Origin: Desulfarculaceae bacterium
GTDB taxonomy: Bacteria > Desulfobacterota > Desulfarculia > Desulfarculales > Desulfarculaceae
Length of the DNA: 64,000 bases
Direction: 5' to 3'
Assembly: GCA_020444545.1 (NCBI GenBank)
Contig: JAHLKT010000008.1
Location: 124,001 to 188,000, forward strand
Positions 1 through 64,000 of the stretch are shown here, piece by piece. Numbering within the stretch: position 1 is the first letter of the stretch; the number at the start of each line of letters is the position of its first letter. Under the pieces are notes generated by a model, which ran no database searches, was not told the DNA's origin, and was given only the letters and a program-made list of their open reading frames with translations. A program made the translations under genes and the position numbers.

Positions 1-337
1 GGCTGGCGATGCCCCCGGCAAAGGCGAAGACCAGGGAGCCGGCCACCGCCGAGGCGGCCAGCACGGTCATCACCCGGCGCGAGCCCCAGCGGTCCAGCAC
101 CATGCCCAAGGGTATCTGGGCCACGGCGAAGGCATAAAAAAAGGCGGCCGAGGCGTCACTGAGCTGGCTGAGGCTGATGTCCAGGTCGCGGGTCAGCTCC
201 GGCGAGATGACCGTGACCGAGACGCGCAAGAAGGTGGAGAAAAGGAAGCCCCATAGGCACACCACCAGAATGGCCCAGGATCGGCGGTGGTGCCGGGGCG
301 TACCCGGCGATCGAGTCGTGGTGGCGGCGGGCTCCAT
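1..337 (-). CDS. MFS transporter, N-terminal part (runs off the window)
   Basis: Reading leftwards from the ATG at 337 gives 112 residues with no stop before the window edge, so only the N-terminus is visible. A short charged stretch is followed by a first membrane helix (ILVVCLWGFLFSTFLRV), a second near residues 55-70, then GMVLDRWGSRRVMT. That is the loop 2-3 signature of the major facilitator superfamily (G-x-x-x-D-R-x-G-R/K-R/K). A third helix follows. The transporter would sit in the inner membrane; its substrate cannot be told from this part. No strong ribosome site was seen, and the start is the only ATG ahead of helix 1. Confidence 0.85.
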   Translation of the reverse strand, partial: MEPAATTTRSPGTPRHHRRSWAILVVCLWGFLFSTFLRVSVTVISPELTRDLDISLSQLSDASAAFFYAFAVAQIPLGMVLDRWGSRRVMTVLAASAVAGSLVFAFAGGIAS

Positions 338-371
338 TGTTTAGAGATTCTACCCGCCCTCGCCCCGGCAA

Positions 372-548
372 TCACCCCTTTTGATGCGGCCTAGGCGCAA
401 TCGGCGCGGCGGAGAGCTCGCCGGGTTCCCAGTCGCCCACCGTGCCCCAAAACTCGCCCCCGCAGCCCGCCGTGAGCAGCGCAGCCAGGAGCAGCGCGGC
501 CAGCCCCAGACGAAGCAGGGTACGCTTTTGCTTGCCAGGAGGGGTCAC
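372..548 (-). CDS. Small predicted lipoprotein (58 aa)
   Basis: The chosen start is the GTG at 548, preceded by GGGAGG about 10 bases upstream. It gives a basic N-terminus (TPPGKQKR), a hydrophobic stretch rich in Leu/Ala and a lipobox LTAGC, followed by a short mature part ending in PRPHQKG. This predicts a small lipid-anchored envelope protein of unknown role. A longer reading from the ATG at 596 is possible but would overlap the start of the divergent lipoprotein gene at 595, so the shorter form is preferred. There is no family assignment. Very small lipoproteins of this type can be entericidin-like, but nothing here proves that. Confidence 0.5.
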   Translation of the reverse strand: MTPPGKQKRTLLRLGLAALLLAALLTAGCGGEFWGTVGDWEPGELSAAPIAPRPHQKG

Positions 549-594
549 TTTCCTATAACCTCCCGTAAGTTTTAGCACTTGCCTGGAGAGGCCC

Positions 595-822
595 ATGACC
601 GTGCCCCGTTTTCGCAAGTTTTCCCTGGCCTGGCTGCTGCTGGCTTGCCTGTTTTTGGCCCCGGCCTGCAGCGGCGGGGGCGGCGGCGCGGGCGATGCGG
701 TCAACGACGCGGTGAACGAGACCGCCCAGGACGCGGTGGACATCGTGGACCGCCAGGTGAACACCGTGGCCGATCAAAACATCGATGACATCACCAACAA
801 CGTCAAGGACGCCGTGAATTAG
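595..822 (+). CDS. Small predicted lipoprotein (75 aa)
   Basis: The ATG at 595 has a GGAGAGG ribosome site 5-7 bases upstream. The first 25 residues are a lipoprotein signal (basic RFRK, hydrophobic core, lipobox LAPAC). A Gly run (SGGGGGAG) follows, then about 45 residues in which short amphipathic units repeat (DAVND, AVNET, DAVDI, DAVN). The mature part looks helical and acidic and lacks catalytic motifs. It is divergent from the other small lipoprotein, with the two start regions nearly touching. Function is unknown; lipid anchoring in the envelope is inferred from the lipobox. It ends 5 bases before the convergent peptidase gene. Confidence 0.6.
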   Translation: MTVPRFRKFSLAWLLLACLFLAPACSGGGGGAGDAVNDAVNETAQDAVDIVDRQVNTVADQNIDDITNNVKDAVN

Positions 823-826
823 CCTT

Positions 827-3454
827 TTACTTGGCCTTGCCCTTGGCCTGCGGCCCGGCGATCAACAGCGTCTGGTGGGCCGGGTTCAGGTACTTGTCCA
901 CCGCCGCCTTCACCTGCGCGGCGCTAACCGCCTTCACCTTGGCCGGCACCTGGGTGTAGAAGAGCCAGCCCAGGCCGTTCAGCTCGCCCCCGGCCATGGC
1001 CATGGCCTGAGCGGCGTAGCTTTGCAGGCCGATGGCGTTCTGGCCCAGGTAGTAGGCCTTGGCCCGCTCCATCTCCTTGGGGCTGGGCGCGGCGGAGCGC
1101 ATGGCGCTGATGTGCTCGCCCAGGCCCCCCAGCGCGGCGGGCTCCTTGCCCGGCCCCACGCCCATGTAGAAGCCGAACACGCCGCCGCCCAGGGCGGGGC
1201 TGTAGAAGGGCTGCACCGAGTAGGCCAGGGAGCGCTTGTCGCGTAGGTCGCTGAAGAGCCGCCCGCCCATGCCGCCCATCACCGCGTCGGCCAGCTCCAG
1301 GGGCCAGCGCTTGCCCGAGCCCACCCCGGGCGCGGCGAAACCAATGAGTATCTGGCTCTGGCGGGCCTGCGGCTCGTCGATCAGCTCCTGGCGCGGCTTG
1401 GCCGGGGGCGCCACCGGCGGCACGCTGATCTTGGCCGCCTGGCCGCTCAGCTTGCCCATGAGGCGGGTCACCTCGGCCTTTACCTGCTTGGGGTCCACGT
1501 CGCCCACCACCGAGAGCACGCAGCCGCCCGGCCCCTTGAGACGGGCCATGGCCCCTTGCAGGGCGGCGCGGTCCAGCTTGGCCAGGCTCTCGGGCGTGCC
1601 CAGGGGGTCGTGGCCGTAGGGATGGCCGCCGTAGACCAGGGCGCGGAAGCGCTTGAAGGCCCGCGCGATGGGCGAGTTCATCTGAGCCCGGAGGGCGGCC
1701 AGCTGCTCGGCCTTGGCCTTGGCCACCTGGGCGGCCGGGAAGTCGGCCTTGGTCCACACCTGGGTCATCAGCTCCAGGCCGCGCTTCCAGTCGCGGGCCA
1801 GGAAGCTGCCGGAAAGCCCCGAGCTGCTCTTGCCCGAGAAGCCGCTGAGGCCGGCGGCCATGTCCTCCAGCTCGCGGGTGAGCGCCTCGTAGCTCAGCTC
1901 GCCCGCCCCCCGGGTGACCGAGCGCGACCACAGGGAGTAGAGCCCGGCCTGGCCGGGGCCCTCGGCCGCCTGGCCGCCCGGCGCGGCCAGAAGATAGGCC
2001 ACCAGGGGTACGGCGTGGGCGGGCTTGACCAGCAGGGTCAGGCCGTTGGGCAGCACAAAGCGCTGGGGCTGGTCCGGGGCCGAGGCCTTGGCCGCGGGCG
2101 CGTCATAGGCCTTGGCCGCCACCTGCTGGAGCGCGGCCAGGTCCGGGGCCGGGGCCCCCTCGGGAAGCTGGATCACCACCGACAGCCGAGCGGGTTGCAT
2201 ATACGCGCGGGCGGTCTGGGCCACCTCGGCCGCGTCCAGCTGGTTGAAGCGCTGGGTGTAGGTCTCCACCTTTTCGAAGCCGCCTCTAAACATTTCGAAA
2301 TAGCCCAGCTCGCGGGCCTGGCCCTGCATGGTCTGGCGGGAGCGCACGAAGCCGGCCGCCAGGTTGACCCGGGCCCGCTTGAGCTCCTCGCCGGTGGGCG
2401 GCTGTTGCCACAGGGTCATGGCCTCGCTGAGCAACGCGGGCCAGGCGGCCTGCACCTTGTCCGGGGCCAGGGAGGCCTCCACCTCGAACAGGCCGATGCC
2501 CTCCGGGGTGTAGGCCCCGGCGTCGGCGGTGTCCACCAGGCCGCGCTTTTCCTTAAGCCGCGACCACAGGCGGCTGGTCTCGCCCTCGCCAAGCACGGTG
2601 GCCCCCATGTCCAGGGGATAGACCTCCGGGCTGGGCAGGCCGGGGGTGGTCCAGGTCAGGCTGATGGTGGCCTGCTTGACCTTGTCGCGCATGATGCTGA
2701 GGCGCGGCCCGGCGGGGCGCGGGTCCCGGGGCAAGGTGAACTTGGGCGCGGGCTCCTTGCTCAGCGGCGCGAAGGCCTTTTCGATGAGCGGCAGAATCTC
2801 GGCGGTCTTGAAGTCGCCGACGGCCACCACCAGCATGTTGGGGGCGCGGTACCAGCGGGCCTTGTAGTCCAGGATGTCCTGGCGGCTGATGGCCTTGACC
2901 GACTCGATGCTGCCGATGATGGGGCGGCCGTAGGGCGTGTCGCCGAAGGCCTGGGAGAAGACCCGCCAGCCCATGCGCCGGTTGGGGTTGTTCAGGTTCA
3001 TGCGGACCTCTTCGATCACCACCTCTTTTTCCTTGGCCAACTCCTTGGCGTCGAAAGAGGCGTTGACCACCGCGTCGGCCAGGATGTCCAGGGCCTGGGG
3101 GGCCGAGGCGCTGGCCGCCACCACGTAGTAGTTGGTGTGGTCAAAGGTGGTGTAGGCGTTCACCTCGCCGCCCAGGGCCTCGATGGCCCCGGCCATCTCG
3201 CCGGCGGGCCGCTTGGGGGTGCCCTTGAAGATCATGTGTTCAATGAGGTGGGTTATGCCGTACTCGCCCTTTTTCTCGTAGATGGACCCGGCGCGCACCC
3301 AAACCTGGAAGGCGGCCACCGGGGCCTCGTGGTTTTCGGCCACGATGACCGTGAGGCCGTTGGCCAGCTTGTGGCGGGTGGGCGCGGCCCAGGACAGGGC
3401 GGGCAGCAACAGGACAAGGGCGAGGGCCAGGGTGAAGGCGAGACGGCGGCGCAT
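827..3454 (-). CDS. M16 family zinc metallopeptidase, fused two-domain form
   Basis: This is an 875-residue exported protein. Residues 1-24 are a signal peptide (RRRLAFTLALALVLLLPALSWA). The N-terminal M16 domain carries the inverted zinc motif H69-L-I-E72-H73 and a downstream Glu in the VVIEEVRMN segment, which matches the pitrilysin/processing-peptidase site. A second M16-like half begins near residue 465 (RFVLPNGLTLLVKP) and lacks HxxEH, as expected for the inactive partner half. The architecture resembles the fused periplasmic M16 peptidases of Desulfobacterota, with N- and C-halves that are separate proteins in many other bacteria. It probably degrades peptides in the periplasm. The start ATG follows GGGAGAG. 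It stands alone on the minus strand. Confidence 0.93.
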   Translation of the reverse strand: MRRRLAFTLALALVLLLPALSWAAPTRHKLANGLTVIVAENHEAPVAAFQVWVRAGSIYEKKGEYGITHLIEHMIFKGTPKRPAGEMAGAIEALGGEVNAYTTFDHTNYYVVAASASAPQALDILADAVVNASFDAKELAKEKEVVIEEVRMNLNNPNRRMGWRVFSQAFGDTPYGRPIIGSIESVKAISRQDILDYKARWYRAPNMLVVAVGDFKTAEILPLIEKAFAPLSKEPAPKFTLPRDPRPAGPRLSIMRDKVKQATISLTWTTPGLPSPEVYPLDMGATVLGEGETSRLWSRLKEKRGLVDTADAGAYTPEGIGLFEVEASLAPDKVQAAWPALLSEAMTLWQQPPTGEELKRARVNLAAGFVRSRQTMQGQARELGYFEMFRGGFEKVETYTQRFNQLDAAEVAQTARAYMQPARLSVVIQLPEGAPAPDLAALQQVAAKAYDAPAAKASAPDQPQRFVLPNGLTLLVKPAHAVPLVAYLLAAPGGQAAEGPGQAGLYSLWSRSVTRGAGELSYEALTRELEDMAAGLSGFSGKSSSGLSGSFLARDWKRGLELMTQVWTKADFPAAQVAKAKAEQLAALRAQMNSPIARAFKRFRALVYGGHPYGHDPLGTPESLAKLDRAALQGAMARLKGPGGCVLSVVGDVDPKQVKAEVTRLMGKLSGQAAKISVPPVAPPAKPRQELIDEPQARQSQILIGFAAPGVGSGKRWPLELADAVMGGMGGRLFSDLRDKRSLAYSVQPFYSPALGGGVFGFYMGVGPGKEPAALGGLGEHISAMRSAAPSPKEMERAKAYYLGQNAIGLQSYAAQAMAMAGGELNGLGWLFYTQVPAKVKAVSAAQVKAAVDKYLNPAHQTLLIAGPQAKGKAK

Positions 3455-3651
3455 TTAGCTCTCCCGGGTCCGGCCAAGGGGCCGGGTAAAAAACAACGTT
3501 ATCCTTAAATCTAAGGCCACGTGGCTTTTGCTTCAAGCCGGGGCCGCCGAAAGACGGGTTTGGCCCCGCCCCCCAGTTGCCCCTTCAACCCCGGGCATCG
3601 CCTGGACTATAATGGGGCATCACGCGAGCCAAAGCCGTTTGGGAGACCCGC

Positions 3652-4152
3652 ATGGATTTCAAATTGAAGTTCGTCTGGCTGGGCAAGCTGTCCTTGCTGG
3701 CGCTCTGCCTGCTGCTGGCCGGCGACCTGCTCCTGTTCTGCCACTTCCCCATGCATCTCTACGCCATGTACCTGGGGCTGGCCCTGTGCCTGGTGGTGCC
3801 CTATTTCCTGGCCCGCTGGCGCCAGGCCCGCATAGAGGGTCGCCGCGCCGGGCCCCATGTGTACCGCATCCTGCTGGCCACTCTCGCCGGCTTCATCCTG
3901 TCCCTGGCCTGGTCCATCGCCTACTTCAACTACGAGGGGGCCTTTGCCGGCCTGGACCCGGAGATGCTCTCCCCCCGCTTGTTGGGGGTGTTCGTGTCCA
4001 ACTACGCGGTCAAGGCGGCCATGCTGGTGTTGACCCTCATCTGCCTGTCCGACGCCCTGCAACGGGGCAAGGGCAGCGGCGGCAAGCCGGAGCCCTGCGA
4101 GATGCCCGAGGAGCCGGAGGAGCCGGAGGTGGCGGAGGAGCCGGAAAGCTGA
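3652..4152 (+). CDS. Four-helix membrane protein of unknown function
   Basis: This is a 166-residue protein with about four predicted membrane segments: near residues 8-32 (LGKLSLLALCLLLAGDLLLF), 38-55, 72-92 and 112-130. After the last helix comes a cytosolic or periplasmic tail of low complexity (PEEPEEPEVAEEPES), strongly acidic and proline-rich. I do not recognise the family. It is monocistronic, and a terminator-like hairpin follows at 4237-4265. The repeated EEPE tail could be a spacer or a protein-binding strip; this is inference. Confidence 0.7.
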   Translation: MDFKLKFVWLGKLSLLALCLLLAGDLLLFCHFPMHLYAMYLGLALCLVVPYFLARWRQARIEGRRAGPHVYRILLATLAGFILSLAWSIAYFNYEGAFAGLDPEMLSPRLLGVFVSNYAVKAAMLVLTLICLSDALQRGKGSGGKPEPCEMPEEPEEPEVAEEPES

Positions 4153-4236
4153 GGCCTGGGGGAATTTCTTGCCGCGCCACAGGCGCGTCGCCGGATAGCA
4201 TAGCTATCGGGGGCAGCAGAAAATCAACCTAATCCT

Positions 4237-4265
4237 GGGGCGGGAGCGATCCTGCCCCGTTTTTA
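4237..4265 (+). terminator. Intrinsic terminator after the membrane-protein gene
   Basis: The arms GGGGCGGGA and TCCTGCCCC (one G-T pair) form a GC-rich stem around GCGA, followed directly by GTTTTTA. It lies 85 bases after the stop of the 3652-4152 gene. Confidence 0.6.
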
Positions 4266-4280
4266 TGGGGGCATCGGGCA

Positions 4281-4301
4281 GGGGCAAACCCCGCCCCTAC
4301 A
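4281..4301. repeat. Half copy of the R2 repeat family
   Basis: The segment reading GGCAAACCCCGCCCCTAC matches the right arm of the 72-base inverted repeats at 27843, 30941 and 33669. Only one arm is present here. Confidence 0.5.
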
Positions 4302-4667
4302 TTGGCCTGGCCGCTCTGCCAGCGCTTCTTCATTCTTTTCTTCGGTTCATTCTCCCCATACCCCCCACCGTCGGGGTCGCCCCGGGGCCGGCATCTCCGC
4401 GCACCGGCTCGGCCTGCCTCCGGCCAGCCTCTGTAAAATTTCTCTCCCCCGCCTCCGCTTGCTCTGATCCGCGACCCCGCCTCGCCAGCGAGCGCCCCTC
4501 CCCACCAACCACCCTTATGCCGGCCCAGGGTGATCCCGACAAAAAACGCCTTTTTCTTTTCTCTCTTCTATCTATCTTCTATGCGAAATAGGTGTGGTTG
4601 GGGTTCGCACCGCTCTGCTTTTTTCTGGAAAGGATCGGAAATCAGGGAAGGTTACAGGGGGCCGGAA

Positions 4668-5159
4668 TTAAATTTTATTGATTAAAGCCCCTACAGCAGA
4701 ACCCAGGATATTTTGGGTCCAAGGACTATTCATTACGCTTTTTATTTTATTTAATAACTTGCTCTTGTCCTCTTCCGGGATGGCATGGTTACCTTCAATG
4801 GTACGCGCAACAATTTGAAACAAATCACCAACAGAAACATTTAAGTTTGTTTGGTTCGCGTTGTCTCCTATCGCCAAATTTTGTGCTTGCTGAACATTGA
4901 TGGAGTATTTATTCCTTTGTTGCCTTTGTGGTTCCTTTTTCGCCTGACTCAAAGCGAGTCGCCCGTTGGGAAGAAGGGAAACTCCCCCGTCGGCGTCAAG
5001 TTCAACACTGCCTTCATTAAACAACAAGAATGATGCATCGTTAACTGTCTGTATATCTATCCCTAGTTCGTTGCTGATTTCTTCGGATCCAACCACAGCA
5101 AAGCTCTCTCTCGTAGCCAGCATCGCCAAAATTTTAAGCTTCACACTTAAAATATCCAT
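4668..5159 (-). CDS. Orphan winged-helix protein with an IGDN (RHIM-like) motif
   Basis: A 163-residue protein of unknown function. Residues 1-70 look like a small winged-helix fold (LKILAMLATRE, EEISNELGIDIQTVND recognition-like helix, then DGGVSLLPNGRLAL wing strands). Residues 71-85 are basic and Gln-rich. Residues 87-110 hold INVQQAQNLAIGDNANQT, alternating polar and hydrophobic residues with an IGDN core. This resembles the amyloid-forming or RHIM-like motifs that sit beside effector domains in bacterial signalling proteins. The C-terminus is a helix ending in a Gly/Ala/Ile-rich segment (ILGSAVGALINKI). Codon use is AT-rich compared with both neighbours, which suggests horizontal acquisition. 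It is downstream of hemA but 24 bases away and compositionally foreign. Family assignment is tentative. Confidence 0.72.
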   Translation of the reverse strand: MDILSVKLKILAMLATRESFAVVGSEEISNELGIDIQTVNDASFLLFNEGSVELDADGGVSLLPNGRLALSQAKKEPQRQQRNKYSINVQQAQNLAIGDNANQTNLNVSVGDLFQIVARTIEGNHAIPEEDKSKLLNKIKSVMNSPWTQNILGSAVGALINKI

Positions 5160-5183
5160 TTTATCCTCCCAACTGGCAACGCC

Positions 5184-6467
5184 CTAGCTGTCCCCATTTT
5201 CCTCGATATTGAATATACGTCTAACTAGAGCTAACTGTTCTCTCCTGGTGTCCTCGCTCTTGTCGTGGCTGGCGTGCTTTACGAACATGATGGGGTCGTG
5301 GATGAGCTTCTTGACCAGGGCCAAGGTGAGGCGATCCAGGGCGGCGGCCTGCTCCGGGTCGCTGATGCCCAGGTCCTTGAGGGTGCGGCTCAGCTCGGCG
5401 GCGCGAATACCCTCGGCCTTGGCGCTCAGGGCGCTGATGGTGGGCACCGCTTCCAGGCCCTTGAGCCAGGCCATGAACTTGACCACCTCCTGGGCCACGA
5501 TGCTCTCGGCCTCCCCGGCGGCCTCGGCCCGGGAGGCCTTGCCCGCCTCCACCACCGAGCTCAGATCGTCGATGTCGTAGAGGTAGCAGCCGTCCAGCTC
5601 GCCCACCGCGGGCTCCACGTCGCGGGGCACCGCGATGTCGATGAAGAACAGGGGCCGCCCGCGCCGTTTTTTAAGGGCCGAGCGGGCCATCTCCAGGGTG
5701 ATCACCGGCAGCATGGAGCCGGTACTGGCGATCACGATGTCCACCTGGCCCAGGAGCTTGGGCATGTCCTTGAGCTCCAGGGCCTCGCCGCCAAAGGGCC
5801 GGGCCAGCTCCACCGCCCGCTCCAGGGTGCGGTTGGCCACCAGAACCCGGCCCGCGCCCTGGCCCACCAGGTGCTCCAGGGCCAGCTCGGCCATCTCCCC
5901 GGCCCCCACCACCATCACCGCGAGGCCCTCCAGGGAGTCGAAGATCTTTTTGGCCAGCTCCACCGCCGCGAAGGAGATGGACACCGCCGCCCCGCCGATG
6001 TTGGTTTCCGAACGCACCCGCTTGGCCACCTGGAAGGTCTTGTGCAGCAGGCGGTTCAGGACCGCGCGGCTGGTCCCGGCCATGGCCGCCGTGCGGTAGG
6101 CCTCTTTTATCTGGCCCAGAATCTGGGGCTCGCCCACCACCAGGGAGTCCAGGCTGGAGGCCACCCGGTAGAGATGGCGCACCGCGTCGGTGTCCTGGTG
6201 GGTGTAGAGATGGGGCGCGATCTCCTCGGCGGCCACCCCCCGGCCGTGGGCCAGCCAGCGGGCCACCTCGCCGGGGTCGGCGTCTTCGTCCATCACCGCC
6301 AGGGCCTCCACCCGGTTGCAGGTGGAGACCAAAAAGGCCTCGCGCACCCCGGGCAGGGCCGCGCAGCGCTCCAGCTCGCCGCCCACCGCCTCGGGCGGCG
6401 GGGCCAGACACTCGCGCACCTTGAGCGGCGCGCTCTTGTGGCTCAGGCCCACCAGAACGAGCTTCAC
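5184..6467 (-). CDS. hemA: Glutamyl-tRNA reductase
   Basis: A 427-residue NADPH-dependent enzyme that reduces glutamyl-tRNA(Glu) to glutamate-1-semialdehyde, the first committed step of C5 tetrapyrrole synthesis. The catalytic Cys50 lies in STCNRVE, next to the canonical SHKSAP segment at residues 9-14. GEPQILGQIKEAY is the family signature. MVVGAGEMAELALEHL is the NADPH-binding turn, and the C-terminal part is the helical dimerisation domain. Length is typical. Its start overlaps the stop of the upstream ccsA/hemX gene by 4 bases (ATGA type), so translation is coupled. The last residues (NIEENGDS) run into less GC-rich sequence next to the foreign gene at 4668. Confidence 0.97.
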   Translation of the reverse strand: MKLVLVGLSHKSAPLKVRECLAPPPEAVGGELERCAALPGVREAFLVSTCNRVEALAVMDEDADPGEVARWLAHGRGVAAEEIAPHLYTHQDTDAVRHLYRVASSLDSLVVGEPQILGQIKEAYRTAAMAGTSRAVLNRLLHKTFQVAKRVRSETNIGGAAVSISFAAVELAKKIFDSLEGLAVMVVGAGEMAELALEHLVGQGAGRVLVANRTLERAVELARPFGGEALELKDMPKLLGQVDIVIASTGSMLPVITLEMARSALKKRRGRPLFFIDIAVPRDVEPAVGELDGCYLYDIDDLSSVVEAGKASRAEAAGEAESIVAQEVVKFMAWLKGLEAVPTISALSAKAEGIRAAELSRTLKDLGISDPEQAAALDRLTLALVKKLIHDPIMFVKHASHDKSEDTRREQLALVRRIFNIEENGDS

Positions 6468-7309
6468 GGCGTGGTCCCCCCGAAGCCCGCCAGGGAGGCG
6501 AAACTATGGTAGCTGGGGAACAGCAGGCCCGCGCCCAGGAAGGTGAAGACCAAGGCCGCGAAGGCGATCAGGGCCAGCCAGGCCCCCCGGCGGCCGCGCC
6601 AGCCCTGCACCAAGCGGGTGTGCAGCAGGGCGGCGTACAACAGCCAGGTGATCAGGGCCCAGACTTCCTTGGGGTCCCAGCGCCAGTAGGAGCCCAGGGT
6701 TATCTGGGCGTAGACCGCGCCGGTGATCAGGCCGATGGTCATGAGCAGAAAGCCCGCCACCAGGCTGGTGTGGCTCAGTGAATCCAGGCGGCCCAGGCTG
6801 GGCAGGCGCTGGAAGGCCGGGCCCAGCTTCTTGGCGCGCAGGGCGTGATCCTGCACCAAATAGAGCACCCCGCCCAGGAAGGTGAGGGCCAACAGGCCGT
6901 AGCCCGCCATGATGGAGAGCACGTGCAGCACGATCCACAGGCTCTTGAAGGCCGAGCTGGTCACGCCCTCCACCTTGGGCAGCACCGAGGCGGCCAGGAG
7001 CATCAGGGCGCAGAGCGGCCCGGCCACCGCGCCCATGATCTTCATCTCCAGGCGCAGGTTGATCACCAGGGCCGCGCCCATGATGGCCCAGGAGAACAGG
7101 TCCAGGGACTGGCGCAGGTTGGCCGCGGGCAAGACCCCGCTCGATATCCAGGCGGCGGCCAGGGCCGCGCTGTGCAGGCCGAAGCCGACCCACAGCAGGG
7201 CCAGGCCCATGCGGTAAAGCCCATGGCGTTGCTTGAACAGATAGCCCATGGAGACCAGGCCGCCGAAGACATAGGCGGCCAGGGTGGCCCAGTGCAAGGC
7301 GGTGCTCAC
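6464..7309 (-). CDS. ccsA: Cytochrome c assembly protein, CcsA/HemX family
   Basis: A 281-residue integral membrane protein with about eight helices. The haem-handling WWD-like signature is present at residues 206-217 (LGSYWRWDPKEVW), with conserved His129, His180 and His230 around it. Family members either deliver haem to apocytochrome c (CcsA of system II) or act as HemX, which affects glutamyl-tRNA reductase levels. The position directly before hemA fits HemX. No CcsB/ResB partner is seen in this window. Both junctions overlap by 4 bases with the flanking sirohaem and hemA genes, so the three are one translational unit. Confidence 0.88.
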   Translation of the reverse strand: MSTALHWATLAAYVFGGLVSMGYLFKQRHGLYRMGLALLWVGFGLHSAALAAAWISSGVLPAANLRQSLDLFSWAIMGAALVINLRLEMKIMGAVAGPLCALMLLAASVLPKVEGVTSSAFKSLWIVLHVLSIMAGYGLLALTFLGGVLYLVQDHALRAKKLGPAFQRLPSLGRLDSLSHTSLVAGFLLMTIGLITGAVYAQITLGSYWRWDPKEVWALITWLLYAALLHTRLVQGWRGRRGAWLALIAFAALVFTFLGAGLLFPSYHSFASLAGFGGTTP

Positions 7310-8001
7310 TCGTCGGACCTCCCTTCCGAAGCCAGGCCCTCCGGGCCCAGGCCCAGCTCAGCCAGGCTGAAGCCCGGCCCCAGCTCGCGGGCCAGAAGCG
7401 CCTCCACCCCCACGGCGTCGCCCCCCGCCACCAGATCGAACAGCTCCGAGTCCACCAGCTTGTAGAACACCGGGCGGTTTTCCACGGCCGGACGGCCCAG
7501 GGCGGTGAGGCGGGCGCGGCAGGCCCTGAGCAGGGCCAGGTAGGGACCCCACTCGGGGCCGAAGTCTTTTTGCAGACGCTGGCGCAGGCGGCGGGCGGCG
7601 GCCGGCGAGGCCCCCCCGGTGCTCACCGCCACGGTAAGCTCGCCCCGGCGCACCACCGCCGGCACGATAAAGGAGCACAGGGGCGGCACGTCCACCACGT
7701 TGACGAAGACCCGCGCCTCTTCGGCGGCGGCGGCCACGGCGCGGTTGAGCGTCTCGTCGTCGGTGGCACAGACCACCAGCCAGGCGCCAGCCAGGTCTTG
7801 GGGCATGAAGCCGCGCTCAATGAACTCCACCTTTGGCCCCTGGGCCAGCTCGCGGGCCTCTGGGGTCAGACGGGGCGAAACCAGGCGCACCCGCGCCCCG
7901 GCCTCCAACAGGGAGACCAGCTTGCGCGTGGCCACCTGGCCGCCGCCCACCAGGAGCACCAGGCGGCCGTCAAGGTCCAGCAGGGCGGGATAATAGGTCA
8001 A
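7306..8001 (-). CDS. Precorrin-2 dehydrogenase / sirohydrochlorin ferrochelatase (CysG N-domain type)
   Basis: A 231-residue protein equal to the N-terminal part of CysG (Met8/SirC class). It carries an NAD-binding Rossmann turn (LLVGGGQVATRK, residues 15-26), the VVCATDDETLNRAVA segment, the VNVVDVPPLCSFIVPAVVRRG stretch and the STGGASPAAARRLRQRL helix. It oxidises precorrin-2 to sirohydrochlorin and may insert iron, giving sirohaem, the cofactor of dissimilatory and assimilatory sulfite reductases. There is no methyltransferase (CysG C-domain) fused. It is first in the operon with ccsA/hemX and hemA, so sirohaem or haem d1-type supply and C5 entry are co-expressed. Confidence 0.93.
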   Translation of the reverse strand: MTYYPALLDLDGRLVLLVGGGQVATRKLVSLLEAGARVRLVSPRLTPEARELAQGPKVEFIERGFMPQDLAGAWLVVCATDDETLNRAVAAAAEEARVFVNVVDVPPLCSFIVPAVVRRGELTVAVSTGGASPAAARRLRQRLQKDFGPEWGPYLALLRACRARLTALGRPAVENRPVFYKLVDSELFDLVAGGDAVGVEALLARELGPGFSLAELGLGPEGLASEGRSDE

Positions 8002-8069
8002 AAGGCTACTCCCCTAAAACGTCTCCGGCCAAGCATAACACCTGACCGGCCCTGGGGAAAGGCAAGCGA

Positions 8070-8097
8070 AAGGGGCCTCCCGCGCGGGAAGCCCCTT
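8070..8097 (-). terminator. GC-rich hairpin after the cytidylate-kinase-like gene
   Basis: AAGGGGC-CTCCCG and CGGGAA-GCCCCTT form a stem with a 2-base centre. It lies 25 bases beyond the stop of the 8122-8730 gene and before the sirohaem operon. There is no long U tract (only CCTTTCG), so it may be a weak terminator or a 3'-end stabiliser for the atp transcript. Confidence 0.45.
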
Positions 8098-8121
8098 GAA
8101 AGCCGTCGGAAAGGGCCCCTT

Positions 8122-8730
8122 TTACAGGGCGGCCTTGACGATGGACACCGCCTTGTCGAACTGGAAGTCCAGGGTGGCCATGTTGATAACCAGCGAGTAG
8201 GCCGTGGCGTCGTCCCAGGAGCGCTTGAAGAAGTGCTTCACGAAGCCCGAGCTGATGCGGTCCTGCCGCTCGCACTCGGACTGGGCGTCGCGGCTGTCGC
8301 AGCGGTCCAGACCGGCGCAGCGCCGGGCGCGGGCCTCCAGGGGAGCCACGGTGCGGAAGTGGCGCACCTCCGGCGCGTCGGCCAGGATGTACTGGCTGCC
8401 CCATCCCACGATGATCGCGTCGCCTTCCTGGGCCACGCCCAGGATGAGCTCCTTGACCGCCTTTTGGTAGCTGGTGTCGTCCAGGGCCGCCTCGGGCTTC
8501 TGGGCGATGCGCCGGACGGTGTGCAAAAACACATCGTCCACCCACTTGAACAGGTGGTTGTCCTCGCCGCGCCGCATGAGCTCGGCTTCGCCTTCGCTCA
8601 TGTCCAGGCGCTTGGCCAGCTCGGCCAAGACGCCGCGGCCCACCAGGCTGTAGCCCAGCTCGTCGGCCAACCTCTGCGCCAGGGCCTGGCCGCCGGAGGC
8701 ATATTCCTTGCTGATGGTGATGACGGCCAT
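8122..8730 (-). CDS. Cytidylate kinase-like family protein
   Basis: A 202-residue protein of the cytidylate-kinase-like (CMP kinase 2) family. It starts ITISKEYASGGQALAQRLADELGY, where the P-loop region is degenerate (SGGQALA instead of GxxGxGK[ST]). GRGVLAELAKRLD and the IIVGWGSQYILAD beta strand are also typical. The usual CMP kinase nucleotide contacts are only partly kept, so ATP-dependent kinase activity is not assured. It sits 8 bases after atpF and is probably the last gene of the F0 operon. Its link to energy metabolism is by context only. The start ATG at 8730 follows the GGGGTAAACAGGCC spacer. Confidence 0.8.
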   Translation of the reverse strand: MAVITISKEYASGGQALAQRLADELGYSLVGRGVLAELAKRLDMSEGEAELMRRGEDNHLFKWVDDVFLHTVRRIAQKPEAALDDTSYQKAVKELILGVAQEGDAIIVGWGSQYILADAPEVRHFRTVAPLEARARRCAGLDRCDSRDAQSECERQDRISSGFVKHFFKRSWDDATAYSLVINMATLDFQFDKAVSIVKAAL

Positions 8731-8737
8731 GGCCTGT

Positions 8738-9316
8738 TTACCCCTTGGCTGCGGCGTTGGCGGTGAACTCGTCCAACAGGCGCTTCTGGTCGGCGACCTG
8801 CACCGCCGCCTTGAGCTTTTCCTCGGCCAGTTCGGCGGCCAGGCCGACGATCTCCCGGGCCAGCTTGCGCTTGGCGTCGGCGAGGTTCATCTCCGCCTGG
8901 AGCTTGGCCCGGTCCACGATCATCTCGGACTCGGACTGGGCTTCCTCCACCATCCGGGCGCGCTCGCGCTCGGCGCTTTGGGCCAGGATGTTCTCGAACT
9001 CCTCGAGCTCGGCGGCCATGCCCGCGGTCTTTTCCTCGATGACCTTGAGCTGGGCCTCGGCCTCGGCCTTGGCCTTGTTGACCTCTTCCAACTCGGCGGC
9101 CACCTGGGCCTTCTGGCTGCTGAAGAAGTCCTTCAAAGGCTTCTTGGCCATCTTGACGATGAGGAAAGCCAGGACCAGGAAGTTGATTATTTTCCAGCCC
9201 CAGTCCCAATAGACCTTCCAGGCCGGCGGAGCGGCCGCTTGGGAGGCCAGGGCCGGTTCGGCGGCCAAAAGGAGCGCCGCCAAAAGCGCCAGGGCTGTCA
9301 GATGGATGGCTTTCAC
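8738..9316 (-). CDS. atpF: ATP synthase F0 subunit b
   Basis: A 192-residue peripheral-stalk subunit. It begins with a 25-residue signal-like segment (HLTALALLAALLLAAEPALAS), then the true membrane anchor (IINFLVLAFLIVKM), then a long charged coiled coil (residues 65-185, KAEAEAQLKVIEEKTAGMAAEL and following). The b subunit links the membrane a/c motor to F1. Together with the b' gene just upstream it forms a heterodimeric stalk, as in photosynthetic bacteria and many Desulfobacterota. The two genes overlap by 4 bases. The extra N-terminal hydrophobic segment may be cleaved; this is inference. Confidence 0.93.
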   Translation of the reverse strand: MKAIHLTALALLAALLLAAEPALASQAAAPPAWKVYWDWGWKIINFLVLAFLIVKMAKKPLKDFFSSQKAQVAAELEEVNKAKAEAEAQLKVIEEKTAGMAAELEEFENILAQSAERERARMVEEAQSESEMIVDRAKLQAEMNLADAKRKLAREIVGLAAELAEEKLKAAVQVADQKRLLDEFTANAAAKG

Positions 9317-9741
9317 GAGACCTCCCTGCCCAGCACGCGGCTGGCCATGGTGGTGGCCACCGCCTCGGCTTGGGCGCGTATCTCGCCCTGGGCCTGAGCC
9401 ATCTCGGCCTGAATGCCGGCCACCAGCTTGTCCGTCTCGACCCGGGCTTTGGCCTGGGCCTCGTCGATCACCCGGCGGGCGTCTTCCTCGGCCTTGCGCC
9501 GCACCTCTTCGAGACGGTCGCGCACTTGTTGACGGCCCTGTCCCAACTGCCGCTGGTACTGGCTCTGGCTCTCGGCCGCCTGGTCCTTGAGGGCCACCGC
9601 TTCCGCAATGCCCCCCTTGAGGGTGACCGAGCGCTCTTCGATCATCTTGGCCAGTGGCTTATACATTATCTTGTTAAGGATAAAGATAAGCACCAGCAGA
9701 TTGACGATCTGCACCAGCAGCGTGGCGTTGATACTGATCAT
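9313..9741 (-). CDS. atpF': ATP synthase F0 subunit b'
   Basis: A 142-residue partner of subunit b. The single N-terminal membrane helix is residues 5-24 (NATLLVQIVNLLVLIFILNK), followed by the conserved MYKPLAKMIEERS turn and a coiled coil to residue 142. It is the second strand of the peripheral stalk. The ribosome site GGAGGAGGTCGG lies upstream of the ATG at 9741. Order c - b' - b matches the split F0 operons in which F1 (atpHAGDC) is encoded elsewhere; no F1 gene is seen in this window. Confidence 0.93.
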   Translation of the reverse strand: MISINATLLVQIVNLLVLIFILNKIMYKPLAKMIEERSVTLKGGIAEAVALKDQAAESQSQYQRQLGQGRQQVRDRLEEVRRKAEEDARRVIDEAQAKARVETDKLVAGIQAEMAQAQGEIRAQAEAVATTMASRVLGREVS

Positions 9742-9760
9742 GGGCCCGACCTCCTCCGGC

Positions 9761-10009
9761 CTAGACCACGAAGATCAACAGCAGCGCCACCACCAGGGAG
9801 TAGATGCCGGTGGACTCGGACACTGCCTGACCTACCAGCATGGTGCGGGTCAACAGGCCCGCTTCCTTGGGGTTGCGGCCGATGGCCTCGCAGGCCTTGC
9901 CCGCCGCGAAACCCTCGCCCACGCCGGGGCCGATGGCGCCCAGGCCCATGGCGATGCCCGCGCCCATCAAGGCGGCCGCTCTCACCAGATCCGCGCCTTC
10001 AATGGCCAT
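9761..10009 (-). CDS. atpE: ATP synthase F0 subunit c, single hairpin, putative Na+ type
   Basis: An 82-residue proteolipid with two helices (residues 8-40 and 52-82) joined by the polar loop R45-N-P. Ion-site residues can be read in Ilyobacter numbering without gaps: Glu32 (GVGEGFAAG), Gln61, Glu65, Ser66, Thr67 ([12 protein letters not shown]). Glu65-Ser66-Thr67 is the Na+-type liganding pattern. Glu instead of Gln at 32 gives two carboxylates per site, as reported for the Fusobacterium nucleatum Na+ rotor. The ion used is therefore inferred to be Na+, with H+ not excluded. It lies 57 bases after the fused five-hairpin paralogue; the last hairpin of that protein is its closest relative here. 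Confidence 0.95.
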
Positions 10010-10066
10010 TTCTCAATTCCTCCAATGATGAACAATTCCCAGGGGCTCCTTGTGGAACCCGTGCGG

Positions 10067-11287
10067 TTAAATCACAAACAGAAGCAGTAGAGCCACGATC
10101 AGCGAGTAGATGCCCGTGGACTCGCTGACCGCCTGACCCACCAGCATCACCCGGGTAAGGAGCACGCTGACCCCTTCCGCGTTGCGGGCGATGCGGTTGA
10201 CTGTGTAGGCCGCGGCCAGACCCTCGCCCACCCCCGGTCCGATGCCGCCGAAGCCCATGCAGATGCCGGCCGACAGAGGCGCCACCCAGGCCACCATGGT
10301 CTCGGAGGCCTCGCGGGGGATGAACAGAAGGATCAGGCTGACCAAAAATCCGTAGATGACCGTGGACTGGGCCACCGTCTGGCCGATGAGCATGGTGGTG
10401 GTCACCGGGCCCGAGGATTCGGGCACCCGGGCGATGCCCGCTGCCGCTTCCTGGGCGGTGAAACCGTTGCCGATGCCGGGGCCGATGGCCGATAGGCCGG
10501 TGGACAGGCCCGCGCCCAGCAGGGCGGCCCAGGTGGGCCAGGGCGGGCTGTTGGACCAGTCCACGAACATGAGCATGAAGGCCACCACCATGCCGAAGAT
10601 CGCCGGGGTCTGGCTGACCGCCGAGCCGATGAGCATGTTGGTGCGGATGGAGGTGGCCGCCGCCGGCTGGCGGGCCATGCCCGCGGTGGCGCTGCCGGCG
10701 GGCATACCCGAGCCCACGCCCGAGCCGATCGCCGCCAGGCCCACGGAAAGGCCGGCGCCCATGACCGCCGCCCAGCCGGGCCACAGGGGCTGGGCCGACC
10801 AGTCGATGAACATGAGCATGAAGGCCACCACCATGCCGAAGATCGCCGGGGTCTGGCTGACCGCCGAGCCGATGAGCATGTTAGTGGTCAGGGCCCCCTG
10901 GGTGGGGGGGTTGTCGGCGATGCCCACGCAGGCCTCGGCCGCCGGGAAACCGCCGCCGGCGCCCGAGCCGATGGCGCTGAGGCCCATGGCCAGGCCGGAG
11001 GCCAGCAGGGACCAGGCCTCGATCATGGGGGCGCCCTCGACGTTCATGAAGGCCAGGAGCATGGCGATGACCAGGGCAAAGATGCCCGCGCTCTCCGCCA
11101 CCGCCTGGCCGATGAGCATGTTCTTGAGGATGGCCCCGCTCATGGCGGGGTTCCTGCCGATGGCCCGGGAGGCGTTGCCCGCGGCGTAGCCCTCGCCCAG
11201 GGCGGCGCCGATGGCGCCGAAGCCCACCGAGAATCCGGCCCCCAAGAAGGCTGCGGCCTGTACCCAAGTTTCCGTGCTAAAGGCCAT
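10067..11287 (-). CDS. Five-hairpin fused ATP synthase c subunit
   Basis: A 406-residue protein that is five c-subunit hairpins in one chain, about 81 residues each (1-85, 86-166, 167-247, 248-328, 329-406), giving ten membrane helices. The helix-2 glutamate is kept in hairpin 1 (Glu65, VAESAG) and hairpin 5 (Glu389, VSESTG). It is Gln in hairpins 2, 3 and 4 (Gln145, Gln226, Gln307). The helix-1 carboxylate follows the same rule: Glu32 and Glu355 are kept, but the middle hairpins have Gly112, Ser193 and Asn274. So two of five ion sites look functional. Hairpins 2 and 3 share an identical 75-base DNA block. The gene lies between atpB and the normal atpE, so both proteolipids should be made together. 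Multi-hairpin proteolipids are known from V-type enzymes, Acetobacterium woodii and Methanopyrus; this 2-of-5 design is the notable point. Confidence 0.93.
   Translation of the reverse strand: MAFSTETWVQAAAFLGAGFSVGFGAIGAALGEGYAAGNASRAIGRNPAMSGAILKNMLIGQAVAESAGIFALVIAMLLAFMNVEGAPMIEAWSLLASGLAMGLSAIGSGAGGGFPAAEACVGIADNPPTQGALTTNMLIGSAVSQTPAIFGMVVAFMLMFIDWSAQPLWPGWAAVMGAGLSVGLAAIGSGVGSGMPAGSATAGMARQPAAATSIRTNMLIGSAVSQTPAIFGMVVAFMLMFVDWSNSPPWPTWAALLGAGLSTGLSAIGPGIGNGFTAQEAAAGIARVPESSGPVTTTMLIGQTVAQSTVIYGFLVSLILLFIPREASETMVAWVAPLSAGICMGFGGIGPGVGEGLAAAYTVNRIARNAEGVSVLLTRVMLVGQAVSESTGIYSLIVALLLLFVI
10565..10639. repeat. 75-bp direct repeat, copy 1 (inside fused c gene, hairpin 3)
   Basis: Identical over 75 bases to 10808-10882, 243 bases (81 codons) away and in the same frame. 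It covers the helix-2 region NMLIGSAVSQTPAIF and the following helix. Confidence 0.9.
10808..10882. repeat. 75-bp direct repeat, copy 2 (inside fused c gene, hairpin 2)
   Basis: Partner of 10565-10639. The exact identity at synonymous positions points to a recent internal duplication or gene conversion between hairpins 2 and 3. Confidence 0.9.
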
Positions 11288-11297
11288 GAAGCGATTC

Positions 11298-11969
11298 CTA
11301 CTTGGTCTGAACCGAAATGTAGACCAGGGTCAGCATGGTGAACACGAAGGCCTGAATCGTCCCCACGAACAGCCCGAAGAAGGCGTTCAAGGCCGGCGGC
11401 AGAATCAGGCTGTAGACCAGGTCGCTCACCACCAGGATGATGATCGAGCCGCCCATGATGTTGCCGTAGAGACGGAAGGAGATTGAGACCACCTTGGACA
11501 GCTCACCGATGATGTTCAGCGGGGCCATGAAGAACATGGGCTGAACGTACTCGTTGAGGTAGGCCTTGAGGCCCTTGGTCTTAATGCCGGCGTAGTGGGC
11601 GATGAAAAAGCCCAGGATGCCGTAGGCCAAGGGGGTGTTGAGGTCCTTGGTCGGTTCGCTGAGCCCCGGGATGACCCCCAACATGTTGCTGAGCCAGATG
11701 AACAGGAACACGGTGATGATCAGGGGGAAGTAATGCCGGTTGTTTTCGTCCAGGGCGTCGTCGACCAGGCCCTTGAAGGCGCTGACCATCACCTCGCCCA
11801 AGGTCTGCCAGGGGCCGGGGAGGAAAGCCAGCTTTCGGGTGGACATGAGGCCGAAGGCGATTATCACGCCCATCACGATCCAGGACATGATCAGCGTCTC
11901 GGAGTTGAACTCCAAGCGGTATCCGCCCAGGGACAGGTACCAATGCGGTATGTTGGTCAGCTCGTTCAC
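11298..11969 (-). CDS. atpB: ATP synthase F0 subunit a
   Basis: A 223-residue stator subunit that forms the ion half-channels against the c ring. The essential arginine is Arg166 in SISFRLYGNIMGG. WLSNMLGVIPG and FFGLFVGTIQAFVFTMLTLVYI are further family signatures, the latter being the C-terminal helix facing the rotor. About five to six helices are predicted. It is typical of the short bacterial a subunits. It ends 10 bases before the fused c gene. Its partner is thus a rotor that may contain silent positions, so compensating changes in this subunit would be expected but none is obvious by eye. Confidence 0.96.
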   Translation of the reverse strand: MNELTNIPHWYLSLGGYRLEFNSETLIMSWIVMGVIIAFGLMSTRKLAFLPGPWQTLGEVMVSAFKGLVDDALDENNRHYFPLIITVFLFIWLSNMLGVIPGLSEPTKDLNTPLAYGILGFFIAHYAGIKTKGLKAYLNEYVQPMFFMAPLNIIGELSKVVSISFRLYGNIMGGSIIILVVSDLVYSLILPPALNAFFGLFVGTIQAFVFTMLTLVYISVQTK

Positions 11970-11973
11970 GGCG

Positions 11974-12390
11974 CTATTTGCTCTCGCTAGGGGAACCCAC
12001 CAGACGCCCGCCCAGGAAGCGGTCGCTTAGAAGGGTGAACTGAACCATGAAAAGTCCCGCCGCGACGGCCAAGGGGGCCACCCGGGCGGGCATGGACAGA
12101 GCCACGGCCAGGGCCGCGGCCATCAGGCCGAAGCGCAGGGCCACCGAAACCACGGTGAAGGCCTGGCCCCGGCGGCGGGCCGGATCCAGGGCCCGGGGCA
12201 GCAGCCAAGCCATTACCAGGAAGTTGGCCACCGAGGCCACCGCTCCCAGGGCGACGCCCCGGGCCCAGGGGGCCTGGCCGACCAGGACGAGCACCAGGGC
12301 CGCGCCCACGGCGAACAACAGGGCCCGGGTGATCACCTGTTTGATGAACACCCCATTAGGACCCTCAGTCTTTGTCGCCGTCGGGTTCAC
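11974..12390 (-). CDS. atpI: ATP synthase subunit I (AtpI-like)
   Basis: A 138-residue four-helix membrane protein (segments near 22-42, 46-66, 84-104 and 108-125) of the ATP synthase I family. These proteins help assemble the c ring or supply Mg2+/Ca2+ and are often encoded first in F0 operons. Its start overlaps the end of the atpZ-like gene by 26 bases, and it ends 4 bases before atpB. Sequence conservation in this family is low, so the call rests on topology and position. As an assembly factor it may be needed for the unusual proteolipid here. Confidence 0.8.
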   Translation of the reverse strand: MNPTATKTEGPNGVFIKQVITRALLFAVGAALVLVLVGQAPWARGVALGAVASVANFLVMAWLLPRALDPARRRGQAFTVVSVALRFGLMAAALAVALSMPARVAPLAVAAGLFMVQFTLLSDRFLGGRLVGSPSESK

Positions 12391-12628
12391 CTTGATTGTC
12401 GTCCTCGGGGTTCAACCCCAACTCCGAGATCTGGCGGTAGACGGTATAGCCCCCTCCCGCTATGCCCAGCAGAATGAAGACCACCATTAAGATCTTCTTG
12501 GCGCCAAGCCATTCGCCCAGCCAGTAGCCCACGAATAGGCAGAACAACACCGACCCGGCGAAGGTCAGGCCCACCTGCATTACCAGCGCCAGGTGGTCCC
12601 ATACGGCTCTTGGCGGCCTGCTGAACAT
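12365..12628 (-). CDS. atpZ: AtpZ/AtpI-type F0 accessory protein
   Basis: An 87-residue protein with two membrane helices (near 12-36 and 43-63) and an acidic tail (NPEDDNQGEPDGDKD). The pattern FVGYWLGEWLGAKKILMVVFILLGIAGGGYTVYR matches the AtpZ (ATPase gene 1) family, with a conserved Gly-rich second helix. It is the first gene of the F0 operon. The likely promoter is 53 bases upstream. The start ATG follows AGCGGGCAGGA. Confidence 0.85.
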   Translation of the reverse strand: MFSRPPRAVWDHLALVMQVGLTFAGSVLFCLFVGYWLGEWLGAKKILMVVFILLGIAGGGYTVYRQISELGLNPEDDNQGEPDGDKD

Positions 12629-12680
12629 TCCTGCCCGCTCCGGAGATTAATAAAAATCGGTTTAGCGGGCTGACTAGGCG

Positions 12681-12709
12681 TTTATAGACCCGGTGCCGGT
12701 GAGTGTCAA
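12681..12709 (-). promoter_or_regulatory. Promoter of the F0 ATP synthase operon
   Basis: Read on the minus strand: TTGACA (12709-12704), a 17-base spacer, then TATAAA (12686-12681). Both boxes are at or near the sigma-70 consensus. The predicted transcript start is about 45-50 bases before the atpZ ATG. Confidence 0.8.
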
Positions 12710-12919
12710 GAACAAAGTGCAATATGGCACAAACCGGTTCGGCGGCCCGCAAATTGCTGAAAAAACATTTCACCTTGTCCATGCAATTATCCCTATGATA
12801 GCCTATTGTGGGCTACTGGCGCGGCCGGTTTTTTCCCGCGTCCGGTCCCCACCCCATACCGGTAGACATGGTTCCGTGTGTTCAGCGGAGTGAACTTTTC
12901 CGCGAGAGGGAGGTTATTC

Positions 12920-13132
12920 ATGGGAGAGAAACGTGTTGCGCGAGTGACCGAGATCGTGGCCGCCAGCCCGGTGAGCTTCGACGACGCCATCAAGGTCGGT
13001 TTTGAGCGGGCAACCCGCACCCTGCGGGGAATCACCGGCATGAAGGTCATCGAAATGCGCGTTTCGGTGGCGGAAAATCAGATCTCCGAGTACCGGGTAC
13101 GCCTGGAAGTGATTTTCGTCCTGGAGGCCTAG
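12920..13132 (+). CDS. Dodecin family flavin-binding protein
   Basis: A 70-residue protein with the dodecin pattern: KRVARVTEIVAASPVSFDDAIKVG, then ERATRTLRGITGMKVIEM, then the strands EYRVRLEVIFVLE. Dodecins form hollow 12-mers that store FMN/riboflavin or CoA. The start ATG at 12920 follows GGGAGG by 8 bases; a longer in-frame reading from 12878 lacks a ribosome site. It is divergent from the atp operon, with about 290 bases between them. Confidence 0.9.
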   Translation: MGEKRVARVTEIVAASPVSFDDAIKVGFERATRTLRGITGMKVIEMRVSVAENQISEYRVRLEVIFVLEA

Positions 13133-13170
13133 GCCGCCCGGGACCCTTCCGGTAATCAATTCGAAACAGC

Positions 13171-13204
13171 CAGGGGCTTCCCGCCGGATGACGGGGAGCC
13201 CCTG
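13171..13204 (+). terminator. Hairpin between dodecin and prmA
   Basis: CAGGGGCTTCCC and CGGGGAGCCCCTG form a stable stem around GCCGGATGA. There is no U tract, so it may be a stabiliser or a leaky terminator ahead of prmA. Confidence 0.4.
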
Positions 13205-13225
13205 CCGCCCCATGCGCCCCCCATT

Positions 13226-14041
13226 ATGGCCCGTCCACCTTACGACCAACTATATATATACGAGCTGACCGGCGACGCCCGCGACCGGGCCCACGGCCTG
13301 GGGCCCGACTATCTGGGCCTGTGGCAGGAGGACGAGACCAGCTTTTTGTTCTTCTCGGCCCCGGCGGAGAGGGAGCTGGAAAGTCTATTGGATGGCGAGG
13401 GTTTGGCCCTTCGGCAGCTGCACCGCCTGAGCTACGACGAGTGGCAGGGCGGCCTGGACCTGGAGCCCATGCTGGTGGGCGACCTATTCTTCTGCCCGGC
13501 CTGGGCTCCGGAGGCGGCCCCGCCCGGGGCGCGGCGCTTGCTCATCGACCCGGGCCTGGTCTTCGGCTCGGGCCTGCACCCCACCACCCGCCATTGCCTG
13601 GAGCTACTCCACCTGCGCCGCCAGGAAGGCCCCTTGGGCCGCGTGCTGGATCTGGGCTGCGGCACGGGCATATTGGCCCTGGCCGCCGTGGCCTGGGGAG
13701 CAAGCGAGGTGGTGGCCGTGGATCTGAACCCCCTGTGCGTAACCACCACCCAGAACAACGCTGATATCAACGGCTTGGCCATGAAGGTGGCCGAGGGACC
13801 GGCCGGGGATTTTCTGGACGCGCCCGCCGGGCTGGTCTTGGCCAACCTGCCTTGGGCGGTGCAGCGGGGGCTTTGGGAGCCGCCGCGCGACCTGAGCGGC
13901 TTTCCCGAGCTGATCGTCTCCGGGGTGATGCGCTCCCAGGTGGGCCCGCTGTCCGATCTGTTGTTCAGCCGAGGATACAAAATCCTTCAGCGCCGCGAGG
14001 CGGATTTCACCTGGTTCAGTCTGTGGGCCCGGCGGGATTAG
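13226..14041 (+). CDS. prmA: Ribosomal protein L11 methyltransferase-like enzyme
   Basis: A 271-residue SAM-dependent methyltransferase. The PrmA-type GSGLHPTTRHCLELL segment precedes motif I VLDLGCGTGILALAA. VVAVDLNPLCV binds the ribose, and the catalytic NLPW motif (VLANLPWAV) replaces the usual N-[LI]-[LIY] of PrmA. The N-terminal 100 residues correspond to the substrate-recognition domain but are divergent. PrmA trimethylates L11 at several amino groups. The NLPW variant and short N-domain leave room for another protein substrate. Confidence 0.85.
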   Translation: MARPPYDQLYIYELTGDARDRAHGLGPDYLGLWQEDETSFLFFSAPAERELESLLDGEGLALRQLHRLSYDEWQGGLDLEPMLVGDLFFCPAWAPEAAPPGARRLLIDPGLVFGSGLHPTTRHCLELLHLRRQEGPLGRVLDLGCGTGILALAAVAWGASEVVAVDLNPLCVTTTQNNADINGLAMKVAEGPAGDFLDAPAGLVLANLPWAVQRGLWEPPRDLSGFPELIVSGVMRSQVGPLSDLLFSRGYKILQRREADFTWFSLWARRD

Positions 14042-14230
14042 GGCCCCGCACGCGCCCTTGGCCCCGGACAATCGACCGCTATTTTTTCTGGGAAAAATTC
14101 TCCGAACAAGACACTCCAAAACGGCTCGCATGTTCAGTTAGAGGCGGTTCCGGCCCCCCGATCTGAGCGCCCGTTCGGGAGAAATTTGCATAACTATGCC
14201 GTTACAGGCGCAAAAAAGCGTTTGAATGCG

Positions 14231-14259
14231 TTGACAACCCCCCTGAGTGGTGGTACCAA
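14231..14259 (+). promoter_or_regulatory. Promoter of the ilv-leu operon
   Basis: A perfect -35 TTGACA (14231-14236), a 17-base spacer and TACCAA (14254-14259) as a weak -10 place the transcript start near 14266, about 20 bases before the leader-peptide ATG. Confidence 0.6.
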
Positions 14260-14288
14260 CAATACACCGACTCAACGGAGGACCAGCC

Positions 14289-14420
14289 ATGAGGCGAAAA
14301 TCAAACCCCAGCCCGACGCGCAGTTCCGCGTCCCACGCTCCCTTCCGCTCCGCCTCCCTGCTTAGCGCCATCCTCGGCGTACTCTTGTTGGTATCCTCGG
14401 TAATTATTCTGCCCCTGTAG
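14289..14420 (+). CDS. ilv-leu leader peptide (43 aa), attenuation
   Basis: A short frame with a good ribosome site (CGGAGG, 7-8 bases before the ATG). The peptide starts with a basic/serine-rich half and ends in a run of regulatory residues: of its last 20, 14 are Leu, Ile or Val (LLSAILGVLLLVSSVIILPL). This is the hallmark of leader peptides such as IlvL. It stands 146 bases before ilvD and its stop codon overlaps the RNA segment that can form the antiterminator. I read it as a sensor of charged Leu/Ile/Val-tRNA, not as a functional membrane protein, although the same residues could also make one helix. Confidence 0.82.
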   Translation: MRRKSNPSPTRSSASHAPFRSASLLSAILGVLLLVSSVIILPL

Positions 14421-14489
14421 GGGCCGCAAACACTCTCAGCTCACAACCTGACTGAATGAAGCGGCCCCGGGGCCGCGCAGCCGATTTTT
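14411..14489 (+). promoter_or_regulatory. Transcription attenuator of the ilv-leu operon
   Basis: Four segments can pair in exclusive ways. Segment 1 GCCCC (14411-14415) pairs with the start of segment 2 GGGGCCGC (14420-14427). Segment 2 also pairs perfectly with segment 3 GCGGCCCC (14461-14468). Segment 3 pairs equally with segment 4 GGGGCCGC (14469-14476), which is followed by GCAGCCGATTTTTG. When a ribosome stalls in the Leu/Ile/Val codons, 2:3 can form and transcription continues. When it reaches the stop codon at 14418-14420 it covers segment 2, and the 3:4 terminator forms. The 8 bases between stem and T run are longer than ideal. Confidence 0.75.
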
Positions 14490-14566
14490 GTTCGGCGCGC
14501 ATTCCCGGCCGCATCGCCCCCCACGGACCCCGAGGCCTTGGGCGAGGCTCTAGGAAAGAAAAAAAG

Positions 14567-16243
14567 ATGAAGCAGCGCAGCGATCAAATGAGAAAAGGCG
14601 CCTCCCGCGCGCCCCAGCGTTCCCTGCTCCGGGCCCTGGGCCACCGGGACGAGGACATGGACAAGCCCCTGGTGGGCATCGCCAACTCCTACAACACCGT
14701 GGTGCCCGGCCACATGCACCTGGACCGCCTGGCCAAGCTGGCCGCCGACGGGGTGCGCGCCGCCGGGGGACAGCCCATGGAGTTCAACACCATCGGCATC
14801 TGCGACGGCCTGGCCATGGGCCACGCCGGCATGCACGCCAGCCTCCCCTCCCGCGAGGTGGTGGCCGACAGCGTGGAGTTGATGGCCAACGCCCACAGCT
14901 TCGACGCTCTGGTGCTCATCGCCTCCTGCGACAAGATCGTGCCCGGCATGCTCATGGCCGCCGCCCGCCTGGACATCCCGGCGGTGATGCTCACCGGCGG
15001 GCCCATGGCCGCAGGCAAGCACCAGGGCGAGCAGGTGGACCTGATCAGCGTGTTCGAGGGCGTGGCCCGGGTGCACTCGGGCCAGTGGAGCGCCGAGCAG
15101 CTGCACGCCCTGGAGTGCGCCGCCTGCCCCGGCCCCGGCTCCTGCGCGGGCATGTTCACGGCCAACACCATGGCCTGCCTGGCCGAGGCCCTGGGCCTGG
15201 CCCTGCCCGGCGGGGCCACCGCCCTGGCCCAGAGCCCCCACCGGGCCGAGCTGGCCGAGGCCAGCGGCCGCGCGGCGGTGGAGGTCCTGAGGCGCGGGCT
15301 GAAGCCCTCGGACATCCTTACTGACGCCGCCTTTGCCAACGCCTGCCGGGTGGACCTGGCCCTGGGCGGCAGCACCAACACCTGCCTGCACCTGCCGGCC
15401 ATCGCCCACGAGGCGCGGGCAAACTTCGGCCTGGCCGACTTCGACCGCCTAAGCAAACAGACCCCGCACCTGTGCAAGCTCTCCCCGGCCGGGGAGCACC
15501 ACATGGAGCACCTGGACGCGGCCGGCGGCGTGGGCGCGGTGATGAAGGCCCTGGAGCCCATGCTGGACACCACCTGCGCGGCGGTGGGCGGCCAGAGCAT
15601 CGCCGACTACCTGAGCGCCGGTCTCTCCGACTACGAGGCCCTGGGCCGCCGGGTGATCAACACCCTGGAGGCTCCGCTCAGCCAAGAGGGCGGCATCGCG
15701 GTCTTGCGCGGCAACCTGGCCCCGGACGGCGGCGTGGTCAAGGCGGCGGCGGTGGCCGAGCAGATGAAGGTTTTCTCCGGACCGGCCCGCTGCTTCGATC
15801 GCGAAGAGGACGCCGTGGCCGCCTACGAAGCGGATGTGATCCAGCCCGGCGAGGTGATCGTGGTGCGCTACGAGGGGCCCGCCGGCGGCCCGGGCATGCG
15901 CGAGATGTTGGCCTTGACCTCGTTGGTATCCGGCGGCCCCTTGGACGGCAAGGTGGCCCTGGTAACCGACGGCCGCTTCTCCGGCGGCAGCCGGGGCGCG
16001 GCCATCGGCCACCTCTCGCCCGAGGCGGCCTCGGGCGGCGCGTTGGGCTTGGTGATGGACGGCGACGTGATCGCCATCGACATCCCGGCCCGCAAGATCG
16101 AACTACAGGTGGACGAGGCCGAACTGGCCGCCCGGCGCAAGGACTGGCAACGGCCCGCGCCCAAGTTCACCCGGGGCGCCCTGGCCCGCTACGCTTCCCT
16201 GGTGGGCAGCGCGGCGGCCGGCGCCGTGCTCAAAGGCAACTAG
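14567..16243 (+). CDS. ilvD: Dihydroxy-acid dehydratase
   Basis: A 558-residue Fe-S dehydratase that converts 2,3-dihydroxy-isovalerate and 2,3-dihydroxy-3-methylvalerate to the 2-oxo acids. It begins MKQRSDQMRKGASRAPQRSLLRALG, the usual IlvD start, with GGAAAG upstream. Cluster and active-site segments are visible: ASCDKIVPGM (Cys), CAACPGPGSCAGMFTANTM (Cys) and VTDGRFSGGSRGAAIGH near the C-terminus. A longer in-frame reading from 14456 would begin inside the attenuator and is rejected. It is the first enzyme of the branched-chain operon. Confidence 0.96.
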   Translation: MKQRSDQMRKGASRAPQRSLLRALGHRDEDMDKPLVGIANSYNTVVPGHMHLDRLAKLAADGVRAAGGQPMEFNTIGICDGLAMGHAGMHASLPSREVVADSVELMANAHSFDALVLIASCDKIVPGMLMAAARLDIPAVMLTGGPMAAGKHQGEQVDLISVFEGVARVHSGQWSAEQLHALECAACPGPGSCAGMFTANTMACLAEALGLALPGGATALAQSPHRAELAEASGRAAVEVLRRGLKPSDILTDAAFANACRVDLALGGSTNTCLHLPAIAHEARANFGLADFDRLSKQTPHLCKLSPAGEHHMEHLDAAGGVGAVMKALEPMLDTTCAAVGGQSIADYLSAGLSDYEALGRRVINTLEAPLSQEGGIAVLRGNLAPDGGVVKAAAVAEQMKVFSGPARCFDREEDAVAAYEADVIQPGEVIVVRYEGPAGGPGMREMLALTSLVSGGPLDGKVALVTDGRFSGGSRGAAIGHLSPEAASGGALGLVMDGDVIAIDIPARKIELQVDEAELAARRKDWQRPAPKFTRGALARYASLVGSAAAGAVLKGN

Positions 16244-16253
16244 AGGTTTAATC

Positions 16254-18128
16254 ATGACACCGCTCAAGCAAGCAACCGTCCTGGCGGCGGACAATCAACT
16301 TTCCCGTATGCTCAATCAGGAGATGGGCGAGGCCCCCCAGCAGGCGGCCGCCCCCCAACCGGGAGAAAAGACCATGAACGCTCCTACCCAGACCACCGGC
16401 ACCCCGGACTACACCGGCGCGGACGCGGTGGTGGCCTGCCTCAAGCACCAGGGCGTGGAGGTCATCTTCGGCATGACCGGCGGCTCGATCATGCCGGTCT
16501 ACGACGCCCTTTTCCGCGACGGCGAGATCAAGCACGTCATCGTGGGCCATGAGCAGGGCGCCGCCCACATGGCCGAGGGCTATGCCCGGGCCACCGGCAA
16601 GGTGGGGGTGGTGATGACCACCTCCGGCCCCGGGGCCACCAACCTGGTCACCGGCCTGGCCGACGCCTTCATGGACTCCACTCCCATGGTGGCCATCACC
16701 GGCCAGGTGACCAGCAACCTGCTGGGCAACGACGCCTTCCAGGAGGCGGACATGCGGGGCATCACCATGCCCATCACCAAGCACAACTACCAGGTCTCCA
16801 GCGTGGAGGAGCTGCCCACCGTCTTTGCCGAGGCCTTTTTCGTGGCCCTGTCCGGCCGCCCGGGCCCGGTGCTCATCGACGTGCCCAAGGACGTGATGAC
16901 CCAGACCTGCGGCCAGCTGCTGGCCGCGCCCAGCGCGCCCACCGGCTACAAGCCCCCCTACCGGGGCAACCCCCGCCAGATCATCCGGGCCCTCAAGGTG
17001 ATCCAGGCGGCCCAGCGCCCGGTGATCCTGGCCGGCGGCGGCATCATCACCGCCGGGGCCGATGCGGAGCTCAAGGAGTTCGCCGAGGCCACCGGCATCC
17101 CGGTGACCACCAGCCTCATGGGCCTGGGCGCCTTCCCGGCCGGGCACGAGCTTTTCCTAGGCATGCCCGGCATGCACGGCACCGGCTACGCCAACCTGGC
17201 GCTCAACCGTTCGGACCTGATCATCTGCGTGGGCAGCCGCCTGGACGACCGCATCACCGGCAAGCTGGAGCAGTTCGCGCCCGGAGCCCAGTTCATCCAC
17301 GTGGACGTGGACGCCAGTGAGATCGGCAAGAACCTGCCCTGCCTGGTGCCCATCGTGGGCGACGCCAAGCCGGTGCTCAAGGACCTGGCCAGCGGCGCGG
17401 CGGAGTGGGAGACCAAGCCTGACTACAGCGAGTGGCGGGCCCAGATCGAGGACTGGAAGGAGCGCTACCACATGTGCTTCGCCTCCAAGAGCTCGGCCAT
17501 GGCCCCCCAGGCGGTGGTGGAGCTCCTGGGCGACATGCTCGACGAGGACACCGTGGTGGTCACCGGCGTGGGCCAGCACCAGATGTACACCGCCCAGTTC
17601 TATCCCTTCCAGAAGCCCCGCACCCTGATCACCAGCGGCGGCCTGGGCACCATGGGCTACGGCCTGCCCGCGGCCATGGGGGCCAAGCTGGGCCGCCCGG
17701 AGGCCGAGGTGGTGCTCATCGACGGCGACGGCAGCTTCCTGATGAACATCCAGGAGCTGGCCACGGCGGTGCGCTACCGGGTGGGCGTGGTGGCCATCAT
17801 CCTGAACAACAACTACCTGGGCATGGTGCGCCAGTGGCAGGAGCTTTTCCTGGACAAGCGCCAGGCCGAGACCGAGCTGCAGCCCCCGCCCTACGCCAAG
17901 GTGGCCGAGGCCTTCGGCGGCCTGGGGCGCGCGGTCACCAGCCCCGAGGAGCTGGTGCCGGCCATCGAGTGGGCCCGCAAGGAAGCTCGCGAAAAGCGCC
18001 TGCCCGTGGTGCTGGACGTGTCGGTGGAGCGGGAGGCCCTGGTGCTGCCCATGGTCCCCGGCGGCGCGGCCAACGTTGATTTCATCCCCTGCCCCGGGCA
18101 GGTCAACGAGGACAAGGACAATGGTTAA
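16254..18128 (+). CDS. ilvB: Acetolactate synthase, large subunit
   Basis: The ThDP- and FAD-dependent catalytic subunit that makes acetolactate and acetohydroxybutyrate. The N-terminal Glu is seen in VIVGHEQGAAHMAEGYAR. The C-terminal ThDP motif is GDGSFLMNIQELATA...NNNYLGMVRQW. From the first ATG (16254, AGAGG upstream, 10 bases after ilvD) the protein is 624 residues with a 40-residue low-complexity extension. From the ATG at 16374 (GGGAG upstream) it is 584, nearer the family norm. Tight operon spacing favours the long form; homology favours the short one. Its end overlaps ilvN by 8 bases. Confidence 0.95.
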   Translation: MTPLKQATVLAADNQLSRMLNQEMGEAPQQAAAPQPGEKTMNAPTQTTGTPDYTGADAVVACLKHQGVEVIFGMTGGSIMPVYDALFRDGEIKHVIVGHEQGAAHMAEGYARATGKVGVVMTTSGPGATNLVTGLADAFMDSTPMVAITGQVTSNLLGNDAFQEADMRGITMPITKHNYQVSSVEELPTVFAEAFFVALSGRPGPVLIDVPKDVMTQTCGQLLAAPSAPTGYKPPYRGNPRQIIRALKVIQAAQRPVILAGGGIITAGADAELKEFAEATGIPVTTSLMGLGAFPAGHELFLGMPGMHGTGYANLALNRSDLIICVGSRLDDRITGKLEQFAPGAQFIHVDVDASEIGKNLPCLVPIVGDAKPVLKDLASGAAEWETKPDYSEWRAQIEDWKERYHMCFASKSSAMAPQAVVELLGDMLDEDTVVVTGVGQHQMYTAQFYPFQKPRTLITSGGLGTMGYGLPAAMGAKLGRPEAEVVLIDGDGSFLMNIQELATAVRYRVGVVAIILNNNYLGMVRQWQELFLDKRQAETELQPPPYAKVAEAFGGLGRAVTSPEELVPAIEWARKEAREKRLPVVLDVSVEREALVLPMVPGGAANVDFIPCPGQVNEDKDNG

Positions 18129-18714
18129 TCTCAGCCCCATATCGGTTCTGGTGCGCAACGAGACCGGCGTCCTGGCCCGGGTCTCGGGGCTCTTCGCCCG
18201 GCGCGGCTTCAACATCCACTCCCTGGCCGTGGGCGAGACCGACGACCCCAAGGTCAGCCGCATCTCGGTGGTGGTGGCCGGCGAGGCGCCCATCATCGAG
18301 CAGGTGGTCAAGCAGCTGAGGCGCCTGGTGAGCGTGGTCAAGGTCAGCGACCTCACCGGCCGCCCCCGGGTGGAGCGCGGCCTGGCGCTCATCAAGGTGA
18401 AGGCATCGCCCGAGCATCGCGGCGAGCTGCTGCAGCTGGTGAACATCTTTCGGGCCCGGGTGGACCACGTGGACAACGAGAGCCTGATCCTGGAGGTGAC
18501 CGGCAACCGCGAGAAGCTGGAGGCCTTCATCGACATTCTGAGGCCCCACGGCATCCAGGAGATGGCCCGCACCGGCCAGATCGCCATGGCCCGGGGCAAA
18601 GGCCCCATGGCCGACGCCTGGGCCACCCTGGGCGAGGACTTCGAGGAACCGGAAGGAACCTACAACATCAGCCGGGCCGCTTCGCGCCTGGCCGAAGAAC
18701 TTACCAACGAATAG
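18121..18714 (+). CDS. ilvN: Acetolactate synthase, regulatory small subunit
   Basis: A 197-residue regulatory partner of IlvB. The N-terminal ACT domain is [36 protein letters not shown], the valine-binding part. The C-terminal ALS domain runs to about residue 160. A tail of about 35 residues ([20 protein letters not shown]) is longer than in the usual 160-170-residue proteins. The ATG at 18121 sits inside the end of ilvB, so production is coupled 1:1. It probably confers valine feedback inhibition. Confidence 0.95.
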
Positions 18715-18754
18715 CCATCAACCGCTTTTTTGCCATATACGGAGAAACAAAATC

Positions 18755-19747
18755 ATGAGCGTTAACATCTTCTACGAGAGCGACACCAACCCCAAGCTGC
18801 TGGCCGACAAACGCATCTGCGTGCTGGGCTACGGCAGCCAGGGCCGCGCCCACGCCCGCAACCTGGCCGACAGCGGCCTCAACGTGGTGGTGGGCCTGCG
18901 CGAGGGCTCCTGGTCCTGGGACGTGGTCAAGGGCGACGGCCTGGAGCCCGCCGAGGTTTCCGAGGCGGTCAAGGGCGCGGACATCATCTGCTTCCTGCTG
19001 CCCGATCCGGTGCAGCCCACGGTGTACGAGGAGTACGTGGCCCCCAACATGAAAAAGGACGCCACCCTGCTCTTCGCCCACGGCTTCAACCTGCACTTCG
19101 GCCAGATCACCCCGCCGGCGGACAACGACGTGATCATGGCCGCGCCCAAGGGCCCGGGCAAGCTGGTGCGCGACCTTTATGAGCAGGGCCAGGGCGTGCC
19201 CTGCCTGGTGGCCGTGGCCCAGGACGCCTCGGGCTCGGCCATGCAGACCGCGCTGGCCTATGCCTGGGGCATCGGCGGCGCGCGCGCCGGGGTCATCGAG
19301 ACCAGCTTCGCCGAGGAGACCGAGACCGACCTGTTCGGCGAGCAGGCTGTGCTCTGCGGCGGCCTGGCCTCGCTGATGAAGGCCGGCTTCGAGACCCTGG
19401 TGGAGGCGGGCTACGCCCCGGAGATGGCCTACTTCGAGTGCATCCACGAGACCAAGCTGATCATCGACCTGATCTACCAGGGCGGCCTCAAGAAGATGCG
19501 CCGCTTCATCTCCGACACCGCCAAGTACGGCGACATCACCCGCGGCCCCCGCGTGGTGCCCGAAGAGGCCAAGGCCGAGATGAAAAAGATCCTGGGCGAG
19601 ATCCAGGACGGCACCTTCGCCCGGGAGTGGATCCTGGAGAACCAATGCAACCGCCCCCGCTACAACGCCCTGCTGCGCAAGGACGAAGGCCACCAGATGG
19701 AAGAAGTCGGCGCAAAATTGCGCGGCATGATGAAGTGGTTGGCCTAG
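18755..19747 (+). CDS. ilvC: Ketol-acid reductoisomerase (class I)
   Basis: A 330-residue NADPH-dependent enzyme that isomerises and reduces acetolactate. The cofactor turn [18 protein letters not shown] lies at the N-terminus, and the Mg2+ and substrate residues are in [14 protein letters not shown] and in the [17 protein letters not shown] segment. Length is typical for the short class I form. AGAAACAAAATC precedes the ATG. It ends the ilv half of the operon, and a 235-base gap with a large inverted repeat separates it from leuC. Confidence 0.97.
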
Positions 19748-19749
19748 GC

Positions 19750-19862
19750 GGAGTCCTACTCCGGGCTGCGGCGCGCGTTTCGCCGATCGCCGCCCTCGAC
19801 GTACGCGATTAGTACGCCTCGGGGCGGCGATCGGCTGCAACAACGCGCCTCGCGCCGGACTA
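19750..19862. repeat. Large inverted repeat between ilvC and leuC
   Basis: The core arms GCCGATCGCCGCCC and GGGCGGCGATCGGC (14 bp) enclose a second hairpin CGTAC/GTACG. Outside, the arms continue imperfectly (AGTCCTACTCCGGG... against ...CGCGCCGGACTAG; GCGCGCGTT against AACAACGCGC), so about 110 bases can fold into one long rod. It has no U tract. It could stabilise the ilv message, limit readthrough to leu, or be a mobile palindromic element. Confidence 0.75.
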
Positions 19863-19980
19863 GAACCCCGCACGGGGCGGGCCGTCTTCCTTGCTTTAGT
19901 AGGATGGCGGCCGTGATATATTGAGCATTGTTTCCACCAAACCCGACACCGGGCCCTTCCGGTAAGGCAAAGGACTTCCC

Positions 19981-21375
19981 GTGCCCACGCTGCTTGACAA
20001 AATCTGGGACAATCACCTGGTGCGCCGCGAGAGCGGCCGGCCGGACCTGATCTACATCGACCGCCACCTGGTGCACGAGGTCACCTCGCCCCAGGCCTTC
20101 GCCGCCCTTCGGCGCGACGGCCGCAAGGTGCGGCGGCCCGACCTGACCTACGCGGTGTGCGACCACGTGATCCCCACCGACTCCACGGCCCGGCCCCTGG
20201 CCGACGAGATCGCCGAGAACCAGCTCGCCTCCCTGGAAGCCAACACCAAGGAGTTCGGGGTGCCCTACTTCGGCTGGGGCCAGGAGAACAACGGCGTGAT
20301 CCACGTGACCATGCCCGAGCTGGGCCTGGTACTGCCGGGCAACACCGTGGTGGCCGGCGACAGCCACACCGCCACCCACGGCGCCTTCGGGGCCCTGGCC
20401 TTCGGCATCGGCACCAGCGAGGTGGAGCACGTGTTGGCCACCCAGACCCTGCCCCAAAGCAAGCCGCCCTGCCTGGCCCTTAGGGCCGTGGGCGCGCTGC
20501 CCGCCGGGTGCGGCGCCAAGGATCTGATCCTGTACTTCATCGGCTTCTTGGGCGCGGCCGGGGCCACCGGCTACGCCATCGAATACCTGGGCGAGGCGGT
20601 GAGTGGCCTGTCCATGGAAGGCCGCATGACCCTGTGCAACATGTCCATCGAGGCGGGGGCGCGCTCGGGCATGGTGGCCCCGGACGAGACCACCTTCGCC
20701 TGGCTGAAAGGCCGCCCCTACGCCCCCAAGGGCGAGGACTGGGACCAGGCCGTGGCCTATTGGAAGACCCTGCCCTCCGACCCCGGCGCCAAGTATCAGC
20801 GCGAGGAGAGCGTGGACCTCGCGGGCATGGAGCCCATGGTCACCTGGGGCACCAACCCGGGCCAGGTGGCGGGGGTGAACCAGCCGGTGCCCGACCCGGC
20901 CTCCTTCCCCGGTGAGGCGGCCAAGGCGGCCAGCGAGGCCCAGGCCTACCAGGGCCTGAAGCCCGGCGACAAGCTGAGCGAGGTGGGCGTCGACTACGTG
21001 TTCATCGGCTCCTGCACCAACGGCCGCTTGGAAGACCTGCGCGAGGCGGCGGCCATCGCCAAGGGCAAGAAGGTGGCCGACAACGTCACCGCCCTGGTGG
21101 TGCCGGGCTCCATGCGGGTCAAGGCCGAGGCCGAGGCCGAGGGCCTGGACAAGATATTCAGCGAGGCGGGCTTCCAGTGGAGGCAGCCCGGTTGCTCCAT
21201 GTGCCTGGCCATGAACCCGGACGTGCTGCCCGCGGGCAAGCGCTGCGCCTCCACCAGCAACCGCAACTTCAAGGACCGCCAGGGACACGGCGGCCGCACC
21301 CACCTGGTGGGCCCGGCCACCGCCGCGGCCAGCGCCCTTAAGGGCCGCCTGAGCGATCCGAGGGAATTTATGTAG
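19981..21375 (+). CDS. leuC: 3-isopropylmalate dehydratase, large subunit
   Basis: A 464-residue aconitase-family subunit that isomerises isopropylmalate with LeuD. The [4Fe-4S] cysteines are in FIGSCTNGR and in the GCSMCLAMN pair. [30 protein letters not shown] is the family signature. It starts with GTG at 19981, after TTCCGGTAAGGCAAAGGAC. The protein matches the long bacterial LeuC, not the short archaeal HACN type. Confidence 0.95.
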
Positions 21376-21385
21376 GGAGAAGAGT

Positions 21386-21630
21386 GGGGGGAGGCTTTTT
21401 GAAAAAAGCCTCCCCCCACGCCCCCCTCAAAAAACTTTGCGTATTAATGGCGAAGCTTGCTTTGCCTGCGGCCAAGCGGCGCTTCGCCATTAATACAGAG
21501 TTTTGAAAAACCGGCTGCGTTATGGCCGCTCTCGCGGCGGGCGCAGCCCGACCGAGCGCGGCCATAACGCGCGGAGTTCTTTGGGAAGGGGTCCGGGGAA
21601 ACCTTTTCTTGCAAGAAAAGGTTTCCCCGG
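21386..21630. repeat. Array of four hairpins between leuC and leuD
   Basis: Four strong inverted repeats stand in a row. (a) 21386-21417, GGGGGGAGGCTTTTT with its complement. (b) 21441-21496, GTATTAATGGCGAAGC with its complement (16-bp stem). (c) 21517-21570, GCGTTATGGCCGC with its complement (13 bp). (d) 21593-21630, a perfect 38-base palindrome with arm CCGGGGAAACCTTTTCTTG. Hairpin a resembles a terminator but is followed by CACGCCCCCC, not T. The array fills almost the whole 283-base gap between two subunits of one enzyme, which is unusual. Confidence 0.85.
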
Positions 21631-21658
21631 AAGCTCTGACCCGCAAGCGAGAAGCGAG

Positions 21659-22282
21659 ATGCAGAAATTCAACAAGTTCACCGGCGTGGTGGTTCCCCTG
21701 GACATGGCCCACGTGGACACGGACCAGCTGGTTCCCAAGCAGTTTTTGAAGCGCACCGAGCGGGAGGGTTTCGGCGAGGTGCTGATGTACCATCATCGTT
21801 TCGACGATGCGGGCAACGAGGTGCAGGAATTCGTGATGAACCGGCCGCACTACCGGGAGGCGACGATCCTCTTGGCGCGGGAGAACTTCGGCTCCGGCTC
21901 CAGCCGGGAGCACGCGCCCTGGGCCTTGCAGGACTACGGCTTCCGGGTTCTTATTGCGCCCAGCTTCGCGGACATCTTCAAGAACAACTGCTACAAGATC
22001 GGCCTTTTGCCCATCGAGCTGGAGACGGCCTTGGTGGACGACCTGTTCAAGCGGGTGGAGGCCACCCAGGGCTACGCCATCACCGTGGACCTGAAGGAGC
22101 AGACCCTGAGCGGTCCGGGCGACTTCGCCTGCATCTTCCCGGTGGACCCCTTCCGCAAGCAGTGCCTGCTGGAGGGCCTGGACGACATCGGCCTTACGCT
22201 CACCCATGAGCAGGCCATCGTGGATTACGAGAAAGAGCACGCGGCGCCCTGGCAGGCGGCGGTGAGCGGAGGACAGCAATGA
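21659..22282 (+). CDS. leuD: 3-isopropylmalate dehydratase, small subunit
   Basis: A 207-residue partner of LeuC. It begins MQKFNKFTGVVVPLDMAHVDTDQL, with the conserved VDTDQLVPKQFLKR stretch, and carries the substrate-binding ENFGSGSSREHAPWALQDYG signature and the NNCYKIGLLPI strand. The ribosome site (GCGAGAAGCGAG) is weak and lies just after hairpin d of the array. Its stop overlaps leuB by 4 bases. It is of the long bacterial type. Confidence 0.95.
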   Translation: MQKFNKFTGVVVPLDMAHVDTDQLVPKQFLKRTEREGFGEVLMYHHRFDDAGNEVQEFVMNRPHYREATILLARENFGSGSSREHAPWALQDYGFRVLIAPSFADIFKNNCYKIGLLPIELETALVDDLFKRVEATQGYAITVDLKEQTLSGPGDFACIFPVDPFRKQCLLEGLDDIGLTLTHEQAIVDYEKEHAAPWQAAVSGGQQ

Positions 22283-23271
22283 GCAAGCAGCGGATCGCGG
22301 TCATCGGCGGCGACGGGGTAGGCCCCGAAGTGGTGGAGGCCCAGCTGGCGGTTTTGGACGCGGTGGGCGCGCCCTTTGAGTACACCCAGTTCGACGCGGG
22401 CGACGACTGCCTGGAGAAAACCGGCAAGGCCCTGCCCGAGGAGACCCTGGCCGGGGCCAAGGCCTCGGACGCGGTGATCTTCGGCGCGGTGGGCAACAGC
22501 GCGGCCCAGGTCATTCTCAGGCTGCGCCAGGAGCTGGGCGCCTGGGCCAACCTCAGGCCCTCCAAGGCCTATGAGGGCGTGGATTGCCTCCGGCCCGAGA
22601 CCGACATGATGATCGTGCGCGAGAACAGCGAAGGGCTCTACATCGGCGAGGAGGGCGAGCGCGGCCCGGGCGTGGCCACCGCCCTCCGGGTGATCAGCGA
22701 CAAGGCCTCCTACCGCATCGCGCGCTACGCCTTCGAGTTCGCCCAGACGGCGGGCTATGAGAAGGTGACCGCGGTGCACAAGGCCAACGTGCTCAAGAAG
22801 ACCGACACCGTGTTTCTGGAGGCCTGCCGCCGGGCGGCGGGGGAGTTCCCGGGCGTCAAGTACGAGGAGGCCCTGGTGGACTCGGTGGCCATGCGCATGA
22901 TCCTCAAGCCCAGCGACTTCCAGGTGATGGTGACCACCAACCTCTTCGGCGACATCCTCTCCGACCTGGCCGCCGGGCTCATCGGGGGCTTGGGCATGTG
23001 CCCCAGCGCCAACCTGGGCGACGGCCCGGCCCTGTTCGAGCCGGTGCACGGCTCCGCGCCGGATATCGCGGGCCAGGGCAAGGCCAACCCCACCGCCGCC
23101 ATCCTCTGCGGGGCCATGCTGCTGCGGCACCTGGGCCACGGCGATAAGGCCGATCGGGTCGAGGCGGCCCTGGCCGCCTGCCTGGCCGCCGGCGAAACCA
23201 CCGACGACCTGGGCGGCTCCTTGAGCACCATGGGCATGGCCGAGGCGGTCATCGCCCGCCTGGGGGCTTAG
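22279..23271 (+). CDS. leuB: 3-isopropylmalate dehydrogenase (isocitrate/isopropylmalate DH family)
   Basis: A 330-residue NAD-dependent beta-decarboxylating dehydrogenase. It starts IAVIGGDGVGPEVV. The substrate loop is DMMIVRENSEGLYIGEEGE, the catalytic region is KVTAVHKANVLKKTD, the metal aspartates are in VDSVAMRMI and NLFGDILSDLAAG, and the cofactor loop is PVHGSAPDIAGQGKANPTAA. Context makes it LeuB. It is shorter than the E. coli enzyme (about 360) and close to archaeal and Aquifex forms, some of which also act on homoisocitrate. No leuA is present in the window. Confidence 0.9.
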   Translation: MSKQRIAVIGGDGVGPEVVEAQLAVLDAVGAPFEYTQFDAGDDCLEKTGKALPEETLAGAKASDAVIFGAVGNSAAQVILRLRQELGAWANLRPSKAYEGVDCLRPETDMMIVRENSEGLYIGEEGERGPGVATALRVISDKASYRIARYAFEFAQTAGYEKVTAVHKANVLKKTDTVFLEACRRAAGEFPGVKYEEALVDSVAMRMILKPSDFQVMVTTNLFGDILSDLAAGLIGGLGMCPSANLGDGPALFEPVHGSAPDIAGQGKANPTAAILCGAMLLRHLGHGDKADRVEAALAACLAAGETTDDLGGSLSTMGMAEAVIARLGA

Positions 23272-23274
23272 GCC

Positions 23275-24057
23275 ATGGGTCCCCGCGCCTGGCTCATCAT
23301 CCTGCTCCTGTCCTTGGCCCTGGCCGCTCCGGCCGCCGCCGCCCAGGACCGCGACGCCCTGTATCAGGTGTCGCTGTTGGACGCGCTGTTGGCCGGGGAC
23401 TACACCGGCTCGGTGAAGGTGGGCGAGCTGACCAACCACGGCGACCTGGGCCTGGGCACCTTCGACGCCCTGGACGGCGAGATGGTGGTGGGCGGCGGGG
23501 TGGTGTATCGCATCGACATGCAGGGCAAGCCCCAGCCGGTGCCGCCCGAGACCACCACGCCCTTTGCCCAGGTGACCTTCTTCGACGCCGATCTGACCTA
23601 TCCCGTGCCCAAGGGCCTGGACTACGCGGGGCTCCAGAAGTGGCTGGCCTCGCGCCTGCCCAGCGCGAACTACATCTACGCGGTGCGCGTCACCGGGGTC
23701 TTCGACCGGGTCAAGGCCCGTTCGGTGCCCCGGCAGGCCAAGCCTTACCCCACCCTGGCCAAGGCCTGCGAGAAGCAGGCGGTGTTTGAGTGGAAGAACC
23801 TGCAAGGCGAGCTGCTGGGCTTCGTCTCCCCGGCCTACATGAAGGGCATCGGCGCGCCGGGCTGGCATTTGCACTTTTTGGGCGCGGCCAAGCAGCGCGG
23901 CGGCCACCTGTTGGGCGTGACCATCCGCGAGGCGCTGGTGGAGGTGGACCTGACTCCGCGCTTTTTGCTGGTGCTGCCCCATGGCAAGGAGTTCATGCAG
24001 CTGGACCTGGGCCAGGACCGGGAAAAGGCCCTGAAGAAGGTGGAGCAGGGCAAGTAG
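23275..24057 (+). CDS. budA: Exported alpha-acetolactate decarboxylase
   Basis: A 260-residue protein with a signal peptide at 1-23 (LIILLLSLALAAPAAAA). The mature part matches acetolactate decarboxylase: YQVSLLDALLAGDYTGSVKVG, GDLGLGTFDALDGEMVV, TPFAQVTFF and the zinc site GWHLHFLGAAKQRGGH (His198, His200, His211). The enzyme turns acetolactate into acetoin. It starts 4 bases after leuB, so it is co-transcribed with the genes that make its substrate. Export would keep it from draining the pathway inside the cell and let it work only on acetolactate that leaks out; that is inference. A bidirectional-looking terminator follows. Confidence 0.88.
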   Translation: MGPRAWLIILLLSLALAAPAAAAQDRDALYQVSLLDALLAGDYTGSVKVGELTNHGDLGLGTFDALDGEMVVGGGVVYRIDMQGKPQPVPPETTTPFAQVTFFDADLTYPVPKGLDYAGLQKWLASRLPSANYIYAVRVTGVFDRVKARSVPRQAKPYPTLAKACEKQAVFEWKNLQGELLGFVSPAYMKGIGAPGWHLHFLGAAKQRGGHLLGVTIREALVEVDLTPRFLLVLPHGKEFMQLDLGQDREKALKKVEQGK

Positions 24058-24083
24058 GCCCCAGACCACGACTGACCAAGCAA

Positions 24084-24126
24084 AACGGCCAACCCTCTTT
24101 AAGAGGGTTGGCCGTTGAATTTTTTT
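24084..24126 (+). terminator. Terminator at the end of the ilv-leu operon, probably bidirectional
   Basis: AACGGCCAACCCTCTT and its exact complement form a 16-bp stem (24084-24116) followed by GAATTTTTTT. On the other strand the same stem is followed by TTTTG, so it can also stop the convergent gene at 24140. Confidence 0.9.
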
Positions 24127-24139
24127 GCGGGAGTTGGGG

Positions 24140-24325
24140 CTACTTCTTGTTCAGCTTGCTCTTGAGCCGCCAGATCTCCGAGGCATAGGCCGCGGCCACC
24201 ACGATCACCGCCAGCACCAGGAAGGTCCACCAGGGCGTGGTCTTGTGGAAGAAAAAGCGCCACAGTACGAAGCCGCCCACCAGGCCGGCCCCGGCCCGGA
24301 TGAGGAACACGGTCATTTTGCTCAT
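24140..24325 (-). CDS. Small two-helix membrane protein (61 aa)
   Basis: A 61-residue protein with two predicted helices (near 5-22 and 33-50), a central FFFHKTTPWW turn and a basic end (RLKSKLNKK). The start is secured by AGGAGG 6 bases before the ATG at 24325. No family is recognised. It stands between two transcription units, and the hairpin at 24084-24126 can end its transcript. Confidence 0.75.
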   Translation of the reverse strand: MSKMTVFLIRAGAGLVGGFVLWRFFFHKTTPWWTFLVLAVIVVAAAYASEIWRLKSKLNKK

Positions 24326-24380
24326 GGGGACCTCCTTATGCCGCCTGTTTTAGCATGAAGCGGCCCCGGGCGCAAAAGGA

Positions 24381-25304
24381 TCAGGCGAACAGCATCAGGA
24401 CGACGGATAGCGATATGAAGCTGAGCAGCGTGGAGAGTACTATAGCCGCGCCGGCCAGGTCCGCGTCGGAGTTCATCTGGGTGGAGAGGATGTAGGCGCT
24501 GGTGGCCGTGGGCAGGGCCAGGAACACCAGGGCCACGGCCAGGCCCATGCCGTGGACCCCCAGCAGGCTCAGGAAGGCCCAGCCTATGAGGGGCAGCACG
24601 GCCAGCTTGAGCAGGCTGGACACGAAGCTCAGGGCGGTGCGCCCCCTGAGCTTGGCCAGGGCCAGGGAGTTGCCGATGGACAATAGGGCCAGGGGCAGAC
24701 TGAGCGCAACGGACAAGGCGAAGGAGCGGTCCAGGAACACCGGGAACTTGAGGCCCGAGTGGGCCCAGGCGATGCCCGCCAAACAGGCCAGGATCAGGGG
24801 GTTGACCAGGATGGCCTTCAATACCAGCTTGGCCTTCTGGGCCCCGCTGAACTCGGCCTGGGAATACCAGACCAGAGTGCTCACCGCCAGCAGGTTGATA
24901 AAGGGGATGGCCACCGAGATGATCACCCCGAACAGGCCGATGCCCTCCTCGCCGAAGGCCGAGAGCACCACGGCCATGCCGATGTAGGTGTTGAAGCGGT
25001 AGGAGACCTGGCTGAAGGTGCCGGCCCGGTAGGGGCTCACCTTGGCCAGGCGGCAGTAGAGCAGGCTCAAGGCCCAGGTGGCGGCCACCGCGGCCAAGAC
25101 CGCGCCCACCAAGCCCAGGGGCAAGACCAGCTCGCTGCCCACCGCGCCGATCTTCCAGAACAACAGGGCCGGGAAGAACACGAAGTAGTTGAGCCGGTCC
25201 GAGGCGCTGAAAAAGGCCGGGGGCGCCCAGCCCTTGAGGGCCAGGGCCTTGCCCAGGGCGATGAGCACGAACACCGGCAGCACATTGTCCACGATTTGCG
25301 ACAA
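24381..25304 (-). CDS. AEC family transporter (auxin efflux carrier type)
   Basis: A membrane protein of about 307 residues with ten helices, of the AEC family that exports or imports carboxylates and other small anions. It starts SQIVDNVLPVFVLIALGKAL. FFPALLFWKIG and FLALPTATSAYILSTQM near the C-terminus are typical, the latter being the conserved P-x-A-T/S region. The proposed start is the TTG at 25304, with AGGGGA 8 bases upstream; longer frames to 25400 add a low-complexity N-terminus that no AEC protein has. The substrate is unknown. Confidence 0.85.
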   Translation of the reverse strand: MSQIVDNVLPVFVLIALGKALALKGWAPPAFFSASDRLNYFVFFPALLFWKIGAVGSELVLPLGLVGAVLAAVAATWALSLLYCRLAKVSPYRAGTFSQVSYRFNTYIGMAVVLSAFGEEGIGLFGVIISVAIPFINLLAVSTLVWYSQAEFSGAQKAKLVLKAILVNPLILACLAGIAWAHSGLKFPVFLDRSFALSVALSLPLALLSIGNSLALAKLRGRTALSFVSSLLKLAVLPLIGWAFLSLLGVHGMGLAVALVFLALPTATSAYILSTQMNSDADLAGAAIVLSTLLSFISLSVVLMLFA

Positions 25305-25438
25305 GGAATGGTCCCCTTCCCCCACGGGCGTTGTGCCCTGATTATCCAACCCGCCCCCCCCGGCGCGCAACCCCCGCTCTTGACCGTTGGGGCCCGCCAA
25401 GACAAGATAGAGAAGTTAATCGACGCCAAGGAGGCAAC

Positions 25439-25630
25439 ATGGTGCAGCATCCCAAGGACCTGATCAAGGACCGCCCCCTCCCCGAGGGCTTCGACCCCGG
25501 CAAGGAGCTGTGGGAGCGGCTGATAGACGACATCGCCGAAAATGGCGCTCCCTGCCTGGAAACGGTGGAACGTCTGGTGGACCAGGCCTGCCACCTGCCG
25601 GCCAATCTGGAAAAGCCCGAAAAGGAATAG
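25439..25630 (+). CDS. Small soluble protein (63 aa), unknown
   Basis: The ATG at 25439 follows AAGGAGG at a 6-base distance, a near-perfect ribosome site. The protein is acidic and mostly helical (LPEGFDPGKELWERLIDDIAE, then CLETVERLVDQACHLPANLE). It has two Cys residues, near positions 38 and 51. The family is not recognised. It ends 8 bases before the CoA-transferase/GNAT gene, so the two are probably an operon. Confidence 0.72.
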   Translation: MVQHPKDLIKDRPLPEGFDPGKELWERLIDDIAENGAPCLETVERLVDQACHLPANLEKPEKE

Positions 25631-25638
25631 GCAAGCTT

Positions 25639-27573
25639 ATGGCCTGGGCCGACCATTACCGCTCCCGTTTGATGACGGCGGAAGAAGCCCTGGAGCGCCT
25701 GCGCTCGGGCAGCGGAGTGCTCATCGGCTCGGGCTGCGGCGAGCCCCGCCATCTGGTGAGCGAGCTGGCCCGCCTGGCGGGCCGCTTCCGCGACTTGCAG
25801 GTCATCCAGGCCATCAGCGTGCCCTCGGGCGCGGCCGGGCCCGATCCCTTTGCCGACGCCGAGGGCTTCACCCTGCTGCGCTTCTTCGTGGCCACCGGGG
25901 CCCGCCAGGCGGTTAGCGAGGGCGCGGCCGACTACGTGCCCCTGTATCTCTCCGATCTGCCCGAGCTGATCACCTCGGGCCGCTTGGGGGTGGACGCGGT
26001 CTTGGTGCAGGTGAGCCCGCCGGATGAGCATGGCTGGTGCTCCTTGGGGGTGGCGGTGGATGTCTTGGGCGAGGCGGTGGAGCAGGCGCGCCTGGTCATC
26101 GCCCAGGTGAACCCGGCCATGCCCCGCACCCTGGGCGACAGTTTCGTGCCGGTCAGCCGCCTGGATTGCATCGTGGAGCAGGAGGAGCCCATCCTGAGCT
26201 TCAATCAGCCCGCGCCGGGCGAGGTGGCCAAGAAGGCCGCCCGCCAGGTGGCCCGGCTGATCCCGGACGGGGCCACGGTGCACATGGGCCTGGGCACCAT
26301 GGCCCAGGCGGTTCTGGCCGAGCTGGGCGACCGCAAGAACCTGGGGGTGCACACCGACGCCCTCACCGAGGCCTATCTGCCGCTCATCGAAAGCGGGGTG
26401 ATCACCGGGGCGGGCAAGACGCTCTATCCCCGCAAGGTGGTGGCCTCTTTCTGCCTGGGCGGGGAGAAGCTTTTGCGCTTCGTGGACAACAACCCCCAGG
26501 TGATGATGCTGCCCACCCGCGAGGTCAACGACCCGGCGGTGATCGCGGCCAACCACCGCATGATCTCGGTGCACGAGGTGTTGGAGGTGGACCTGACCGG
26601 CCAGGTCTGCTCGGCCGACCGGGGCGGGCGGGTCTATGCCGGGGTGGGCGGCCTGGTGGATTTCATGCGCGGGGCCTCGGCCAGCCCCGGCGGCCTGGGG
26701 GTGGTCATCCTGCCCTCCCTGGCCCCGGACGGCTCCAGCCGCATCGTGCCCCGCCTCAGCGCCGGGGCCGGGGTGGCGGTGACCCGCGCCGGGGTGCGCT
26801 CGGTGGCCACCGAGTACGGCGCGGTGTACGTGCACGGGTTGTCGCTAAAAGAACGGGCGGTGGCCCTGATCGACATCGCCCACCCCAACCACCGCGACGC
26901 GCTACTCACCGCCGCGCGCCAGGAGGGGCTGATCAGCGATCGCCAGATCCTGGCCCCGCTGTTCACCGGGGTCTACCCCGAGCACTACGAGCAAGCCGCC
27001 GAGCTCAAGGACGGCAGCCACGTGTTCATCCGGCCGGTGAAGCCCACCGACGAGCGCATGGTGCAGGAGTTCTTCTACTCCATGAGCGACCGCGAGGTGT
27101 ATTACCGTTTTTTGCACGCCACCAAGGCCTTCCCCAAGAAGGACATGCAGAAGATGGTCAACATCGACTATCACCGCGAGATGTCCCTGTTGGCCCTCAC
27201 CGGGGATTTCGGCTCCGAGCGCATGGTGGGGGTGGCCCGCTACGTGTTGGGCGACGAGGGAAGCCCCGAGGTGGACTTCGCGGTGGCTGGCGAGATGCAG
27301 GGCAAGGGCCTGGGCCGCGCCCTGATGAGCGCGGTGATCAATGTGGCCAGGGACCGGGGACACAAGGTGGTGAGCGCCTACGTGATGCCCGAGAACATCG
27401 CCAGCCTGAGCATTCTCAAGACCATGGGCTACGCGGTGAGCGGCCTGGTGAGCCAGGGGGTCATCGAGCTGCATCTGCACCTGGACCAGCCGGTCAAGGA
27501 GCCCCAGGTCAAGATGAAATACGACGAGCGCTTCCGGGTGGACGACAAAGAGGAGCCGCTCAGCCGTATCTGA
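25639..27573 (+). CDS. Acetyl-CoA hydrolase/CoA-transferase fused to a GNAT domain
   Basis: A 644-residue fusion. Residues 1-430 are an acetyl-CoA hydrolase/4-hydroxybutyrate CoA-transferase fold (SGSGVLIGSGCGEPRHLV, VSPPDEHGWCSLGVAVD, VHMGLGTMAQAVLAEL, VYAGVGGLVDFMRGA, ATEYGAVYVHGLSLKERA). Residues 465-620 are a GNAT acetyltransferase (FIRPVKPTDERMVQEFFYSMS, AGEMQGKGLGRALMSAVINVARDRGHK, the latter holding the Q-x-x-G-x-G/A acetyl-CoA loop). Together they could couple acyl-CoA turnover to protein or small-molecule acetylation. Such fusions occur in other anaerobes. The start ATG at 25639 follows AGG. Confidence 0.9.
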   Translation: MAWADHYRSRLMTAEEALERLRSGSGVLIGSGCGEPRHLVSELARLAGRFRDLQVIQAISVPSGAAGPDPFADAEGFTLLRFFVATGARQAVSEGAADYVPLYLSDLPELITSGRLGVDAVLVQVSPPDEHGWCSLGVAVDVLGEAVEQARLVIAQVNPAMPRTLGDSFVPVSRLDCIVEQEEPILSFNQPAPGEVAKKAARQVARLIPDGATVHMGLGTMAQAVLAELGDRKNLGVHTDALTEAYLPLIESGVITGAGKTLYPRKVVASFCLGGEKLLRFVDNNPQVMMLPTREVNDPAVIAANHRMISVHEVLEVDLTGQVCSADRGGRVYAGVGGLVDFMRGASASPGGLGVVILPSLAPDGSSRIVPRLSAGAGVAVTRAGVRSVATEYGAVYVHGLSLKERAVALIDIAHPNHRDALLTAARQEGLISDRQILAPLFTGVYPEHYEQAAELKDGSHVFIRPVKPTDERMVQEFFYSMSDREVYYRFLHATKAFPKKDMQKMVNIDYHREMSLLALTGDFGSERMVGVARYVLGDEGSPEVDFAVAGEMQGKGLGRALMSAVINVARDRGHKVVSAYVMPENIASLSILKTMGYAVSGLVSQGVIELHLHLDQPVKEPQVKMKYDERFRVDDKEEPLSRI

Positions 27574-27600
27574 GCCTTTTACCCGCCCCACCAGCGAACC

Positions 27601-27635
27601 GAGATTGCCGCGCCGCTGCGCTCCTGGCAATGACG
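27601..27635. repeat. R1 interspersed repeat, copy a (divergent)
   Basis: GAGATTGCCGCGCCGCTGCG followed by CTCCTGGCAATGAC. It is a diverged version of the R1 consensus and can fold as an imperfect hairpin (ATTGCC / GGCAAT). Confidence 0.75.
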
Positions 27636-27777
27636 GCCATGGCTGCAATTAATTCCCCGGGTGGCCCAGACAGCTTGCCTGTCTGGGTCGCCGAGCCTTG
27701 GCGAGGCGACAAGAGGTCCGGCGGGCGGCCTCGATTTCAGGGGGAACCCTCGGTAGGCCCGTCAGCTCTGTTTCAAG

Positions 27778-27820
27778 CAGAGATTGCCGCGTCGCTGCGC
27801 TCCTCGCAATGACAAGGGTT
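27778..27820. repeat. R1 interspersed repeat, copy b
   Basis: CAGAGATTGCCGCGTCGCTG then CGCTCCTCGCAATGACAAGG. It is followed 23 bases later by R2 copy a, the same order as in the other two repeat clusters. Confidence 0.85.
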
Positions 27821-27842
27821 GTTTTTAATTAGTTGAGAAGGT

Positions 27843-27914
27843 GTAGGGGCGGGGTTTATCCTCGCCCGAGGGTGCTTGGAAAAAAGAAAAGGCGGGGATA
27901 AACCCCGCCTCTAC
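27843..27914. repeat. R2 inverted repeat, copy a
   Basis: GTAGGGGCGGGGTTTATCCT and its near-complement GGCGGGGATAAACCCCGCCT enclose about 30 variable bases. This is a REP/MITE-like palindromic unit of 72 bases. Confidence 0.85.
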
Positions 27915-27978
27915 AAAGATTTTCTATTACCGGCCGCTATCGAATCTCCCCGCTCCCCGCGATGACAAACTGATTCAG

Positions 27979-28962
27979 TTACTTGTCCGGCTTGCCTTCG
28001 GCCAGGCGCTCCCGCAGCGCGGTCCGGCGGCGGCGGCTGACGGGCAATGCCGCCCCGGCCACGGGCAGCACGGCCAGGTACTGCCCCTCGCTGCGCTCCA
28101 GGCCGCTCACGTGCCTGAGGTTGACCAGGTGGGAGCGGTGGATCTGCACGAAATCACGCTCCGGCAGCTGCTCGGTGAGGCTCTTGAGGGTCATGCAGGC
28201 GAAGAGGTTCTTGGGGCCCTCGCCGCCCAGGTAGTGGATGCGGCAGTAGTGGTCCTCCACCGTGACATGGGTGATGCGGGCCAGGGAGATACGGCTCTGG
28301 CGGCCGTCGTGGCTGATGCTGATCGCCGCCGGGGGGGCCGGGGCCTCGGCGGTCTGGGCCACGGCGGCCGTGGGCTGGGGCGCGGTGCGGGCGGCGGCGG
28401 CCCGTTGGCGCAGCACCTTTTGCCAGGCCAGGGCGCTGCGGATCACCGCGAAGGTGGCCACGGTCCAGGCCGCGCCGCAGAACAGGAGCATGTTCAGCAG
28501 GCTGGGCCGCAGGTGGGGGGCTTGGCGCAGGAAGGCCACCAGGTCGGGAGCGTAAAAGGGCACCAGGTGGACCATGAGCAGGCGGTGCAGCAAGAAGCCC
28601 AGCAAAAAACCCAGCCCCCAGACCATCCACTGGCGGGCCACGGTGCGCTGGTCGTAGGCGCTCCAGCGGGGCAGGAGCAGGCGCAGCGCCACCTCGGCCA
28701 GGATGACCCCGGCGAGGTAGGTCAGGGACAGGTGCAGGGCGTAGGTGAAGTAGAAGGTCAGGTGGTCGAACATGAAGGCGTGGTGGCGCAGCAGGGCCTT
28801 GCCGGCCAGCACCGCCATGAGGAAGAAGAAGCCGAGCTGATAGTACAGGAGCCTCCGGTGGGCGGGATGGGCGCAGAAGTTGCCCAGGGGCCGCCGCAAA
28901 TAGGCCAGCGGCAGATGCCAGAGGCCCCGGAGGGGGGGTGGGAATGTTGCCAGGGCGGCCAT
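27979..28962 (-). CDS. Membrane-anchored LytTR transcription regulator, copy 1
   Basis: A 327-residue protein. Residues 40-185 contain four to five membrane helices (LLYYQLGFFFLMAVLAGKAL, FTYALHLSLTYLAGVILAEV, WMVWGLGFLLGFLLHRLLMV and one near 155-180). A Pro/Ala-rich linker follows. Residues 222-322 form a LytTR DNA-binding domain (RISLARITHVTVEDHYCRIHY, DFVQIHRSHLVNLRHVSGLE, LPVSRRRRTALRERL). It faces away from the outer-membrane protein gene at 29366, with about 400 bases between them, and probably regulates it in response to a membrane signal. Copy 2 is at 31037-32026. Confidence 0.9.
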   Translation of the reverse strand: MAALATFPPPLRGLWHLPLAYLRRPLGNFCAHPAHRRLLYYQLGFFFLMAVLAGKALLRHHAFMFDHLTFYFTYALHLSLTYLAGVILAEVALRLLLPRWSAYDQRTVARQWMVWGLGFLLGFLLHRLLMVHLVPFYAPDLVAFLRQAPHLRPSLLNMLLFCGAAWTVATFAVIRSALAWQKVLRQRAAAARTAPQPTAAVAQTAEAPAPPAAISISHDGRQSRISLARITHVTVEDHYCRIHYLGGEGPKNLFACMTLKSLTEQLPERDFVQIHRSHLVNLRHVSGLERSEGQYLAVLPVAGAALPVSRRRRTALRERLAEGKPDK

Positions 28963-29148
28963 GGTCGTCTCTTACTGTGGGTGCCTGAGTGGCGGGCAGA
29001 TGGCCAACTAGTCGCCGTTAAGGAAAATTTTAGCCTAACCCGCCGCTGAGAGCAATGCGTATGCGCGCCTCGCGGGCGGCGAGAGCCCACCGTTGGCGAA
29101 AAAGCGCCCGCCGCCCGCGCAGGGCGGCCTCCGACGGCGTAACCTCGC

Positions 29149-29177
29149 TTGAGACCTCCGCAAGTCTTCCTGATGAT
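29149..29177 (+). promoter_or_regulatory. Candidate promoter of outer-membrane protein gene 1
   Basis: TTGAGA, 17 bases, GATGAT. The equivalent site of copy 2 (32166-32194) reads TTGCGG, 17 bases, AATGAT, and both are preceded by different sequence. The shared spacing supports a real promoter, with a leader of about 180 bases. Confidence 0.5.
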
Positions 29178-29264
29178 TGGCAATACAGGACGCGCTTTCC
29201 AGGGGCCTTTTTCGGCCCCGAGGGCGGTTCCTGGCCGTGGCGGCCGCCCCGGCCGGCCGAGTCG

Positions 29265-29365
29265 GGGGTGAGCCCGGCCCGGAAAGGGTGGCCGCGGGCC
29301 CGGCTCCTCTTGGCTGAAGGGGCCGGTGAGAGATCTCAACCAATGTTTCAGGAGGAAGGGTCGAT
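29265..29365 (+). promoter_or_regulatory. Conserved 5' leader of outer-membrane protein gene 1
   Basis: GGGGTGAGCCCG begins exactly 101 bases before the ATG, as in copy 2, and a GGCTC...CTTGG block lies about 60 bases before it. GC-rich arms around these blocks can pair. It ends in the ribosome site AGGAGG. It may be a regulatory RNA element. The rest of the 28963-29264 gap shows only the promoter and no gene. Confidence 0.45.
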
Positions 29366-30523
29366 ATGAAAAAGTGGCTTATCCTTACCCTAGCCGTGAT
29401 GCTGGGGTTGGCGGCGGCGTCTCCCGCCTGGGCGGTGGACACCTCCACCTACACCTTTGAGCTGCAAGCTCGTATGCTCACCGACATCGGCTGGTGGAAC
29501 AAGAGCCAGGAGCTGACCAACAACGGCTCCGACGACGTGGGCACCTGGTTTCTGACCTTGCCCGGCCACAGCTACTTGCAGGCGCGTTTCTACAGCGTAG
29601 ACAAGAACGTGGGCGGCCGCATCGAGCTGGGCCTCAAGAGCGTGCAGCCCGACGCCACCGTGAGCCTGCGTTACGCCTACGCCTATTGGCGGGTGGGCAA
29701 CTGCCGCATCCTGGCCGGCCAGACCGACAACTGGTTCGGCTCCCTGGCCTATCACATCCGGCAGTACGTGGGCCTGGAAGAAAACGCCCACCTGTTGATG
29801 TTCGGCTGGGGCTTCCTGTGGCCCCACCGCGTGCCGCAGGTGCAGTTCACCTACAACACCGACAAGTGGGGCATCCAGTTCGCGCTGGAGGAGCCGCGCC
29901 AGAAGACCAACCTGTTCGACGCGGGCGGCACCACCGACGCCGCCTTCATGTTCCCCCGGGCCAGCCTCACCTTGATGTTCAGGTACGGCGGCTTCATGAC
30001 CCACCCGGGCTTCAACTTCGTGAACCACAAGTACGAGTCCGGCAGCACCGGCGCCTTTGACGACTCCTACAACACCTGGGCCTTTGTCCTGCCCATCAAG
30101 TACACCATCGGCGCCTTCACCCTGAAGTTCCAGGGCCACTACGGCATCAACTTCGCGACCGAGTATCCCTTCTTCCCGGTGGATCTGACCCAGCCCTATC
30201 GCAACGGCATCGACACCGGCGGCATCGACGACACCACCATCTACGGCGGCGTGCTGGCCGGGGAATACCAAATCGGCAAGATCATGGTCACCGGCGGCGT
30301 GGGCTACGAGAACTTCTCCAACGACGCCTGGTCGGGCAAGAACGGCTACTCCAAGGACGAGAACGTGCGCTTGGGCGCCTTCATCGCCGTGCCCTACCAG
30401 TTCACCAAGAACTTCGGGGTGCACCCGGAGTTCTCTTACTACTCCTATGGCGACGACCCCAAGACCGGCAACGGCATGGGCAACGAGTGGCTGCTGGGCG
30501 TGCAGTTCCGCTTCGTTTTCTAA
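29366..30523 (+). CDS. Outer-membrane beta-barrel protein, copy 1
   Basis: A 385-residue protein with signal peptide 1-23 (KKWLILTLAVMLGLAAASPAWA) and a mature part rich in alternating aromatic and polar strands (YLQARFYSVDKNVGGRIELG, SLRYAYAYWRVGNCRILAG, KYTIGAFTLKFQGHYGINF). It ends in FRFVF, the C-terminal Phe signal for the BAM complex. It is probably a porin or porin-like channel. Start ATG at 29366 follows AGGAGG. It is about 70% or more identical by eye to copy 2 at 32334. The ligand is unknown. Confidence 0.88.
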   Translation: MKKWLILTLAVMLGLAAASPAWAVDTSTYTFELQARMLTDIGWWNKSQELTNNGSDDVGTWFLTLPGHSYLQARFYSVDKNVGGRIELGLKSVQPDATVSLRYAYAYWRVGNCRILAGQTDNWFGSLAYHIRQYVGLEENAHLLMFGWGFLWPHRVPQVQFTYNTDKWGIQFALEEPRQKTNLFDAGGTTDAAFMFPRASLTLMFRYGGFMTHPGFNFVNHKYESGSTGAFDDSYNTWAFVLPIKYTIGAFTLKFQGHYGINFATEYPFFPVDLTQPYRNGIDTGGIDDTTIYGGVLAGEYQIGKIMVTGGVGYENFSNDAWSGKNGYSKDENVRLGAFIAVPYQFTKNFGVHPEFSYYSYGDDPKTGNGMGNEWLLGVQFRFVF

Positions 30524-30553
30524 ACTCCTTTCCAACGCCCGAAATCACCCCAT

Positions 30554-30586
30554 GGGGGCCCGGCGCCATCCGGGCCCCCACTTTAT
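30554..30586 (+). terminator. Terminator of outer-membrane protein gene 1
   Basis: GGGGGCCCGG and CCGGGCCCCC around CGCCAT, followed by ACTTTATT. The stem and preceding 25 bases are almost identical to those of copy 2. Confidence 0.8.
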
Positions 30587-30874
30587 TGGGGTGGGTGAAA
30601 AAGTGTTTTTGGTTGGCCGGCGGCTTGTCTGCCGGGGTTGCGTGGCGTCAGGGGCGCAACAAGAGAGGCTTCCGGCTTGGTCCGACCGCATGACAATTCC
30701 AAGGAAGATTGCCACGGCGCGGCGGGAGTAGCCGCCCGCTCCGGGCCGCCCACCCGGCCGCCGCGCCTCGCAATGACAGCTATGGCTGGATGGGGCGGGC
30801 GGGCACCCGGCTAGGCCCGGCCCAATTTCCTTTTTCCTAACCTCTTTTTTAGGCCTGCGCTCCCTCCTAGCGGG

Positions 30875-30916
30875 CAGAGATTGCCGCGTCGCTTCGCTCC
30901 TCGCAATGACAAGGGT
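30875..30916. repeat. R1 interspersed repeat, copy c
   Basis: CAGAGATTGCCGCGTCGCTT then CGCTCCTCGCAATGACAAGG. It is preceded by CTCCTAGCGGG, which is also found before copy d at 33603, so the repeat clusters share flanking sequence. Confidence 0.88.
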
Positions 30917-30940
30917 TTATTTGGTTTAGTCAATGCAGAT

Positions 30941-31012
30941 GTAGGGGCGGGGTTTATCCCCGCCCGAGAGAGTTTGGCAAAAGAAAAGGGCGGGGATAAA
31001 CCCCGCCCCTAC
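30941..31012. repeat. R2 inverted repeat, copy b
   Basis: GTAGGGGCGGGGTTTATCCC with complement arm GGGCGGGGATAAACCCCGCC ending CCTAC; 72 bases. Same unit as 27843 and 33669. Confidence 0.88.
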
Positions 31013-31036
31013 ACCGGAAAAGACCCTTATTAAGGC

Positions 31037-32026
31037 CTACTTGTCCGCCTTGCTCTTGGCCAGGCGCTCCTGTAGCTCGCTCCAGCGCTGGCGGCTGATG
31101 GGCAGCTCCACCCCCGCGGCGGGCAGCTCGGCCTGGTACTTGCGCCCGTCCTTGCTCAGCCCGCCCAGGTGGCGCAGGTTGACCAGGTGGGAGCGGTGGA
31201 TCTGGGCGAAATCCTCGGGCGGCAGCTCTTCGGCCAGGCTTTTCAGGGACATGCAGGCAAAGAGGTTCTTGGGGACCGCGCCGTCCAGGTAGTGGATGCG
31301 GCAGTAGTGGTCTTCCACGGTCACGTGGGTGATGCGCTCCAGGGGGATGCGGGTCTGGCGGCCGTCGTGGCTGATGGTGATCGCCGCCGGGGGGGCCGGC
31401 TGGGCCGGAGCCTGGCCGGCCTGGGGCGCGGCGCGCTTTTGCAGCTTCAGGGCGGTCTGCAACACCGCCAAGCTGGCCAGCAGCCAGGCCGTACCGAAAA
31501 AGGCGAATATTTCTATTTGGCTGGGGCTGGCCTCCGGGTGGGTGCGCAGAAACTCCACCAGCCAGGGGGCGTAGTAGACGATCAGGTGGCTGGCCACCAG
31601 GCGGTGGAGCAAATACCCCACCACAAAGCCCGCCCCCCACATGACCCACTGGCGGGCCACGGTGCGGCGCTCATAGGCGCTCCAGTCCGGCAAGAAGCGC
31701 TTGAAGGCCCAAGCCGCCAGCAGGATGCCGATGAAGTAGTTGACCGCCAGGTGCACGGTGTAGGTGCAGTAAAAGGCCAGGTGCGCGGTGAGGAAGTCCC
31801 GCTGCCAGGTGAGGGCCGCGCCGGCCATCACCGCCAGCAGAAAGAACAGGCCCAGCTTGTAATAGAGAAGCTGCCGGTTGGTGGGGCTGGCCACGAACGA
31901 GGCCAGGGGCCGCCGCAGAAAGGCGCGGGGCAACCGCAGCAGGGTTTGCCAAGACTCGGGTGGAAACACTTGCGCCGCCATGGCTATGTCCGGATTCCGG
32001 GTGCAGCGGCCGTATGGGCCGTACAT
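31037..32026 (-). CDS. Membrane-anchored LytTR transcription regulator, copy 2
   Basis: A 329-residue paralogue of the 27979-28962 protein, similar along the whole length. Helices lie near residues 50-75, 85-110, 125-150 and 160-185. A Pro/Ala linker is followed by the LytTR domain (RIPLERITHVTVEDHYCRIHY, DFAQIHRSHLVNLRHLGGLS, LPISRQRWSELQERL). The divergent partner is the outer-membrane protein gene at 32334. The N-terminal extension MYGPYGRCTRNPDI before MAAQVFPPESW may not be translated: copy 1 begins MAALATFPPPL, so the ATG at 31984 is a possible alternative start. Confidence 0.9.
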   Translation of the reverse strand: MYGPYGRCTRNPDIAMAAQVFPPESWQTLLRLPRAFLRRPLASFVASPTNRQLLYYKLGLFFLLAVMAGAALTWQRDFLTAHLAFYCTYTVHLAVNYFIGILLAAWAFKRFLPDWSAYERRTVARQWVMWGAGFVVGYLLHRLVASHLIVYYAPWLVEFLRTHPEASPSQIEIFAFFGTAWLLASLAVLQTALKLQKRAAPQAGQAPAQPAPPAAITISHDGRQTRIPLERITHVTVEDHYCRIHYLDGAVPKNLFACMSLKSLAEELPPEDFAQIHRSHLVNLRHLGGLSKDGRKYQAELPAAGVELPISRQRWSELQERLAKSKADK

Positions 32027-32165
32027 CCCTCCCTTTGTCCTAGATTATAACCCTACCCCGGGGGCCGGGCAACGCCGGGAGCCCTTTCGTCAATGGGCAG
32101 GGCGTCCCATTCGCGCACAAACCGGGCCGGCTGGCGCACAAACCTCCCGCGCCGCGAAAGCCGCC

Positions 32166-32194
32166 TTGCGGCTCCTGCCTATCTTCCCAATGAT
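32166..32194 (+). promoter_or_regulatory. Candidate promoter of outer-membrane protein gene 2
   Basis: TTGCGG, 17-base spacer, AATGAT, matching in form and spacing the site before copy 1. The predicted leader is about 130 bases. Confidence 0.45.
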
Positions 32195-32232
32195 TAAACG
32201 CACATAAGCCGCTTTCTCCGGCCTGGCGGGCC

Positions 32233-32333
32233 GGGGTGAGCCCGAGGCAAGGGAGGGCGGCACGTTTCCGGGTGGCTCTTGGAAACGCGAAAAACAAACC
32301 TTGGAAGAATCAACGAGAGGAGACCTGGTCACC
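32233..32333 (+). promoter_or_regulatory. Conserved 5' leader of outer-membrane protein gene 2
   Basis: GGGGTGAGCCCG again starts 101 bases before the start codon, and GGCTCTTGG lies 60 bases before it. Sequence between the blocks has diverged from copy 1, so these short conserved blocks may be under selection. Confidence 0.45.
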
Positions 32334-33491
32334 ATGAATAAGCTATTTACCCTAGCCCTGGCGGCGATGCTGGTGGTGGCGGCGGCGGTCCCGGCCCTGG
32401 CCGTGGATCCCTCCACCTACACTTTCGAGATGGCCGCCCGTATGCTGACCGACATCGGTTGGCAGCAAAAGAGCCAGGAGCTGACCAACAACGGCTCCGA
32501 CGACGTGGGCTCCTGGTTCCTGAACCTGCCCGGCCACAGCTACCTGCGCGCCCGCTTTTTCAGCGTGGACAAGAACGTGGGTGGCCGCATCGAGCTGGGG
32601 CTCAAGAGCATCGACGCCTCGGCCACGGTCAGCCTGCGTTATGCCTACGCCTATTGGCGGGTGGGCAAGTGCCGCATTCTGGCCGGCCAGACCGACAACT
32701 GGTTCGGCTCCACCGCCTACGCCCCCAAGCAGTACCTGGGCCTGCAAGAGAACTCCCACCTGCTGATGTTCGGTTGGGGCTATTTGTGGCCCGGCCGTGT
32801 CCCCCAGGTGCAGCTGACCTATGACACCAACAAGTGGGGCGTGCAGTTCGCCCTGGAGGGCCCCCGTCAGAACGACAACTACTACGACTCCGAAGACACC
32901 ACCGACACCGTCTACCTGTTCCCCCGCGCCAGCCTGACCTTCATGTACAAGCACGGCGGGTTCATGACCAACCCCGGATTCAGCTTCGTGCAGCACCGCT
33001 ACGAGGCCGGCAACTCCGGCGCCTTTGACGATCCCTACAACACTTGGGCCGTGGTGCTGCCCATCAAGTACAGCATCGGCGCCTTCACCGCGAAGTTCCA
33101 GGGCCACTACGGCATGAACTTCGCCACCGAATATCCCTTCTACTCCGCCACCTGGACCAAGCCCTACCGGGCCGAGATCACCTCCGGCGAGATCGAGGAC
33201 ACCGCCATCCTGGGTGGCATGCTCTCCGGCGAATACACCATCGGCAAGCTGATGCTCATCGGCGGCGTGGGCTACGAGAACTTCTCCAACGACGCCTGGT
33301 CCGGCAAGAACGGCTTCTCCAAGGACGAAAACGTGCGCATGAGCGCCTTTGTCGCCACGCCGTACCAGTTCACCAAGAACTTCGGCATCCACCCCGAGCT
33401 GGCCTACTACTCCTATGGCGACAGCCCCAAGACCGGCGAGGACCTGGGTAACGAGTGGCTGCTGGGCGTGCAGTTCCGCTTCGTCTTCTAA
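32334..33491 (+). CDS. Outer-membrane beta-barrel protein, copy 2
   Basis: A 385-residue paralogue of the 29366-30523 protein, of the same length. Signal peptide NKLFTLALAAMLVVAAAVPALA, then near-identical blocks SYTYTFE-type start, SQELTNNGSDDVG, GGRIELGLKS and the end NEWLLGVQFRFVF with terminal Phe. The proposed ATG at 32334 follows AGGAGA by about 10 bases; an upstream ATG at 32301 has no ribosome site and no counterpart in copy 1. Differences cluster in probable loops (QNDNYYDSEDTTD against QKTNLFDAGGTTD), as expected for barrels that diverge in surface exposure or ligand. Confidence 0.88.
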   Translation: MNKLFTLALAAMLVVAAAVPALAVDPSTYTFEMAARMLTDIGWQQKSQELTNNGSDDVGSWFLNLPGHSYLRARFFSVDKNVGGRIELGLKSIDASATVSLRYAYAYWRVGKCRILAGQTDNWFGSTAYAPKQYLGLQENSHLLMFGWGYLWPGRVPQVQLTYDTNKWGVQFALEGPRQNDNYYDSEDTTDTVYLFPRASLTFMYKHGGFMTNPGFSFVQHRYEAGNSGAFDDPYNTWAVVLPIKYSIGAFTAKFQGHYGMNFATEYPFYSATWTKPYRAEITSGEIEDTAILGGMLSGEYTIGKLMLIGGVGYENFSNDAWSGKNGFSKDENVRMSAFVATPYQFTKNFGIHPELAYYSYGDSPKTGEDLGNEWLLGVQFRFVF

Positions 33492-33523
33492 GCTCCTTTC
33501 CAACGCCCACCAAATCACCCCAA

Positions 33524-33555
33524 GGGGGCCCGGCGCCATCCGGGCCCCCTTTTTT
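33524..33555 (+). terminator. Terminator of outer-membrane protein gene 2
   Basis: GGGGGCCCGG and CCGGGCCCCC around CGCCAT, directly followed by TTTTTT. Confidence 0.9.
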
Positions 33556-33602
33556 GGTTTGTGATTGTGGGCTATTACAGCTTTGGAGCGCCTCCTAGCG
33601 GG

Positions 33603-33645
33603 CAGAGATTGCCGCGTCGCTTCGCTCCTCGCAATGACAAGAGTT
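33603..33645. repeat. R1 interspersed repeat, copy d
   Basis: CAGAGATTGCCGCGTCGCTT then CGCTCCTCGCAATGACAAGA. Flanked on the left by CTCCTAGCGGG as at copy c. Confidence 0.88.
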
Positions 33646-33668
33646 TGTTTGCATTGGACAAGGCGGAT

Positions 33669-33741
33669 GTAGGGGCGGGGTTTACCCCCGCCCGAGAGAG
33701 CGCCGGACAGAGCAAAGGGCGGGGATAAACCCCGCCCCTAC
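33669..33741. repeat. R2 inverted repeat, copy c
   Basis: GTAGGGGCGGGGTTTACCCC with right arm GGGCGGGGATAAACCCCGCC ending CCTAC. One base change in the left arm compared with copy b. Confidence 0.88.
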
Positions 33742-33799
33742 GCCGGAAAGATTTTCTTTCACCAACCGCCTCCTCATCCCCCTGCCCCCTCCTGGCGAA

Positions 33800-33843
33800 C
33801 AGAGATTGCCGCGTCGCGGCAAGGCCGCTCCTCGCAATGACAA
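33800..33843. repeat. R1 interspersed repeat, copy e
   Basis: AGAGATTGCCGCGTCGCGGC then AAGGCCGCTCCTCGCAATGA. A few bases are inserted in the centre compared with copies b-d. Confidence 0.8.
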
Positions 33844-33883
33844 ACCTTGATTGGACGGCGGATTCTGGTGCGCCGCGCGGGCC

Positions 33884-34738
33884 TCAGACCCAGGCGGTGG
33901 CCAGGTGGTAGAGGTCGCCCACCATGAGGCCGTCGGAGCGGCCCGCGAAGTAGCGCTCGTTGATCTGCTCTTTGCCCAGGTCCTTCACCAGGCTGAAGCC
34001 CAGCTCGTCCAGCAGGGCGGTCATCTCGGCGGGCGCGAAGTTGGTCAGCCAGGGCTCCCCGGCCGCGGCCGAGAACCCGGCCAGGGCCTTGTAGGCCAGG
34101 CGGCCCCGCATGTCCAGGACCTCGGGCGACTGAGGATAGTCCAGGACCACCCCGGAGCCCGGGGGGCAGGCGGCAATGTAGCCCAGGGTGGCCTTGATCG
34201 CCTCCAGGGTGAGGTAGGGCGTGACCCCCAGCCAGGCGAACAAGGACGGCACCCCGGGGTCGAAGCCCGCCGCTTCCAGGCCCGAGGCCAGGGTTTGCTC
34301 ATGGAAGTCCACCGGCGCGTAGCTGAGTTCCGGCGGCGCGGCGATGCCCGCCTGGGCCAGGCGCTCCCGTTTCCAGGCCTGGGTGGCCGGGTGATCCACC
34401 TCGAAGACCCTTAGCGCCTCGGGCGGGTGGGGGTTGCGATAGGCGAAGGTGTCCAGGCCCGCCCCCAGGATCACGTACTGCCCCACCCCGTGCTCCAGGC
34501 CGGCGGCCAGCTGGTCCTCGGCCAGGCGGCTGCGAGCGGCGGCGAAGGCCCGCAAAAAGCGCGAGGCCGGCGAAGACTCGGCCAGGGAGGGCTTGGCGAT
34601 GAGGGCGGCGGCCTTGTCCCGCCCCAGCATGGCCAAGGCCAGGGGGTCTTCCAACACCGGGGGGTGGTCCAGGAGCTGATGGGCCGCGCGGTGCAGAGCC
34701 ATGCGCTCGGCGGTATGGCTGGCTTTATCCTCGATCAT
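33884..34738 (-). CDS. SAM-dependent methyltransferase, LCM/PPM family
   Basis: A 284-residue protein of the leucine-carboxyl-methyltransferase-like family (TIGR00027 type). VILGAGLDTFAYR is the SAM-binding signature of this group, RVFEVDHPATQAWKRERL the acidic loop, and FAWLGVTPYLTLEAIKATL the conserved mid part. Some relatives methylate small polyketide-like or carboxyl groups; the substrate here cannot be told. Start ATG at 34738 follows GGGGGAATCC. It stands alone and converges on the repeat cluster. Confidence 0.85.
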   Translation of the reverse strand: MIEDKASHTAERMALHRAAHQLLDHPPVLEDPLALAMLGRDKAAALIAKPSLAESSPASRFLRAFAAARSRLAEDQLAAGLEHGVGQYVILGAGLDTFAYRNPHPPEALRVFEVDHPATQAWKRERLAQAGIAAPPELSYAPVDFHEQTLASGLEAAGFDPGVPSLFAWLGVTPYLTLEAIKATLGYIAACPPGSGVVLDYPQSPEVLDMRGRLAYKALAGFSAAAGEPWLTNFAPAEMTALLDELGFSLVKDLGKEQINERYFAGRSDGLMVGDLYHLATAWV

Positions 34739-34948
34739 GGATTCCCCCTCCCGATTTGGCGCGAAAAATGCGGGCTAAATTTAAAAGTACCGCCGGGGGC
34801 GGCCAAATACAGCGGCGATAATCACGGCGGAAATTGGTAAAATAATAGGCAAGAAAACAGGTTTCCCCCCGCTTTGCTCCCTCGCTTTCTCCAGGTTCCC
34901 CGGACGCCGGGGCAGGAGTCCGTTTTTTCCTCGCCGCCAAGGCGGCTG

Positions 34949-35584
34949 CTATGTGACCGCCTTGCTGCACACCGCGCAGTAACTGACCTTTCGCGCGCCT
35001 TTCCTGGAGATGACCTCGGTATCCTCCAGGGAGCCATGACCTGCGAGAAGCTCCTTCATGTCTTGGGTGGAATAATATTTGAATACGTCCTTGTTGAGCG
35101 GCATCTTTTCCATTTCGCTTTTCTCGTGAAACCCGATGATCAGCCTGCCGCCCGGCTTCAACACCCGATGTATTTTCGCAAGGATTGCTTCCGGGTTTTT
35201 CCAAAAATAAACTGTGTTTACCGTAAACACCTTGTCAAAGGCATCGGGCTGGAAGGTGACCTGTGCAAAGTCCCCCAAGTGGATTGCCACCTTGCCCCGC
35301 TTGATATGCCGGCGGTTGTTTTTGTGAGCCAAGGCCACCATGGACTTGGAAAAATCGATGCCCTCGATCAAGGCGCCGGTTTCATGGCCGGCAATCCGCT
35401 TGATTAGCAGTCCCGTGCCGCAGCCTATTTCCAGGATGTGCTCGTTTGCCGCCACGGCCAAACTTTCAAACGTCAGGTCGTTCAGCTCGGCGTTGCCTTT
35501 TTCGAAAACCCGTGACATGTAAAAGCGGCCGAAAACGCCGGTGGGCTTTCTCGCCTGCCTGGAAAAAAACGTCGCGTAATTCAT
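34949..35584 (-). CDS. Class I SAM-dependent methyltransferase
   Basis: A 211-residue methyltransferase: LEIGCGTGLLIKRIAG (motif I), IEGIDFSKSMVALAHKNN (motif II), VNTVYFWKNPEAILAKIHRVLKPGGRLIIGFHEK (motifs of the UbiE-like methyltransferase 11 domain). A C-terminal pair of Cys (SYCAVCSKAV) is unusual. GC and GC3 are clearly lower than in the neighbours, so it is probably a transferred gene. The start at 35584 (MNYATFFSR) is preferred; a 5-codon longer start exists. Substrate unknown. Confidence 0.85.
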   Translation of the reverse strand: MNYATFFSRQARKPTGVFGRFYMSRVFEKGNAELNDLTFESLAVAANEHILEIGCGTGLLIKRIAGHETGALIEGIDFSKSMVALAHKNNRRHIKRGKVAIHLGDFAQVTFQPDAFDKVFTVNTVYFWKNPEAILAKIHRVLKPGGRLIIGFHEKSEMEKMPLNKDVFKYYSTQDMKELLAGHGSLEDTEVISRKGARKVSYCAVCSKAVT

Positions 35585-35623
35585 CTCAATTCTCTGCAAA
35601 TAAAGGCCGCGGAGCGGGTGGGT

Positions 35624-36931
35624 CTATTTGCCCCTGAGCAGCACATGCTCCATCAGCAAGGCCAGAATCAGGCCCATCACAAAGCCGTTGCCCAGGATGG
35701 GCCGCAGATAGGGGTGGATCTGGGACCTGATCTCCGGGGGCATGAAGCTGACCACGATGCTGGCGATGAGGGCCACCCCCAGGGTGGCTCCGCTGGTCCA
35801 GGAGGGCGCCCCGCCCTCGGGCAGGAGCACGTGCAGGGCCGCGTAGACGCTCTGGGCCATGAGGGTTAAGAGCACCGCGCCCACCACCGGCTCGGGCACC
35901 AGGCCGAACAGGGCCAGCCCGCCGGGCCACAGGGCCAGGAGAAAGGTGGCCCCGGCGGCGGGCAGCAGGGTCCAGCGGCTGGCGCTCTTGGAGCTTATGA
36001 CCATGGCCGGGCTCACCGAGTAAGTAACCTGGCCCAGCACTCCGCCCAGCCCGGCCAAGACCCCGCCCAGGCCCGAGGCGGCCACGCCCCGGTTGGCCCG
36101 CGCGGCCATATCGCCGGTCTTGATGATGCGCCCGGTGCTCTCGATGGTGGCCAGCTCGTTGCTGATCAGGGCCAGGTAGCAGAGCAAGAAGGCGGCGATC
36201 ACTCCGGGCTCGAACTCCAGGCTCACCGGCATGAGGCTGGGCAGTCCGGCGGCGGCCCCGGCCTCCCAGGCGGGCCAGGGCTCCAGGCCCATGGCGTAGT
36301 AGATGAAGCTGCCTGCCACCAGGCCCATGAGCAGGGCGGCGGAGGACCATAGCCCCTTGAGGCGGAACTGGGCCAGGAGCATGATGAGCACCAGGCCCAG
36401 GCCGAAGAGGAAAGGTCCGGAGACGGCCGCTCCCGCCGCCGGGGGATGGTATAGCAGGTCGCGCATGGTGGGGGTGAGGCTAACCGCCACCAGGAGCAGG
36501 CTGGAGGCCAATACCGGGGGGGTGTAGAAGCGGCCCAAACGGGCGGCCAGGCCGCTGAGCCCGGCCAGGGCGGTGACCGCCCCGCCCAGGGCCATGGCCC
36601 CGGCCACCGAGGCGGGTCCGCTGGCGATGGTGGCCAGCACGCCCACGATCAAGACCGCCGCCGGGCCCGCCAGGCCGGGCAGGCGGTGGCCCCAGAGCAC
36701 CTGCACCACCTGTGTGATGGCCGTGACCAAGAGGAGGCGCTGCATGAACTCGATGCGGCCGGCCGCGTCCAGGCCCCAGGCCAGGCCCACCACCTGGCCC
36801 AGCACCAGCAGGCCGGGGATCAGCACCACCAGCCACTGGGCGGCCAGCACCGTGGTGGTGGCCGGACCGGGCCAGGAATCCAGGGAGTGGATGATCTCCA
36901 GGCGCTGCTCTTGGGGCTCACGGTTGGACAT
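35624..36931 (-). CDS. NCS2 family nucleobase permease
   Basis: A 435-residue membrane protein with 12-14 helices of the xanthine/uracil permease family. TTTVLAAQWLVVLIPGLLVLG near the start, then GLAGPAAVLIVGVLATIASG, the NELATIESTGRIIKTGD segment (the conserved QNxGxxxxTG-like region), and NRGVAASGLGGVLAGLGGVLGQVTYSVSPAMV (helix 10 signature). It is a proton symporter for a purine or pyrimidine base; the purSL/purQ genes nearby on the other strand suggest a purine. The ATG at 36931 (SNREPQEQRL) is preferred over an upstream frame that adds 45 low-complexity residues. Confidence 0.9.
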   Translation of the reverse strand: MSNREPQEQRLEIIHSLDSWPGPATTTVLAAQWLVVLIPGLLVLGQVVGLAWGLDAAGRIEFMQRLLLVTAITQVVQVLWGHRLPGLAGPAAVLIVGVLATIASGPASVAGAMALGGAVTALAGLSGLAARLGRFYTPPVLASSLLLVAVSLTPTMRDLLYHPPAAGAAVSGPFLFGLGLVLIMLLAQFRLKGLWSSAALLMGLVAGSFIYYAMGLEPWPAWEAGAAAGLPSLMPVSLEFEPGVIAAFLLCYLALISNELATIESTGRIIKTGDMAARANRGVAASGLGGVLAGLGGVLGQVTYSVSPAMVISSKSASRWTLLPAAGATFLLALWPGGLALFGLVPEPVVGAVLLTLMAQSVYAALHVLLPEGGAPSWTSGATLGVALIASIVVSFMPPEIRSQIHPYLRPILGNGFVMGLILALLMEHVLLRGK

Positions 36932-37106
36932 GGCCCCATTATCGGCCAGGCAGGCCCGCTTTGCCAGGGGCTTTGACGGCCTTGTGCCCGCCTGGGCGGG
37001 GGGATAACATTGGGGCGCGGGGGCGAGGAGGTCTGGTTTCGGCAGGCTCCCCAGCCGTCCGGCCACCGGCCTCGACTAGAGGATTTTTTTAAATGTGGGC
37101 CAACCG

Positions 37107-37250
37107 ATGATCGAGTTCATACAAAGCCTCCCCCTCTGGGCCATCAAGGCCGGAGCCCTGGCCTTGGGCCTGCTTCTGGCCGTGGGCGGAGGGCTCTTGT
37201 TCTTCTGGTGGTTCAAGAAGCTGGCCGCCAAGCTGCCCGAGCGGGAGTGA
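37107..37250 (+). CDS. Small single-helix membrane protein (47 aa)
   Basis: A 47-codon frame: MIEFIQSLPLWAIKAGALAL, then a hydrophobic, glycine-rich helix GLLLAVGGGLLFFWWF and a basic tail KKLAAKLPERE. One membrane span with positive-inside end is clear. The ribosome site is weak (GTGGGCC). It lies 76 bases before purSL on the same strand. The codon pattern (GC3 high) supports translation. No family is known to me. Confidence 0.5.
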   Translation: MIEFIQSLPLWAIKAGALALGLLLAVGGGLLFFWWFKKLAAKLPERE

Positions 37251-37326
37251 GCCTTGCCAGGTGGCCAGGGGCTTGTTAAGATGATGTTTTCCCTGAACGA
37301 GGCAGCTTCGAATACAGCGAGGACGC

Positions 37327-40300
37327 ATGGCTAGACGCCTGGAGATAGGGCTCAAGCCCCGGCTCAACGACCCGGCGGGCGGCGGACTGGCGCACAAAGC
37401 CAAGGCCTATTTGGGCCTGGCCTTGGAGCGGGTCCGGGTGCTCCGGGTGCTCACCTTTGATACCCACCTGAGCGATGCCGAGCTGGAGCGGGTGCGCGGG
37501 GAGATCTTCACCAACCCGGTGACCGAGATCAGCTCCTTTGCGCCCCTGGCCGATCAGGTTCTGCCCGGCTTCGACTGGGCCCTGTGGGTGGGCTACAAGC
37601 CCGGGGTCAAGGACAACGAGGGAGCCACGGCCATCGAGGCCATGGCCGACGCCCTGGGGCGGAGCTTCGGCGAGGACGAGGCGGTCTACTCCAGCCGCTT
37701 GTTCCTCATCGAGGCCCCCAAGCTGAACCAAGAAGGCGCCGAGCGCATCTGCCGCCGCCTGTTGGCCAACGACCTGATCCAGACCTGGCGGGTCATCCCG
37801 GCCAAGGACTGGAACCCGGCCCAGGGCATCGGGGTGGTCATCCCCCGGGTGGAGCTGGCCCACCAGCCCAGCGTGAAGAGCCTGGCCATCGGCTCCGACC
37901 CCGAGCTATTAACCCTCTCGGCCGAGCGCGACCTTTTCCTCAACCCGGCCGACGTGCCGGTGATCCGGGCCTATTTCAACGACCCGGCGGTGCGCGCCCA
38001 GCGCCAGAGCGTGGGCATGGGCGACCCCACCGACGTGGAGCTGGAGTACGTCAGCCAGGCCCGCTCCGACCATTGCAACCACAACACCTTCGGCGGCCGC
38101 TTCATCTACCAGGACCTGGTGAGCGGCGAGAAGAAGGTGGTGGCCAACCTGTTCAAGGAGACCATCAAGGAGCCCACCGAGAAGCTGGCCGCGGCCAAGG
38201 ACTGGGTGGTGAGCGTCTTGTGGGACAACGCCGGGGTGGCCAAGCTGGACGACGAGTTCAACTACGTGATCACCGGCGAGACCCACAACAGCCCCAGCAA
38301 CATGGAGGCCTACGGCGGGGCCATCACCGGCATCGTGGGGGTCTACCGCGACCCCATGGGCACCGGCAAGGGCTCCAAGCTGGTGGCCGGTCTCTGGGGT
38401 TATTGCGTGGCCCCGCGCGACTACGACGGCGAGCTGACCCCGGCCCTGCACCCCCGTCGCCTGCTGGACGGCATCATCGAGGGGGTGCGCGACGGGGGCA
38501 ACAAGAGCGGCATCCCCACGGCCAGCGGGCTGCTGCACTTCGACCCGCGCTACCTGGGCAAGTGCCTGGTGTTCGTGAGCGCGGTGGGGGTGATTCCCGC
38601 CACCATCAACGGCGAGCCCACCGAGCAAAAGACCACCAAGCCGGGCCAGCTGGTGATCATGTGCGGGGGCCGGGTGGGGGCCGACGGCATCCACGGGGTG
38701 ACCGCCTCCAGCGCGGGCTACAGCGAGAACACGCCAGCGGGCCACGTGCAGATCGGCGACCCCTACACCCAGAAGAAGATGCACGACTTTCTCCTGGAGG
38801 CCCGCGACGCCGGGCTGGTGCCCTACCTCACCGACAACGGCGGGGGCGGGCTCTCCAGCTCCGTCGGCGAAAGCGCCCGCTTCAGCCCCGGCGCGGTGGT
38901 GGACCTGAAGCAGGTGCCGCTCAAGTACGAGGGCCTGGACCCCTGGCAGATCTGGGTTTCCGAGAGCCAGGAGCGCATGACCGTGGCCGTGGAGCCCGAG
39001 GACGAGGCCGCCTTCATGGACCTGGCCGACAAGCACCAGGTGGAGGCCACGGTGATCGGGCGCTTCACCGGCGACGGCAAGCTCCGCCTGGACTACGGCG
39101 AGGATGTCTGCTGCTACGTGGACGTGGAGTTCTTGGAGGAGGGCTTCCCCCAGTGGGAGTTCGAGGCCCTTTGGACCCCGCCCGAGGCGCGGGGCCTCAG
39201 CGAGCCGGTGATCAGCCCGCCCCAGGACTTTGGCGGCCTGGTCTTGGATCTGTTGGACTCGCCCAACCTCTGCTCGCGGGAGTGGATCAACCGCCAGTAC
39301 GACCACGAGGTGCAGGGCACCAGCCTACTCAAGCCCTTCTGCGGCCGCGACCAGGACGCCCCGGCCGAGGCCTCGGTGATTTTGCCGGTCTTGACCAGCA
39401 AGGTGGGCCTGGCCATGGCCCAGGTCATCGCCCCGGACTACGGCACCATCGACACCAAGGCCATGGTTCAGGCCAGCATCGACGAGGCCTACCGCCGCCT
39501 GGTGGCGGTGGGCGGCGACCCGGAGCAGGTGGGCGGGGTGGACAACTTCTGCTGGCCCAGCATCCAGTATCACCCGGTGACCAACCCGGACGGCCGCTAC
39601 AAGGCGGCCCAGTTGGTGCGCGCCTGCTGGGGGCTCAAGGAAGCCTGCGAGGCCCTGGAGATTCCGCTCTTGTCGGGCAAGGACTCCATGTACGTGGACG
39701 GCACCCTGGCGGCGCGCTACGGCTCGTCCCAGCGGGTGAGCGGCCCCTGCACCATGATGTTCACCGCCACCGCGCCGGTGCCCGACCTCACGGCCCTGCA
39801 AAGCCTGGAGCCCAAGGTGGCGGGCGACTACGTCTACTGCCTGGGTGTCACCAAGAACGAGCTGGGCGGCAGCGCCCTCTACGGCCTGTGGGACCAGGTG
39901 GGGCTCAACGTGCCCTTGGTGGACTTAAAGGCCACCAAGGCCCTGGGCGCTGGCCTGCACCAGGCGCTCAAGGAGGGCATGGTGGCCTCCAGCGCGGTGG
40001 TGAGCCGGGGCGGCTTGGCCCTGTGCCTGGCCCGCATGGTCCTGGCCTCGCGCCTGGGCCTGGAGGTGGACCTGGACTGCCTGGAGGTGGGCGGCCAGGT
40101 GAGCGCCATGCAGCGGCTGTTCAGCGAATCCACCGGCCGCATGCTGGTCACGGTGCCTTCCAAGCGCTGCAATGAGTTCGAGGATATGCTCGAAGGTGTG
40201 CCCTGGGCCCGCATGGGCCGGGTGGTGCGCGGCGGCGAGCTCACCGTGGGCTACAACGGCCAGCGCGTGCTGGCCCTGAAGGGCGACCAGATGCGCCGCG

Positions 40301-40332
40301 CCTGGCGGCGGCGCTTCGGGAGGATGGTGTGA
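37327..40332 (+). CDS. purL: Phosphoribosylformylglycinamidine synthase, PurSL fusion
   Basis: A 1001-residue enzyme of de novo purine synthesis that makes FGAM from FGAR, ATP and ammonia. Residues about 20-80 are PurS-like (AYLGLALERVRVLRVLTF, LERVRGEIFTNPVTEI); the rest is PurL with the SQARSDHCNHNTFGGRF segment, TGETHNSPSNMEAYGGAITGIVG, ADGIHGVTASSAGYS and LTDNGGGGLSSSVGESA ATP-binding parts. The glutaminase domain of the large E. coli enzyme is missing; it is supplied by purQ directly downstream. This PurSL + PurQ layout is known from Desulfobacterota and some archaea. Confidence 0.95.
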   Translation: MARRLEIGLKPRLNDPAGGGLAHKAKAYLGLALERVRVLRVLTFDTHLSDAELERVRGEIFTNPVTEISSFAPLADQVLPGFDWALWVGYKPGVKDNEGATAIEAMADALGRSFGEDEAVYSSRLFLIEAPKLNQEGAERICRRLLANDLIQTWRVIPAKDWNPAQGIGVVIPRVELAHQPSVKSLAIGSDPELLTLSAERDLFLNPADVPVIRAYFNDPAVRAQRQSVGMGDPTDVELEYVSQARSDHCNHNTFGGRFIYQDLVSGEKKVVANLFKETIKEPTEKLAAAKDWVVSVLWDNAGVAKLDDEFNYVITGETHNSPSNMEAYGGAITGIVGVYRDPMGTGKGSKLVAGLWGYCVAPRDYDGELTPALHPRRLLDGIIEGVRDGGNKSGIPTASGLLHFDPRYLGKCLVFVSAVGVIPATINGEPTEQKTTKPGQLVIMCGGRVGADGIHGVTASSAGYSENTPAGHVQIGDPYTQKKMHDFLLEARDAGLVPYLTDNGGGGLSSSVGESARFSPGAVVDLKQVPLKYEGLDPWQIWVSESQERMTVAVEPEDEAAFMDLADKHQVEATVIGRFTGDGKLRLDYGEDVCCYVDVEFLEEGFPQWEFEALWTPPEARGLSEPVISPPQDFGGLVLDLLDSPNLCSREWINRQYDHEVQGTSLLKPFCGRDQDAPAEASVILPVLTSKVGLAMAQVIAPDYGTIDTKAMVQASIDEAYRRLVAVGGDPEQVGGVDNFCWPSIQYHPVTNPDGRYKAAQLVRACWGLKEACEALEIPLLSGKDSMYVDGTLAARYGSSQRVSGPCTMMFTATAPVPDLTALQSLEPKVAGDYVYCLGVTKNELGGSALYGLWDQVGLNVPLVDLKATKALGAGLHQALKEGMVASSAVVSRGGLALCLARMVLASRLGLEVDLDCLEVGGQVSAMQRLFSESTGRMLVTVPSKRCNEFEDMLEGVPWARMGRVVRGGELTVGYNGQRVLALKGDQMRRAWRRRFGRMV

Positions 40333-41177
40333 TGCCGGGCGTGGATAACGTGAAAGCCCTGGTGCTCACCGGCTTCGGGCTCAACTGCGACTGGGAGACC
40401 GCCCACACCCTGCGCCTGGCCGGGGCCGAGGCCCACCGGGTGCACATAAGCGACCTGACCGGCACCGCCAAGCGCAAGGCCACGAAAACCCTGGATGATT
40501 ACCAGATACTCGTCTTTGACGGCGGCTTCGCCTGGGGCGACGACCACGGGGCCGGGGTGCTCCTGGCCACCCGCCTGGGCAACCACCTGGGCGATCAGCT
40601 GCGGGCCTTTTTGGAGCGCGGCGGCCTGGTCATGGGCATCTGCAACGGCTTCCAGGCCCTGGTGAACCTGGGCCTATTGCCCATGCTGGACGGCTGGAAG
40701 CGGCAGGTGGCCTTGGCGGCCAACGACTGCGGCAACTTCCAGGACCGCTGGGTGGAGCTTTTAGTCGAACCTCAGAACGCCTGCCTGTTCACCAAGGGCA
40801 TGGACCGCCTGGACCTGCCCATCCGCCACGGCGAGGGCAAGCTGGTCTGCGATGAGGCCACCCTGGCCGAGCTGGAAGCCAAAGGCATGGTGGCGGTGCG
40901 CTACGGCAACGGGCGCGGCAAGCGGGCCGACGGAAAATGGCCGGCGAACCCCAATGGTTCGCTCAATGATATCGCTGGCATATGCGACCCCACCGGGCGG
41001 GTTTTCGGGCTGATGCCCCATCCCGAGGGCTTTTACCGCGCCTCGCAGCACCCGGATTACACCCTGACCCGCGAGCGGGCCCGCCGCAAGGGCAAGGACA
41101 GTGACCCCCTGGGTCCGGGCGCGGGCCTGGCCATGTTCGTCAACGCGGTCAAGGCCGCCCGGGAGGGCCTGGCGTGA
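40332..41177 (+). CDS. purQ: Phosphoribosylformylglycinamidine synthase, glutaminase subunit
   Basis: A 281-residue class I glutamine amidotransferase that feeds ammonia to PurSL. The nucleophile is in VMGICNGFQAL, and the His/Glu pair is in FGLMPHPEGFYRASQH. VLVFDGGFAWGDDHGAG-type residues and PIRHGEGKLVCDE are PurQ-specific. The ATG at 40332 overlaps the purSL stop (TGATG), so both subunits are made in step. It is longer than the PurQ of Gram-positives (about 225) and resembles the C-terminal part of large PurL. Confidence 0.93.
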   Translation: MPGVDNVKALVLTGFGLNCDWETAHTLRLAGAEAHRVHISDLTGTAKRKATKTLDDYQILVFDGGFAWGDDHGAGVLLATRLGNHLGDQLRAFLERGGLVMGICNGFQALVNLGLLPMLDGWKRQVALAANDCGNFQDRWVELLVEPQNACLFTKGMDRLDLPIRHGEGKLVCDEATLAELEAKGMVAVRYGNGRGKRADGKWPANPNGSLNDIAGICDPTGRVFGLMPHPEGFYRASQHPDYTLTRERARRKGKDSDPLGPGAGLAMFVNAVKAAREGLA

Positions 41178-42283
41178 CCCCTGCCGGACCGCCGCTGAAC
41201 AGCATCGAACCCGGCAGCGAGCTGACCGGCAGCTACCTCCTGCTGCGCTGCTCCCTGGGCACCACCAAAAACGGCAAGCCTTACGGCATGTTGCGCCTGG
41301 GGGACCGCACCGGGGAGGTGGAGGCCAAGCTCTGGGACCGGGCCGAGGAGCTACTCTCCGGCCTGGAGCCGGGCATGGTGGCCGCGGTGAGCGGCAAGGT
41401 GGATTCCTACCAGGGCCGCACCCAGGTGGTGCTCAACCATCTGGCCCACGACCCGGCCTGCGAGCCGGCCGAGTTTCTGCCCGCCAGCCCGGTGCCCCTG
41501 GCCGAGCTGCAAGCCGGGCTGGCCGAGGCCCTGGCCTGGGTGACTCAGCCTGACTTGAAGCAATTGCTCGAATCTGTTTTCGTGGCCGACCGCGAGTTCG
41601 CGGCCACCTTTGAGCGCGCCCCGGCCGCCAAGGGGGCCCACCACAACTATGTGCACGGACTCCTTGAGCATACGGTCTCTTGCGCCCGGGCGGCCCGCGC
41701 CTCGGCCGCGCTCTATCCGGGCGAGATCGAGGCCCAGGTGCTCATCGCCGGGGCCCTGCTGCACGACATCGGCAAGGTGCGCGAGCTGACCATAGGCCCG
41801 CCCATCGACTACACCGACGAGGGGCGCATGGAGGGGCATCTGGCCCTGGGCCTGCGCATGCTTGAGGTCAAGATGGCGGCGATCCCGGAGTTTCCCCCCC
41901 GCCTGGCCGAGCACCTGCGGCACATGATCCTGAGCCACCACGGTGCCTATGAGTTCGGCAGCCCGCGCAAGCCCAAGACCGCCGAGGCCTTGGCGCTCAA
42001 CTTCGCCGACGACCTGGACGCCAAGATGAACATGGCGGCCAAGGCCCGCCGCGAGGCCGGGCCGGGCCATTGGAGCGAGTACCACCGCCTGCTGGAGCGC
42101 TTCCTCTACGTGGGCCCCGGCCCCCTGGAGGGCCTGGCCCCCGGCGAGGCGATTGACGAGCCCGTCGAGCCCGGGGAAGCCGCGCCCCCCGAAGAGCCGC
42201 CCAAGGCCAAGCGCAAAAAACGCGCCGCGCCCGAGGCCCCGCCGGTCCCGGACCTGTTCGCCGGGTCCGGAGAGGGAAGCTAG
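41174..42283 (+). CDS. HD/OB-fold nuclease-like protein (YhaM family)
   Basis: A 369-residue protein. Residues 12-90 are an OB fold (ELTGSYLLLRCSLGTTKNGKPYGMLRLGDRTGEVEAKLWD). Residues 140-300 are an HD phosphohydrolase (HHNYVHGLLEHTVSCARAA, ALLHDIGKVRE, HMILSHHG). The pattern is that of YhaM 3'-5' exoribonucleases. The tail 325-369 is Pro/Lys-rich (PPEEPPKAKRKKRAAPEAPP) and differs from the family. GTG start at 41174 overlaps the purQ stop. The operon (purQ, this, tmk, holB, ricT, metG) is unusually compact: almost every junction overlaps or has fewer than 10 bases. Confidence 0.9.
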   Translation: MTPAGPPLNSIEPGSELTGSYLLLRCSLGTTKNGKPYGMLRLGDRTGEVEAKLWDRAEELLSGLEPGMVAAVSGKVDSYQGRTQVVLNHLAHDPACEPAEFLPASPVPLAELQAGLAEALAWVTQPDLKQLLESVFVADREFAATFERAPAAKGAHHNYVHGLLEHTVSCARAARASAALYPGEIEAQVLIAGALLHDIGKVRELTIGPPIDYTDEGRMEGHLALGLRMLEVKMAAIPEFPPRLAEHLRHMILSHHGAYEFGSPRKPKTAEALALNFADDLDAKMNMAAKARREAGPGHWSEYHRLLERFLYVGPGPLEGLAPGEAIDEPVEPGEAAPPEEPPKAKRKKRAAPEAPPVPDLFAGSGEGS

Positions 42284-42286
42284 GCC

Positions 42287-42961
42287 GTGGAGAGCGCGGC
42301 GCAAAACCGGGCCCCCTTCATCACCCTGGAGGGCGGCGAGGGGGCGGGCAAGAGCACCCAGCAGCGCATGTTGGTGCGCCGGGCCCGGGGCATGGGGCTC
42401 CAGGTGCTGGGCACCCGCGAGCCCGGGGCCACCGCTCTGGGCGCGGCGGTGCGCGAGGTGCTCACCATCCCGGGGCGGGACCATCCCCGCGAGCGTGCCG
42501 AGCTTTTGCTTTATCTGGCCGACCGGGCCCAGCACGTGCACCAGATCATCGCCCCGGCCCTGGACAGCGGCCAGGTGGTGATCTGCGACCGCTTCGCCGA
42601 CTCCAGCGAGGTCTACCAGGGCCGCGCCCGGAGCCTGGGGGTGCAGTGGGTGCGCCAGCTGAACCGCTGGGCCTGCGGCGAGGTGTGGCCCTCGCTCACC
42701 CTGCTGTTGGACCAGGACCCGGCGGTGGGGCTCAAGCGGGTGCGGGAGCGCCAGTTTCAGCTGGGGCTGACCACCGACCGCCTGGAGAATGAGGGCCTGG
42801 AGTTTCACCAACAGGTGCGCGAGGGTTTCCTGGCCCAGGCCGAGGCCGAGCCGGAGCGCATCAAAGTGGTGGACGCGGGGCAGCCCCAGGAAGAGGTGGC
42901 CGCGGCCATCTGGGCCCTGGCCGAACCGATCCTAAAGGAGTTCAAACGCAGTGAAGCTTAG
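42287..42961 (+). CDS. tmk: Thymidylate kinase
   Basis: A 224-residue enzyme that phosphorylates dTMP to dTDP. The P-loop is LEGGEGAGKSTQQRML, TREPGAT the dTMP-binding segment, and CDRFADSSEVYQGRAR the DR(F/Y) motif followed by the LID region. Length is slightly above the usual 210. It starts with GTG 3 bases after the previous stop and overlaps holB by 11 bases. Pairing with holB is common in bacteria. Confidence 0.95.
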   Translation: MESAAQNRAPFITLEGGEGAGKSTQQRMLVRRARGMGLQVLGTREPGATALGAAVREVLTIPGRDHPRERAELLLYLADRAQHVHQIIAPALDSGQVVICDRFADSSEVYQGRARSLGVQWVRQLNRWACGEVWPSLTLLLDQDPAVGLKRVRERQFQLGLTTDRLENEGLEFHQQVREGFLAQAEAEPERIKVVDAGQPQEEVAAAIWALAEPILKEFKRSEA

Positions 42962-43943
42962 CGGAGTGATAGGGCAGCCCAGGGCGCGGCGCCAGCTTGA
43001 GGACGAGTTGGGCGCGGGGCGCCTGGCCCATGCCTATCTCTTCGCCGGGCCCTCCGGGGTGGGCCGGGCCACCACGGCGGTGGCCCTGTTCGCGGCGGCC
43101 AACTGCGAGGCGCCCGAGGGCGGCACGGCCTGCGGGAGCTGCGGCTCCTGTCGCCGCATCGCCGCCGGCACCCACGAAGACCTGATCGTGCTGGAGCCGC
43201 CCAGCGAGTCCCGCTCCAGCCAGATCAAGGTGGAGGCGGTGCGCGAGGCCATCCGGGCCACCGGCTTCGCGCCCTTTGCCGGGGGCACCCGGCTCATCCT
43301 CATCAAGCGGGCGGGCCACCTGAACCCGGCCAGCGCCAACGCGCTCTTGAAAACCCTGGAAGAACCGCCGCCCAACAATATTCTGGTGCTCACGGTCAGC
43401 GACCCCAAGGAGATCCTGCCCACCTTGGTGAGCCGCTGCCGCAAGGTCAACTTCCTGCCCCTGGCACCAGAGCAGATCGAGGCCGAGCTGGTGCGCCGGG
43501 GCGAGGCCCCCGAGGAGGCGCGGCTCAAGGCCGGTCTGGCCGGGGGCAGCCTGGGCCGGGCCCTGGGCCTGGACACCGGGGCGCTCAGGCGGGACCTCTC
43601 CCGCCTGCTGGCCCGCCTGGAGGGCGGGGGGGCCCTGGAAGACTGGTCCTTTGCCGAGGAGCTGGTGGGCGACCACCGGGGCTCCAAGGGCATCGACCGC
43701 GAGGGCATCAGCCAGGCCCTGGACCTTTTGGCCCTGCACTTCCGGGACGCGGCGGTGAGCGCCGCCGGACGCCCGGAGATGGCCTGTTTGCCCTCCACCC
43801 AACGGGCGGGTGACATTTCCGACGCCTGCACCGCCTTTGCGCGGGTGCGCCGGGCCCAGGGGCAGATCCTGGGCAACGCCGCGCCCGAGTTGGCCTTGGT
43901 GGTGCTGCTTGGCGAATTAAAGGAGGCCGCGGTACATGGGTAA
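42951..43943 (+). CDS. holB: DNA polymerase III, delta' subunit
   Basis: A 330-residue clamp-loader subunit. The AAA+ start is HAYLFAGPSGVGRATTAVAL, with Arg instead of the Walker Lys, as is usual for the non-hydrolysing delta'. A zinc module C-x(8)-C-x2-C-x2-C is seen in ANCEAPEGGTACGSCGSC. SANALLKTLEEPPPNNILVL and LVSRCRKVNFLPL (sensor SRC motif) follow. It loads the beta clamp (dnaN, at the right end of this window). GTG start at 42951 overlaps tmk. Confidence 0.93.
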   Translation: MKLSGVIGQPRARRQLEDELGAGRLAHAYLFAGPSGVGRATTAVALFAAANCEAPEGGTACGSCGSCRRIAAGTHEDLIVLEPPSESRSSQIKVEAVREAIRATGFAPFAGGTRLILIKRAGHLNPASANALLKTLEEPPPNNILVLTVSDPKEILPTLVSRCRKVNFLPLAPEQIEAELVRRGEAPEEARLKAGLAGGSLGRALGLDTGALRRDLSRLLARLEGGGALEDWSFAEELVGDHRGSKGIDREGISQALDLLALHFRDAAVSAAGRPEMACLPSTQRAGDISDACTAFARVRRAQGQILGNAAPELALVVLLGELKEAAVHG

Positions 43944-44955
43944 GACAGTGGGAATCCGCTTTTCCCGCGGCAGCAAGATATACGACTTCGACGCCGGGCA
44001 CTTCGTGCTCAAGGCGGGCGACAGCGTGATCGTGGAGACCGAGTTCGGCCTGGCCCTGGGCGAGGTGGTGCGCGGCCCCCGGCCCCAGCCCTTGATCCCC
44101 GAGGGCGAGACCGAGCTGGAGCTCAAGCAGGTCTTCCGCCTGGCCACGGAAGAAGACCTGGAGCAGCAGGCGGCCAACGAGACCCTGGAGAAGGAGGCCT
44201 ACCGCTTCTGCCAGGAGCGCATCGCCGCGCGCAAGCTGGACATGAACCTGGTCAAGGTGGAGTGCATCTTCGACCGCTCCAAGGTGATCTTCTTCTTCAC
44301 CGCCGAGGGCCGCCTGGACTTCCGCGAGCTGGTCAAGGACTTGGTGGGGCGCTTCCGCACCCGGGTGGAGATGCGCCAGATCGGGGTGCGCCACGAGGCC
44401 AAGCTCCTGGGTGGGCTGGGCTCCTGCGGCCGCGAGGTCTGCTGCGCCACCTTCCTCCGGGACTTCGAGCCGGTGAGCGTGAAGATGGCCAAGGAGCAGA
44501 ACCTCAGCCTGAATCCCACCAAGATCAGCGGGCTCTGCGGGCGGCTCATGTGCTGCCTCACCTATGAATTCGAGACCTACAAGGCGCTCAAAAAAGACCT
44601 GCCCAAGCTGGGCAAGCGCCTGAGCCTGGCCGACGGACGCGACGCCAAGGTCATTCGCCAGAACGTGCTGGAAAAAAGAGTCACCTTGTACATCCCCGGC
44701 GAGGGCGAGCTGAGCGTGGGGCCCGAGGAGCTGGCCAAGCTCATGGGCAAGGGCCCCGACGGCCAGGCCTTGCCCGAGCAAAACAAGTCGGCCGCGCCGC
44801 CCAAGGACGGCGGAGCCGGAGGCGCCAAACCCCAGGGACAGGGGCAGGCGCCCAAGGGCGATGGCCGGGATCAGCAGGGCAAGGGGGGCAAGCCCGCCTC
44901 CTCCCGCCGGCGGCGCCCCCGCCGCCGGGGCAAGAAGGGACCCAAGACATCATGA
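43936..44955 (+). CDS. ricT: PSP1 domain protein (RicT/YaaT family)
   Basis: A 339-residue protein. Residues 10-260 match the PSP1/YaaT family with its cysteines CGREVCCATFL and SGLCGRLMCCLTYE, which in Bacillus RicT bind Fe-S clusters in the RicAFT complex controlling RNase Y and development. The order holB-ricT is conserved in many bacteria. Residues 275-339 are a basic/Gly/Gln tail (PKPQGQGQAPKGDGRDQQGKGG, RRRRPRRRGKKG), probably RNA binding or disordered. It overlaps holB by 8 bases and metG by 4. Confidence 0.92.
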   Translation: MGKTVGIRFSRGSKIYDFDAGHFVLKAGDSVIVETEFGLALGEVVRGPRPQPLIPEGETELELKQVFRLATEEDLEQQAANETLEKEAYRFCQERIAARKLDMNLVKVECIFDRSKVIFFFTAEGRLDFRELVKDLVGRFRTRVEMRQIGVRHEAKLLGGLGSCGREVCCATFLRDFEPVSVKMAKEQNLSLNPTKISGLCGRLMCCLTYEFETYKALKKDLPKLGKRLSLADGRDAKVIRQNVLEKRVTLYIPGEGELSVGPEELAKLMGKGPDGQALPEQNKSAAPPKDGGAGGAKPQGQGQAPKGDGRDQQGKGGKPASSRRRRPRRRGKKGPKTS

Positions 44956-46925
44956 GCCAAGCATTCTATATAACCACGCCCATCTACTACGTGAACGCGG
45001 AGCCTCACCTGGGCCACGCCTACACCACCATCGTGGCCGACGTGGCCGCCCGCTATCACCGCCTGGCCGGCGACCAGGTGCGCTTCCAGACCGGCACCGA
45101 CGAGCACGGCGACAAGATCGCCCAGGCCGCCGAGGCCCGGGGGGTCACCCCCCAGCAGTACGCCGACCAGATCAGCGGCATGTTCCGCCATCTCTGGCCC
45201 GAGCTGCACATAACCAACGACAAGTTCATCCGCACCACCGACCCGGACCACATCGAGGTGGTGCAGTCCATCCTGCAGAAGGTCTTCGACGCGGGCGACA
45301 TATACAAGGACTCCTACGGCGGCAACTACTGCGTGGGCTGCGAGCGCTTCCTCACCGACAAGGAGCTGGTGAACGGCAAGTGCCCGGAGCACGACAAGGA
45401 GCCGGTGTACATCGAGGAAGAGAACTACTTCTTCCGCATGTCCAAGTACCAGGCGGCGCTCAAGGCCCACATCGAGGCCAACCCGGACTTCATCCGGCCC
45501 GAGCGCTACAAGAACGAGGTGCTGGCCATGCTGGCCGAGCCTCTGGAGGACCTGTGCATCTCCCGGCCCAAGACGCGGCTCACCTGGGGCATCACCCTGC
45601 CCTTTGACCAGGAGTTCGTCACCTACGTCTGGTTCGACGCCCTGATCAACTACCTCACCGGCCTGGGCTGGCCCAGCGGCGAGAACTTCCATGCCTTCTG
45701 GCCCGCGGCCCAGCATCTCATCGCCAAGGACATCCTCAAGCCCCACGCCATCTTCTGGCCCACCATGCTCATGGCCCTGGGCGCGGCCGAAAATAAGGGC
45801 GTTGAGGCCTACCTCTACCAGCACCTGAACGTGCACGGTTACTGGAACGTGGACCAGGCCAAGATGTCCAAGAGCCTGGGCAACGTGGTGCGTCCCCTGG
45901 AGCTGGCCGAGATCTACGGGGTGGAGCCCTTCCGCTACTTCCTCATGCGGGAGATGACCTTCGGCCTGGACTCCAGCTTCAGCGAAGAGCTGTTGGTGGA
46001 GCGCTACAACTCCGATTTGGCCAACGACCTGGGCAACCTCTTCTCGCGGGTGCTGACTCTGCTGCACAAGTACCGGGGCGGCGAGGTGCCCAAGCCCGGC
46101 CCGGAGCTGCCCGAGGACGCGGCCCTGAACAAGCTCATGGCCGCGGTGGTCTTCGAGTACCGCCGCGAGAACGACGGCTTCGCCTTCCACAAGGCCCTGG
46201 CCTCGGTGTGGAGCCTGATGAGCGCGGGCAACAAGTACGTGGTGTCCAACGAGCCCTGGGCCCTGGCCAAGAATCCCGAGGACGCCCCCCGCCTGGACCG
46301 GGTGCTCTACACCCTGTGCCAGCTCCTGGCCTCGGTGGCGGTCTTGATCTGGCCGGTGATGCCGCTCACCGCCGAGAAGATGGCCGGGGTGCTGGGGCTG
46401 GGCCGCATCAATGACGGCATGTTGGCCGACCTGGAGGCGGGCGATCTGCTGGCCCCGGGCACCCAGACCCACCAGCCGCCCGCCCTGTTCCCGCGCATCG
46501 ACACCGCCAAGGTGAAGGCCAAGGCGGCCAAGGCCGAGCAGAAGGCCCAGCCCGCCGAGAAGCCCAAGAAGCAGAAGAAGGCCGCCGCCGAGCCCCCGGC
46601 CGAGATCGCCATCGACGAGTTCGCCCGGGTGCGCCTCAAGGTGGCCACGGTGGTCGCCGCCGAGAAGCTGCCCAAGGCCGACAAGCTCCTAAAGCTCACC
46701 GTGGACGCGGGCGAGCCCGAGACCCGCACCGTGGTGGCGGGCGTGGCCAAGCACTACGCCCCCGAGGAGCTGGTGGGCAAGCAGGTGGTCATCGTGGCCA
46801 ACCTCAAGCCGGCCAAGCTCATGGGCGTGACCAGCCAGGGCATGGTCCTGGCCGCGGTGGACGGCGATTCGTTGTGTGTCGTGTCGCCCAGCAAGGAATC
46901 CAAGCCCGGCAGCCAGGTGCGCTAG
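44952..46925 (+). CDS. metG: Methionyl-tRNA synthetase
   Basis: A 657-residue class I synthetase. HIGH box PHLGHAYTT, zinc-knuckle cysteines in NYCVGCERF and GKCPEH, and KMSKS loop AKMSKSLGN are all intact. After the anticodon domain there is a Lys/Ala linker (residues 515-555), and then a Trbp111-type tRNA-binding domain (VRLKVATVVAAEKLPKADKLL) that dimerises the enzyme. It closes the housekeeping run. Confidence 0.97.
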   Translation: MSQAFYITTPIYYVNAEPHLGHAYTTIVADVAARYHRLAGDQVRFQTGTDEHGDKIAQAAEARGVTPQQYADQISGMFRHLWPELHITNDKFIRTTDPDHIEVVQSILQKVFDAGDIYKDSYGGNYCVGCERFLTDKELVNGKCPEHDKEPVYIEEENYFFRMSKYQAALKAHIEANPDFIRPERYKNEVLAMLAEPLEDLCISRPKTRLTWGITLPFDQEFVTYVWFDALINYLTGLGWPSGENFHAFWPAAQHLIAKDILKPHAIFWPTMLMALGAAENKGVEAYLYQHLNVHGYWNVDQAKMSKSLGNVVRPLELAEIYGVEPFRYFLMREMTFGLDSSFSEELLVERYNSDLANDLGNLFSRVLTLLHKYRGGEVPKPGPELPEDAALNKLMAAVVFEYRRENDGFAFHKALASVWSLMSAGNKYVVSNEPWALAKNPEDAPRLDRVLYTLCQLLASVAVLIWPVMPLTAEKMAGVLGLGRINDGMLADLEAGDLLAPGTQTHQPPALFPRIDTAKVKAKAAKAEQKAQPAEKPKKQKKAAAEPPAEIAIDEFARVRLKVATVVAAEKLPKADKLLKLTVDAGEPETRTVVAGVAKHYAPEELVGKQVVIVANLKPAKLMGVTSQGMVLAAVDGDSLCVVSPSKESKPGSQVR

Positions 46926-46963
46926 GCGCCGGCTGGCCGTGCCGGGAAAAGGCGGGAATCAAC

Positions 46964-47422
46964 ATGAAGCTACATTTCATTTCCCTTCCGTGCGGCGCTC
47001 GCAGGTTATTGGCTCTGCTTATGGCCGTGCCCTTGCTGCTGGCCCTGGCCCTGCCCGCCTTGGCCGCCGAGGAAGCCGGCGACCCGGCTGCCGACCAGGC
47101 CGCCCAAGCCTGGCTGGCCCTCATCGACCACGGCAAGTACGCCACCGCCTGGGACCAGGCCGGAGAGCTGCTGCGGAAGAACATCGCCAAGGCGGAGTTT
47201 GAAAAGCGCCTGGCCAAGGTGGCCGAGACCACCGGCCCGGCCACCCAGCGCAACCTGGTGCGCAGCTTGGAGCTGAAAAACCCGCCCGAGGCCCCGCCGG
47301 GCAAGTACCTGGTGCTGCTCTACGCCCCCCTGTTCATCAAGCAGCCCAAGCTCATAGAGCAGGTGGCCATGAGCCAGAACGCAGACAAGCAGTGGAAGGT
47401 GGTGGGCTACTACCTCCGCTAA
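46964..47422 (+). CDS. Exported DUF4019-like protein
   Basis: A 152-residue protein with a signal peptide (LLALLMAVPLLLALALPALAA). The mature part has AAQAWLALIDHGKYATAWDQAGELLRKNI, FEKRLAKV and YLVLLYAPLFIKQ, which resembles DUF4019, a small periplasmic fold related to NTF2-like proteins. Start ATG at 46964 follows GGCGGG. It follows metG by 38 bases and ends at a strong terminator. Function unknown. Confidence 0.8.
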   Translation: MKLHFISLPCGARRLLALLMAVPLLLALALPALAAEEAGDPAADQAAQAWLALIDHGKYATAWDQAGELLRKNIAKAEFEKRLAKVAETTGPATQRNLVRSLELKNPPEAPPGKYLVLLYAPLFIKQPKLIEQVAMSQNADKQWKVVGYYLR

Positions 47423-47443
47423 GCGCCCCCCGCAAAAAACTTC

Positions 47444-47480
47444 AAGGGCCTCGCCGACCGGCGAGGCCCTTTCTTTTTTT
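47444..47480 (+). terminator. Bidirectional terminator
   Basis: AAGGGCCTCGCC and GGCGAGGCCCTT around GACC, followed by TCTTTTTTT. On the minus strand the stem is followed by GAAGTTTTTT, so it can end both the metG transcript and the convergent gene at 47580. Confidence 0.93.
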
Positions 47481-47579
47481 GCACGCCGTCACAAGGGCGC
47501 GGCTCGACGCCTTGCTTCTTTTCTCTCGCCCCACCCCCGGCACAGCCAGGCGTGGCTAGGCAAGGCGACCCGAATGAAG

Positions 47580-47960
47580 CTAGCTTCTTACAAACGACCA
47601 GGCTTGGGCGATGTCGCTCACATCAAAATACTTCTCGATCAGCTCCTCGCTGGGCTTGCCCAGGAGCATATTGTCCAGCCGGATCAGGCCTTCCTCGATC
47701 TTGCTGTTGCCCACGATGGCCAGATGGCGCATCTTCTGGCGGTTGGCCAGGGCGTAGCGGGCGTCCTCCATGAAGGCCTCCCACTTCACGCCGCTAACCG
47801 GCAGCTGGTCGATCTTGACCAGCACGTTGACCCGGCCCGCGGCCGCGGCCAGGGCATCTTCAAAGGCCTTTTTGAACTGCTCCACATCGGCCTTGGTGTA
47901 CTCCTGGCTGATCTCCACTCCCAGTACGTTGCCCGCGCTGCCATCCAGCACCTGAAACAT
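47580..47960 (-). CDS. SpoIIAA-like (STAS-related) protein
   Basis: A 126-residue protein of the SpoIIAA-like family: VLGVEISQEYTKADVEQFKKAFEDAL, VLVKIDQLPVSGVKWEAFMEDARY, HLAIVGNSKIEEGLIRLDN and the C-terminal AQAWSFVRS. Proteins of this fold are single-domain STAS relatives of unknown role, often in stress or membrane contexts. Start ATG at 47960 follows GGAGGGCCTC. It stands alone. Confidence 0.88.
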   Translation of the reverse strand: MFQVLDGSAGNVLGVEISQEYTKADVEQFKKAFEDALAAAAGRVNVLVKIDQLPVSGVKWEAFMEDARYALANRQKMRHLAIVGNSKIEEGLIRLDNMLLGKPSEELIEKYFDVSDIAQAWSFVRS

Positions 47961-48122
47961 GAGGCCCTCCCCTTCCCGCCTCTCTGGCGGGGATCAAAGT
48001 TTTCCCTTTTTATTTAGCTTCTTCGCTGGGGCAGGCCCCTGTCAACCCTCATCTGGGGGCCCAAAAGCGGGCCCCCGATCCCATGGCGGGACCGGGGGCC
48101 GTGGAAGGCTATGGGGCTGGGC

Positions 48123-48863
48123 TTACATGACCCCGGCGATGGCCTGGGCGATGCCCTGCCTGAGGGCGGGGTAGGCCTCGGGCCACTCCAGGTTGGTCTT
48201 GCGGGCCGTGGAGACGATGCGGGTCTGGTACTTCTTCATGTTGGCCGTGCTGGCCGACTGCTGGCTGATACGGGTATTGCCGGTGCCCTGCTTCAGGCTG
48301 GAGTCGAAGCGCTGCGAGGTGGGCGAAGCGCCGCGCTCGCTGAGTTGGAGGTCGGTGACCACCGCGTAGGTGTTCACCTTGACCATGGCCCCGCTGATCA
48401 GCTCGGCCGCGCCGCCGGCCACCGCGCCGATGGCCGCGCCGGCCCCGGCCTGGCTGCCGCCCAGCACCGCGCCGATGGCGCCGCCGGCGATGGGCCCGCC
48501 GAAGCCGGCCATCTTGGCCTTCTCCAGGGCCGACTCGTCGGTGAGCCCCACGGAGAGAACGTTGGCCTGCAACCAGAAGTGGGCCTGGTTGGGATCGTCC
48601 ACCACCTTGAAGCCCTTGGCGGTCAGGGCGGCCACGATGTCCGGTTGCAGGTTGAACTGCTTGTCGCTGGTGTTGCGCACCTGCACGAAAACAGTGCGCT
48701 GGGCCGGTGCCACCGGGTCCAGGAAGATGGAGGCGCTCATCTTGTTCTGCACCTTCAGATCCTTGTACCGGATTCCGGTGTAGGTGGCGGCGCAGCCGGC
48801 CAGCATGGCCAAGGCGGCCATCGCTGCCAGTAGGAGAATCAGCTTGGAAAATCTACGGTTCAT
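48123..48863 (-). CDS. traT: TraT-like outer-membrane lipoprotein
   Basis: A 246-residue lipoprotein: signal with lipobox LAGC (Cys24), then CAATYTGIRYKDLKVQNKMSAS, a Gly/Ala zipper (GGPIAGGAIGAVLGGSQAGAG), and KVNTYAVVTDLQLSER. These match the TraT complement-resistance/surface-exclusion family. TraT is best known from conjugative plasmids, but chromosomal copies occur and no transfer gene is nearby. The ATG at 48863 follows AGGAGG by 7 bases. A stem GGGGGCCC/GGGCCCCC lies at 48055-48077 downstream. Confidence 0.88.
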   Translation of the reverse strand: MNRRFSKLILLLAAMAALAMLAGCAATYTGIRYKDLKVQNKMSASIFLDPVAPAQRTVFVQVRNTSDKQFNLQPDIVAALTAKGFKVVDDPNQAHFWLQANVLSVGLTDESALEKAKMAGFGGPIAGGAIGAVLGGSQAGAGAAIGAVAGGAAELISGAMVKVNTYAVVTDLQLSERGASPTSQRFDSSLKQGTGNTRISQQSASTANMKKYQTRIVSTARKTNLEWPEAYPALRQGIAQAIAGVM

Positions 48864-49056
48864 GGGTTTCCTCCTGTCAAAGCATGGGCAGGCCCGGACG
48901 GCACCTACCATCCGTCCGGCCTTGTGGCGGACCCAGCTTAGGCGGAGCCCGCGCGGGCTCCGATGTGTCCCTTATTATGGCTCAGCCCGGGCTCTATGCA
49001 AAGGGCAATGCCGCGCCCGGCCCGGGATTATTTTGGGCCTGCGCTCAAAATAATCC

Positions 49057-49085
49057 TTGACACCCGCACGGCCCGGCACTAGATT
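49057..49085 (+). promoter_or_regulatory. Promoter of the DUF134 cluster
   Basis: TTGACA (49057-49062), 17 bases, TAGATT (49080-49085). It lies 36 bases before the DUF134 start codon. Confidence 0.75.
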
Positions 49086-49120
49086 ATGGGCGTAGGCTCA
49101 ATACTAATCAGGAGGACCCA

Positions 49121-49498
49121 ATGCCCCGACCCAGACGATGCCGCCGCGTGCAAGCCGAACCCCCGGCCCGGCGCTTCGGACCCTACGACCAGCCCCCGGT
49201 GGGCGAGGTGCTACTCCCGGTGGAGGGCCTGGAGGCCCTGCGCCTGGCCGAGGTGGAGGGCCTGGACCAGGAAACGGCGGCGGCCTCCATGGGCGTCAGC
49301 CGCCAGACCTTCGGGCGGGTGCTGGCCTCGGCCCGGCGGGCGGTGGCCACGGCATTGGCCGGGGGCATGGCCCTGAGCGTTTCGGGCGGGGACTACGAGT
49401 TGGCCCCGCCGGACCCGGGCGCGGGGCGCCGCATGGGCCGGGGCGGGGGCATGGGCCGCCGGGGCCGGGGCGGCGGGCGCGGACGGCAAGGTACTTAG
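49121..49498 (+). CDS. DUF134 family protein with helix-turn-helix
   Basis: A 125-residue protein: EALRLAEVEGLDQETAAASMGVSRQTFGRVLASARRAVATAL is the sigma-70-region-4-like helix-turn-helix of DUF134 (UPF0251). The N-terminus is basic (RPRRCRRVQAE) with PPVGEVLLPVEG. The C-terminal 30 residues are a Gly/Arg run (RRMGRGGGMGRRGRGGGRGR), not typical for the family. DUF134 genes often precede those for NifX/MTH1175-like proteins and Gly-rich DUF5320 proteins, as here. It is probably the regulator of the next two genes. AGGAGG lies before the ATG. Confidence 0.87.
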   Translation: MPRPRRCRRVQAEPPARRFGPYDQPPVGEVLLPVEGLEALRLAEVEGLDQETAAASMGVSRQTFGRVLASARRAVATALAGGMALSVSGGDYELAPPDPGAGRRMGRGGGMGRRGRGGGRGRQGT

Positions 49499-49513
49499 AC
49501 AAAGGAGGCGATC

Positions 49514-49819
49514 ATGCCTGGAATTAACGGAACAGGACCATTGGGACAGGGGCCGCGCACCGGCGGCGGCCGGGGACGCTGCGCCGGAGGGCCGGTGGAT
49601 GCTTCGGCCCGGGGCTGGGGCAACGGCGCTGGCCGAGGCTGGGGCCGGGGGCCCTGCGGCGGCGGCCAAGCCAGGGGGCGGGGCCGGGGCCAGGGCTACG
49701 GCCAGGGCCAAGGCCCGGGCATGGGTTACAGCCTGCAAGCCGAGGCCGAGGCCCTGCGCCAGAGGCTAGACCAAGTGGAGGCCGCTCTGGCTGCCCGGGG
49801 CCAAGCCGAACCGGAATAG
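49514..49819 (+). CDS. DUF5320-like Gly-rich protein
   Basis: A 101-residue protein. It begins PGINGTGPLGQGPRTGGGRG, the usual DUF5320 start, with single Cys residues (RGRCAGG, GPCGGG), then a GQGYGQGQG run and a C-terminal coiled coil (LQAEAEALRQRLDQVEAALAARG). A good ribosome site (AAAGGAGGCG) precedes the ATG. The function of this family is unknown; members sit with Fe-Mo-cofactor-type small proteins and P-loop ATPases. Confidence 0.82.
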   Translation: MPGINGTGPLGQGPRTGGGRGRCAGGPVDASARGWGNGAGRGWGRGPCGGGQARGRGRGQGYGQGQGPGMGYSLQAEAEALRQRLDQVEAALAARGQAEPE

Positions 49820-49855
49820 ACAATTTTCAAATCTATCTTAAAGGAGATGAGCAAT

Positions 49856-50125
49856 ATGCCATTCAGAGACGGAACCGGACCTCAAGGACAAGGACGCGGC
49901 AGCGGTAAGGGCCAAGGCCCCTGCGGCGGCGGCGAACAGCGCGGCGCCGGGCGCGGCGCGGGCAACGGCGCCGGCCGGAGCGGCCGAGGCGGCCAGGGCC
50001 AGCGCCCCCGCGACGGCCAGGGCCAGGGCCAGGGCGGCCAGGGACGGCGGGCGCGCGACGGCCAAGGCCGTGGCCAAGGCAACGGCCAGGGCAACGGCCG
50101 CGGCATGGGACGCCAGCGCCCCTAA
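49856..50125 (+). CDS. Gly-Gln-Gly repeat protein (89 aa)
   Basis: The start is PFRDGTGPQGQGRGSGKGQG, parallel to the preceding gene, and the rest is almost entirely G, Q, R, A, N and D (GQGQGGQGRRARDGQGRGQG). One Cys (GPCGGG) is kept. AAGGAG lies 9 bases before the ATG at 49856; the ATG at 49847 overlaps that site and is rejected. It is a shortened paralogue of the 49514 gene without the coiled coil. Function unknown; the DNA is a GGCCAAGGC-type repeat that may expand by slippage. Confidence 0.72.
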   Translation: MPFRDGTGPQGQGRGSGKGQGPCGGGEQRGAGRGAGNGAGRSGRGGQGQRPRDGQGQGQGGQGRRARDGQGRGQGNGQGNGRGMGRQRP

Positions 50126-50211
50126 CTGACTATAAACTTATCTAGCTACCGATACGGCCGGCGGGGCAACGGGCCTTGCCGGCCGCTCGGCGTTGGAGAC
50201 GGGTCCGCGTC

Positions 50212-50646
50212 CTAGAAACCGATATGGGGGCCGCCACTGTCATAGCTCTGGGGAAAGGCGCAGGCCCCTGGGTCGGGTACGTTGCAGCTGCAATTGGTGC
50301 GGTACCAGGATTCGCACTCCCAGAACCCCGACATCGGCAGAGGGGCGCCCGGAGCCGGCTTGGCCACCTGGGCAAACTTGCCATCGTTGTAGTGGCCGGT
50401 GACGTAGTACTGGCAGATCATCATCCCATGCTGGTAAAGGGCCCCGAAAAAGCTTTCTATCGATTCCGAGCCAGTGGGGTTGAGCCCAGCGTACTGGGAC
50501 CAGCCGCCGATCCCGGACCATTGGCCTCCCTGCTTGCTTATTCCGATGGCCGAAGGGCAGGTGAGGGTGGCCGCCGTCGCGGGCAGGGTCGCCAGGCCCA
50601 AGCCCAGCAGGATACTCAGCACCAATAACGCCTTGATGAAAGTCAT
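50212..50646 (-). CDS. Secreted Cys-rich protein, unknown
   Basis: A 144-residue protein with signal peptide (LLVLSILLGLGLATLPATAA). The mature 118 residues have six Cys (TCPS, MICQYY, WECES, TNCSCNVPD, GACAFP) and many aromatic/Gly residues (GGQWSGIGGWSQYAG). Disulfides and an extracellular or periplasmic location are inferred. It lies just downstream of the acs terminator but outside that operon. I do not recognise the family. Confidence 0.7.
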   Translation of the reverse strand: MTFIKALLVLSILLGLGLATLPATAATLTCPSAIGISKQGGQWSGIGGWSQYAGLNPTGSESIESFFGALYQHGMMICQYYVTGHYNDGKFAQVAKPAPGAPLPMSGFWECESWYRTNCSCNVPDPGACAFPQSYDSGGPHIGF

Positions 50647-50732
50647 TCGAGCCGCTCCGCGAAGATGAATTCGCTGGGATTTGTTTCCCCCTGCTTTATA
50701 TCCTACTCGATTTGTGGAAATTGAGTGGCCCT

Positions 50733-50769
50733 AAAAAATGACCGGTGGATGGGGTTAACCATCCACCGG
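50733..50769 (-). terminator. Terminator of the acs operon
   Basis: On the minus strand CCGGTGGATGG and CCATCCACCGG form an 11-bp stem followed by TCATTTTTT. It lies 90 bases after the acsE stop. Confidence 0.88.
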
Positions 50770-50859
50770 CCCGGGTCCCTTGGGAGGGAGGGGCGTTGGA
50801 GCGCCCCTGGGAGGGATTGTCGGCGGCCGGGCGAACCCGGCCTGATGCTTAAACCTGCC

Positions 50860-52041
50860 TTAGCGCAGCGTCACGCCGCTACCGCGGGCGCGCCAACGCA
50901 GCAGGGTCTTCTCGATGAACTCGCCGTCCGGCCCGGCCACGCCCGCGGGGCGAGGCTCGCCGTACTCGAGATCCTTCTTCTTCTTGCGGCGGCGGGGAGG
51001 ACGCGCCTCTTTGGGCTCGGCCTTGACCGCCGGCTTGACCTCGATGGTCTCCTGCTCGGGCTCGGGCTCGGGCTCGGGGGCCGCCTCGGGCTCGGCCGCG
51101 CCGCCCTGCTCCTTCTCATAGGCCTCGGCGAACTCTTCCATACTCTCGGGAGAGGAGCCGCCTTCGATCTGGAACCAGGAGTCGGAGTAGAGGATCTTGC
51201 CCAGGATGGCCAGGGCGCCAGCCACGTAGGTGCGGCCGATGCCGGGGTCAACCTCGCCAGGATCGTTGATCAGGCCGTCCATGACGCCGTGCACGATCTC
51301 CACCAGGTTCTGGTGGTGGCCCTGGGCGATCTGCATGATCAGCTTGTCCTCGTAGTCCACGATGGAGCTGGTCATGCCGTTGCGCTCCATCATGATCATG
51401 AAGATCTGGTTCAGGGGCTCGCGCCAGGGGGTGCCGTTAGAGATGTTGGACAGGCCGTTGGTGCTCTCGGCGCCGGGGCAGATGTCCTGGAGCATGGACA
51501 GGAACTCGAGGTTGTTCATCAACTGCTCCTGCTGAATGTTCAGCGGAGTCACGATGGGGTCGACGAACAGTTTCTCGTTGGGAATGCCCAGCTCGTTGGC
51601 CGCGTAGCACAGCTCCACGCACAGGGCGGAGCGCTCGTTGGCGTCGCGCGGCAGACCGTCGGGGCCCCACAGCAGGGCCACGGCCTCGGCCTCGTACTTG
51701 GCCACGATGGGCCACATCACGGTGTAGCGCTCGGGGCGGGCCATGACCGAGTTCACCAGGGCGGTGCCCTTGTGCACTTCCAGGCCGGCCTCGATGGCCT
51801 CGATGTTGGAGGTGTCCAGGGCCAGGGGCACGTCGGGCACCACTTCCTGGACGGTCTGGACCACCCACTGCATCAGCTCGGGACCGCCCTTGCGGGCCGG
51901 GCCCAGGTTGATGTCGATATAGGTGACCCCGGCGGCCTTCTCGGCCAGGGCCAACTTCTGAATGGGCTCGGGGTTGCGGTCTTTGAAGGCCTGCCCGCAC
52001 TCTTTCTTAATAACGTTTAGGTTTTCACCTATGGTCTTCAT
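50860..52041 (-). CDS. acsE: Methyl-H4folate:corrinoid protein methyltransferase with C-terminal extension
   Basis: A 393-residue protein. Residues 1-262 are AcsE (pterin-binding TIM barrel; TYIDINLGPARKG, PLALDTSNIEAIEAG, NSVMARPERYTVMWPIVAKYEAE), which moves the methyl group between methyl-tetrahydrofolate and the corrinoid Fe-S protein. Normal AcsE ends near 262. Here a helix, a Glu/Pro stretch (EAAPEPEPEPEQET) and a basic stretch (RPPRRRKKKK) follow, and then a 35-residue tail (359-393) that starts EYGEPRPAGVAGPD and ends RGSGVTLR. The same tail ends AcsD. It is the last gene of the operon. Confidence 0.95.
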   Translation of the reverse strand: MKTIGENLNVIKKECGQAFKDRNPEPIQKLALAEKAAGVTYIDINLGPARKGGPELMQWVVQTVQEVVPDVPLALDTSNIEAIEAGLEVHKGTALVNSVMARPERYTVMWPIVAKYEAEAVALLWGPDGLPRDANERSALCVELCYAANELGIPNEKLFVDPIVTPLNIQQEQLMNNLEFLSMLQDICPGAESTNGLSNISNGTPWREPLNQIFMIMMERNGMTSSIVDYEDKLIMQIAQGHHQNLVEIVHGVMDGLINDPGEVDPGIGRTYVAGALAILGKILYSDSWFQIEGGSSPESMEEFAEAYEKEQGGAAEPEAAPEPEPEPEQETIEVKPAVKAEPKEARPPRRRKKKKDLEYGEPRPAGVAGPDGEFIEKTLLRWRARGSGVTLR

Positions 52042-52076
52042 GGGTTCCCCTCTTCAATCCACCAAGGAAAAGGCGC

Positions 52077-53420
52077 CTACTTGTCCGGCGTCCACTCCTT
52101 GAGGAATTTGGTCAAGTGCGCTGCCTCGCGGGGGCCCACCTGGATGTTCCAACCGGGCAGCTCCTCCTCCACGTCGCCGGCGATGGCCGCGGCGTAGCCG
52201 GGGATCACCAGGGACTTGTGTCCGATCTTCTCCTCGACCCCGATCTTCTTCACGAACATGCCCACATCGTCGCCGGAGAACTTGCCGGCGGCCCAGGCGG
52301 TCATGACGCTCAGACCCTCGGTGTCCTTGATCAGCAGCCAGGCCGGGACGCGAGAGCCCTCGATTTCGCCGCTGACGATGAAGTAGGTGAGCGAGAAGTT
52401 GGTGGTGATGAGCAGGGGGCTGTCGGCGTTGGGGCCGCCGATCTCGTAGATGCCCTCGGTCACGGTCATGGGGCGCTGGGGGTCGGTGTAGATGTTCAGG
52501 CGCTCCAGCAAGAGCGGGAACACCGCTTCGGCGGTCAGGTCGTCCAGCACGATGATGGCGGCGTACTTGGCCACCATCATGGCCGCCGCGGCCACCTGCT
52601 CGTCCAGGGTCTCGCCCAGGGCGTTGGCAAAGCAGATGGTGGGGAAGCCCAGGGTGCGGTTCTGCTGCAGCAGGGCCGCGCGCCGGATGGCGATCTGATC
52701 CTGGAACACGCCGGCCAGGTCGCGGGCGCCGCTGTCGATCACCAGGTCCTTGTGCCCGGCATCGGTCAGCTCGTCGCTGAGCTCCATGGCCTCGTCGATG
52801 TCAACCGCCTTGATGGCCAGGGGCAGGGCGTTTTCGCCCGCGATGGCGCTCATCTTGTCGGCGTTGGCGCCGGTGGCGGCGTAGAGCAGGGGTTTTTTGT
52901 CCTTGAAGGCGGCGGCCACGGGAGCCATCACCTCGGGGTCCTCGCAGGCCAGGATCAGCGACAGGTCGCTGTTGTCCACCACGGCCTGGGCCGCAGCCTG
53001 GAACTTGCCGGCGTCGCCGCTGGTGCACTCCAGGAAGACCAGCTCGGGGCGCAGGTTGAGGCCCACGCGCTCCCACTGGAAGCCCGCCCAGGCCTTCACC
53101 TTGGCGGCGATGTCGTCTTCGTCGGTGAGGCGGCCGGCGATGCCCGGAGGGTTGAAGAAGGTTTTTTCGTGACGGAACAAGACCGTCTCGCCGCCGATCT
53201 TTACCGCCGTGTCGCCAGTACCCACGGTCAGCGGCCGGATCGGGGGCGCGCTGGCCTCGGCCAACTGCTCACGCGCCTCTTCGGACACGTAGGGGCAGGC
53301 GTCCAACTCGGCCTTGCCCGCCGCCAAGTTCATGGCGAAGGCGAGGCAGGTGGGAACCCCGCACTCCCCGCAGTTGGTTTTGGGGAGAAGTTTGAAAATC
53401 TGAATGCCGGTTAGGGCCAT
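52077..53420 (-). CDS. acsC: Corrinoid iron-sulfur protein, large (gamma) subunit
   Basis: A 447-residue subunit of CFeSP, which carries the methyl group on cobamide to acetyl-CoA synthase. The N-terminal [4Fe-4S] motif is TNCGECGVPTCLAFAMNLA with a fourth Cys in DACPYVS. The middle is a TIM barrel, and the C-terminal part (residues 325-447) binds the cobamide. Length is that of the Moorella protein. Unlike its partners AcsD and AcsE it ends normally (KEWTPDK) without the extra tail. Confidence 0.95.
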   Translation of the reverse strand: MALTGIQIFKLLPKTNCGECGVPTCLAFAMNLAAGKAELDACPYVSEEAREQLAEASAPPIRPLTVGTGDTAVKIGGETVLFRHEKTFFNPPGIAGRLTDEDDIAAKVKAWAGFQWERVGLNLRPELVFLECTSGDAGKFQAAAQAVVDNSDLSLILACEDPEVMAPVAAAFKDKKPLLYAATGANADKMSAIAGENALPLAIKAVDIDEAMELSDELTDAGHKDLVIDSGARDLAGVFQDQIAIRRAALLQQNRTLGFPTICFANALGETLDEQVAAAAMMVAKYAAIIVLDDLTAEAVFPLLLERLNIYTDPQRPMTVTEGIYEIGGPNADSPLLITTNFSLTYFIVSGEIEGSRVPAWLLIKDTEGLSVMTAWAAGKFSGDDVGMFVKKIGVEEKIGHKSLVIPGYAAAIAGDVEEELPGWNIQVGPREAAHLTKFLKEWTPDK

Positions 53421-53469
53421 GGTTCACTCCTTCCCGAAGGAGCCCGCTTTTTTGCCAAGCGGCCTGGGT

Positions 53470-53497
53470 CACGGGGGCTCCCTGGGGAGCCCCCGTG
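53470..53497. promoter_or_regulatory. Perfect 12-bp hairpin between acsB and acsC
   Basis: CACGGGGGCTCC and GGAGCCCCCGTG around CTGG. It has no U tract in either direction. Between two co-transcribed genes it probably acts as an mRNA processing or stability element, setting different levels of AcsB and AcsC; this is inference. Confidence 0.7.
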
Positions 53498-53513
53498 TCG
53501 GGTTAGCTAGAAT

Positions 53514-55760
53514 TTAGCCGGTGATGGGGTCCATCTCCATGGCGGGGTGACCCACCTTTTGGAGATGCTCCAGAACCGTAGCCTCGTCGATGCCCACCGT
53601 CTCATCGGCAATCTTGTCGATCAGATCCGGCACGCCCATCTCCTCGCCGCGGCGCTTGAGGCCCTCGGCCAGCTCGTCCTTGAGGCTCTTGGGCATCCAC
53701 ACCATCCGCAAGAGGCCGCCGTCGCCGGCCACGTACTTGCGCTGGACGATGTTGTACTTGGAGTGGCCCACGAAGCCCGGGCTGCTCTGGCCGCCGCCCA
53801 TGACGCCGGCCAGGGTGGTGAACTTCATGCCGCAGGGGGTCTCACCGGTGTAGTCGCGGTGCACGGTCATGATGCCGTTGCAGGCGGGCAGCACCGCGGC
53901 GATGCACTCGCAGCAACCGCAGGTGGTCATGGGCTCGTTGATGATGCTGTAGAAGTTGTAGCTTTCCACCGCGCCACGGGACGCCTTGGAGACGAACTCG
54001 TTGACGCCCTTCCAGTTACCCAGCACCGGGTCCGTGCACTCGCCCTTTTCGATGGGCTGGTTGGGACCGGTGGGGTTGATCTCGAAGGAAGCCTTGCAGT
54101 CGAACCAGTTGTAAGCGCCGCACAGGCCGGTACGCTCGGGGCTGACCACGCAGACGTGGGTGGGGGCGAAGGACTGGCACAGGGTGCAGGAGTAGTAGGT
54201 CTCCACGCCCTCGTCGGTCATGTTCTCCACGCGCTCGTCACGCGACTTGTAGGCCGCGCGCGCCTTCTTGGTGAACTCGTCGACGTCCTTGGTTTCGGTC
54301 AGGACGGTCACCTCGACCTTGTCCAGGATGGACCCGAAGTCCTTGTGGAACATGTCGTGGATGATCTGGCCGACGTGCTTGAGCTCGAAGCCCTTTTCCA
54401 CCGCCGGACGGCCCAGGCGCACCCAGGAGATGTCGCGCTGTCCGATGTGCATTACGCCCTGGGCGTAGTTGATCAGGTGGTGAATCTGGCGCTCCAGGAT
54501 GGGCTCGAAGTCGCTCTGCATCTTGCGCCCGGCCACCTTGACCGAGATGCCCATGGGCAGGCGGCCGCCCTCGTCACCCAGGTCCTTGATGTCCTTGCCG
54601 ACCACGGTGATCTTGCCGTCTTCGATCTCGTCCATCTCGGCCATTTCGACCAGCTCGGTCATCTGGGTCTTGCCGCCGCCGAACTCCACGAACAGGTCAT
54701 CCTTGCGGATGCGCTCGCCCTCGAAGGCCGCGCCGTAGCTGAGCGGGATGTCCACCTTGGTGATGACGGTCTTGAGGCCGCGCACCTCCACCGACTTCTG
54801 CACCATCTCGTGGTGCCCCACGTTGGCCACCACGTGCTCGTAGGTGCACACGCCGGTGGGCAGGATCTCGGGGATGTCGGTGTCGGAGATGGTGGGGAAG
54901 CCCCAGTTCACGCAGCCGGCCGCGTTGGCCGCCCACTCCGCGTTCACCTCGCCCAGGGCGTTGACGAACGCGAAGACGCGGTCCTTGTTGTAAGCCAGGA
55001 TGCGGCGGTAGTCACCGGGGGTGACGCCACCGAAGGCCATGGCCGCGCGGTTGGCGAAGCCAAGCGCGAAGACCGCGGCGCTGATGTCGGGCCCGAAGGG
55101 CACCAAGCGGGTGCCCCAGCCCACCTGCACGTCAGCTTCACAGAGCTGCTCGGTGACGGTGGTGCCGTTCTGGTTGGCGGCCATGAACACGTACAGGTTC
55201 CGGCGCTGGTACTCCTCGCAGATCTCCTTGGCGATCTCCTTTTTGGGAGCCGAGCCAACGATGGCCGCGAAGCCGGGAGCCGAGCCGTCCACGAATTCCA
55301 CGCCGCGTTTACGCATGATGGTGTCGTCGGCCGCGCCGAGCCAGATCTTGCTCTTGGCCCAGTCCACCTTGCCCTCGGCGTCCTTGACCACTTCGCAGTC
55401 CTCGCCCGGAGTGTAGAATTCCGGGTCGTCGACGTAGCGGATGGCCTCGGCGATTTCCTCGGCGAACAGGGTCGCCATGCCGGCGTCCAGCAAGGGTCCG
55501 AGGTAGGGAAGGTGGGTGGCCCGCTGCACGTGGGCGGGCAGCAGCTGACGGGCAATTTCCAAAGGCCGCTTGGCGCTGCCCAGGTCCTTAACCGGGATGC
55601 CCAGCAAGGAATAGATGATGGGCAGGTAGTAAGCGGTGTTGGGGAACTCGAGCTTTTGCTCGGGGCCGTATTGCTCCAGGGCACGCTCGTAGAGACCCTC
55701 CACCTTGGCCACGATATTGTACGCACCTTGGATGGCGGCGAATGCTACTAGTTTGGACAT
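53514..55760 (-). CDS. acsB: Acetyl-CoA synthase (CODH/ACS), catalytic subunit
   Basis: A 748-residue enzyme that joins a methyl group, CO and CoA, or splits acetyl-CoA in the oxidative direction. A-cluster ligands are visible: CTLCQSFAPTHVC followed by RTGLCGAYNWFDC, and the nickel-bridging MTTCGCCECI (C-G-C). The N-terminal domain (about 1-310) holds the CODH contact. Length is typical of the bacterial monomeric ACS. It follows acsA by 31 bases and has a GGGGACAATAAG spacer with weak ribosome site. Confidence 0.97.
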   Translation of the reverse strand: MSKLVAFAAIQGAYNIVAKVEGLYERALEQYGPEQKLEFPNTAYYLPIIYSLLGIPVKDLGSAKRPLEIARQLLPAHVQRATHLPYLGPLLDAGMATLFAEEIAEAIRYVDDPEFYTPGEDCEVVKDAEGKVDWAKSKIWLGAADDTIMRKRGVEFVDGSAPGFAAIVGSAPKKEIAKEICEEYQRRNLYVFMAANQNGTTVTEQLCEADVQVGWGTRLVPFGPDISAAVFALGFANRAAMAFGGVTPGDYRRILAYNKDRVFAFVNALGEVNAEWAANAAGCVNWGFPTISDTDIPEILPTGVCTYEHVVANVGHHEMVQKSVEVRGLKTVITKVDIPLSYGAAFEGERIRKDDLFVEFGGGKTQMTELVEMAEMDEIEDGKITVVGKDIKDLGDEGGRLPMGISVKVAGRKMQSDFEPILERQIHHLINYAQGVMHIGQRDISWVRLGRPAVEKGFELKHVGQIIHDMFHKDFGSILDKVEVTVLTETKDVDEFTKKARAAYKSRDERVENMTDEGVETYYSCTLCQSFAPTHVCVVSPERTGLCGAYNWFDCKASFEINPTGPNQPIEKGECTDPVLGNWKGVNEFVSKASRGAVESYNFYSIINEPMTTCGCCECIAAVLPACNGIMTVHRDYTGETPCGMKFTTLAGVMGGGQSSPGFVGHSKYNIVQRKYVAGDGGLLRMVWMPKSLKDELAEGLKRRGEEMGVPDLIDKIADETVGIDEATVLEHLQKVGHPAMEMDPITG

Positions 55761-55790
55761 TTCTTATTGTCCCCTTTCTCCCTGACGGGC

Positions 55791-57842
55791 CTACGCCGCG
55801 TCCAGCTTCTGCCGGTCGGCCATATCCATCAGCACGCGCTCCTTCTTCTTGTCCAGGCCCAGGGCGGCGCGCTTCTTGTCAATGTGGGCGATCATCTTCT
55901 TGGCGTGCTCGTAGGGATCCACTTCCAGGTCCCACATGCCGCCGTAGATACCCTCCAGCTCCTCGAACAGGTGCTTTTGGAAGCGCGGCGCGCCGGTGAC
56001 CGGCAGGCCCACGCCGAAGATGGTGTAGACGCCGCTGGCCACGAAGTAGTGACCGATGCTGATCGCCTTCTCGCTCATCCACTCGGGGGCGGAGCCGGCC
56101 GCGGGCAGGTCGCTGATGTCCTTACCCAGGCCGCCGGCCTTGACCACCTCGGAAGCGGCGGTGAGGATGCGGCTGTTGTCCACGCAGGAGCCCATGTGCA
56201 GCACCGGCGGGATGCCCACCGTCTCGCAGACCTCGGCCAAGCCGGAGCCGCAGTAGACCCCAGCCGACTCGGGAGTCAGCAGGCCGGCCTTGCCGCAGGC
56301 CATGGCGTTACAGCCGGTGGTCAGCACGATGACGTCGTTCTTGAGCAGCTCCTTGACGACGATCAGGTGGGAGCTGTCATGGCAGGTGCGGGCGTTGTTG
56401 CAGCCCACCACGCCGGCGATGCCCCGGATGCGGCCGTTGATGATGTTGTCGTTCAGGGGGACATAGGAACCGCGGAAGGTGCCGCCCAGGTGGTACTTGA
56501 TCGCCTCGTCGGAGAAGCCCACAACCATCTTTTCCTTGGCGGAGGGGATCATGGCCTCGGCCTTGCGGTTGGGATAGTTGTCGATGGCGGTCTTGACGAT
56601 CTGCTTGGCGTCTTCCAGGGCGTGGTGCTCGTCGAACTCGATGTGCACCGTGTGACCCGACTCCATCATGGCGCGCGGGTTGGTGGTGATCACCTTGGTG
56701 TGGTAGCAGTCGGCGACGTTGGCGATGTTCTCCATGATGCACTGCACGTCCACCACCATGGCGTCCACCGCGCCGGTCACGATGGCCAGCTCCTGCTGCA
56801 GGTAGTTACCCGCGATGGGCAGGCCGTGGCGCACCAGGATCTCGTTGGCGGTGCAGCACATGCCGGCCAGGGTGATGCCGTGGGCGCCCTTGGACTCGGC
56901 ATACTTGAGCAGCTCCGGGTCCTGGGAGGCCACCACGATCATCTCGGAGAGCAGCGGCTCGTGGCCGTGCACGATGATGTTGACGTTCTCCTCCTTGAGC
57001 ACGCCCAGGTTGATCTCACCCTGGATGGGGTAAGGCGTGCCGAACATGATGTCCTGGAGGTCGGTGGCGATCATGGAGCCGGCCCAGCCGTCGCCCAGGG
57101 CGGCGCGCGAGCACTGCTTCACGATGTTGTGGTAGTCCTGGTCCACGCCCATGTGGGTGCGGTGCATGATCTCCACGATCTCGCGGTCGATGCCGCGGGG
57201 GACCACGTCCAGCTCTTTCCACAGCTCATAACGGGCTTCGGGGGCGCGCTTGGCATAGGCGATCTCGCCGTCCTGCTGTCCCCACTGGCCCAGGGCCTTG
57301 ATGCCCACGTCCTCGGCGATGTCGTAGATGTCGCGGTCCTGCTGGACCTTCTCGCCATCCTCGTTCTCCACCATCACGGTGGTGCCCACGCCGAAGTAGG
57401 GCGCGATCTCCAGAAGCTTTTCCACGTCCTGGATGCCGTAGTCGTCGGTCTGACGGCGGGCGGCGGCCAGGAAGACCTCGGCCACGCCGCGGCCGTGGTC
57501 GCTGTGCGCCGCGGCGCCGGCGGCCACCATGCGCGCGAAGTTGCGGGCGGCGATGGTCTCGGGGGTGGCGCCGCACAGGCCCTTGCGGGTGTCGACGCCC
57601 TCAATGCCCTTCTTGGGCAGAGGCAGGCGGCAGGGGCCCTGCGAGCAATTCTTGCAGCAGGTGCCCTGTTCGCCGATATTGCAGGGTTTCATGGTAACGG
57701 CGCGGTCGAAAATCGTCTCCACGCCATCGGCCTGGGCCTTAATCAGCATCTGGATGCTGGCCGGGTCGACGCTGACTTCCTTAGGGTTGGCCTTCTTTTC
57801 CTTCTTGGCTGCGGCCTTCACCTTGATCTCATCTGCGGACAT
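55791..57842 (-). CDS. acsA: Carbon monoxide dehydrogenase, Ni-Fe catalytic subunit
   Basis: A 683-residue anaerobic CODH. The cluster B/D ligands are in KPCNIGEQGTCCKNCSQGPCRL. Further C-cluster cysteines lie in VGCNNARTCHDSS, VLTTGCNAMACGKAGL and HMGSCVDNSR. It interconverts CO2 and CO and passes CO to AcsB through a tunnel. The ATG at 57842 follows GAGGAGG by 8 bases; a frame to 57893 adds only low-complexity residues. The N-terminal 35 residues are Lys-rich (VKAAAKKEKKANPK), which is longer than in Moorella AcsA. AcsD is upstream in the same operon. Confidence 0.97.
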   Translation of the reverse strand: MSADEIKVKAAAKKEKKANPKEVSVDPASIQMLIKAQADGVETIFDRAVTMKPCNIGEQGTCCKNCSQGPCRLPLPKKGIEGVDTRKGLCGATPETIAARNFARMVAAGAAAHSDHGRGVAEVFLAAARRQTDDYGIQDVEKLLEIAPYFGVGTTVMVENEDGEKVQQDRDIYDIAEDVGIKALGQWGQQDGEIAYAKRAPEARYELWKELDVVPRGIDREIVEIMHRTHMGVDQDYHNIVKQCSRAALGDGWAGSMIATDLQDIMFGTPYPIQGEINLGVLKEENVNIIVHGHEPLLSEMIVVASQDPELLKYAESKGAHGITLAGMCCTANEILVRHGLPIAGNYLQQELAIVTGAVDAMVVDVQCIMENIANVADCYHTKVITTNPRAMMESGHTVHIEFDEHHALEDAKQIVKTAIDNYPNRKAEAMIPSAKEKMVVGFSDEAIKYHLGGTFRGSYVPLNDNIINGRIRGIAGVVGCNNARTCHDSSHLIVVKELLKNDVIVLTTGCNAMACGKAGLLTPESAGVYCGSGLAEVCETVGIPPVLHMGSCVDNSRILTAASEVVKAGGLGKDISDLPAAGSAPEWMSEKAISIGHYFVASGVYTIFGVGLPVTGAPRFQKHLFEELEGIYGGMWDLEVDPYEHAKKMIAHIDKKRAALGLDKKKERVLMDMADRQKLDAA

Positions 57843-57990
57843 TAGAGGTTCCTCCTCTTCTTTCTCTAAGGGTTGGCTTACGCCCCCTCTCAATAGAACC
57901 TGTCCTTTTTTTGTTGAGCACCGACCCTCCCAGTTGCCGGCGCTTTTATATATGTCAAGAGCCGGGCGGGCGGGCCGCCCAGCTACGTTA

Positions 57991-59547
57991 TTAGCGCAGG
58001 GTCACCCCGCTGCCGCGCAGGCGCCAACGGGAGAGGGTCTTCTCGATGTAGACGGCGTCCGGGCCGGCCACGCCGGCGGGCCGGGGCTCGCCATACTCGA
58101 TGTCCTCGTCTTCATCGTACTCGTCGAGGTCCAAAACATGGGCCATGCGCTCCTCGCGCCGCTTGGCGCGCAGGGCTTGCAGCTCGGCAAGCTCGGCCTC
58201 CTTGGCCGCGGCGCGCTCGGCCTCGGCCGCGGCCGCCTTGGCCAGCTCTGCCGCCTTGGCTTCCTCGGCTGCCTTCTTGGCAGCCTCGGCCTCGGCCTTC
58301 TTGGCCGTCTCGGCGTCGGCCTTGCTCTTGGCTGCCGCCTCGGCCTTGGCCTTGGCGTCGGCTTCGGCGTCGGCCGCCGGAGCGGGCTTGGCCTCGGCCG
58401 CCGGAGCGGCGGGGGCCGCAGCCGGAGCAGCGGGGGCCGGCTTGGGCGCGGCCGGCTTGGCCGCCGGCTTGGCCGCCGGCTTGGGCGCGGCCGGAGCGGC
58501 GGCGGGCTTGGGCGCGGCCGCCTTCTTCTCCTTGGGCTTGGCGCCGGGGATCAGGGCCGCCTTGGGGCGGTCGGTCTTGGCACGCTCGGCCGCCGGGGCG
58601 CGCTCGGCCAGCAGGCCGTCGACGATGCCCTTCATCAGCTTGACCGTCTCGGGGTGCCTGAGCAGCAGGATGTCGGAGCCGGCCAGCAGGCAGGCCACCG
58701 CGGCGGCGGTCTCCATGAGGTAGCCGCGCTTCATGGCGTCGCCCAGCTCGGGCGCTTCCTCGCTGCTCTGCTGGGCCTCCTTGGACTTCCAAACCTCGTT
58801 GCCCACGTTGTTGATCATGGGCAGGATCAGCTTGTCGTCCTCCTGGACCAGGGCGGCGGCGCGGATGCGCTCCATCACCGAGTAGCCGTACTCCATGCCG
58901 TAGCCCAGGCCGCCGGTGGTGGGGTCGATGACCAGCTTGTCCAGGGGCACGCCCAGGTTGCCCAACAGGATGTTGAGCTGCTTGGCCAGGTTCACGTCGA
59001 TGGGGCTGGAGGAGATGAGCGACTGCTGGTAAGCCAGGGCCGCCGCGCCAACCTGCTTGTGGTTGTCCTCGTCCACCGGGCCCAGCAAGAGGTTCTTGCC
59101 GGTGTGATCCTCGGCGATCTTCTTGAGCACCTCGGCGTCCTTGGCCGCGTTGGCGCTGCCCCAAACGATGACCGGCACGTCGACCGCGCCCAGCACCTTG
59201 CCCACGACCTCGGAGGCCGCTTCGGGCGAGGCGTCATCGCCGTTGGGGTCGGTGGATTTCAGCTGCACCACGATGGCGTCGGCGCCGAACTCCTCCACGT
59301 TTTTCTTGGCCCAGGCGGCGGGATCGGCCAGCACGTCCCCAAAGGGGGCCTTGGCCGCCTCGGGCCAATCCACAGGCTCGGTGTCCCACACCTCCATGGC
59401 GATTATGGGCTTGGCCGGCATTTGGCCTTCCCACGTGTGGAAGGGATAACAGGTTTCACCGCCCACGGTGATTGCCTTGTCACCCTTGCCCAGCGTCACC
59501 TTCTCGATGGCGCCGGAATATTTTATGGTTGGTATCTCAAAGGCCAC
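57991..59547 (-). CDS. acsD: Corrinoid iron-sulfur protein, small (delta) subunit, with long C-terminal extension
   Basis: A 518-residue form of CFeSP delta. Residues 1-316 are the usual TIM barrel (GGETCYPFHTWEGQMP, VIVWGSANAAKDAEV, VIDPTTGGLGYGMEYGYSVMERIR). Normal delta proteins end about there (310-323). Then come an Ala/Pro/Lys linker (335-395), a charged Ala-rich helix likely to be a coiled coil (396-465) and an acidic strip (DEYDEDED). The final 35 residues start EYGEPRPAGVAGPD and end RGSGVTLR, 30 of 35 identical to the end of AcsE. GTG start at 59547 with GGAGG 8 bases upstream. It is the first acs gene after cooC. Confidence 0.95.
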   Translation of the reverse strand: MAFEIPTIKYSGAIEKVTLGKGDKAITVGGETCYPFHTWEGQMPAKPIIAMEVWDTEPVDWPEAAKAPFGDVLADPAAWAKKNVEEFGADAIVVQLKSTDPNGDDASPEAASEVVGKVLGAVDVPVIVWGSANAAKDAEVLKKIAEDHTGKNLLLGPVDEDNHKQVGAAALAYQQSLISSSPIDVNLAKQLNILLGNLGVPLDKLVIDPTTGGLGYGMEYGYSVMERIRAAALVQEDDKLILPMINNVGNEVWKSKEAQQSSEEAPELGDAMKRGYLMETAAAVACLLAGSDILLLRHPETVKLMKGIVDGLLAERAPAAERAKTDRPKAALIPGAKPKEKKAAAPKPAAAPAAPKPAAKPAAKPAAPKPAPAAPAAAPAAPAAEAKPAPAADAEADAKAKAEAAAKSKADAETAKKAEAEAAKKAAEEAKAAELAKAAAAEAERAAAKEAELAELQALRAKRREERMAHVLDLDEYDEDEDIEYGEPRPAGVAGPDAVYIEKTLSRWRLRGSGVTLR

Positions 59548-59573
59548 GGCAACTCCCTCCAACAGCCACGGGG

Positions 59574-59748
59574 ACAGGGCAATCCCCTGTGAGTGGATAT
59601 CGGGTTTACTGGCAAACCCTTGTCTAGCGCCCTTTCGCCCCTATGGGCGGGGACCCGGCAAAGCCTAGGCTCCCCATGTCCCAATAGACGAATCAGGCAC
59701 CTTGTGAGTAACGGTACAATGGCCCGCCAAAAAAATTTGGCACGGGCC
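59574..59748 (-). promoter_or_regulatory. Structured 5' leader of the acsD transcript
   Basis: Four hairpins can form: 59721-59748 (GGCCCG/CGGGCC plus CCAAA/TTTGG), 59636-59649 (CGCCC/GGGCG), 59602-59619 (GGGTTT/AAACCC) and 59574-59590 (ACAGGG/CCCTGT). No cobalamin-box or tetrahydrofolate riboswitch core was recognised by eye. The remaining bases from 59748 to 59883 hold the promoter and the end of cooC. Confidence 0.5.
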
Positions 59749-59776
59749 AACTACTATCTAGGTGTAAGCGCATACC

Positions 59777-59805
59777 ACCCTAGGCCAAACGCTATACCCT
59801 GTCAA
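59777..59805 (-). promoter_or_regulatory. Candidate promoter of acsDABCE
   Basis: On the minus strand TTGACA (59805-59800), 17 bases, TAGGGT (59782-59777). The -35 box is perfect and the -10 weak. It would let acsD be transcribed apart from cooC, with a leader of about 220 bases. Confidence 0.5.
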
Positions 59806-59883
59806 GAAAAAACGCATAACCATCTGTAATCCTTCACCAGAGCGGTCAATTTGCCCTGCCAGACCGCTAGGATTTCGATCGGT

Positions 59884-60630
59884 CTATGCAAGCACCTTGT
59901 CAAAGGCCGCGAAAGCCGCCGCGATGGAGGGGCTGTCGTCCGGCAATTGACTGGTAGGCTGGCCCTTTAGGTCGTATTCGGCCAGCTGGGGATCGTCCGG
60001 AATGACCGCCAGCAAATTAAGGCCCATGTCCTTGGCCGCCTGCAAAAGCTCCTCGGCGGGCTCGCCGCGCACCATGGTGAGCAGCAGATAGGCCTCGCCC
60101 TGGAGCACATTCATTTCCTTGGCCAGCTCGGCCACCCGCTGGGCCGCCTGCAAGGAGCGGCGGCTGGGGTCGCTGATGACCAGGAGCATGTCCACCCGCT
60201 GGGTGGTCACCCGGCTGATGTGCTCCATGCCGGCCTCGTTGTCCACCACCAGGTAGTCGTAGTTGTCGGCCAGCTTGTCCATGCACTCGGTGAGCAGATG
60301 GTTGGCCGCGCAATAGCAGCCCGCGCCCTCGGGACGGCCCATGGCGATGAGGTCGTAGCCCTTGGTCTCGGCCAGGCACTGGTTGACCCGCATCTCGATG
60401 AAAAGATTCTTGGTCATGCCCTCGGACTGGCCCTTTTTCATGTCTTCGCGGGCGTCGCCCAGGGTGCCGTCGAGCTCGAGGCCAAGCACTTCGTTGAAAT
60501 TACTGTTGGAATCGGCGTCGACCGCCAGCACGGGCGACTTGCCGTGCTCCACCAGCCAGCGCACCAAAAACCCGGCGACGGTGGTTTTGCCCACCCCGCC
60601 CTTGCCAGCCACAGCGATCACGTAGGACAA
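59884..60630 (-). CDS. cooC: CODH nickel-insertion ATPase (CooC/AcsF)
   Basis: A 248-residue MinD/NifH-type ATPase. It has the deviant Walker A AGKGGVGKTTVAG, DADSNSNFNEVLG (switch I), the dimer-bridging Cys pair in GAGCYCAANHLL (CxC motif of CooC) and VVDNEAGMEHISR (switch II). It loads nickel into CODH and ACS. Its position ahead of the acs genes fits. The predicted promoter is about 50 bases upstream, in the gap shared with dnaA. Confidence 0.94.
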   Translation of the reverse strand: MSYVIAVAGKGGVGKTTVAGFLVRWLVEHGKSPVLAVDADSNSNFNEVLGLELDGTLGDAREDMKKGQSEGMTKNLFIEMRVNQCLAETKGYDLIAMGRPEGAGCYCAANHLLTECMDKLADNYDYLVVDNEAGMEHISRVTTQRVDMLLVISDPSRRSLQAAQRVAELAKEMNVLQGEAYLLLTMVRGEPAEELLQAAKDMGLNLLAVIPDDPQLAEYDLKGQPTSQLPDDSPSIAAAFAAFDKVLA

Positions 60631-60677
60631 GGCGATCTCTCCCTGTTTTGGTTCCTAAGCTATAGGTAACACCAGCA

Positions 60678-60706
60678 AAACTATGCCAGGCGTTGCAATG
60701 TGTCAA
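60678..60706 (-). promoter_or_regulatory. Candidate promoter of cooC
   Basis: On the minus strand TTGACA (60706-60701), 17 bases, TAGTTT (60683-60678). Confidence 0.6.
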
Positions 60707-60749
60707 GGTAATTCACCTAAGGCCCCGGCAACCTGTGAAATTTTTGTGG

Positions 60750-60779
60750 TTGCATGGGGTGGGGGAGTGTCCTTATAGT
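60750..60779 (+). promoter_or_regulatory. Candidate promoter of dnaA
   Basis: TTGCAT (60750-60755), 18 bases, TATAGT (60774-60779). The start codon is about 125 bases downstream. Confidence 0.45.
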
Positions 60780-60904
60780 GGGATATCAACGGCGAAACTC
60801 ACGGCTTGTATAAAGCAGGGCGTCATGGCGCGCGTCCAGTGGGGTGATGCGTTCGGGTCCGCTAGTCGTTGTTTAATAACATATTGATTTTTAAAGAGGT
60901 TATT

Positions 60905-62227
60905 TTGCCGGATCACGATTTGTGGCCTGGTGTGGCCAGGCATTTGCGCGCTCAGGTGACGCCCCAAGAGTACGATACCTGGTTCGCTCCGCTCAGCATG
61001 CGTCTGGAAGAGCAGCAGGCGGTATTCACAGTACCCAACCGCTTTTTCGCGGATTGGATCGGCGACCGCTACGGCGCCATTTTGGGCGAGGCCCTGAGCA
61101 TGGTCTCCGGCCAGCCCCTGGAGACCGCCTTTGAGGTGGCCCAGGCCAAGCCCGCCCCCCCCGTGAACAACCAGGCCGCGGCCCCTCCCCAGCCCTCGGG
61201 GCTCAGCCTGAATCCGGCCTATGTTTTCGAATCCTTCGTGGTGGGCCCCTGCAACGAGCTGGCCCACGCGGCCAGCCAGGCCGTGGCCGAAAATCCGGGC
61301 CGCCAGTACAACCCCCTTATGATTTTCGGGGGCTCGGGCCTGGGAAAGACCCACCTGGTGAGCGCGGTGGGCAACTTCATGGCCGGGCACGACGCGGCCA
61401 ACCGGATCCACTACACCAGCTCCGAGGCCTACTCCAACGAGCTGATCCAGGCGGTGCGCTTCGACGGCATCCAGACCTTCCGCGACAAGTACCGCATGGT
61501 CGATTGCCTGGTCATCGAGGACATACAGTTCCTCTCCGGCCGGGAGCGCACCCAGGAGGAGTTTTTCCACACCTTCGAGGCGCTGTTCCAGGCGGGCAAG
61601 CAGATCGTATTGACCAGCGACAAGCTGCCCCGGGACATCCCCGGTCTGGCCGGCCGCCTGCGCACCCGCTTCGAGTGGGGCCTGTTGGCCGACCTGCAAA
61701 CCCCGGACACCGAGACCAAGATCGCCATCCTGCAGCGCAAGGCCGCGGACCGGCACCTGCCCCTGTCGCGCCAAGTGGCATCCTACCTGGCCAAGCAGCC
61801 CGAGAGCTCGGTGCGCATCCTGGAGGGCTACCTCAATCGGCTCATGGCCGTGAGCCAACTGCGGGGCCGCGAGGCGGACCTGGAGCTGGCCCGCCAGGTG
61901 GTGGGGCCCCTGGCCAACGAGCGTCAGGTGAGCGTGGAGGAAGTCTTCCGCGCGGTGGCCGCTCACTACGGGCTCAAGGTCTCGGACCTGAAAAGCGCGC
62001 GCAAGAGCCGCGACATCAGCCGCCCCCGCCAGGTGGCCATGTACCTGGCCCGCCGCCTGACCAACCTCTCCTTCCCGGACATCGGCAAGGCCCTGGGCGG
62101 CAAGGACCACTCCACCGTGGTCAAGGGCGTGCAGCGGGTGGAGAGCCTCATGGCCCAGGACCCGGAGCTTACCGACACGGTGCGCGCGGTGGAAAACGCG
62201 GTGCGCTCGGGGAGACAGAGGGACTAG
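60905..62227 (+). CDS. dnaA: Chromosomal replication initiator protein
   Basis: A 440-residue initiator. TTG start at 60905 with AAAGAGG 5 bases upstream; translation then begins PDHDLWPGVARHLRAQVTPQEYDTWF, the DnaA domain I. Walker A is FGGSGLGKTHLVSAVG, Walker B CLVIEDIQFLSG, and the C-terminal DNA-binding signature is GGKDHSTVVKGVQRVE. Domain II is a short Pro/Ala linker. A longer frame from 60869 has no ribosome site. Typical of dnaA beside an origin. Confidence 0.97.
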   Translation: MPDHDLWPGVARHLRAQVTPQEYDTWFAPLSMRLEEQQAVFTVPNRFFADWIGDRYGAILGEALSMVSGQPLETAFEVAQAKPAPPVNNQAAAPPQPSGLSLNPAYVFESFVVGPCNELAHAASQAVAENPGRQYNPLMIFGGSGLGKTHLVSAVGNFMAGHDAANRIHYTSSEAYSNELIQAVRFDGIQTFRDKYRMVDCLVIEDIQFLSGRERTQEEFFHTFEALFQAGKQIVLTSDKLPRDIPGLAGRLRTRFEWGLLADLQTPDTETKIAILQRKAADRHLPLSRQVASYLAKQPESSVRILEGYLNRLMAVSQLRGREADLELARQVVGPLANERQVSVEEVFRAVAAHYGLKVSDLKSARKSRDISRPRQVAMYLARRLTNLSFPDIGKALGGKDHSTVVKGVQRVESLMAQDPELTDTVRAVENAVRSGRQRD

Positions 62228-62924
62228 GCGGTGGCCTGGCGGTGGAAAAAGGCGGGCAAGGCGGCCGGAGTGGTGGAGAAGCGGAAAGCGAGCGGAGCGG
62301 AGGGTGTAGAAATTTTCAGTGCCGGATCAGCTTCTTGAGAGGGTTTTCCACTTTTCCTCCGGGCTCTATGTATTACTGTTACCTTTATAAATCTAGAGTA
62401 ATAATTCCGTCGTCTTGTGGTTCGGCTCCACCGTATTTGGCTCCCGGGCCGTGCCGGAGCGGGGCGGGGATGATATATAAAACGAGGCCCTGGTAGAGGG
62501 TCGCGGCCGTGGGCAGGGGGTTTGAGTAAAAAGGCAAAGGCCTGGGGGAGGCTCCAGGGGTTCACTTTGCTCCCCCCGCCTCGCCAGGTAAGGACCTCCG
62601 GGGTCCAAGAGATCAAATAACCCGTAAATATATGGGTATTCTCTCATTTCCCCGCAGGCATCCCCCGGTGATGTTCTGTGAATGAATTGTTCCTAATCGT
62701 TATTTTTTGATCAATTCTTCGCGGTAAGGTCTTGTTCTTGTTTCTTTTATTTTAAATGGTCCAGTATTCACATAAAGGTAGGTATTTTAGGGGCCGGTGA
62801 ATTGCGGCTCATTTCAGGGGGGCGGCTGATAGGCGTGGGATGGGGCGTGTTTAGCTTGCCCTGGCCGCGCCAGTTGGGTTAAGGTAACCAGAGTCCTATA
62901 TCCTTTGTCAGAGGTGATAGATAG
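62228..62924. other. dnaA-dnaN intergenic region, candidate oriC
   Basis: About 700 bases without a gene. The right part (62640-62800) is the most AT-rich stretch near dnaA and carries DnaA-box-like nonamers with one mismatch to TTATNCACA: TCATTCACA (62685-62677, minus strand) and GTATTCACA (62764-62772). TTTTCCACT lies at 62344-62352. GATC occurs at about 62610 and 62709. No perfect box was found, so the site is a candidate. The left part is GC-rich with no recognised content. Confidence 0.6.
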
Positions 62925-64000
62925 ATGGAGCTAACCGTTCGCAAAGAAGAGTTGGTCAAGGGGCTGGCTAAGTCCCAGTCTGTGGTCGAGCGCCGCACCT
63001 CCATGCCCATCCTGTCCAACGTGCTCTTGGAGGCCGAGGGGGAAAACCTCACCGTGGCCGCCACGGACCTGGAAACCAGCTTCCAGGGCATCTGCTCCGC
63101 CCGGGTGAGCAAACCCGGCAAGGTGACCGTCCCGGCCCGCAAGCTTTATGAGATCGTCAAAGAGCTGCCCGCAGAGGAGATCTACCTCAAGGACAAGGAC
63201 AACAACTACCTCCACATCTCCGCCGGACGGGCCAGCTTCAATCTGGTGGGGCTCTCCGCCGAGGACTTCCCCAACCTGCCCCAGGTGGAGGACATGCCTT
63301 CGCTGTCCATCGCCGGGGAGGTGCTGGCCGAGATGGTGGAAAAGACCATCTTCTCCATCTCCCAGGAAGACACCCGCTTCAACCTGGCCGGGCTCTACGT
63401 GCAAAAGCGCAAGAGCGACGGCGAGGAGTATCTGCGCTTCGTTTCCACCGACGGCCACCGCCTTTCCCTGGTGGACCGCTCCCTGGAGGGACTGGAGGGC
63501 TTCGCCCTGGACGGCGGGGTGATCATCCCCCGCAAGGGCGTGTCCGAGATGCGCAAGATGGCCGAGGACGCGGAGAGCGTATCCCTGGGGCTCAACCAGA
63601 ACTACGCCACCCTGGCCTTGGACGGGGCCAAACTGATCCTGCGCATGCAGGAGGGCTCCTTCCCGGACTACGAGGTGGTGATCCCCAAGCTGAGCAAGAA
63701 GAACGTGGTGGTCAACCGCCAGGCCTTCTCCGACGTGCTTCGGCGCGTGGCCATCCTGGCCACCGATCGCTTCCAGGGCGTGAAGCTGGACTTCAAGGAA
63801 GGCCTCCTCGAGGTGGTGAGCCAGAACCCGGATCTGGGCGAGGCGCGCGAGGCCCTGGAGGTGGACTACGACGGCGACGCCCTGAGCGTGGGCTTCAACG
63901 CCCGCTACTTCCTGGATCTCTGCGCGGCCATGAAGAGCGAAGAGATCACCCTGGGCTTCGTGGACGAGCAGCACCCCTGTTTGATCAAGGGCGAGGCCGA
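62925..64000 (+). CDS. dnaN: DNA polymerase III beta subunit (sliding clamp), 3' end missing
   Basis: The first 358 residues of the clamp. It begins MELTVRKEELVKGLAKSQSVVERR, contains TSMPILSNVLLEAEG, VSTDGHRLSLVDRSL and DFPNLPQVED-type family segments, and reaches the third clamp domain. GAGGTGA lies 7 bases before the ATG at 62925. Only the last few residues (usual total about 370) lie beyond the window. It is the processivity factor loaded by the clamp loader whose delta' subunit is encoded at 42951-43943. Confidence 0.96.
   Translation, partial: MELTVRKEELVKGLAKSQSVVERRTSMPILSNVLLEAEGENLTVAATDLETSFQGICSARVSKPGKVTVPARKLYEIVKELPAEEIYLKDKDNNYLHISAGRASFNLVGLSAEDFPNLPQVEDMPSLSIAGEVLAEMVEKTIFSISQEDTRFNLAGLYVQKRKSDGEEYLRFVSTDGHRLSLVDRSLEGLEGFALDGGVIIPRKGVSEMRKMAEDAESVSLGLNQNYATLALDGAKLILRMQEGSFPDYEVVIPKLSKKNVVVNRQAFSDVLRRVAILATDRFQGVKLDFKEGLLEVVSQNPDLGEAREALEVDYDGDALSVGFNARYFLDLCAAMKSEEITLGFVDEQHPCLIKGEA

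What the first reader, a model, noticed from the sequence alone, without database searches (positions are those of the whole stretch)
10067..11287. A bacterial ATP synthase c subunit made of five fused hairpins, with only two of five ion sites intact
The sequence directly shows five c-type hairpins (about 81 residues each) in one 406-residue chain. Hairpins 1 and 5 keep the ion-binding Glu (65, 389) and the second carboxylate (32, 355). Hairpins 2-4 have Gln at 145, 226 and 307 and non-acidic residues at 112, 193 and 274. Fused proteolipids with lost sites are known in V-type rotors and as a two-hairpin subunit in Acetobacterium woodii, but I know of no described F-type bacterial subunit with this 5-hairpin, E-Q-Q-Q-E pattern. 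Inference: fewer ions per turn, so a lower ion/ATP ratio and a shift towards ATP-driven pumping or a threshold on synthesis.
Basis: partly seen in the sequence, partly recalled or inferred. Interest (0 to 1): 0.95.

Follow-up and report, generated by a model that had tools for sequence, protein, structure and literature searches.

The report
Gapped multi-hairpin sodium ATP-synthase rotor subunit
Many sulfate-reducing bacteria make the spinning ring of an ATP synthase partly from one long protein in which most ion-carrying sites are blanked out, and they appear to run this ring and an ordinary ring on the same ATP-making head, which would give them two gear ratios.

Summary
Window 10067-11287 (-) encodes 406 aa with five PF00137 hairpins and site residues E-Q-Q-Q-E. 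It is neither an artefact nor a one-off: I found 107 distinct 3-6-hairpin arrays, all in Desulfobacterota. Hairpin 1 is always Glu and hairpin 2 always Gln; of 455 hairpins, 163 have Glu and 292 Gln at the key site, never anything else. (1) A single-hairpin c gene with a complete two-carboxylate Na+ motif always follows (here 9761-10009), so the ring is probably a hybrid. (2) The helper ligand Y70 is kept in 156/163 hairpins that precede a Glu hairpin or the array end, but 1/292 that precede a Gln; this is expected if the array sits in order in a working ring. (3) The window operon has no F1 genes. All 31 array genomes checked have one canonical gamma but two canonical a/c modules; six carry the array F0 in the F1 operon itself. 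Best reading: a Na+-coupled, gapped F-type hybrid rotor sharing one F1 with a second rotor predicted to carry H+. Ring composition, ion and direction are inferred. The closest known relative, the A. woodii c1 rotor (E-Q), arose separately on the hairpin tree.

The parts
10067..11287 (-). c-array: five fused c hairpins, site residues E65-Q145-Q226-Q307-E389, with E32 and E355 as second carboxylates
9761..10009 (-). single-hairpin c subunit (82 aa) with complete two-carboxylate Na+ motif E32 V63 E65 S66 T67 Y70
   Evidence: ligand list from PMC3692424
11298..11969 (-). subunit a (atpB) with the stator arginine; belongs to a clade separate from the genome's second canonical a
11974..12390 (-). 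atpI (ATP-synt_I), assembly factor
12365..12628 (-). atpZ-like ATPase_gene1
9313..9741 (-). b' subunit of the peripheral stalk
8738..9316 (-). b subunit of the peripheral stalk; last F0 gene, no F1 genes follow

Best explanation
The 406-residue protein is a rotor subunit of an F-type F0 motor. Together with single-hairpin c subunits from the next gene it forms a Na+-coupled hybrid c ring in which a run of Gln hairpins carries no ion. Each working site is built by two neighbouring hairpins: the carboxylates come from one, and V63/S66/T67/Y70 from the hairpin before it. The ring therefore has full sites at the single c subunits and at the ends of the array, and a silent sector in the middle. It has its own a, b and b', but uses the cell's only canonical F1. 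A second a/c module in the same genome (Q32/E65, no T67, predicted H+) uses the same F1. The gapped rotor moves fewer ions per turn than a ring of the same size made of normal hairpins, so it sustains or needs a steeper ion gradient per ATP. It is probably reversible, with direction set by the Na+ gradient and the phosphorylation potential. Shown by sequence: the array, its conservation, the Gln-only rule, the ligand rule, the single c gene, one F1 and two a/c modules. Inferred: that both c types share one ring, Na+ specificity, F1 sharing in vivo, and direction.
For: Five hairpins, E-Q-Q-Q-E, conserved. 107 distinct arrays, 455 hairpins: position 65 is Glu 163 or Gln 292, never other; hairpin 1 Glu 107/107, hairpin 2 Gln 107/107; E32 is absent from all Gln hairpins and present in 159/163 Glu hairpins. 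Single c: E32 V63 E65 S66 T67 Y70 in 97/97, the Na+ ligands of the F. nucleatum ring (PMC3692424). Y70 kept in 156/163 hairpins followed by Glu or by the array end, 1/292 followed by Gln. The same direction of sharing is described for E. hirae NtpK, carboxylate E139 in hairpin 2 and T64 in hairpin 1 (PMC2359735). Gene order Z-I-a-array-c-b'-b is conserved. Canonical gamma: one per genome in 31/31, two of them split over contig ends; canonical a: two in 31/31; one canonical delta in 16/16. Six genomes have the array F0 in the F1 operon, with the second a/c elsewhere and without b genes; four of them (G079, G090, G178, G229) have a single b'/b pair above cut-off in the genome. Array-less controls: 18/20 have one a. 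Subunit a keeps the stator Arg in 94/94. Best structural match is A. woodii c1, rmsd 1.3, TMt 0.82. The genome encodes Rnf-type subunits.
Against: No protein-level data. The arrays are related by descent, so the ligand counts are not independent: on a tree of four-hairpin arrays only two switches of the last site were found, both coinciding with the predicted change in the hairpin before, and one clade of six arrays breaks the rule. Hairpin 1 loses T67/Y70 as expected, but its own site then depends on an external donor that is only assumed. Na+ specificity of the Glu sites and H+ specificity of the other ring are read from motifs.
Confidence: 0.75

Rival explanations
1. The ring is made of array chains only (for example two five-hairpin or three four-hairpin chains), and the single c subunit forms a separate ring or serves assembly.
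For: The last hairpin of an array carries S66-T67-Y70 in 106/107 arrays, which would also complete the Glu site of hairpin 1 of a second array. Array-only K subunits are known: M. kandleri has 13 hairpins in one chain (PMC2359735).
Against: A single-hairpin c gene with a full Na+ motif follows directly in every locus long enough to show it, and the A. woodii ring contains both kinds (4bem chains A and J).
Confidence: 0.13
2. The array F0 acts without F1, or is a non-functional or regulatory by-product, for instance a Na+ leak or an assembly scaffold.
For: The window operon and 57 of 57 named loci with more than 4 kb of sequence downstream have no F1 gene there.
Against: In six genomes the array F0 genes are in the F1 operon, and four of these have no other b'/b pair. 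Purifying selection, Gln-only substitution and ligand conservation point to a working rotor.
Confidence: 0.06
3. The array F0 pairs with the F1 of the N-ATPase rather than with the canonical F1.
For: The own genome does hold a complete N-ATPase.
Against: Of 31 array genomes, 21 have no third, N-type a subunit, and the N-ATPase has its own a, c and a fused b/delta gene.
Confidence: 0.03
4. Assembly or sequencing artefact of separate atpE genes.
For: Hairpins 2 and 3 have nearly identical TM2 DNA (94%), which could confuse an assembler.
Against: The same array is found in independent genomes, including isolates and single-contig genomes.
Confidence: 0.01

Closest known systems
Acetobacterium woodii Na+ F1F0 hybrid rotor, subunit c1 (PDB 4bem chain J)
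   Same: F-type enzyme; multi-hairpin c with Glu in hairpin 1 and Gln in hairpin 2, plus single-hairpin c in the same ring; hairpin 1 has F70 and hairpin 2 keeps T67/Y70, the same ligand rule. Best sequence and fold match.
   Different: Two hairpins with one silent site, against 3-6 hairpins with mostly 2-5 consecutive silent sites. A. woodii hairpins group with F. nucleatum and I. tartaricus c and lack one TM1 residue that the arrays have, so the fusion looks independent. C. aceticum, also c1 type, is reported with c genes and F1 in one cluster (PMC7911925).
Fusobacterium nucleatum two-carboxylate Na+ c ring (3zk1)
   Same: E32, V63, E65, S66, T67, Y70 all present in the single c gene and in Glu hairpins at the array end.
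   Different: Homomeric single-hairpin ring with no silent sites.
V/A-type proteolipids (E. hirae NtpK 2bl2; M. kandleri 13-hairpin K)
   Same: Fused hairpins and, in many V-type forms, lost carboxylates; in NtpK the helper ligand Thr64 lies in the hairpin before the Glu.
   Different: V/A-type enzymes. All 13 M. kandleri hairpins keep their ligands. Here the a, b and F1 partners are F-type.
N-ATPase
   Same: Second rotary ATPase beside a canonical one; E32/E65 single c.
   Different: Own F1 with a fused b/delta gene; present separately in this genome.

Membership tests
F-type ATP synthase subunit c (PF00137) | c hairpin domain | tested here: met
   five PF00137 stretches, E 5.3e-67
F-type ATP synthase subunit c (PF00137) | operon partners a, b, b' of F type | tested here: met
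   PF00119, PF00430 twice, PF03899, PF09527
F-type ATP synthase subunit c (PF00137) | one TM2 carboxylate per hairpin | tested here: not met
   E-Q-Q-Q-E; only the ends keep it
F/V hybrid rotor, A. woodii type | multi-hairpin c with Gln at a lost site plus single-hairpin c in one operon | tested here: met
F/V hybrid rotor, A. woodii type | both chains in one ring | not testable with these tools
   ligand pattern at array ends is consistent but gives no stoichiometry
F/V hybrid rotor, A. woodii type | common descent of the fused subunit | tested here: not met
   hairpin tree groups A. woodii c1 with Firmicute/Fusobacterial c (support 0.86); TM1 indel differs; short sequences, so moderate weight
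Two-carboxylate Na+ c subunit | E32, V63, E65, S66, T67, Y70 | tested here: met
   single c 97/97; array hairpin 1 lacks T67/Y70, Gln hairpins lack the carboxylates
Two-carboxylate Na+ c subunit | measured Na+ coupling | not testable with these tools
   needs enzyme assays
V/A-type ATPase subunit K | V/A-type partner subunits in the operon | tested here: not met
   F-type a, b, b', I, Z only
N-ATPase | own F1 in the operon with fused b/delta | tested here: not met
   window operon has separate b' and b and no F1; a complete N-ATPase lies elsewhere

The most novel reading that the evidence does not exclude
One F1 motor with two exchangeable F0 rotors: cells of many Desulfobacterota switch the same F1 between a predicted H+ ring with a site on every hairpin and a gapped Na+ ring with sparse sites, changing both the ion and the ion/ATP ratio, a true gear shift. 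Array length (3-6 hairpins) and number of silent sites tune the ratio between lineages.
Probability: 0.5. Interest if true: 0.93.

Novelty: new variant of a known kind. Interest (0 to 1): 0.82.

Why it matters
The number of ion sites per turn sets how much gradient an ATP synthase needs. Known F-type rings change it by ring size; the A. woodii ring by one silent hairpin. Here evolution has made rows of up to five silent hairpins in F-type chains, in isolates such as Desulfosarcina widdelii, Desulfosarcina alkanivorans, Dethiosulfatarculus sandiegensis and Desulfocarbo indianensis. That makes testable whether a rotor can pass a long silent sector while coupled, and whether one F1 can serve two rotors with different ions. 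Both bear on how sulfate reducers live on small energy yields. PMC11887813 reports an abundant, constitutive Na+-pumping Rnf2 in six Desulfobacteraceae strains, which would fit a Na+ circuit.

Tried and rejected
Assembly or frameshift artefact: rejected by conservation. Decay of a pseudogene: rejected by dN/dS 0.04-0.34 in all hairpins and the Gln-only rule. Pairing with N-ATPase F1: disfavoured because 21 of 31 array genomes lack an N-type a. Opposite direction of ligand sharing (donor = next hairpin): rejected, hairpins preceded by Glu mostly lack Y70 (12/113). Viral carriage: no relative in viral contigs. Literature: no description of multi-hairpin F-type c arrays in Desulfobacterota was found in the held open-access library. 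Three papers could not be read: the Brandt and Mueller 2015 survey of hybrid rotors, the A. woodii ring structure paper and a 2011 sulfate-reducer energy review. The 2015 survey may list some Desulfobacterota.

Full report
WHAT IS THERE. The minus strand of the window carries atpZ (12365-12628), atpI (11974-12390), atpB/a (11298-11969), the 406-aa c-array (10067-11287), a single-hairpin c (9761-10009), b' (9313-9741) and b (8738-9316), followed by a cytidylate-kinase-like gene and haem-related genes (the haem assignments rest on reading the translations). The array has five PF00137 hairpins of about 81 residues with site pairs E32/E65, G112/Q145, S193/Q226, N274/Q307 and E355/E389. The last hairpin has one extra residue in its loop.

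IT IS REAL AND WIDESPREAD. Nine genomes of the same genus and family carry an intact five-hairpin E-Q-Q-Q-E gene at 78-96% identity; two more are cut by a contig end or altered inside hairpin 1. 35 of 395 genomes drawn from the phylum have an array match at E <= 1e-40. A scan of one genome per species found 121 relatives; the best 80 are all labelled as Desulfobacterota or their older names and include isolates. Arrays have 3, 4, 5 or 6 hairpins: E-Q-Q-Q 40, E-Q-Q-E 37, E-Q-Q-Q-E 10, E-Q-Q-Q-Q 8, E-Q-Q-Q-Q-Q 5, E-Q-E-E 3, E-Q-E-Q 3, E-Q-Q 1, in 107 distinct sequences; two further E-Q-Q arrays were read in G079 and G229. A single-hairpin c gene with E32/E65 follows in every locus long enough to show it.

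THE SILENT SITES ARE NOT RANDOM LOSSES. Over 455 hairpins, position 65 is Glu (163) or Gln (292) and nothing else; hairpin 1 is always Glu and hairpin 2 always Gln. All 292 Gln hairpins also lack E32, while 159 of 163 Glu hairpins have it. Pairwise dN/dS is 0.04-0.34 in every hairpin (simple counting method, high GC, so rough).

LIGAND SHARING. In the F. nucleatum Na+ ring the ion is held by E32 and E65 of one subunit and V63/S66 of the neighbour, with T67 and Y70 helping (PMC3692424). In E. hirae NtpK, Glu139 lies in hairpin 2 and Thr64 in hairpin 1 (PMC2359735), so the helper hairpin precedes the Glu hairpin in the chain. This predicts that T67/Y70 should be kept only in hairpins that precede a Glu hairpin. 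Observed: Y70 in 156 of 163 hairpins followed by Glu or by the array end, and in 1 of 292 followed by Gln; T67 150/163 versus 1/292. Counting only internal neighbours, Y70 is 49/56 versus 1/292. Hairpin 1, although Glu, has F70 in 107/107 because a Gln hairpin follows. The last hairpin has S-T-Y or S-K-Y in 107/107, so whatever follows the array in the ring should be a Glu hairpin. Caution: the arrays are homologous, so these counts are not independent. On a tree of four-hairpin arrays with the site columns masked I find two switches of the last site and both coincide with the predicted change in hairpin 3; a clade of six arrays has lost Y70 although a Glu follows. The A. woodii c1 protein, of separate origin, obeys the same rule (E with F70, then Q with Y70).

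ONE F1, TWO F0. In the own genome (100% complete, 11 contigs) PF00137 is found at the window, at C3 (a standard I-a-c set) and at C2 (N-ATPase). F1 alpha/beta occur only at C7 (b'-b-delta-alpha-gamma-beta-epsilon) and C2 (N-ATPase). So the window F0 has no F1 of its own. In 31 array genomes every one has two canonical a subunits, ten of them with an N-type a in addition, but one canonical gamma (split over contig ends in G020 and G189); one canonical delta in the 16 checked. Two layouts exist. In G079, G090, G186, G229, G321 and G178 the array F0 stands at the head of the F1 operon (in G178 the contig ends after delta), and the second a/c pair lies elsewhere without b genes; G079, G090, G178 and G229 have only one b'/b pair above cut-off, so both a/c modules must share F1 and stalk there or one must be idle. 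In the own genome and others the array F0 has its own b'/b. Of 80 named loci, 57 have more than 4 kb downstream and none of these shows F1 genes. Eighteen of 20 array-less genomes have a single a. The two a types form separate clades (supports 0.87 and 0.88); both keep the stator Arg (94/94 and 16/16), but the acidic or His residues at R+8/R+9 of the ordinary a are Gly and mostly Ser/Ala in the array-type a. The ordinary c has mostly Q32 with E65, S66, L67, Y70, lacking T67.

HOW IT PROBABLY WORKS. The array and single c subunits form one ring (inferred from co-location, the array-end ligands and the A. woodii precedent). Single c subunits and the array ends carry Na+; the Gln sector is neutral and can face lipid without an ion. 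Illustration, not measurement: 11 hairpins made of one five-hairpin array and six single c would carry 8 ions per turn (2.7 per ATP); two arrays and one single c would carry 5 (1.7 per ATP); a plain ring of 11 carries 11 (3.7). A ring with a silent sector has no ion-driven step there, so rotation through it must be carried by F1 torque or elastic energy. This favours ATP-driven pumping but does not exclude synthesis, which related hybrid-rotor acetogens are held to perform (PMC7911925 discusses a reduced Na+/ATP stoichiometry). The genome encodes Rnf-type subunits, a possible source of a Na+ gradient.

STRUCTURE. AlphaFold2 with 16 family members gives pLDDT 93, pTM 0.90, all helical. The best solved match by sequence and by fold is A. 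woodii c1 (4bem chain J; E 1.3e-26; rmsd 1.3, TM 0.82 by target length).

ORIGIN. On a hairpin tree all hairpin-1 units form one clade (support 0.91), while A. woodii c1 hairpins fall with F. nucleatum and I. tartaricus c (0.86) and lack a TM1 residue that arrays, single c and the ordinary c of this genome share. The sequences are short, so this is moderate evidence that F-type hybrid rotors arose at least twice.

NOVELTY. A hybrid F-type rotor with one silent hairpin is known. What I did not find described is an F-type chain of 3-6 hairpins with up to five consecutive silent sites, its spread across a phylum of anaerobes, and its coexistence with a second a/c module on one F1. The literature check covers only open-access text; the 2015 survey of hybrid rotors could not be read.

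Noticed in passing
window 10557-10645 and 10800-10888: The TM2 halves of hairpins 2 and 3 are 94% identical in DNA; within some species these two halves are more alike than each is to its counterpart in a related species, which suggests ongoing gene conversion.
   Followed up: partly
own genome G000:C2:511400-518200 (L046): A complete N-ATPase with a fused b/delta gene coexists with the canonical F1 and both canonical F0 modules.
   Followed up: partly
L025 1363-2637, L080 1536-2810: The JdFR-95 array carries a short tandem duplication inside TM1 of hairpin 1 (AALGEGYAAGIAAQSM twice), real or an assembly fault.
   Followed up: no
L086 8976-9610: This locus has two single-hairpin c genes after the array, unlike the others.
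   Followed up: no
L027, L028, L030, L061, L068, L129: Arrays with E-Q-E-Q or E-Q-E-E patterns, where a Glu stands at hairpin 3; most of their hairpin-2 donors lack T67, so the restored site may be incomplete.
   Followed up: partly
window 8122-8730: A cytidylate-kinase-like gene (PF13189) lies next to the F0 operon in this genus and near it in several other lineages.
   Followed up: no
own genome G000:C2:768432-769609: Two adjacent Rnf/Nqr-type membrane subunits, a possible source of the Na+ gradient.
   Followed up: no
window 5265-6512 (+): A 415-codon open frame antisense to the hemA-like gene; probably a shadow of high GC, not a gene.
   Followed up: no

Follow-up and report, generated by a model that had tools for sequence, protein, structure and literature searches.

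A putative ribosome-sensing attenuator with an invariant stop-codon hairpin precedes the ilv-leu operon in Desulfarculales

In Gammaproteobacteria, Actinobacteria and some Firmicutes, branched-chain amino acid genes are known to be controlled by leader-peptide attenuation, the principle of which is textbook knowledge. In Salmonella, the leu leader uses the rare control codon CUA, and theory for E. coli ties the choice of control codons to the ease with which a tRNA isoacceptor loses its charge (PMC1183508). The Corynebacterium ilvB-II motif and the C. glutamicum ilvBNC attenuator contain a conserved upstream ORF with branched-chain codons and a proposed terminator/antiterminator switch (PMC10272879, PMC11857589). 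Mycobacterial cys leader ORFs have control codons near the stop codon and no obvious terminator (PMC1262725), and Rho-linked uORFs such as toiL have been described (PMC12121999). In Salmonella mgtCBR, the tandem attenuators mgtM and mgtP take ATP and proline as signals (PMC3641672).

The window, a stretch of 64,000 nucleotides, comes from the 4.38 Mb genome G000 (contig C8). Its relatives match records named Desulfarculaceae (order Desulfarculales, phylum Thermodesulfobacteriota). This places it in Desulfarculales, in agreement with the initial annotation, which had called the genome Desulfobacterota-like. We found a leader peptide ORF, MRRKSNPSPTRSSASHAPFRSASLLSAILGVLLLVSSVIILPL followed by a stop codon, on the plus strand at 14289-14420. 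It has 43 codons, from the ATG at 14289-14291 to the TAG at 14418-14420, and a Shine-Dalgarno sequence GGAGG (14277-14281, plus strand) lies 7 nt 5′ of the ATG. Leu, Ile or Val occupy 14 of the last 20 codons. The frame, its good ribosome site and its run of branched-chain codons had been described with every coordinate correct. Among the 413 window ORFs of 20-80 amino acids, this leader is the only one with at least 12 Leu/Ile/Val in the last 20 codons, the runner-up having 9. A putative promoter (14231-14259, plus strand) consists of TTGACA and TACCAA separated by 17 nt, with a -10 element that is weak in the window's genus. A translated-looking leader ORF with cognate control codons is thus located between a promoter and its operon, as in attenuators of the trp and ilv type.

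The operon 3′ of the leader is ilvD-ilvB-ilvN-ilvC-leuC-leuD-leuB, all on the plus strand, and the protein-family matches of its genes substantiate the earlier statement that the leader precedes an ilv-leu operon. The first structural gene, 146 nt past the leader stop, is ilvD (dihydroxy-acid dehydratase, 14567-16243; TIGR00110, 745 bits). It is followed by ilvB (acetolactate synthase large subunit, 16374-18128; TIGR00118, with the start set near the beginning of the family match), ilvN (the small subunit, 18121-18714; TIGR00119) and ilvC (ketol-acid reductoisomerase, 18755-19747; TIGR00465). In the leu block (19981-23271), leuC (19981-21375) and leuD (21659-22282) have TIGR00170/TIGR00171 matches above cut-off, and leuB (22279-23271) matches LEU3-type and 3-isopropylmalate dehydrogenase models, both below their own cut-offs. 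An acetolactate decarboxylase gene (TIGR01252; 23275-24057, plus strand) adjoins leuB at the end of the operon and could drain acetolactate to acetoin. The leuA gene lies elsewhere in the genome (contig C1), with no branched-chain leader ORF visible upstream. A long inverted repeat, CTAACCAGACGACTCC...GGAGTCATCTGGTTAG, is located between leuA and its upstream gene (about 1405-1456 of L113, G000 contig C1) and is possibly a separate control element. On the other side of the leader, an ATP synthase subunit c gene (10067-11287, minus strand) encodes 406 amino acids in which five ATP-synt_C hairpins are fused (five stretches match Pfam PF00137); by eye, the helix-2 Glu is present only in hairpins 1 and 5, and Gln takes its place in the middle three.

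We gathered the DNA upstream of ilvD in relatives and compared it. Homologous leaders exist as 27 copies in 21 genomes, every copy lying before ilvD or ilvB (5′ of ilvD in 20 genomes and 5′ of ilvB in G008). The carriers are 19 of 20 sampled Desulfarculaceae, one genome of another Desulfarculales family and one unplaced genome (L076); the 20th sampled Desulfarculaceae member has no ilvD match. The reading frame is open in all 27 copies, with lengths varying by multiples of three between 35 and 58 codons, and each copy is preceded by a Shine-Dalgarno-like site. The C-terminus LP(L/R)-stop is kept in 27/27 copies, and the surroundings of the stop codon are almost frozen (ATT-NNN-CTG-CCC-CNN-TAG/TAA plus GGGGC). 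The N-terminal two thirds and the length vary freely. All 21 single or first copies have TTGACA (TTGACG in L034) 171-210 nt 5′ of the leader stop codon and 16-18 nt from a -10-like hexamer. Conservation of the leader codons in close relatives, which the initial annotation had expected, is what these copies display.

A motif scan with ATTNTNCTGCCCCNNTAGGGGC against about 85,000 species genomes yielded 23 exact matches. Fourteen of them lie 5′ of ilvD, in L076 and otherwise exclusively in Desulfarculales-like genomes; none of the operon's ilv or leu genes is present at the remaining 9 loci. A covariance model of the element, run on 395 genomes of the phylum, produced matches in Desulfarculaceae only, and it gave one strong match in the window's own genome. 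No meaningful match to the element was found among the 4227 Rfam families, even at E up to 10, and a plasmid search returned no similar DNA. Class-level relatives outside the order (L018-L030) showed no convincing leader ORF 5′ of ilvD.

In genus g7, each of the six genomes contains a pair of tandem leaders with one promoter for both. The second leader starts about 116-146 nt after the stop of the first, and it has no TTGACA box of its own in 6/6 genomes. The two leaders of one g7 genome differ in most residues and have the control-codon class and the hairpin in common. The stretch CGAGCTAG (Arg-Ala-Ser) recurs N-terminally in otherwise differing leaders (L007, L011b, L012b, L013b, L014b and L033b). 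At 35-58 codons these ORFs are long for leaders, and their starts are often basic, as might be expected of a conserved small protein with a non-regulatory function of its own. However, length and the N-terminal two thirds vary freely, tandem copies are dissimilar, and conservation is limited to the control codons, the hairpin and the location 5′ of ilv genes; such a protein is extremely improbable.

We then investigated the codon usage of the leaders. In the window, the control codons GTA, CTC, TTG, TTG, GTA, TCC, TCG, GTA, ATT, ATT and CTG occupy 14379-14411 (plus strand). Codons were counted over the last 22 leader codons, with CTG-CCC-CNN left out, against a background of window genes and the relatives' longest ORFs. 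GTA accounts for 65 of 80 Val codons (81%), compared with 1.8% in window genes and 2.9% in the relatives' longest ORFs, and ATT for 38 of 65 Ile codons (58%), compared with a background of 4-5.5%. CTA is also enriched (11% vs 1-2%). Codon -5 from the stop (14403-14405 in the window) is ATT in 26/27 copies and GTA in the remaining one, despite a background in which ATC makes up about 90% of Ile codons. The control codons are chosen against the genome's own usage. One tRNA-Ile normally reads ATT and ATC alike, so the selective-charging argument is weak for ATT. The third base of the fixed ATT is accounted for neither by the hairpin described below nor by tRNA identity. The preference for GTA, which makes up 2-3% of valine codons in the background, is relevant to the selective-charging theory of control-codon choice (PMC1183508).

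The end of the leader ORF is predicted to form a small hairpin between segments 1 and 2 (14411-14424, plus strand), in which GCCCC (14411-14415) pairs with GGGGC (14420-14424) and the stop codon lies in the TGTA loop. The initial annotation had proposed this hairpin, and comparison upholds it as a predicted pairing whose sequence, CTGCCCC..TA plus GGGGC, is invariant in 27/27 copies. At sequence level, a protector hairpin thus overlaps the end of the leader ORF, as in trp- and ilv-type attenuators. The stem is preserved across loops of 4, 5 and 7 nt. In the first leaders of L011 and L012 (CTGCCCCGG-TAA-CCGGGGC), the bases added after the stop codon extend the stem rather than disrupt it. Among the natural variants, this one argues most for the pairing itself. 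The invariance of the hairpin leaves covariation hardly able to test it. The same C-terminal conservation might point to TnaC-like nascent-peptide arrest, in which Leu-Pro-(Leu/Arg)-stop halts the ribosome at the stop codon in response to a free metabolite; the motif is present in 27/27 copies and the last codon is CTN or CGN only. However, most of this constraint follows from the hairpin, the residues further upstream are kept in class and not in identity, and the strong bias toward rare Val and Ile codons would be left unexplained. We therefore regard arrest by the peptide as improbable.

According to the initial annotation, the leader continues into a four-segment switch that uses one 8-base arm in both alternatives. 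In the window, the arms are GGGGCCGC (14420-14427), GCGGCCCC (14461-14468) and GGGGCCGC again (14469-14476), so their coordinates and perfect complementarity are confirmed. Segments 3 and 4 form the palindrome GCGGCCCCGGGGCCGC (14461-14476, plus strand), exact in the window and in its nearest relative L002, and segment 3 is able to pair with 14420-14427. This 2:3 pairing is stronger than in dinucleotide shuffles in the window (p=0.003) and likewise in L002 (p below 0.01). The two are close relatives with identical arms, and covariation is silent here. The perfect 8-bp pairing is confined to them: in the window's genus outside L001/L002, the aligned arm keeps just 5-6 of 8 pairs. The arm conservation anticipated for close relatives thus holds for L002 and fails in the rest of the genus. 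The 2:3 duplex energy is no better than that of shuffles in 24/27 copies, L076 (p=0.013) being the one exception besides the window and L002, and across lineage groups it is marginal (Fisher p=0.06), with no preferred position. In folds of each copy that assumed either a stalled ribosome or one that had reached the stop codon, GGGGCC found partners 12 to 124 nt away, and no common architecture emerged.

A positional signal is present nevertheless. GGCC occurs 37-44 nt (about 43) past the GGGGC start in 18/27 copies and 10/18 lineage groups (shuffle mean 4.3, p=0.002), a p value that is optimistic because the test was designed after the sequences were inspected. GGCC-N(2-6)-GGCC occurs in 11 copies from 7 lineage groups (shuffle mean 0.5, never reached in 500 shuffles). 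These counts make it likely that genera g1 and g7 have a genuine short GGCC triple (segments 2, 3 and 4) with constant spacing; it was not seen in the other genera. The negative-to-marginal duplex-energy tests had cast doubt on segments 3 and 4 as a whole, a doubt that the positional test partly lifted. Of the proposed four-segment switch, the exact form in the window and L002 and the GGCC cores at a fixed distance in two genera stand, and the 8-bp 2:3 pairing elsewhere does not.

Arm 4 had been placed directly before a T run, which overstates the case. TTTTT (14485-14489) begins 8 nt after arm 4, and the predicted fold prefers a separate, strong hairpin (14475-14500, plus strand) that holds the T run in its loop and has an equivalent in L002. 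A terminator scan of the window reported no terminator at the 3:4/T-run site. None of the 27 copies has a hairpin with a T-rich stretch at most 2 nt behind it (1.6 expected from shuffles), and a relaxed hairpin plus T-run rule matched 1/27 copies (4.9 expected). The classical intrinsic terminator attributed to this leader is thus not borne out. A fully classical attenuator, with 3:4 as an intrinsic terminator with U-tract and 2:3 as the antiterminator, would agree with the exact arms and better-than-shuffled 2:3 pairing in the window, with the recurring GGCC cores of segments 3 and 4 and with the arms and T6 run kept in L002. The distant, looped T run and the scarcity of hairpins with T runs argue against it, and we consider it unlikely.

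Termination probably occurs without a canonical hairpin plus U-tract. The linker between segments 2 and 3 (14425-14460, plus strand) is G-poor and predicted to be single-stranded, and it is a candidate Rho-loading stretch or antiterminator loop. Right after the 1:2 hairpin, it contains at most 4 G in 26 nt in 27/27 copies, compared with a window mean of 8.7; about 2% of 26-mers have at most 3 G. The excess of C over G in the leader ORF is above 95% of the coding background in 19/27 copies, and a rho gene is present in the genome. The composition expected of Rho-dependent leader-ORF attenuation is thus found (rho, C-rich/G-poor RNA and no intrinsic terminator). The G-poor linker and C-rich ORF would suit Rho-dependent termination, C-rich composition being weak evidence for Rho, and the linker could equally be read as the loop of a 2:3 hairpin. 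Rho acting on exposed G-poor or C-rich RNA is our preferred executor, with about an even chance within the best explanation.

No terminator would be required if leader translation altered access to the ilvD ribosome site, as in ermC, or fed ilvD by re-initiation. In the clade of L003, L004, L005 and L032, a CCCC-N3-GGGG hairpin encloses the ilvD ribosome site and could be opened by the leader GGGG. However, neither the window nor other genera have this hairpin before ilvD, and in 19/20 genomes 133-193 nt lie between the leader stop and the beginning of the IlvD match, too great a distance for simple coupling. Such translational control is doubtful, and slightly less plausible than a fully classical attenuator.

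The element probably acts as a ribosome-sensing attenuator that controls the ilvD-ilvBN-ilvC-leuCDB operon. Transcription would start just 5′ of the leader, and the ORF would be translated as RNA polymerase advances. A shortage of charged Val-, Ile- or Leu-tRNA would stall the ribosome at the rare GTA, ATT or Leu codons. The leading edge of a ribosome lies about 15 nt from its P site. With the fixed ATT in the A site, it would therefore stand about 3 nt before the stop codon, over the CCCC arm. By reaching the 5′ arm GCCCC, the stalled ribosome would block the stop-codon hairpin and leave GGGGCC free. In the window, the freed GGGGCCGC would pair with 14461-14468 and alter downstream folding, and transcription would go on. 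A ribosome at the stop codon would cover RNA up to about +12, all of GGGGCCGCAAAC. When amino acids are plentiful, it would thus cover GGGGCC or release it into the 1:2 hairpin, and the transcript would be cut short 5′ of ilvD. By this geometry, stalling would free GGGGCC and normal completion would hide it, which is how classical attenuators work.

Within the limits of sequence analysis, the sensor half is established; it comprises the leader ORF with its control codons, the stop-codon hairpin, the promoter and the cognate operon. The switch half appears in textbook form, except for the terminator, in the window's species, and only its core is seen to be conserved elsewhere; we infer the stalling, the direction of the response and, for copies other than those of the window and L002, the competing pairing. 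The initial reading of a leader-peptide attenuator of the ilv-leu operon thus survives in its ORF, codons, promoter and hairpin, kept in 27 copies, and not in its classical intrinsic terminator. We file the element as a new variety of leader-peptide attenuation, not as the classical U-tract type, because the defining U-tract terminator was tested and not found; an earlier prediction in a deltaproteobacterium may exist beyond the open-access literature that we covered. We give an even chance to the fuller proposal of a lineage-specific attenuator family that has no U-tract terminator (using Rho or tailless hairpins), employs the invariant stop-codon hairpin as its switch and is doubled in one genus so that transcription would have to get past two like sensors to reach ilvD.

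The conserved attenuation variant spans a family of anaerobic Desulfarculales, which offers a natural test of how, in GC-rich bacteria, leader peptides bring transcription to an end in the absence of U-tracts. Like the enterobacterial ilvGMEDA, ilvBN and leu attenuators, it has a Val/Ile/Leu-rich leader ORF between promoter and cognate operon; by layout, it also resembles them in the protector hairpin overlapping the end of the leader ORF and in rare control codons. Unlike them, the Desulfarculales copies have no hairpin plus U-tract, an invariant stop-codon hairpin, and rare GTA and ATT. The enterobacterial ilv layout assigned to this locus earlier therefore holds for the leader ORF between promoter and operon and for the 1:2 hairpin, but not for the U-tract terminator. 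Corynebacterium ilvB-II/ilvBNC also places a conserved ORF with branched-chain codons before an ilv operon, and the ilvB-OMG and Leptospira ilvB motifs resemble it. However, the Corynebacterium ORF usually has 15-17 codons and a terminator with a U stretch, whereas the Desulfarculales leaders have 35-58 codons, no terminator of this kind and an invariant stop-codon hairpin. The mycobacterial cys and toiL-type leaders share a conserved leader ORF, with Rho suggested or shown as executor there, but they respond to another amino acid or signal, and they are not reported to have the hairpin described here. As in mgtM/mgtP, two short regulatory ORFs lie in one leader in genus g7; while mgtM and mgtP read different signals, both g7 ORFs have branched-chain codons and the same hairpin. 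These tandem leaders are a natural test of what is gained by placing two like sensors one after the other; the obvious guess is a steeper response.

Follow-up and report, generated by a model that had tools for sequence, protein, structure and literature searches.

Two divergent pairs of a membrane-bound LytTR regulator and a porin in a Desulfarculaceae genome, with predicted operators beside the porin promoters

Does a membrane-bound regulator that lies divergently beside an outer-membrane barrel gene act on that gene, and how did such an arrangement come to stand twice in tandem? The locus that raises this question lies in a 64,000-nucleotide stretch of DNA (the window), part of contig C8 of a 4.38 Mb Desulfarculaceae genome that has Desulfocarbo indianensis and Desulfarculaceae MAGs as relatives in the same family. 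Positions 27979-33491 of the window hold two divergent gene pairs: the regulator genes R1 (27979-28962, minus strand, 327 amino acids) and R2 (31037-31981, minus strand, 314 amino acids) face the barrel genes B1 (29366-30523, plus strand, 385 amino acids including a signal peptide) and B2 (32334-33491, plus strand, 385 amino acids), respectively.

Two related units and their history

An initial annotation had described the pairs as paralogous along both genes, the terminators and parts of the leaders, and each of these likenesses was recovered. R1 and R2 share 59% amino-acid and 76% DNA identity, and B1 and B2 share 75% and 82%, with 2 gap columns. The intrinsic terminators of B1 (30553-30580, plus strand) and B2 (33522-33551, plus strand) match at 93% over 43 nt, and the B1 and B2 leaders are partly alike at a level above chance (alignment score -26 versus -75 +/- 14 for shuffles). 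Both pairs lie where that annotation had placed them, except that its start for R2, 32026, adds 15 codons; because close relatives align from the methionine at 31981, the latter is probably the true start.

The paralogy of both genes agrees with the proposal that the locus holds tandem copies of a regulator/porin unit. A recent duplication in place was ruled out, since R1 is closer to the regulator of the relative G001, with which it groups in the regulator tree (97/95), than to R2; R1 is 81% identical to the regulator of another species, well above its identity to R2. In genome G007 the same flanking genes enclose a single divergent porin/regulator unit, and in G001, G002, G004 and G005 they adjoin directly, leaving the site empty; G001 carries an R1/B1-type unit on another contig. 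The grouping of R1 with G001, together with the single units elsewhere, indicates that the window holds a tandem arrangement of a unit found singly elsewhere, whose copies, judging from these comparisons, parted before the split from G001.

Composite interspersed repeats lie at the left border of module 1 (27777-27915), between the modules (30863-31016) and at the right border of module 2 (33591-33745). They are 86-88% alike and are the longest copies of this repeat in the genome. On the minus strand, the hairpin of the first reads as a terminator for R1 and that of the second as a terminator for R2. Such repeats could have served recombination; no such repeat borders the unit in G007.

A predicted four-helix membrane regulator facing a DcaP-like barrel

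Pfam matched a LytTR domain at the C-terminus of both R1 (E 1.8e-16) and R2 (E 6.7e-15) and nothing else above cut-off, so that the membrane domain falls into no recognised family. Four N-terminal transmembrane (TM) helices in R1 were indicated both by hydropathy and by an AlphaFold2 model (mean pLDDT 77, with moderate confidence in the TM part), in which an N-terminal helix is followed by four long hydrophobic helices (predicted at residues 33-56, 68-96, 108-137 and 155-193), a disordered linker and the LytTR fold (residues 213-322). Structural matches to the model were confined to the LytTR part, which superposes on solved LytTR domains (Z 15.3 to 3d6w and 13.8 to AgrA, 3bs1). The predicted loops on the outer face are short, about 11-17 residues, and R1 would therefore have no periplasmic sensor domain. 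These results agree with the initial annotation of a membrane-bound LytTR protein, and R1 is predicted to be a one-component regulator with a four-TM domain fused to LytTR.

The annotation had further held that no LytS-type kinase is nearby and that the locus is not a known two-component pair, and neither view needed revision. Pfam found no receiver domain in R1 or R2, and no histidine kinase was present among the genes checked around both pairs, which encode isopropylmalate dehydrogenase, acetolactate decarboxylase, a membrane transporter, an acetyl-CoA hydrolase/GNAT protein, methyltransferases, a xanthine permease and PurL. The genome encodes one further LytTR protein, an ordinary response regulator on contig C4 whose gene adjoins that of a histidine kinase; this is its sole LytTR two-component pair. 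With only short outer loops predicted and no periplasmic domain, sensing falls plausibly to the membrane helices; as they belong to no recognised family, this role is a guess.

Membrane-bound one-component LytTR regulators are already known, namely HigX (PMC13384398) and CoxC (PMC11347149). HigX of Caulobacter consists of four TM helices, a linker and LytTR without a periplasmic domain, and has envelope targets (PMC13384398). R1 and R2 resemble it in the order of these parts, in lacking a periplasmic domain and a kinase, in having a conserved divergent neighbour and in their envelope-related targets, whereas the HigX motif is an inverted repeat without a spacer and its neighbour is a hydrolase (PMC13384398). 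The architecture is HigX-like; with hhalign, one Sneathiellales (alphaproteobacterial) four-TM LytTR protein aligned over the LytTR domain and nothing more. CoxC is an MHYT-LytTR protein and a CO-responsive repressor that acts at tandem direct repeats (PMC11347149); it differs in having seven TM helices with MHYT motifs, whereas R1 and R2 gave no Pfam match to MHYT and are predicted to have four helices. In the LytTR regulatory systems (LRS, for example HdrRM and BrsRM), LytTR is likewise controlled by a multi-helix membrane part without a periplasmic domain (PMC13384398). There, however, inhibitor and LytTR protein are distinct, the membrane inhibitor having its own gene beside the LytTR gene, while here the two are fused in one protein, and no small membrane gene lies downstream of the regulator on its strand.

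The AlphaFold2 model of B1 (mean pLDDT 87, pTM 0.81) shows a 16-strand barrel after the signal peptide. Its best solved match was DcaP of Acinetobacter baumannii (6eus; Foldseek E 1e-16, TMq 0.70), and the next were PorB, OmpT and further general porins. The modelled 16-strand fold is thus shared with DcaP, PorB and Omp32, although the sequences differ, with 16% identity or less between B1 and DcaP. No Pfam porin model exceeded its cut-off for B1 or B2 (Porin_2 reached 16.8 bits against a cut-off of 22), and no PDB chain related to B1 by sequence was found. By its modelled fold B1 is a general or DcaP-like porin, and B2 is its paralog by homology. A diffusion channel is predicted, and the porin fold would be consistent with a role in import.

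Predicted operators follow the regulator

The initial annotation had called the barrel private to its regulator, which proved untenable. The source genome has five full-length porin copies. Three of them lie on contigs C1 and C7, adjoin no LytTR gene and share about 73-76% identity with B2. The porin was found in 22 of the 60 genomes searched (source genome included), and a count of the copies with an alignment of 300 residues or more gave 56 in 21 genomes, often in tandem arrays, with only four of the 56 paired with a regulator. The regulator is far rarer, with eight full-length relatives within the family and a presence in 3 genomes of a 395-genome draw from the phylum. Among GTDB species, relatives matched beyond LytTR were confined to Desulfarculaceae, SAR324 and one other Thermodesulfobacteriota MAG; one SAR324 protein aligned over its full length, membrane and LytTR parts alike. 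The annotation had named, as a sign against its reading, relatives in which one of the two genes regularly lacks the other. The porin shows just this, occurring without a regulator as a rule, whereas four of the eight regulators are paired with a porin. These four form one clade (tree support 100/100), each in the same divergent layout, and the other family regulators face a small secreted protein (G003, G004, G007 and G020, a contig-end fragment) or a methyltransferase (G010). A single clade of paired porins, also looked for, was not found: pairing changes 3 times on the tree, in which the porins group by genome.

To what, then, does the pairing correspond in the DNA between the genes? Nine intergenic regions were compared, four facing a porin, four a small secreted protein and one a methyltransferase. 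All nine contain [G/A]CGNMA-N6-TTG, in which TTG begins a -35-like element directed toward the divergent target and the proximal half-site lies exactly 6 bp before that -35. Across 1,000 sets of dinucleotide shuffles the pattern occurred on average in 0.25 regions and never in more than 3, to be read with the nine regions as related by descent and not as nine independent draws. A second half-site lies 20 bp upstream of the proximal one (19 bp in G003), and in porin-type units a third follows after another 21 bp in the upstream direction.

Region comparison placed the predicted R1 operator at 29096-29142 (plus strand), with half-sites GCGAAA (29096-29101), GCGCAG (29117-29122) and GCGTAA (29137-29142), and the predicted R2 operator at 32113-32159 (plus strand), with GCGCAC (32113-32118), GCGCAC (32134-32139) and GCGAAA (32154-32159). 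The two GCGCAC half-sites sit in the perfect direct repeat GCGCACAAACC. Each operator is followed by a predicted porin promoter on the plus strand: TTGAGA-N17-GATGAT for B1 (29149-29177; -35 at 29149, -10 at 29172) and, by region comparison, TTGCGG-N17-AATGAT for B2 (32166-32194; -35 at 32166, -10 at 32189). The predicted regulator promoters lie on the minus strand, TTGCTC-N17-TAAAAT for R1 (29027-29055), in a layout common to R2, G001 and G007, and TTGCCC-N17-TATAAT for R2 (32044-32072). Run without guidance on position, a consensus scan recovered the B1 and R2 promoters, with 3 matches against 0.5 expected.

The proximal half-site arrangement was absent from all 23 unpaired porin promoters of the same family; no operator was found in the region of the SAR324 homologue. 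Since the pattern recurs with three unrelated targets and is absent from unpaired porins, the site follows the regulator and not the target. This bears on the possibility of an accidental neighbourhood, in which a multi-copy porin landed beside a regulator with no relation to it, and the two were then duplicated together. The porin is indeed multi-copy and scattered over several loci, and the regulator has other partners in relatives, but the constant porin pairing and layout throughout the four-member clade, and an operator carried by paired porin promoters and lacking from unpaired ones, make such an accident very improbable. Because the operator layout is limited to regulator-paired genes, the action of each regulator is most likely local, on the porin copy beside it, and the predicted operator next to the target promoter supports the view, already held in the initial annotation, that the regulator acts on its neighbour.

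The operator might alternatively serve autoregulation, or a wide HigX-like envelope regulon in which the porin is one target of many. HigX has hundreds of ChIP peaks (PMC13384398), and the pattern was found 23 times in the source genome, counting both strands. However, a reversed-pattern control gave 13, so most genome-wide matches are expected by chance; the count is modestly above the control for half-sites that are short and degenerate, and naming further regulon targets by this pattern was dropped as yielding too many chance matches. Moreover, the predicted sites abut the target promoter and lie about 41 bp from the regulator's own -35, and the other porin copies have no sites, all of which leaves autoregulation or a wide regulon improbable as the explanation.

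In which direction would the regulator act? In CoxC and RcoM the sites consist of TTNNNGCN / TTCNNGCA repeats spaced by about two turns (PMC11347149), which the TTCGCGCA of one R2 half-site resembles. CoxC and the regulators described here are thus alike both in being membrane-bound one-component LytTR proteins and in having direct half-sites about two turns apart. On the model of CoxC at the cox promoter (PMC11347149), R1 and R2 would repress the adjacent porin until a membrane signal relieves them. But the operator of CoxC overlaps the -35. In 9 of 9 regions compared here, 6 bp separate the end of the proximal half-site from the -35 downstream of it, and the -10 hexamers of the targets are poor. 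LytTR activators usually sit upstream of the -35 (PMC11347149). The position upstream of the -35 and the weak -10 hexamers favour activation and make repression unlikely; as CoxC is a repressor, the sign of regulation is not certain.

We therefore consider it probable that each pair is a self-contained unit in which the regulator binds the tandem operator and activates its own divergent porin. The regulator would be expressed from its own promoter, its four helices would insert in the inner membrane, and LytTR would be presented to the DNA, where it would bind two or three direct GCG-type half-sites about two helical turns apart. Binding just upstream of the -35 of the porin promoter, with its weak -10, would recruit polymerase and activate that promoter, and the membrane domain would set regulator activity according to an envelope or ligand signal. 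The result would be a higher output of a porin that has close relatives under other promoters, and the pair would add a further switch to a common type of porin. R1 and R2 would then be switches that have diverged since an old duplication of a single unit; their half-site sets differ, which would fit two partly separate switches.

Porin leaders, gene conversion and wider meaning

Many porin copies, paired or not, have a GGGGTGA box 97-115 nt before the start codon, and in the copies at the serA locus this box is the loop of a hairpin nested in a second stem. Candidate hairpins with a GGGGTGA loop precede B1 (29245-29290, plus strand; 14.4 bits, weak alone and assigned by its position in the family) and B2 (32214-32255, plus strand; 16.6 bits, or 16.3 bits at 32210-32259), with weak scores at the expected place. 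In an alignment of ten leaders from two genera, 96% of cells pair and 10 of the 14 pairs show two-sided change; 38 cells change on both sides, where shuffles give 11 +/- 3 and sliding gives no more than 8, in an alignment fitted to the structure, which favours this result. All genome-search matches of the leader model with E under 1e-4 lay upstream of porins, the next match being in G015 (E 0.002), near other genes. Rfam gave no match at the leader element, and its miRNA-like matches, which fall on hairpins of the interspersed repeats, were taken as chance. The GGGGTGA loop can pair with the anti-Shine-Dalgarno sequence at a computed -10.1 kcal/mol, and ribosome binding or sequestration by the loop is a possibility.

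Some porin copies are nearly identical within the gene and unlike before it. Between the C1 porin and the C7 porin near metK, 939 consecutive bases within the gene are identical, while the 200-nt leaders of the two match at 61%, roughly the level of unrelated sequences in such an alignment. A 903-base identical run joins a paired and an unpaired porin copy in G007, a short-read MAG in which assembly error may account for it; taken as it stands, the paired gene there encodes nearly the same porin as a copy under another promoter. B1 and B2 show no recent conversion tract. From these comparisons, gene conversion appears to keep the coding regions of the porins alike, whereas their promoters differ.

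Membrane-bound LytTR switches were thus known already, and what is new here is the porin partner, the likely DNA sites and the structured RNA leader; in a literature search for LytTR plus porin, none of the papers listed dealt with a pair of this kind. A defined operator together with a defined local target is available for few membrane-bound LytTR regulators. The subfamily amounts to a repeated natural experiment, with one regulator type, three target kinds and one fixed operator-promoter geometry, and the diverged R1 and R2, lying side by side, allow a comparison of specificity. In a poorly studied family of sulfate reducers, the locus further connects porin copy number with gene conversion and a structured leader. 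More tentatively, and with somewhat less than even confidence, Desulfarculaceae may follow a scheme of 'one porin, many switches', in which porins matched by conversion stand under their own promoters, some with a LytTR activator, and many share a GGGGUGA leader that adds translational control. The structured porin mRNA leader, as a previously undescribed element, belongs to this reading and is offered with the same reserve. If the scheme is true, the GGGGUGA loop of the leader, matching the anti-Shine-Dalgarno sequence, would give these porins a common translational control.

Other genes facing R1/R2-type regulators

In four genomes, regulators of the R1/R2 type (membrane-bound LytTR proteins) were found divergent from a small secreted protein family of ~160-180 aa (L061:5359-5865; L062:7304-7855 and 7868-8395; L063:6075-6554; L101:618-1127). 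The predicted operator layout of these regulators, with GCG-type half-sites before the target's -35 hexamer, is common to this family too, and the one member scanned against Pfam gave no match. A methyltransferase gene lies opposite such a regulator in Desulfocarbo indianensis (L064:6231-8379), and it falls into one similarity cluster with the leucine carboxyl methyltransferase-like gene adjoining module 2 (window 33884-34738).

On contig C4, 12 paralogous genes for small secreted proteins (~100-136 aa, motif AYAIYNH) are arranged in tandem (L057:219-6017), immediately adjoining a LytTR response regulator/histidine kinase pair.

Porin copies and interspersed repeats

Gene-conversion tracts were observed inside two pairs of porin genes, with 939 identical bases in one (L054:6073-7227 versus L053:5899-7053) and 903 in the other (L060:5217-6365 versus L072, porin start 5572), while leaders and downstream flanks are unrelated. 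A short porin C-terminal remnant on contig C3 (G000:C3:409486-409623, L056) probably represents a decayed copy.

Both regulator/porin modules are bordered by a composite interspersed repeat (window 27777-27915, 30863-31016 and 33591-33745), composed of a AGATTGCCGCGTCGCTTCGCTCCTCGCAATGACA element and a GTAGGGGCGGGGTTTATCCCCGCCC hairpin, partial copies of which occur genus-wide.

Porin leader RNA

About 100 nt upstream of Desulfarculaceae porin start codons lies a leader RNA that has two covarying stems and a GGGGUGA loop that is conserved, both in the window (29245-29290 and 32214-32255) and in the porin leaders of L125-L131, L138, L020 and L022. Nothing in Rfam matched this RNA; its loop is complementary to the anti-Shine-Dalgarno sequence.
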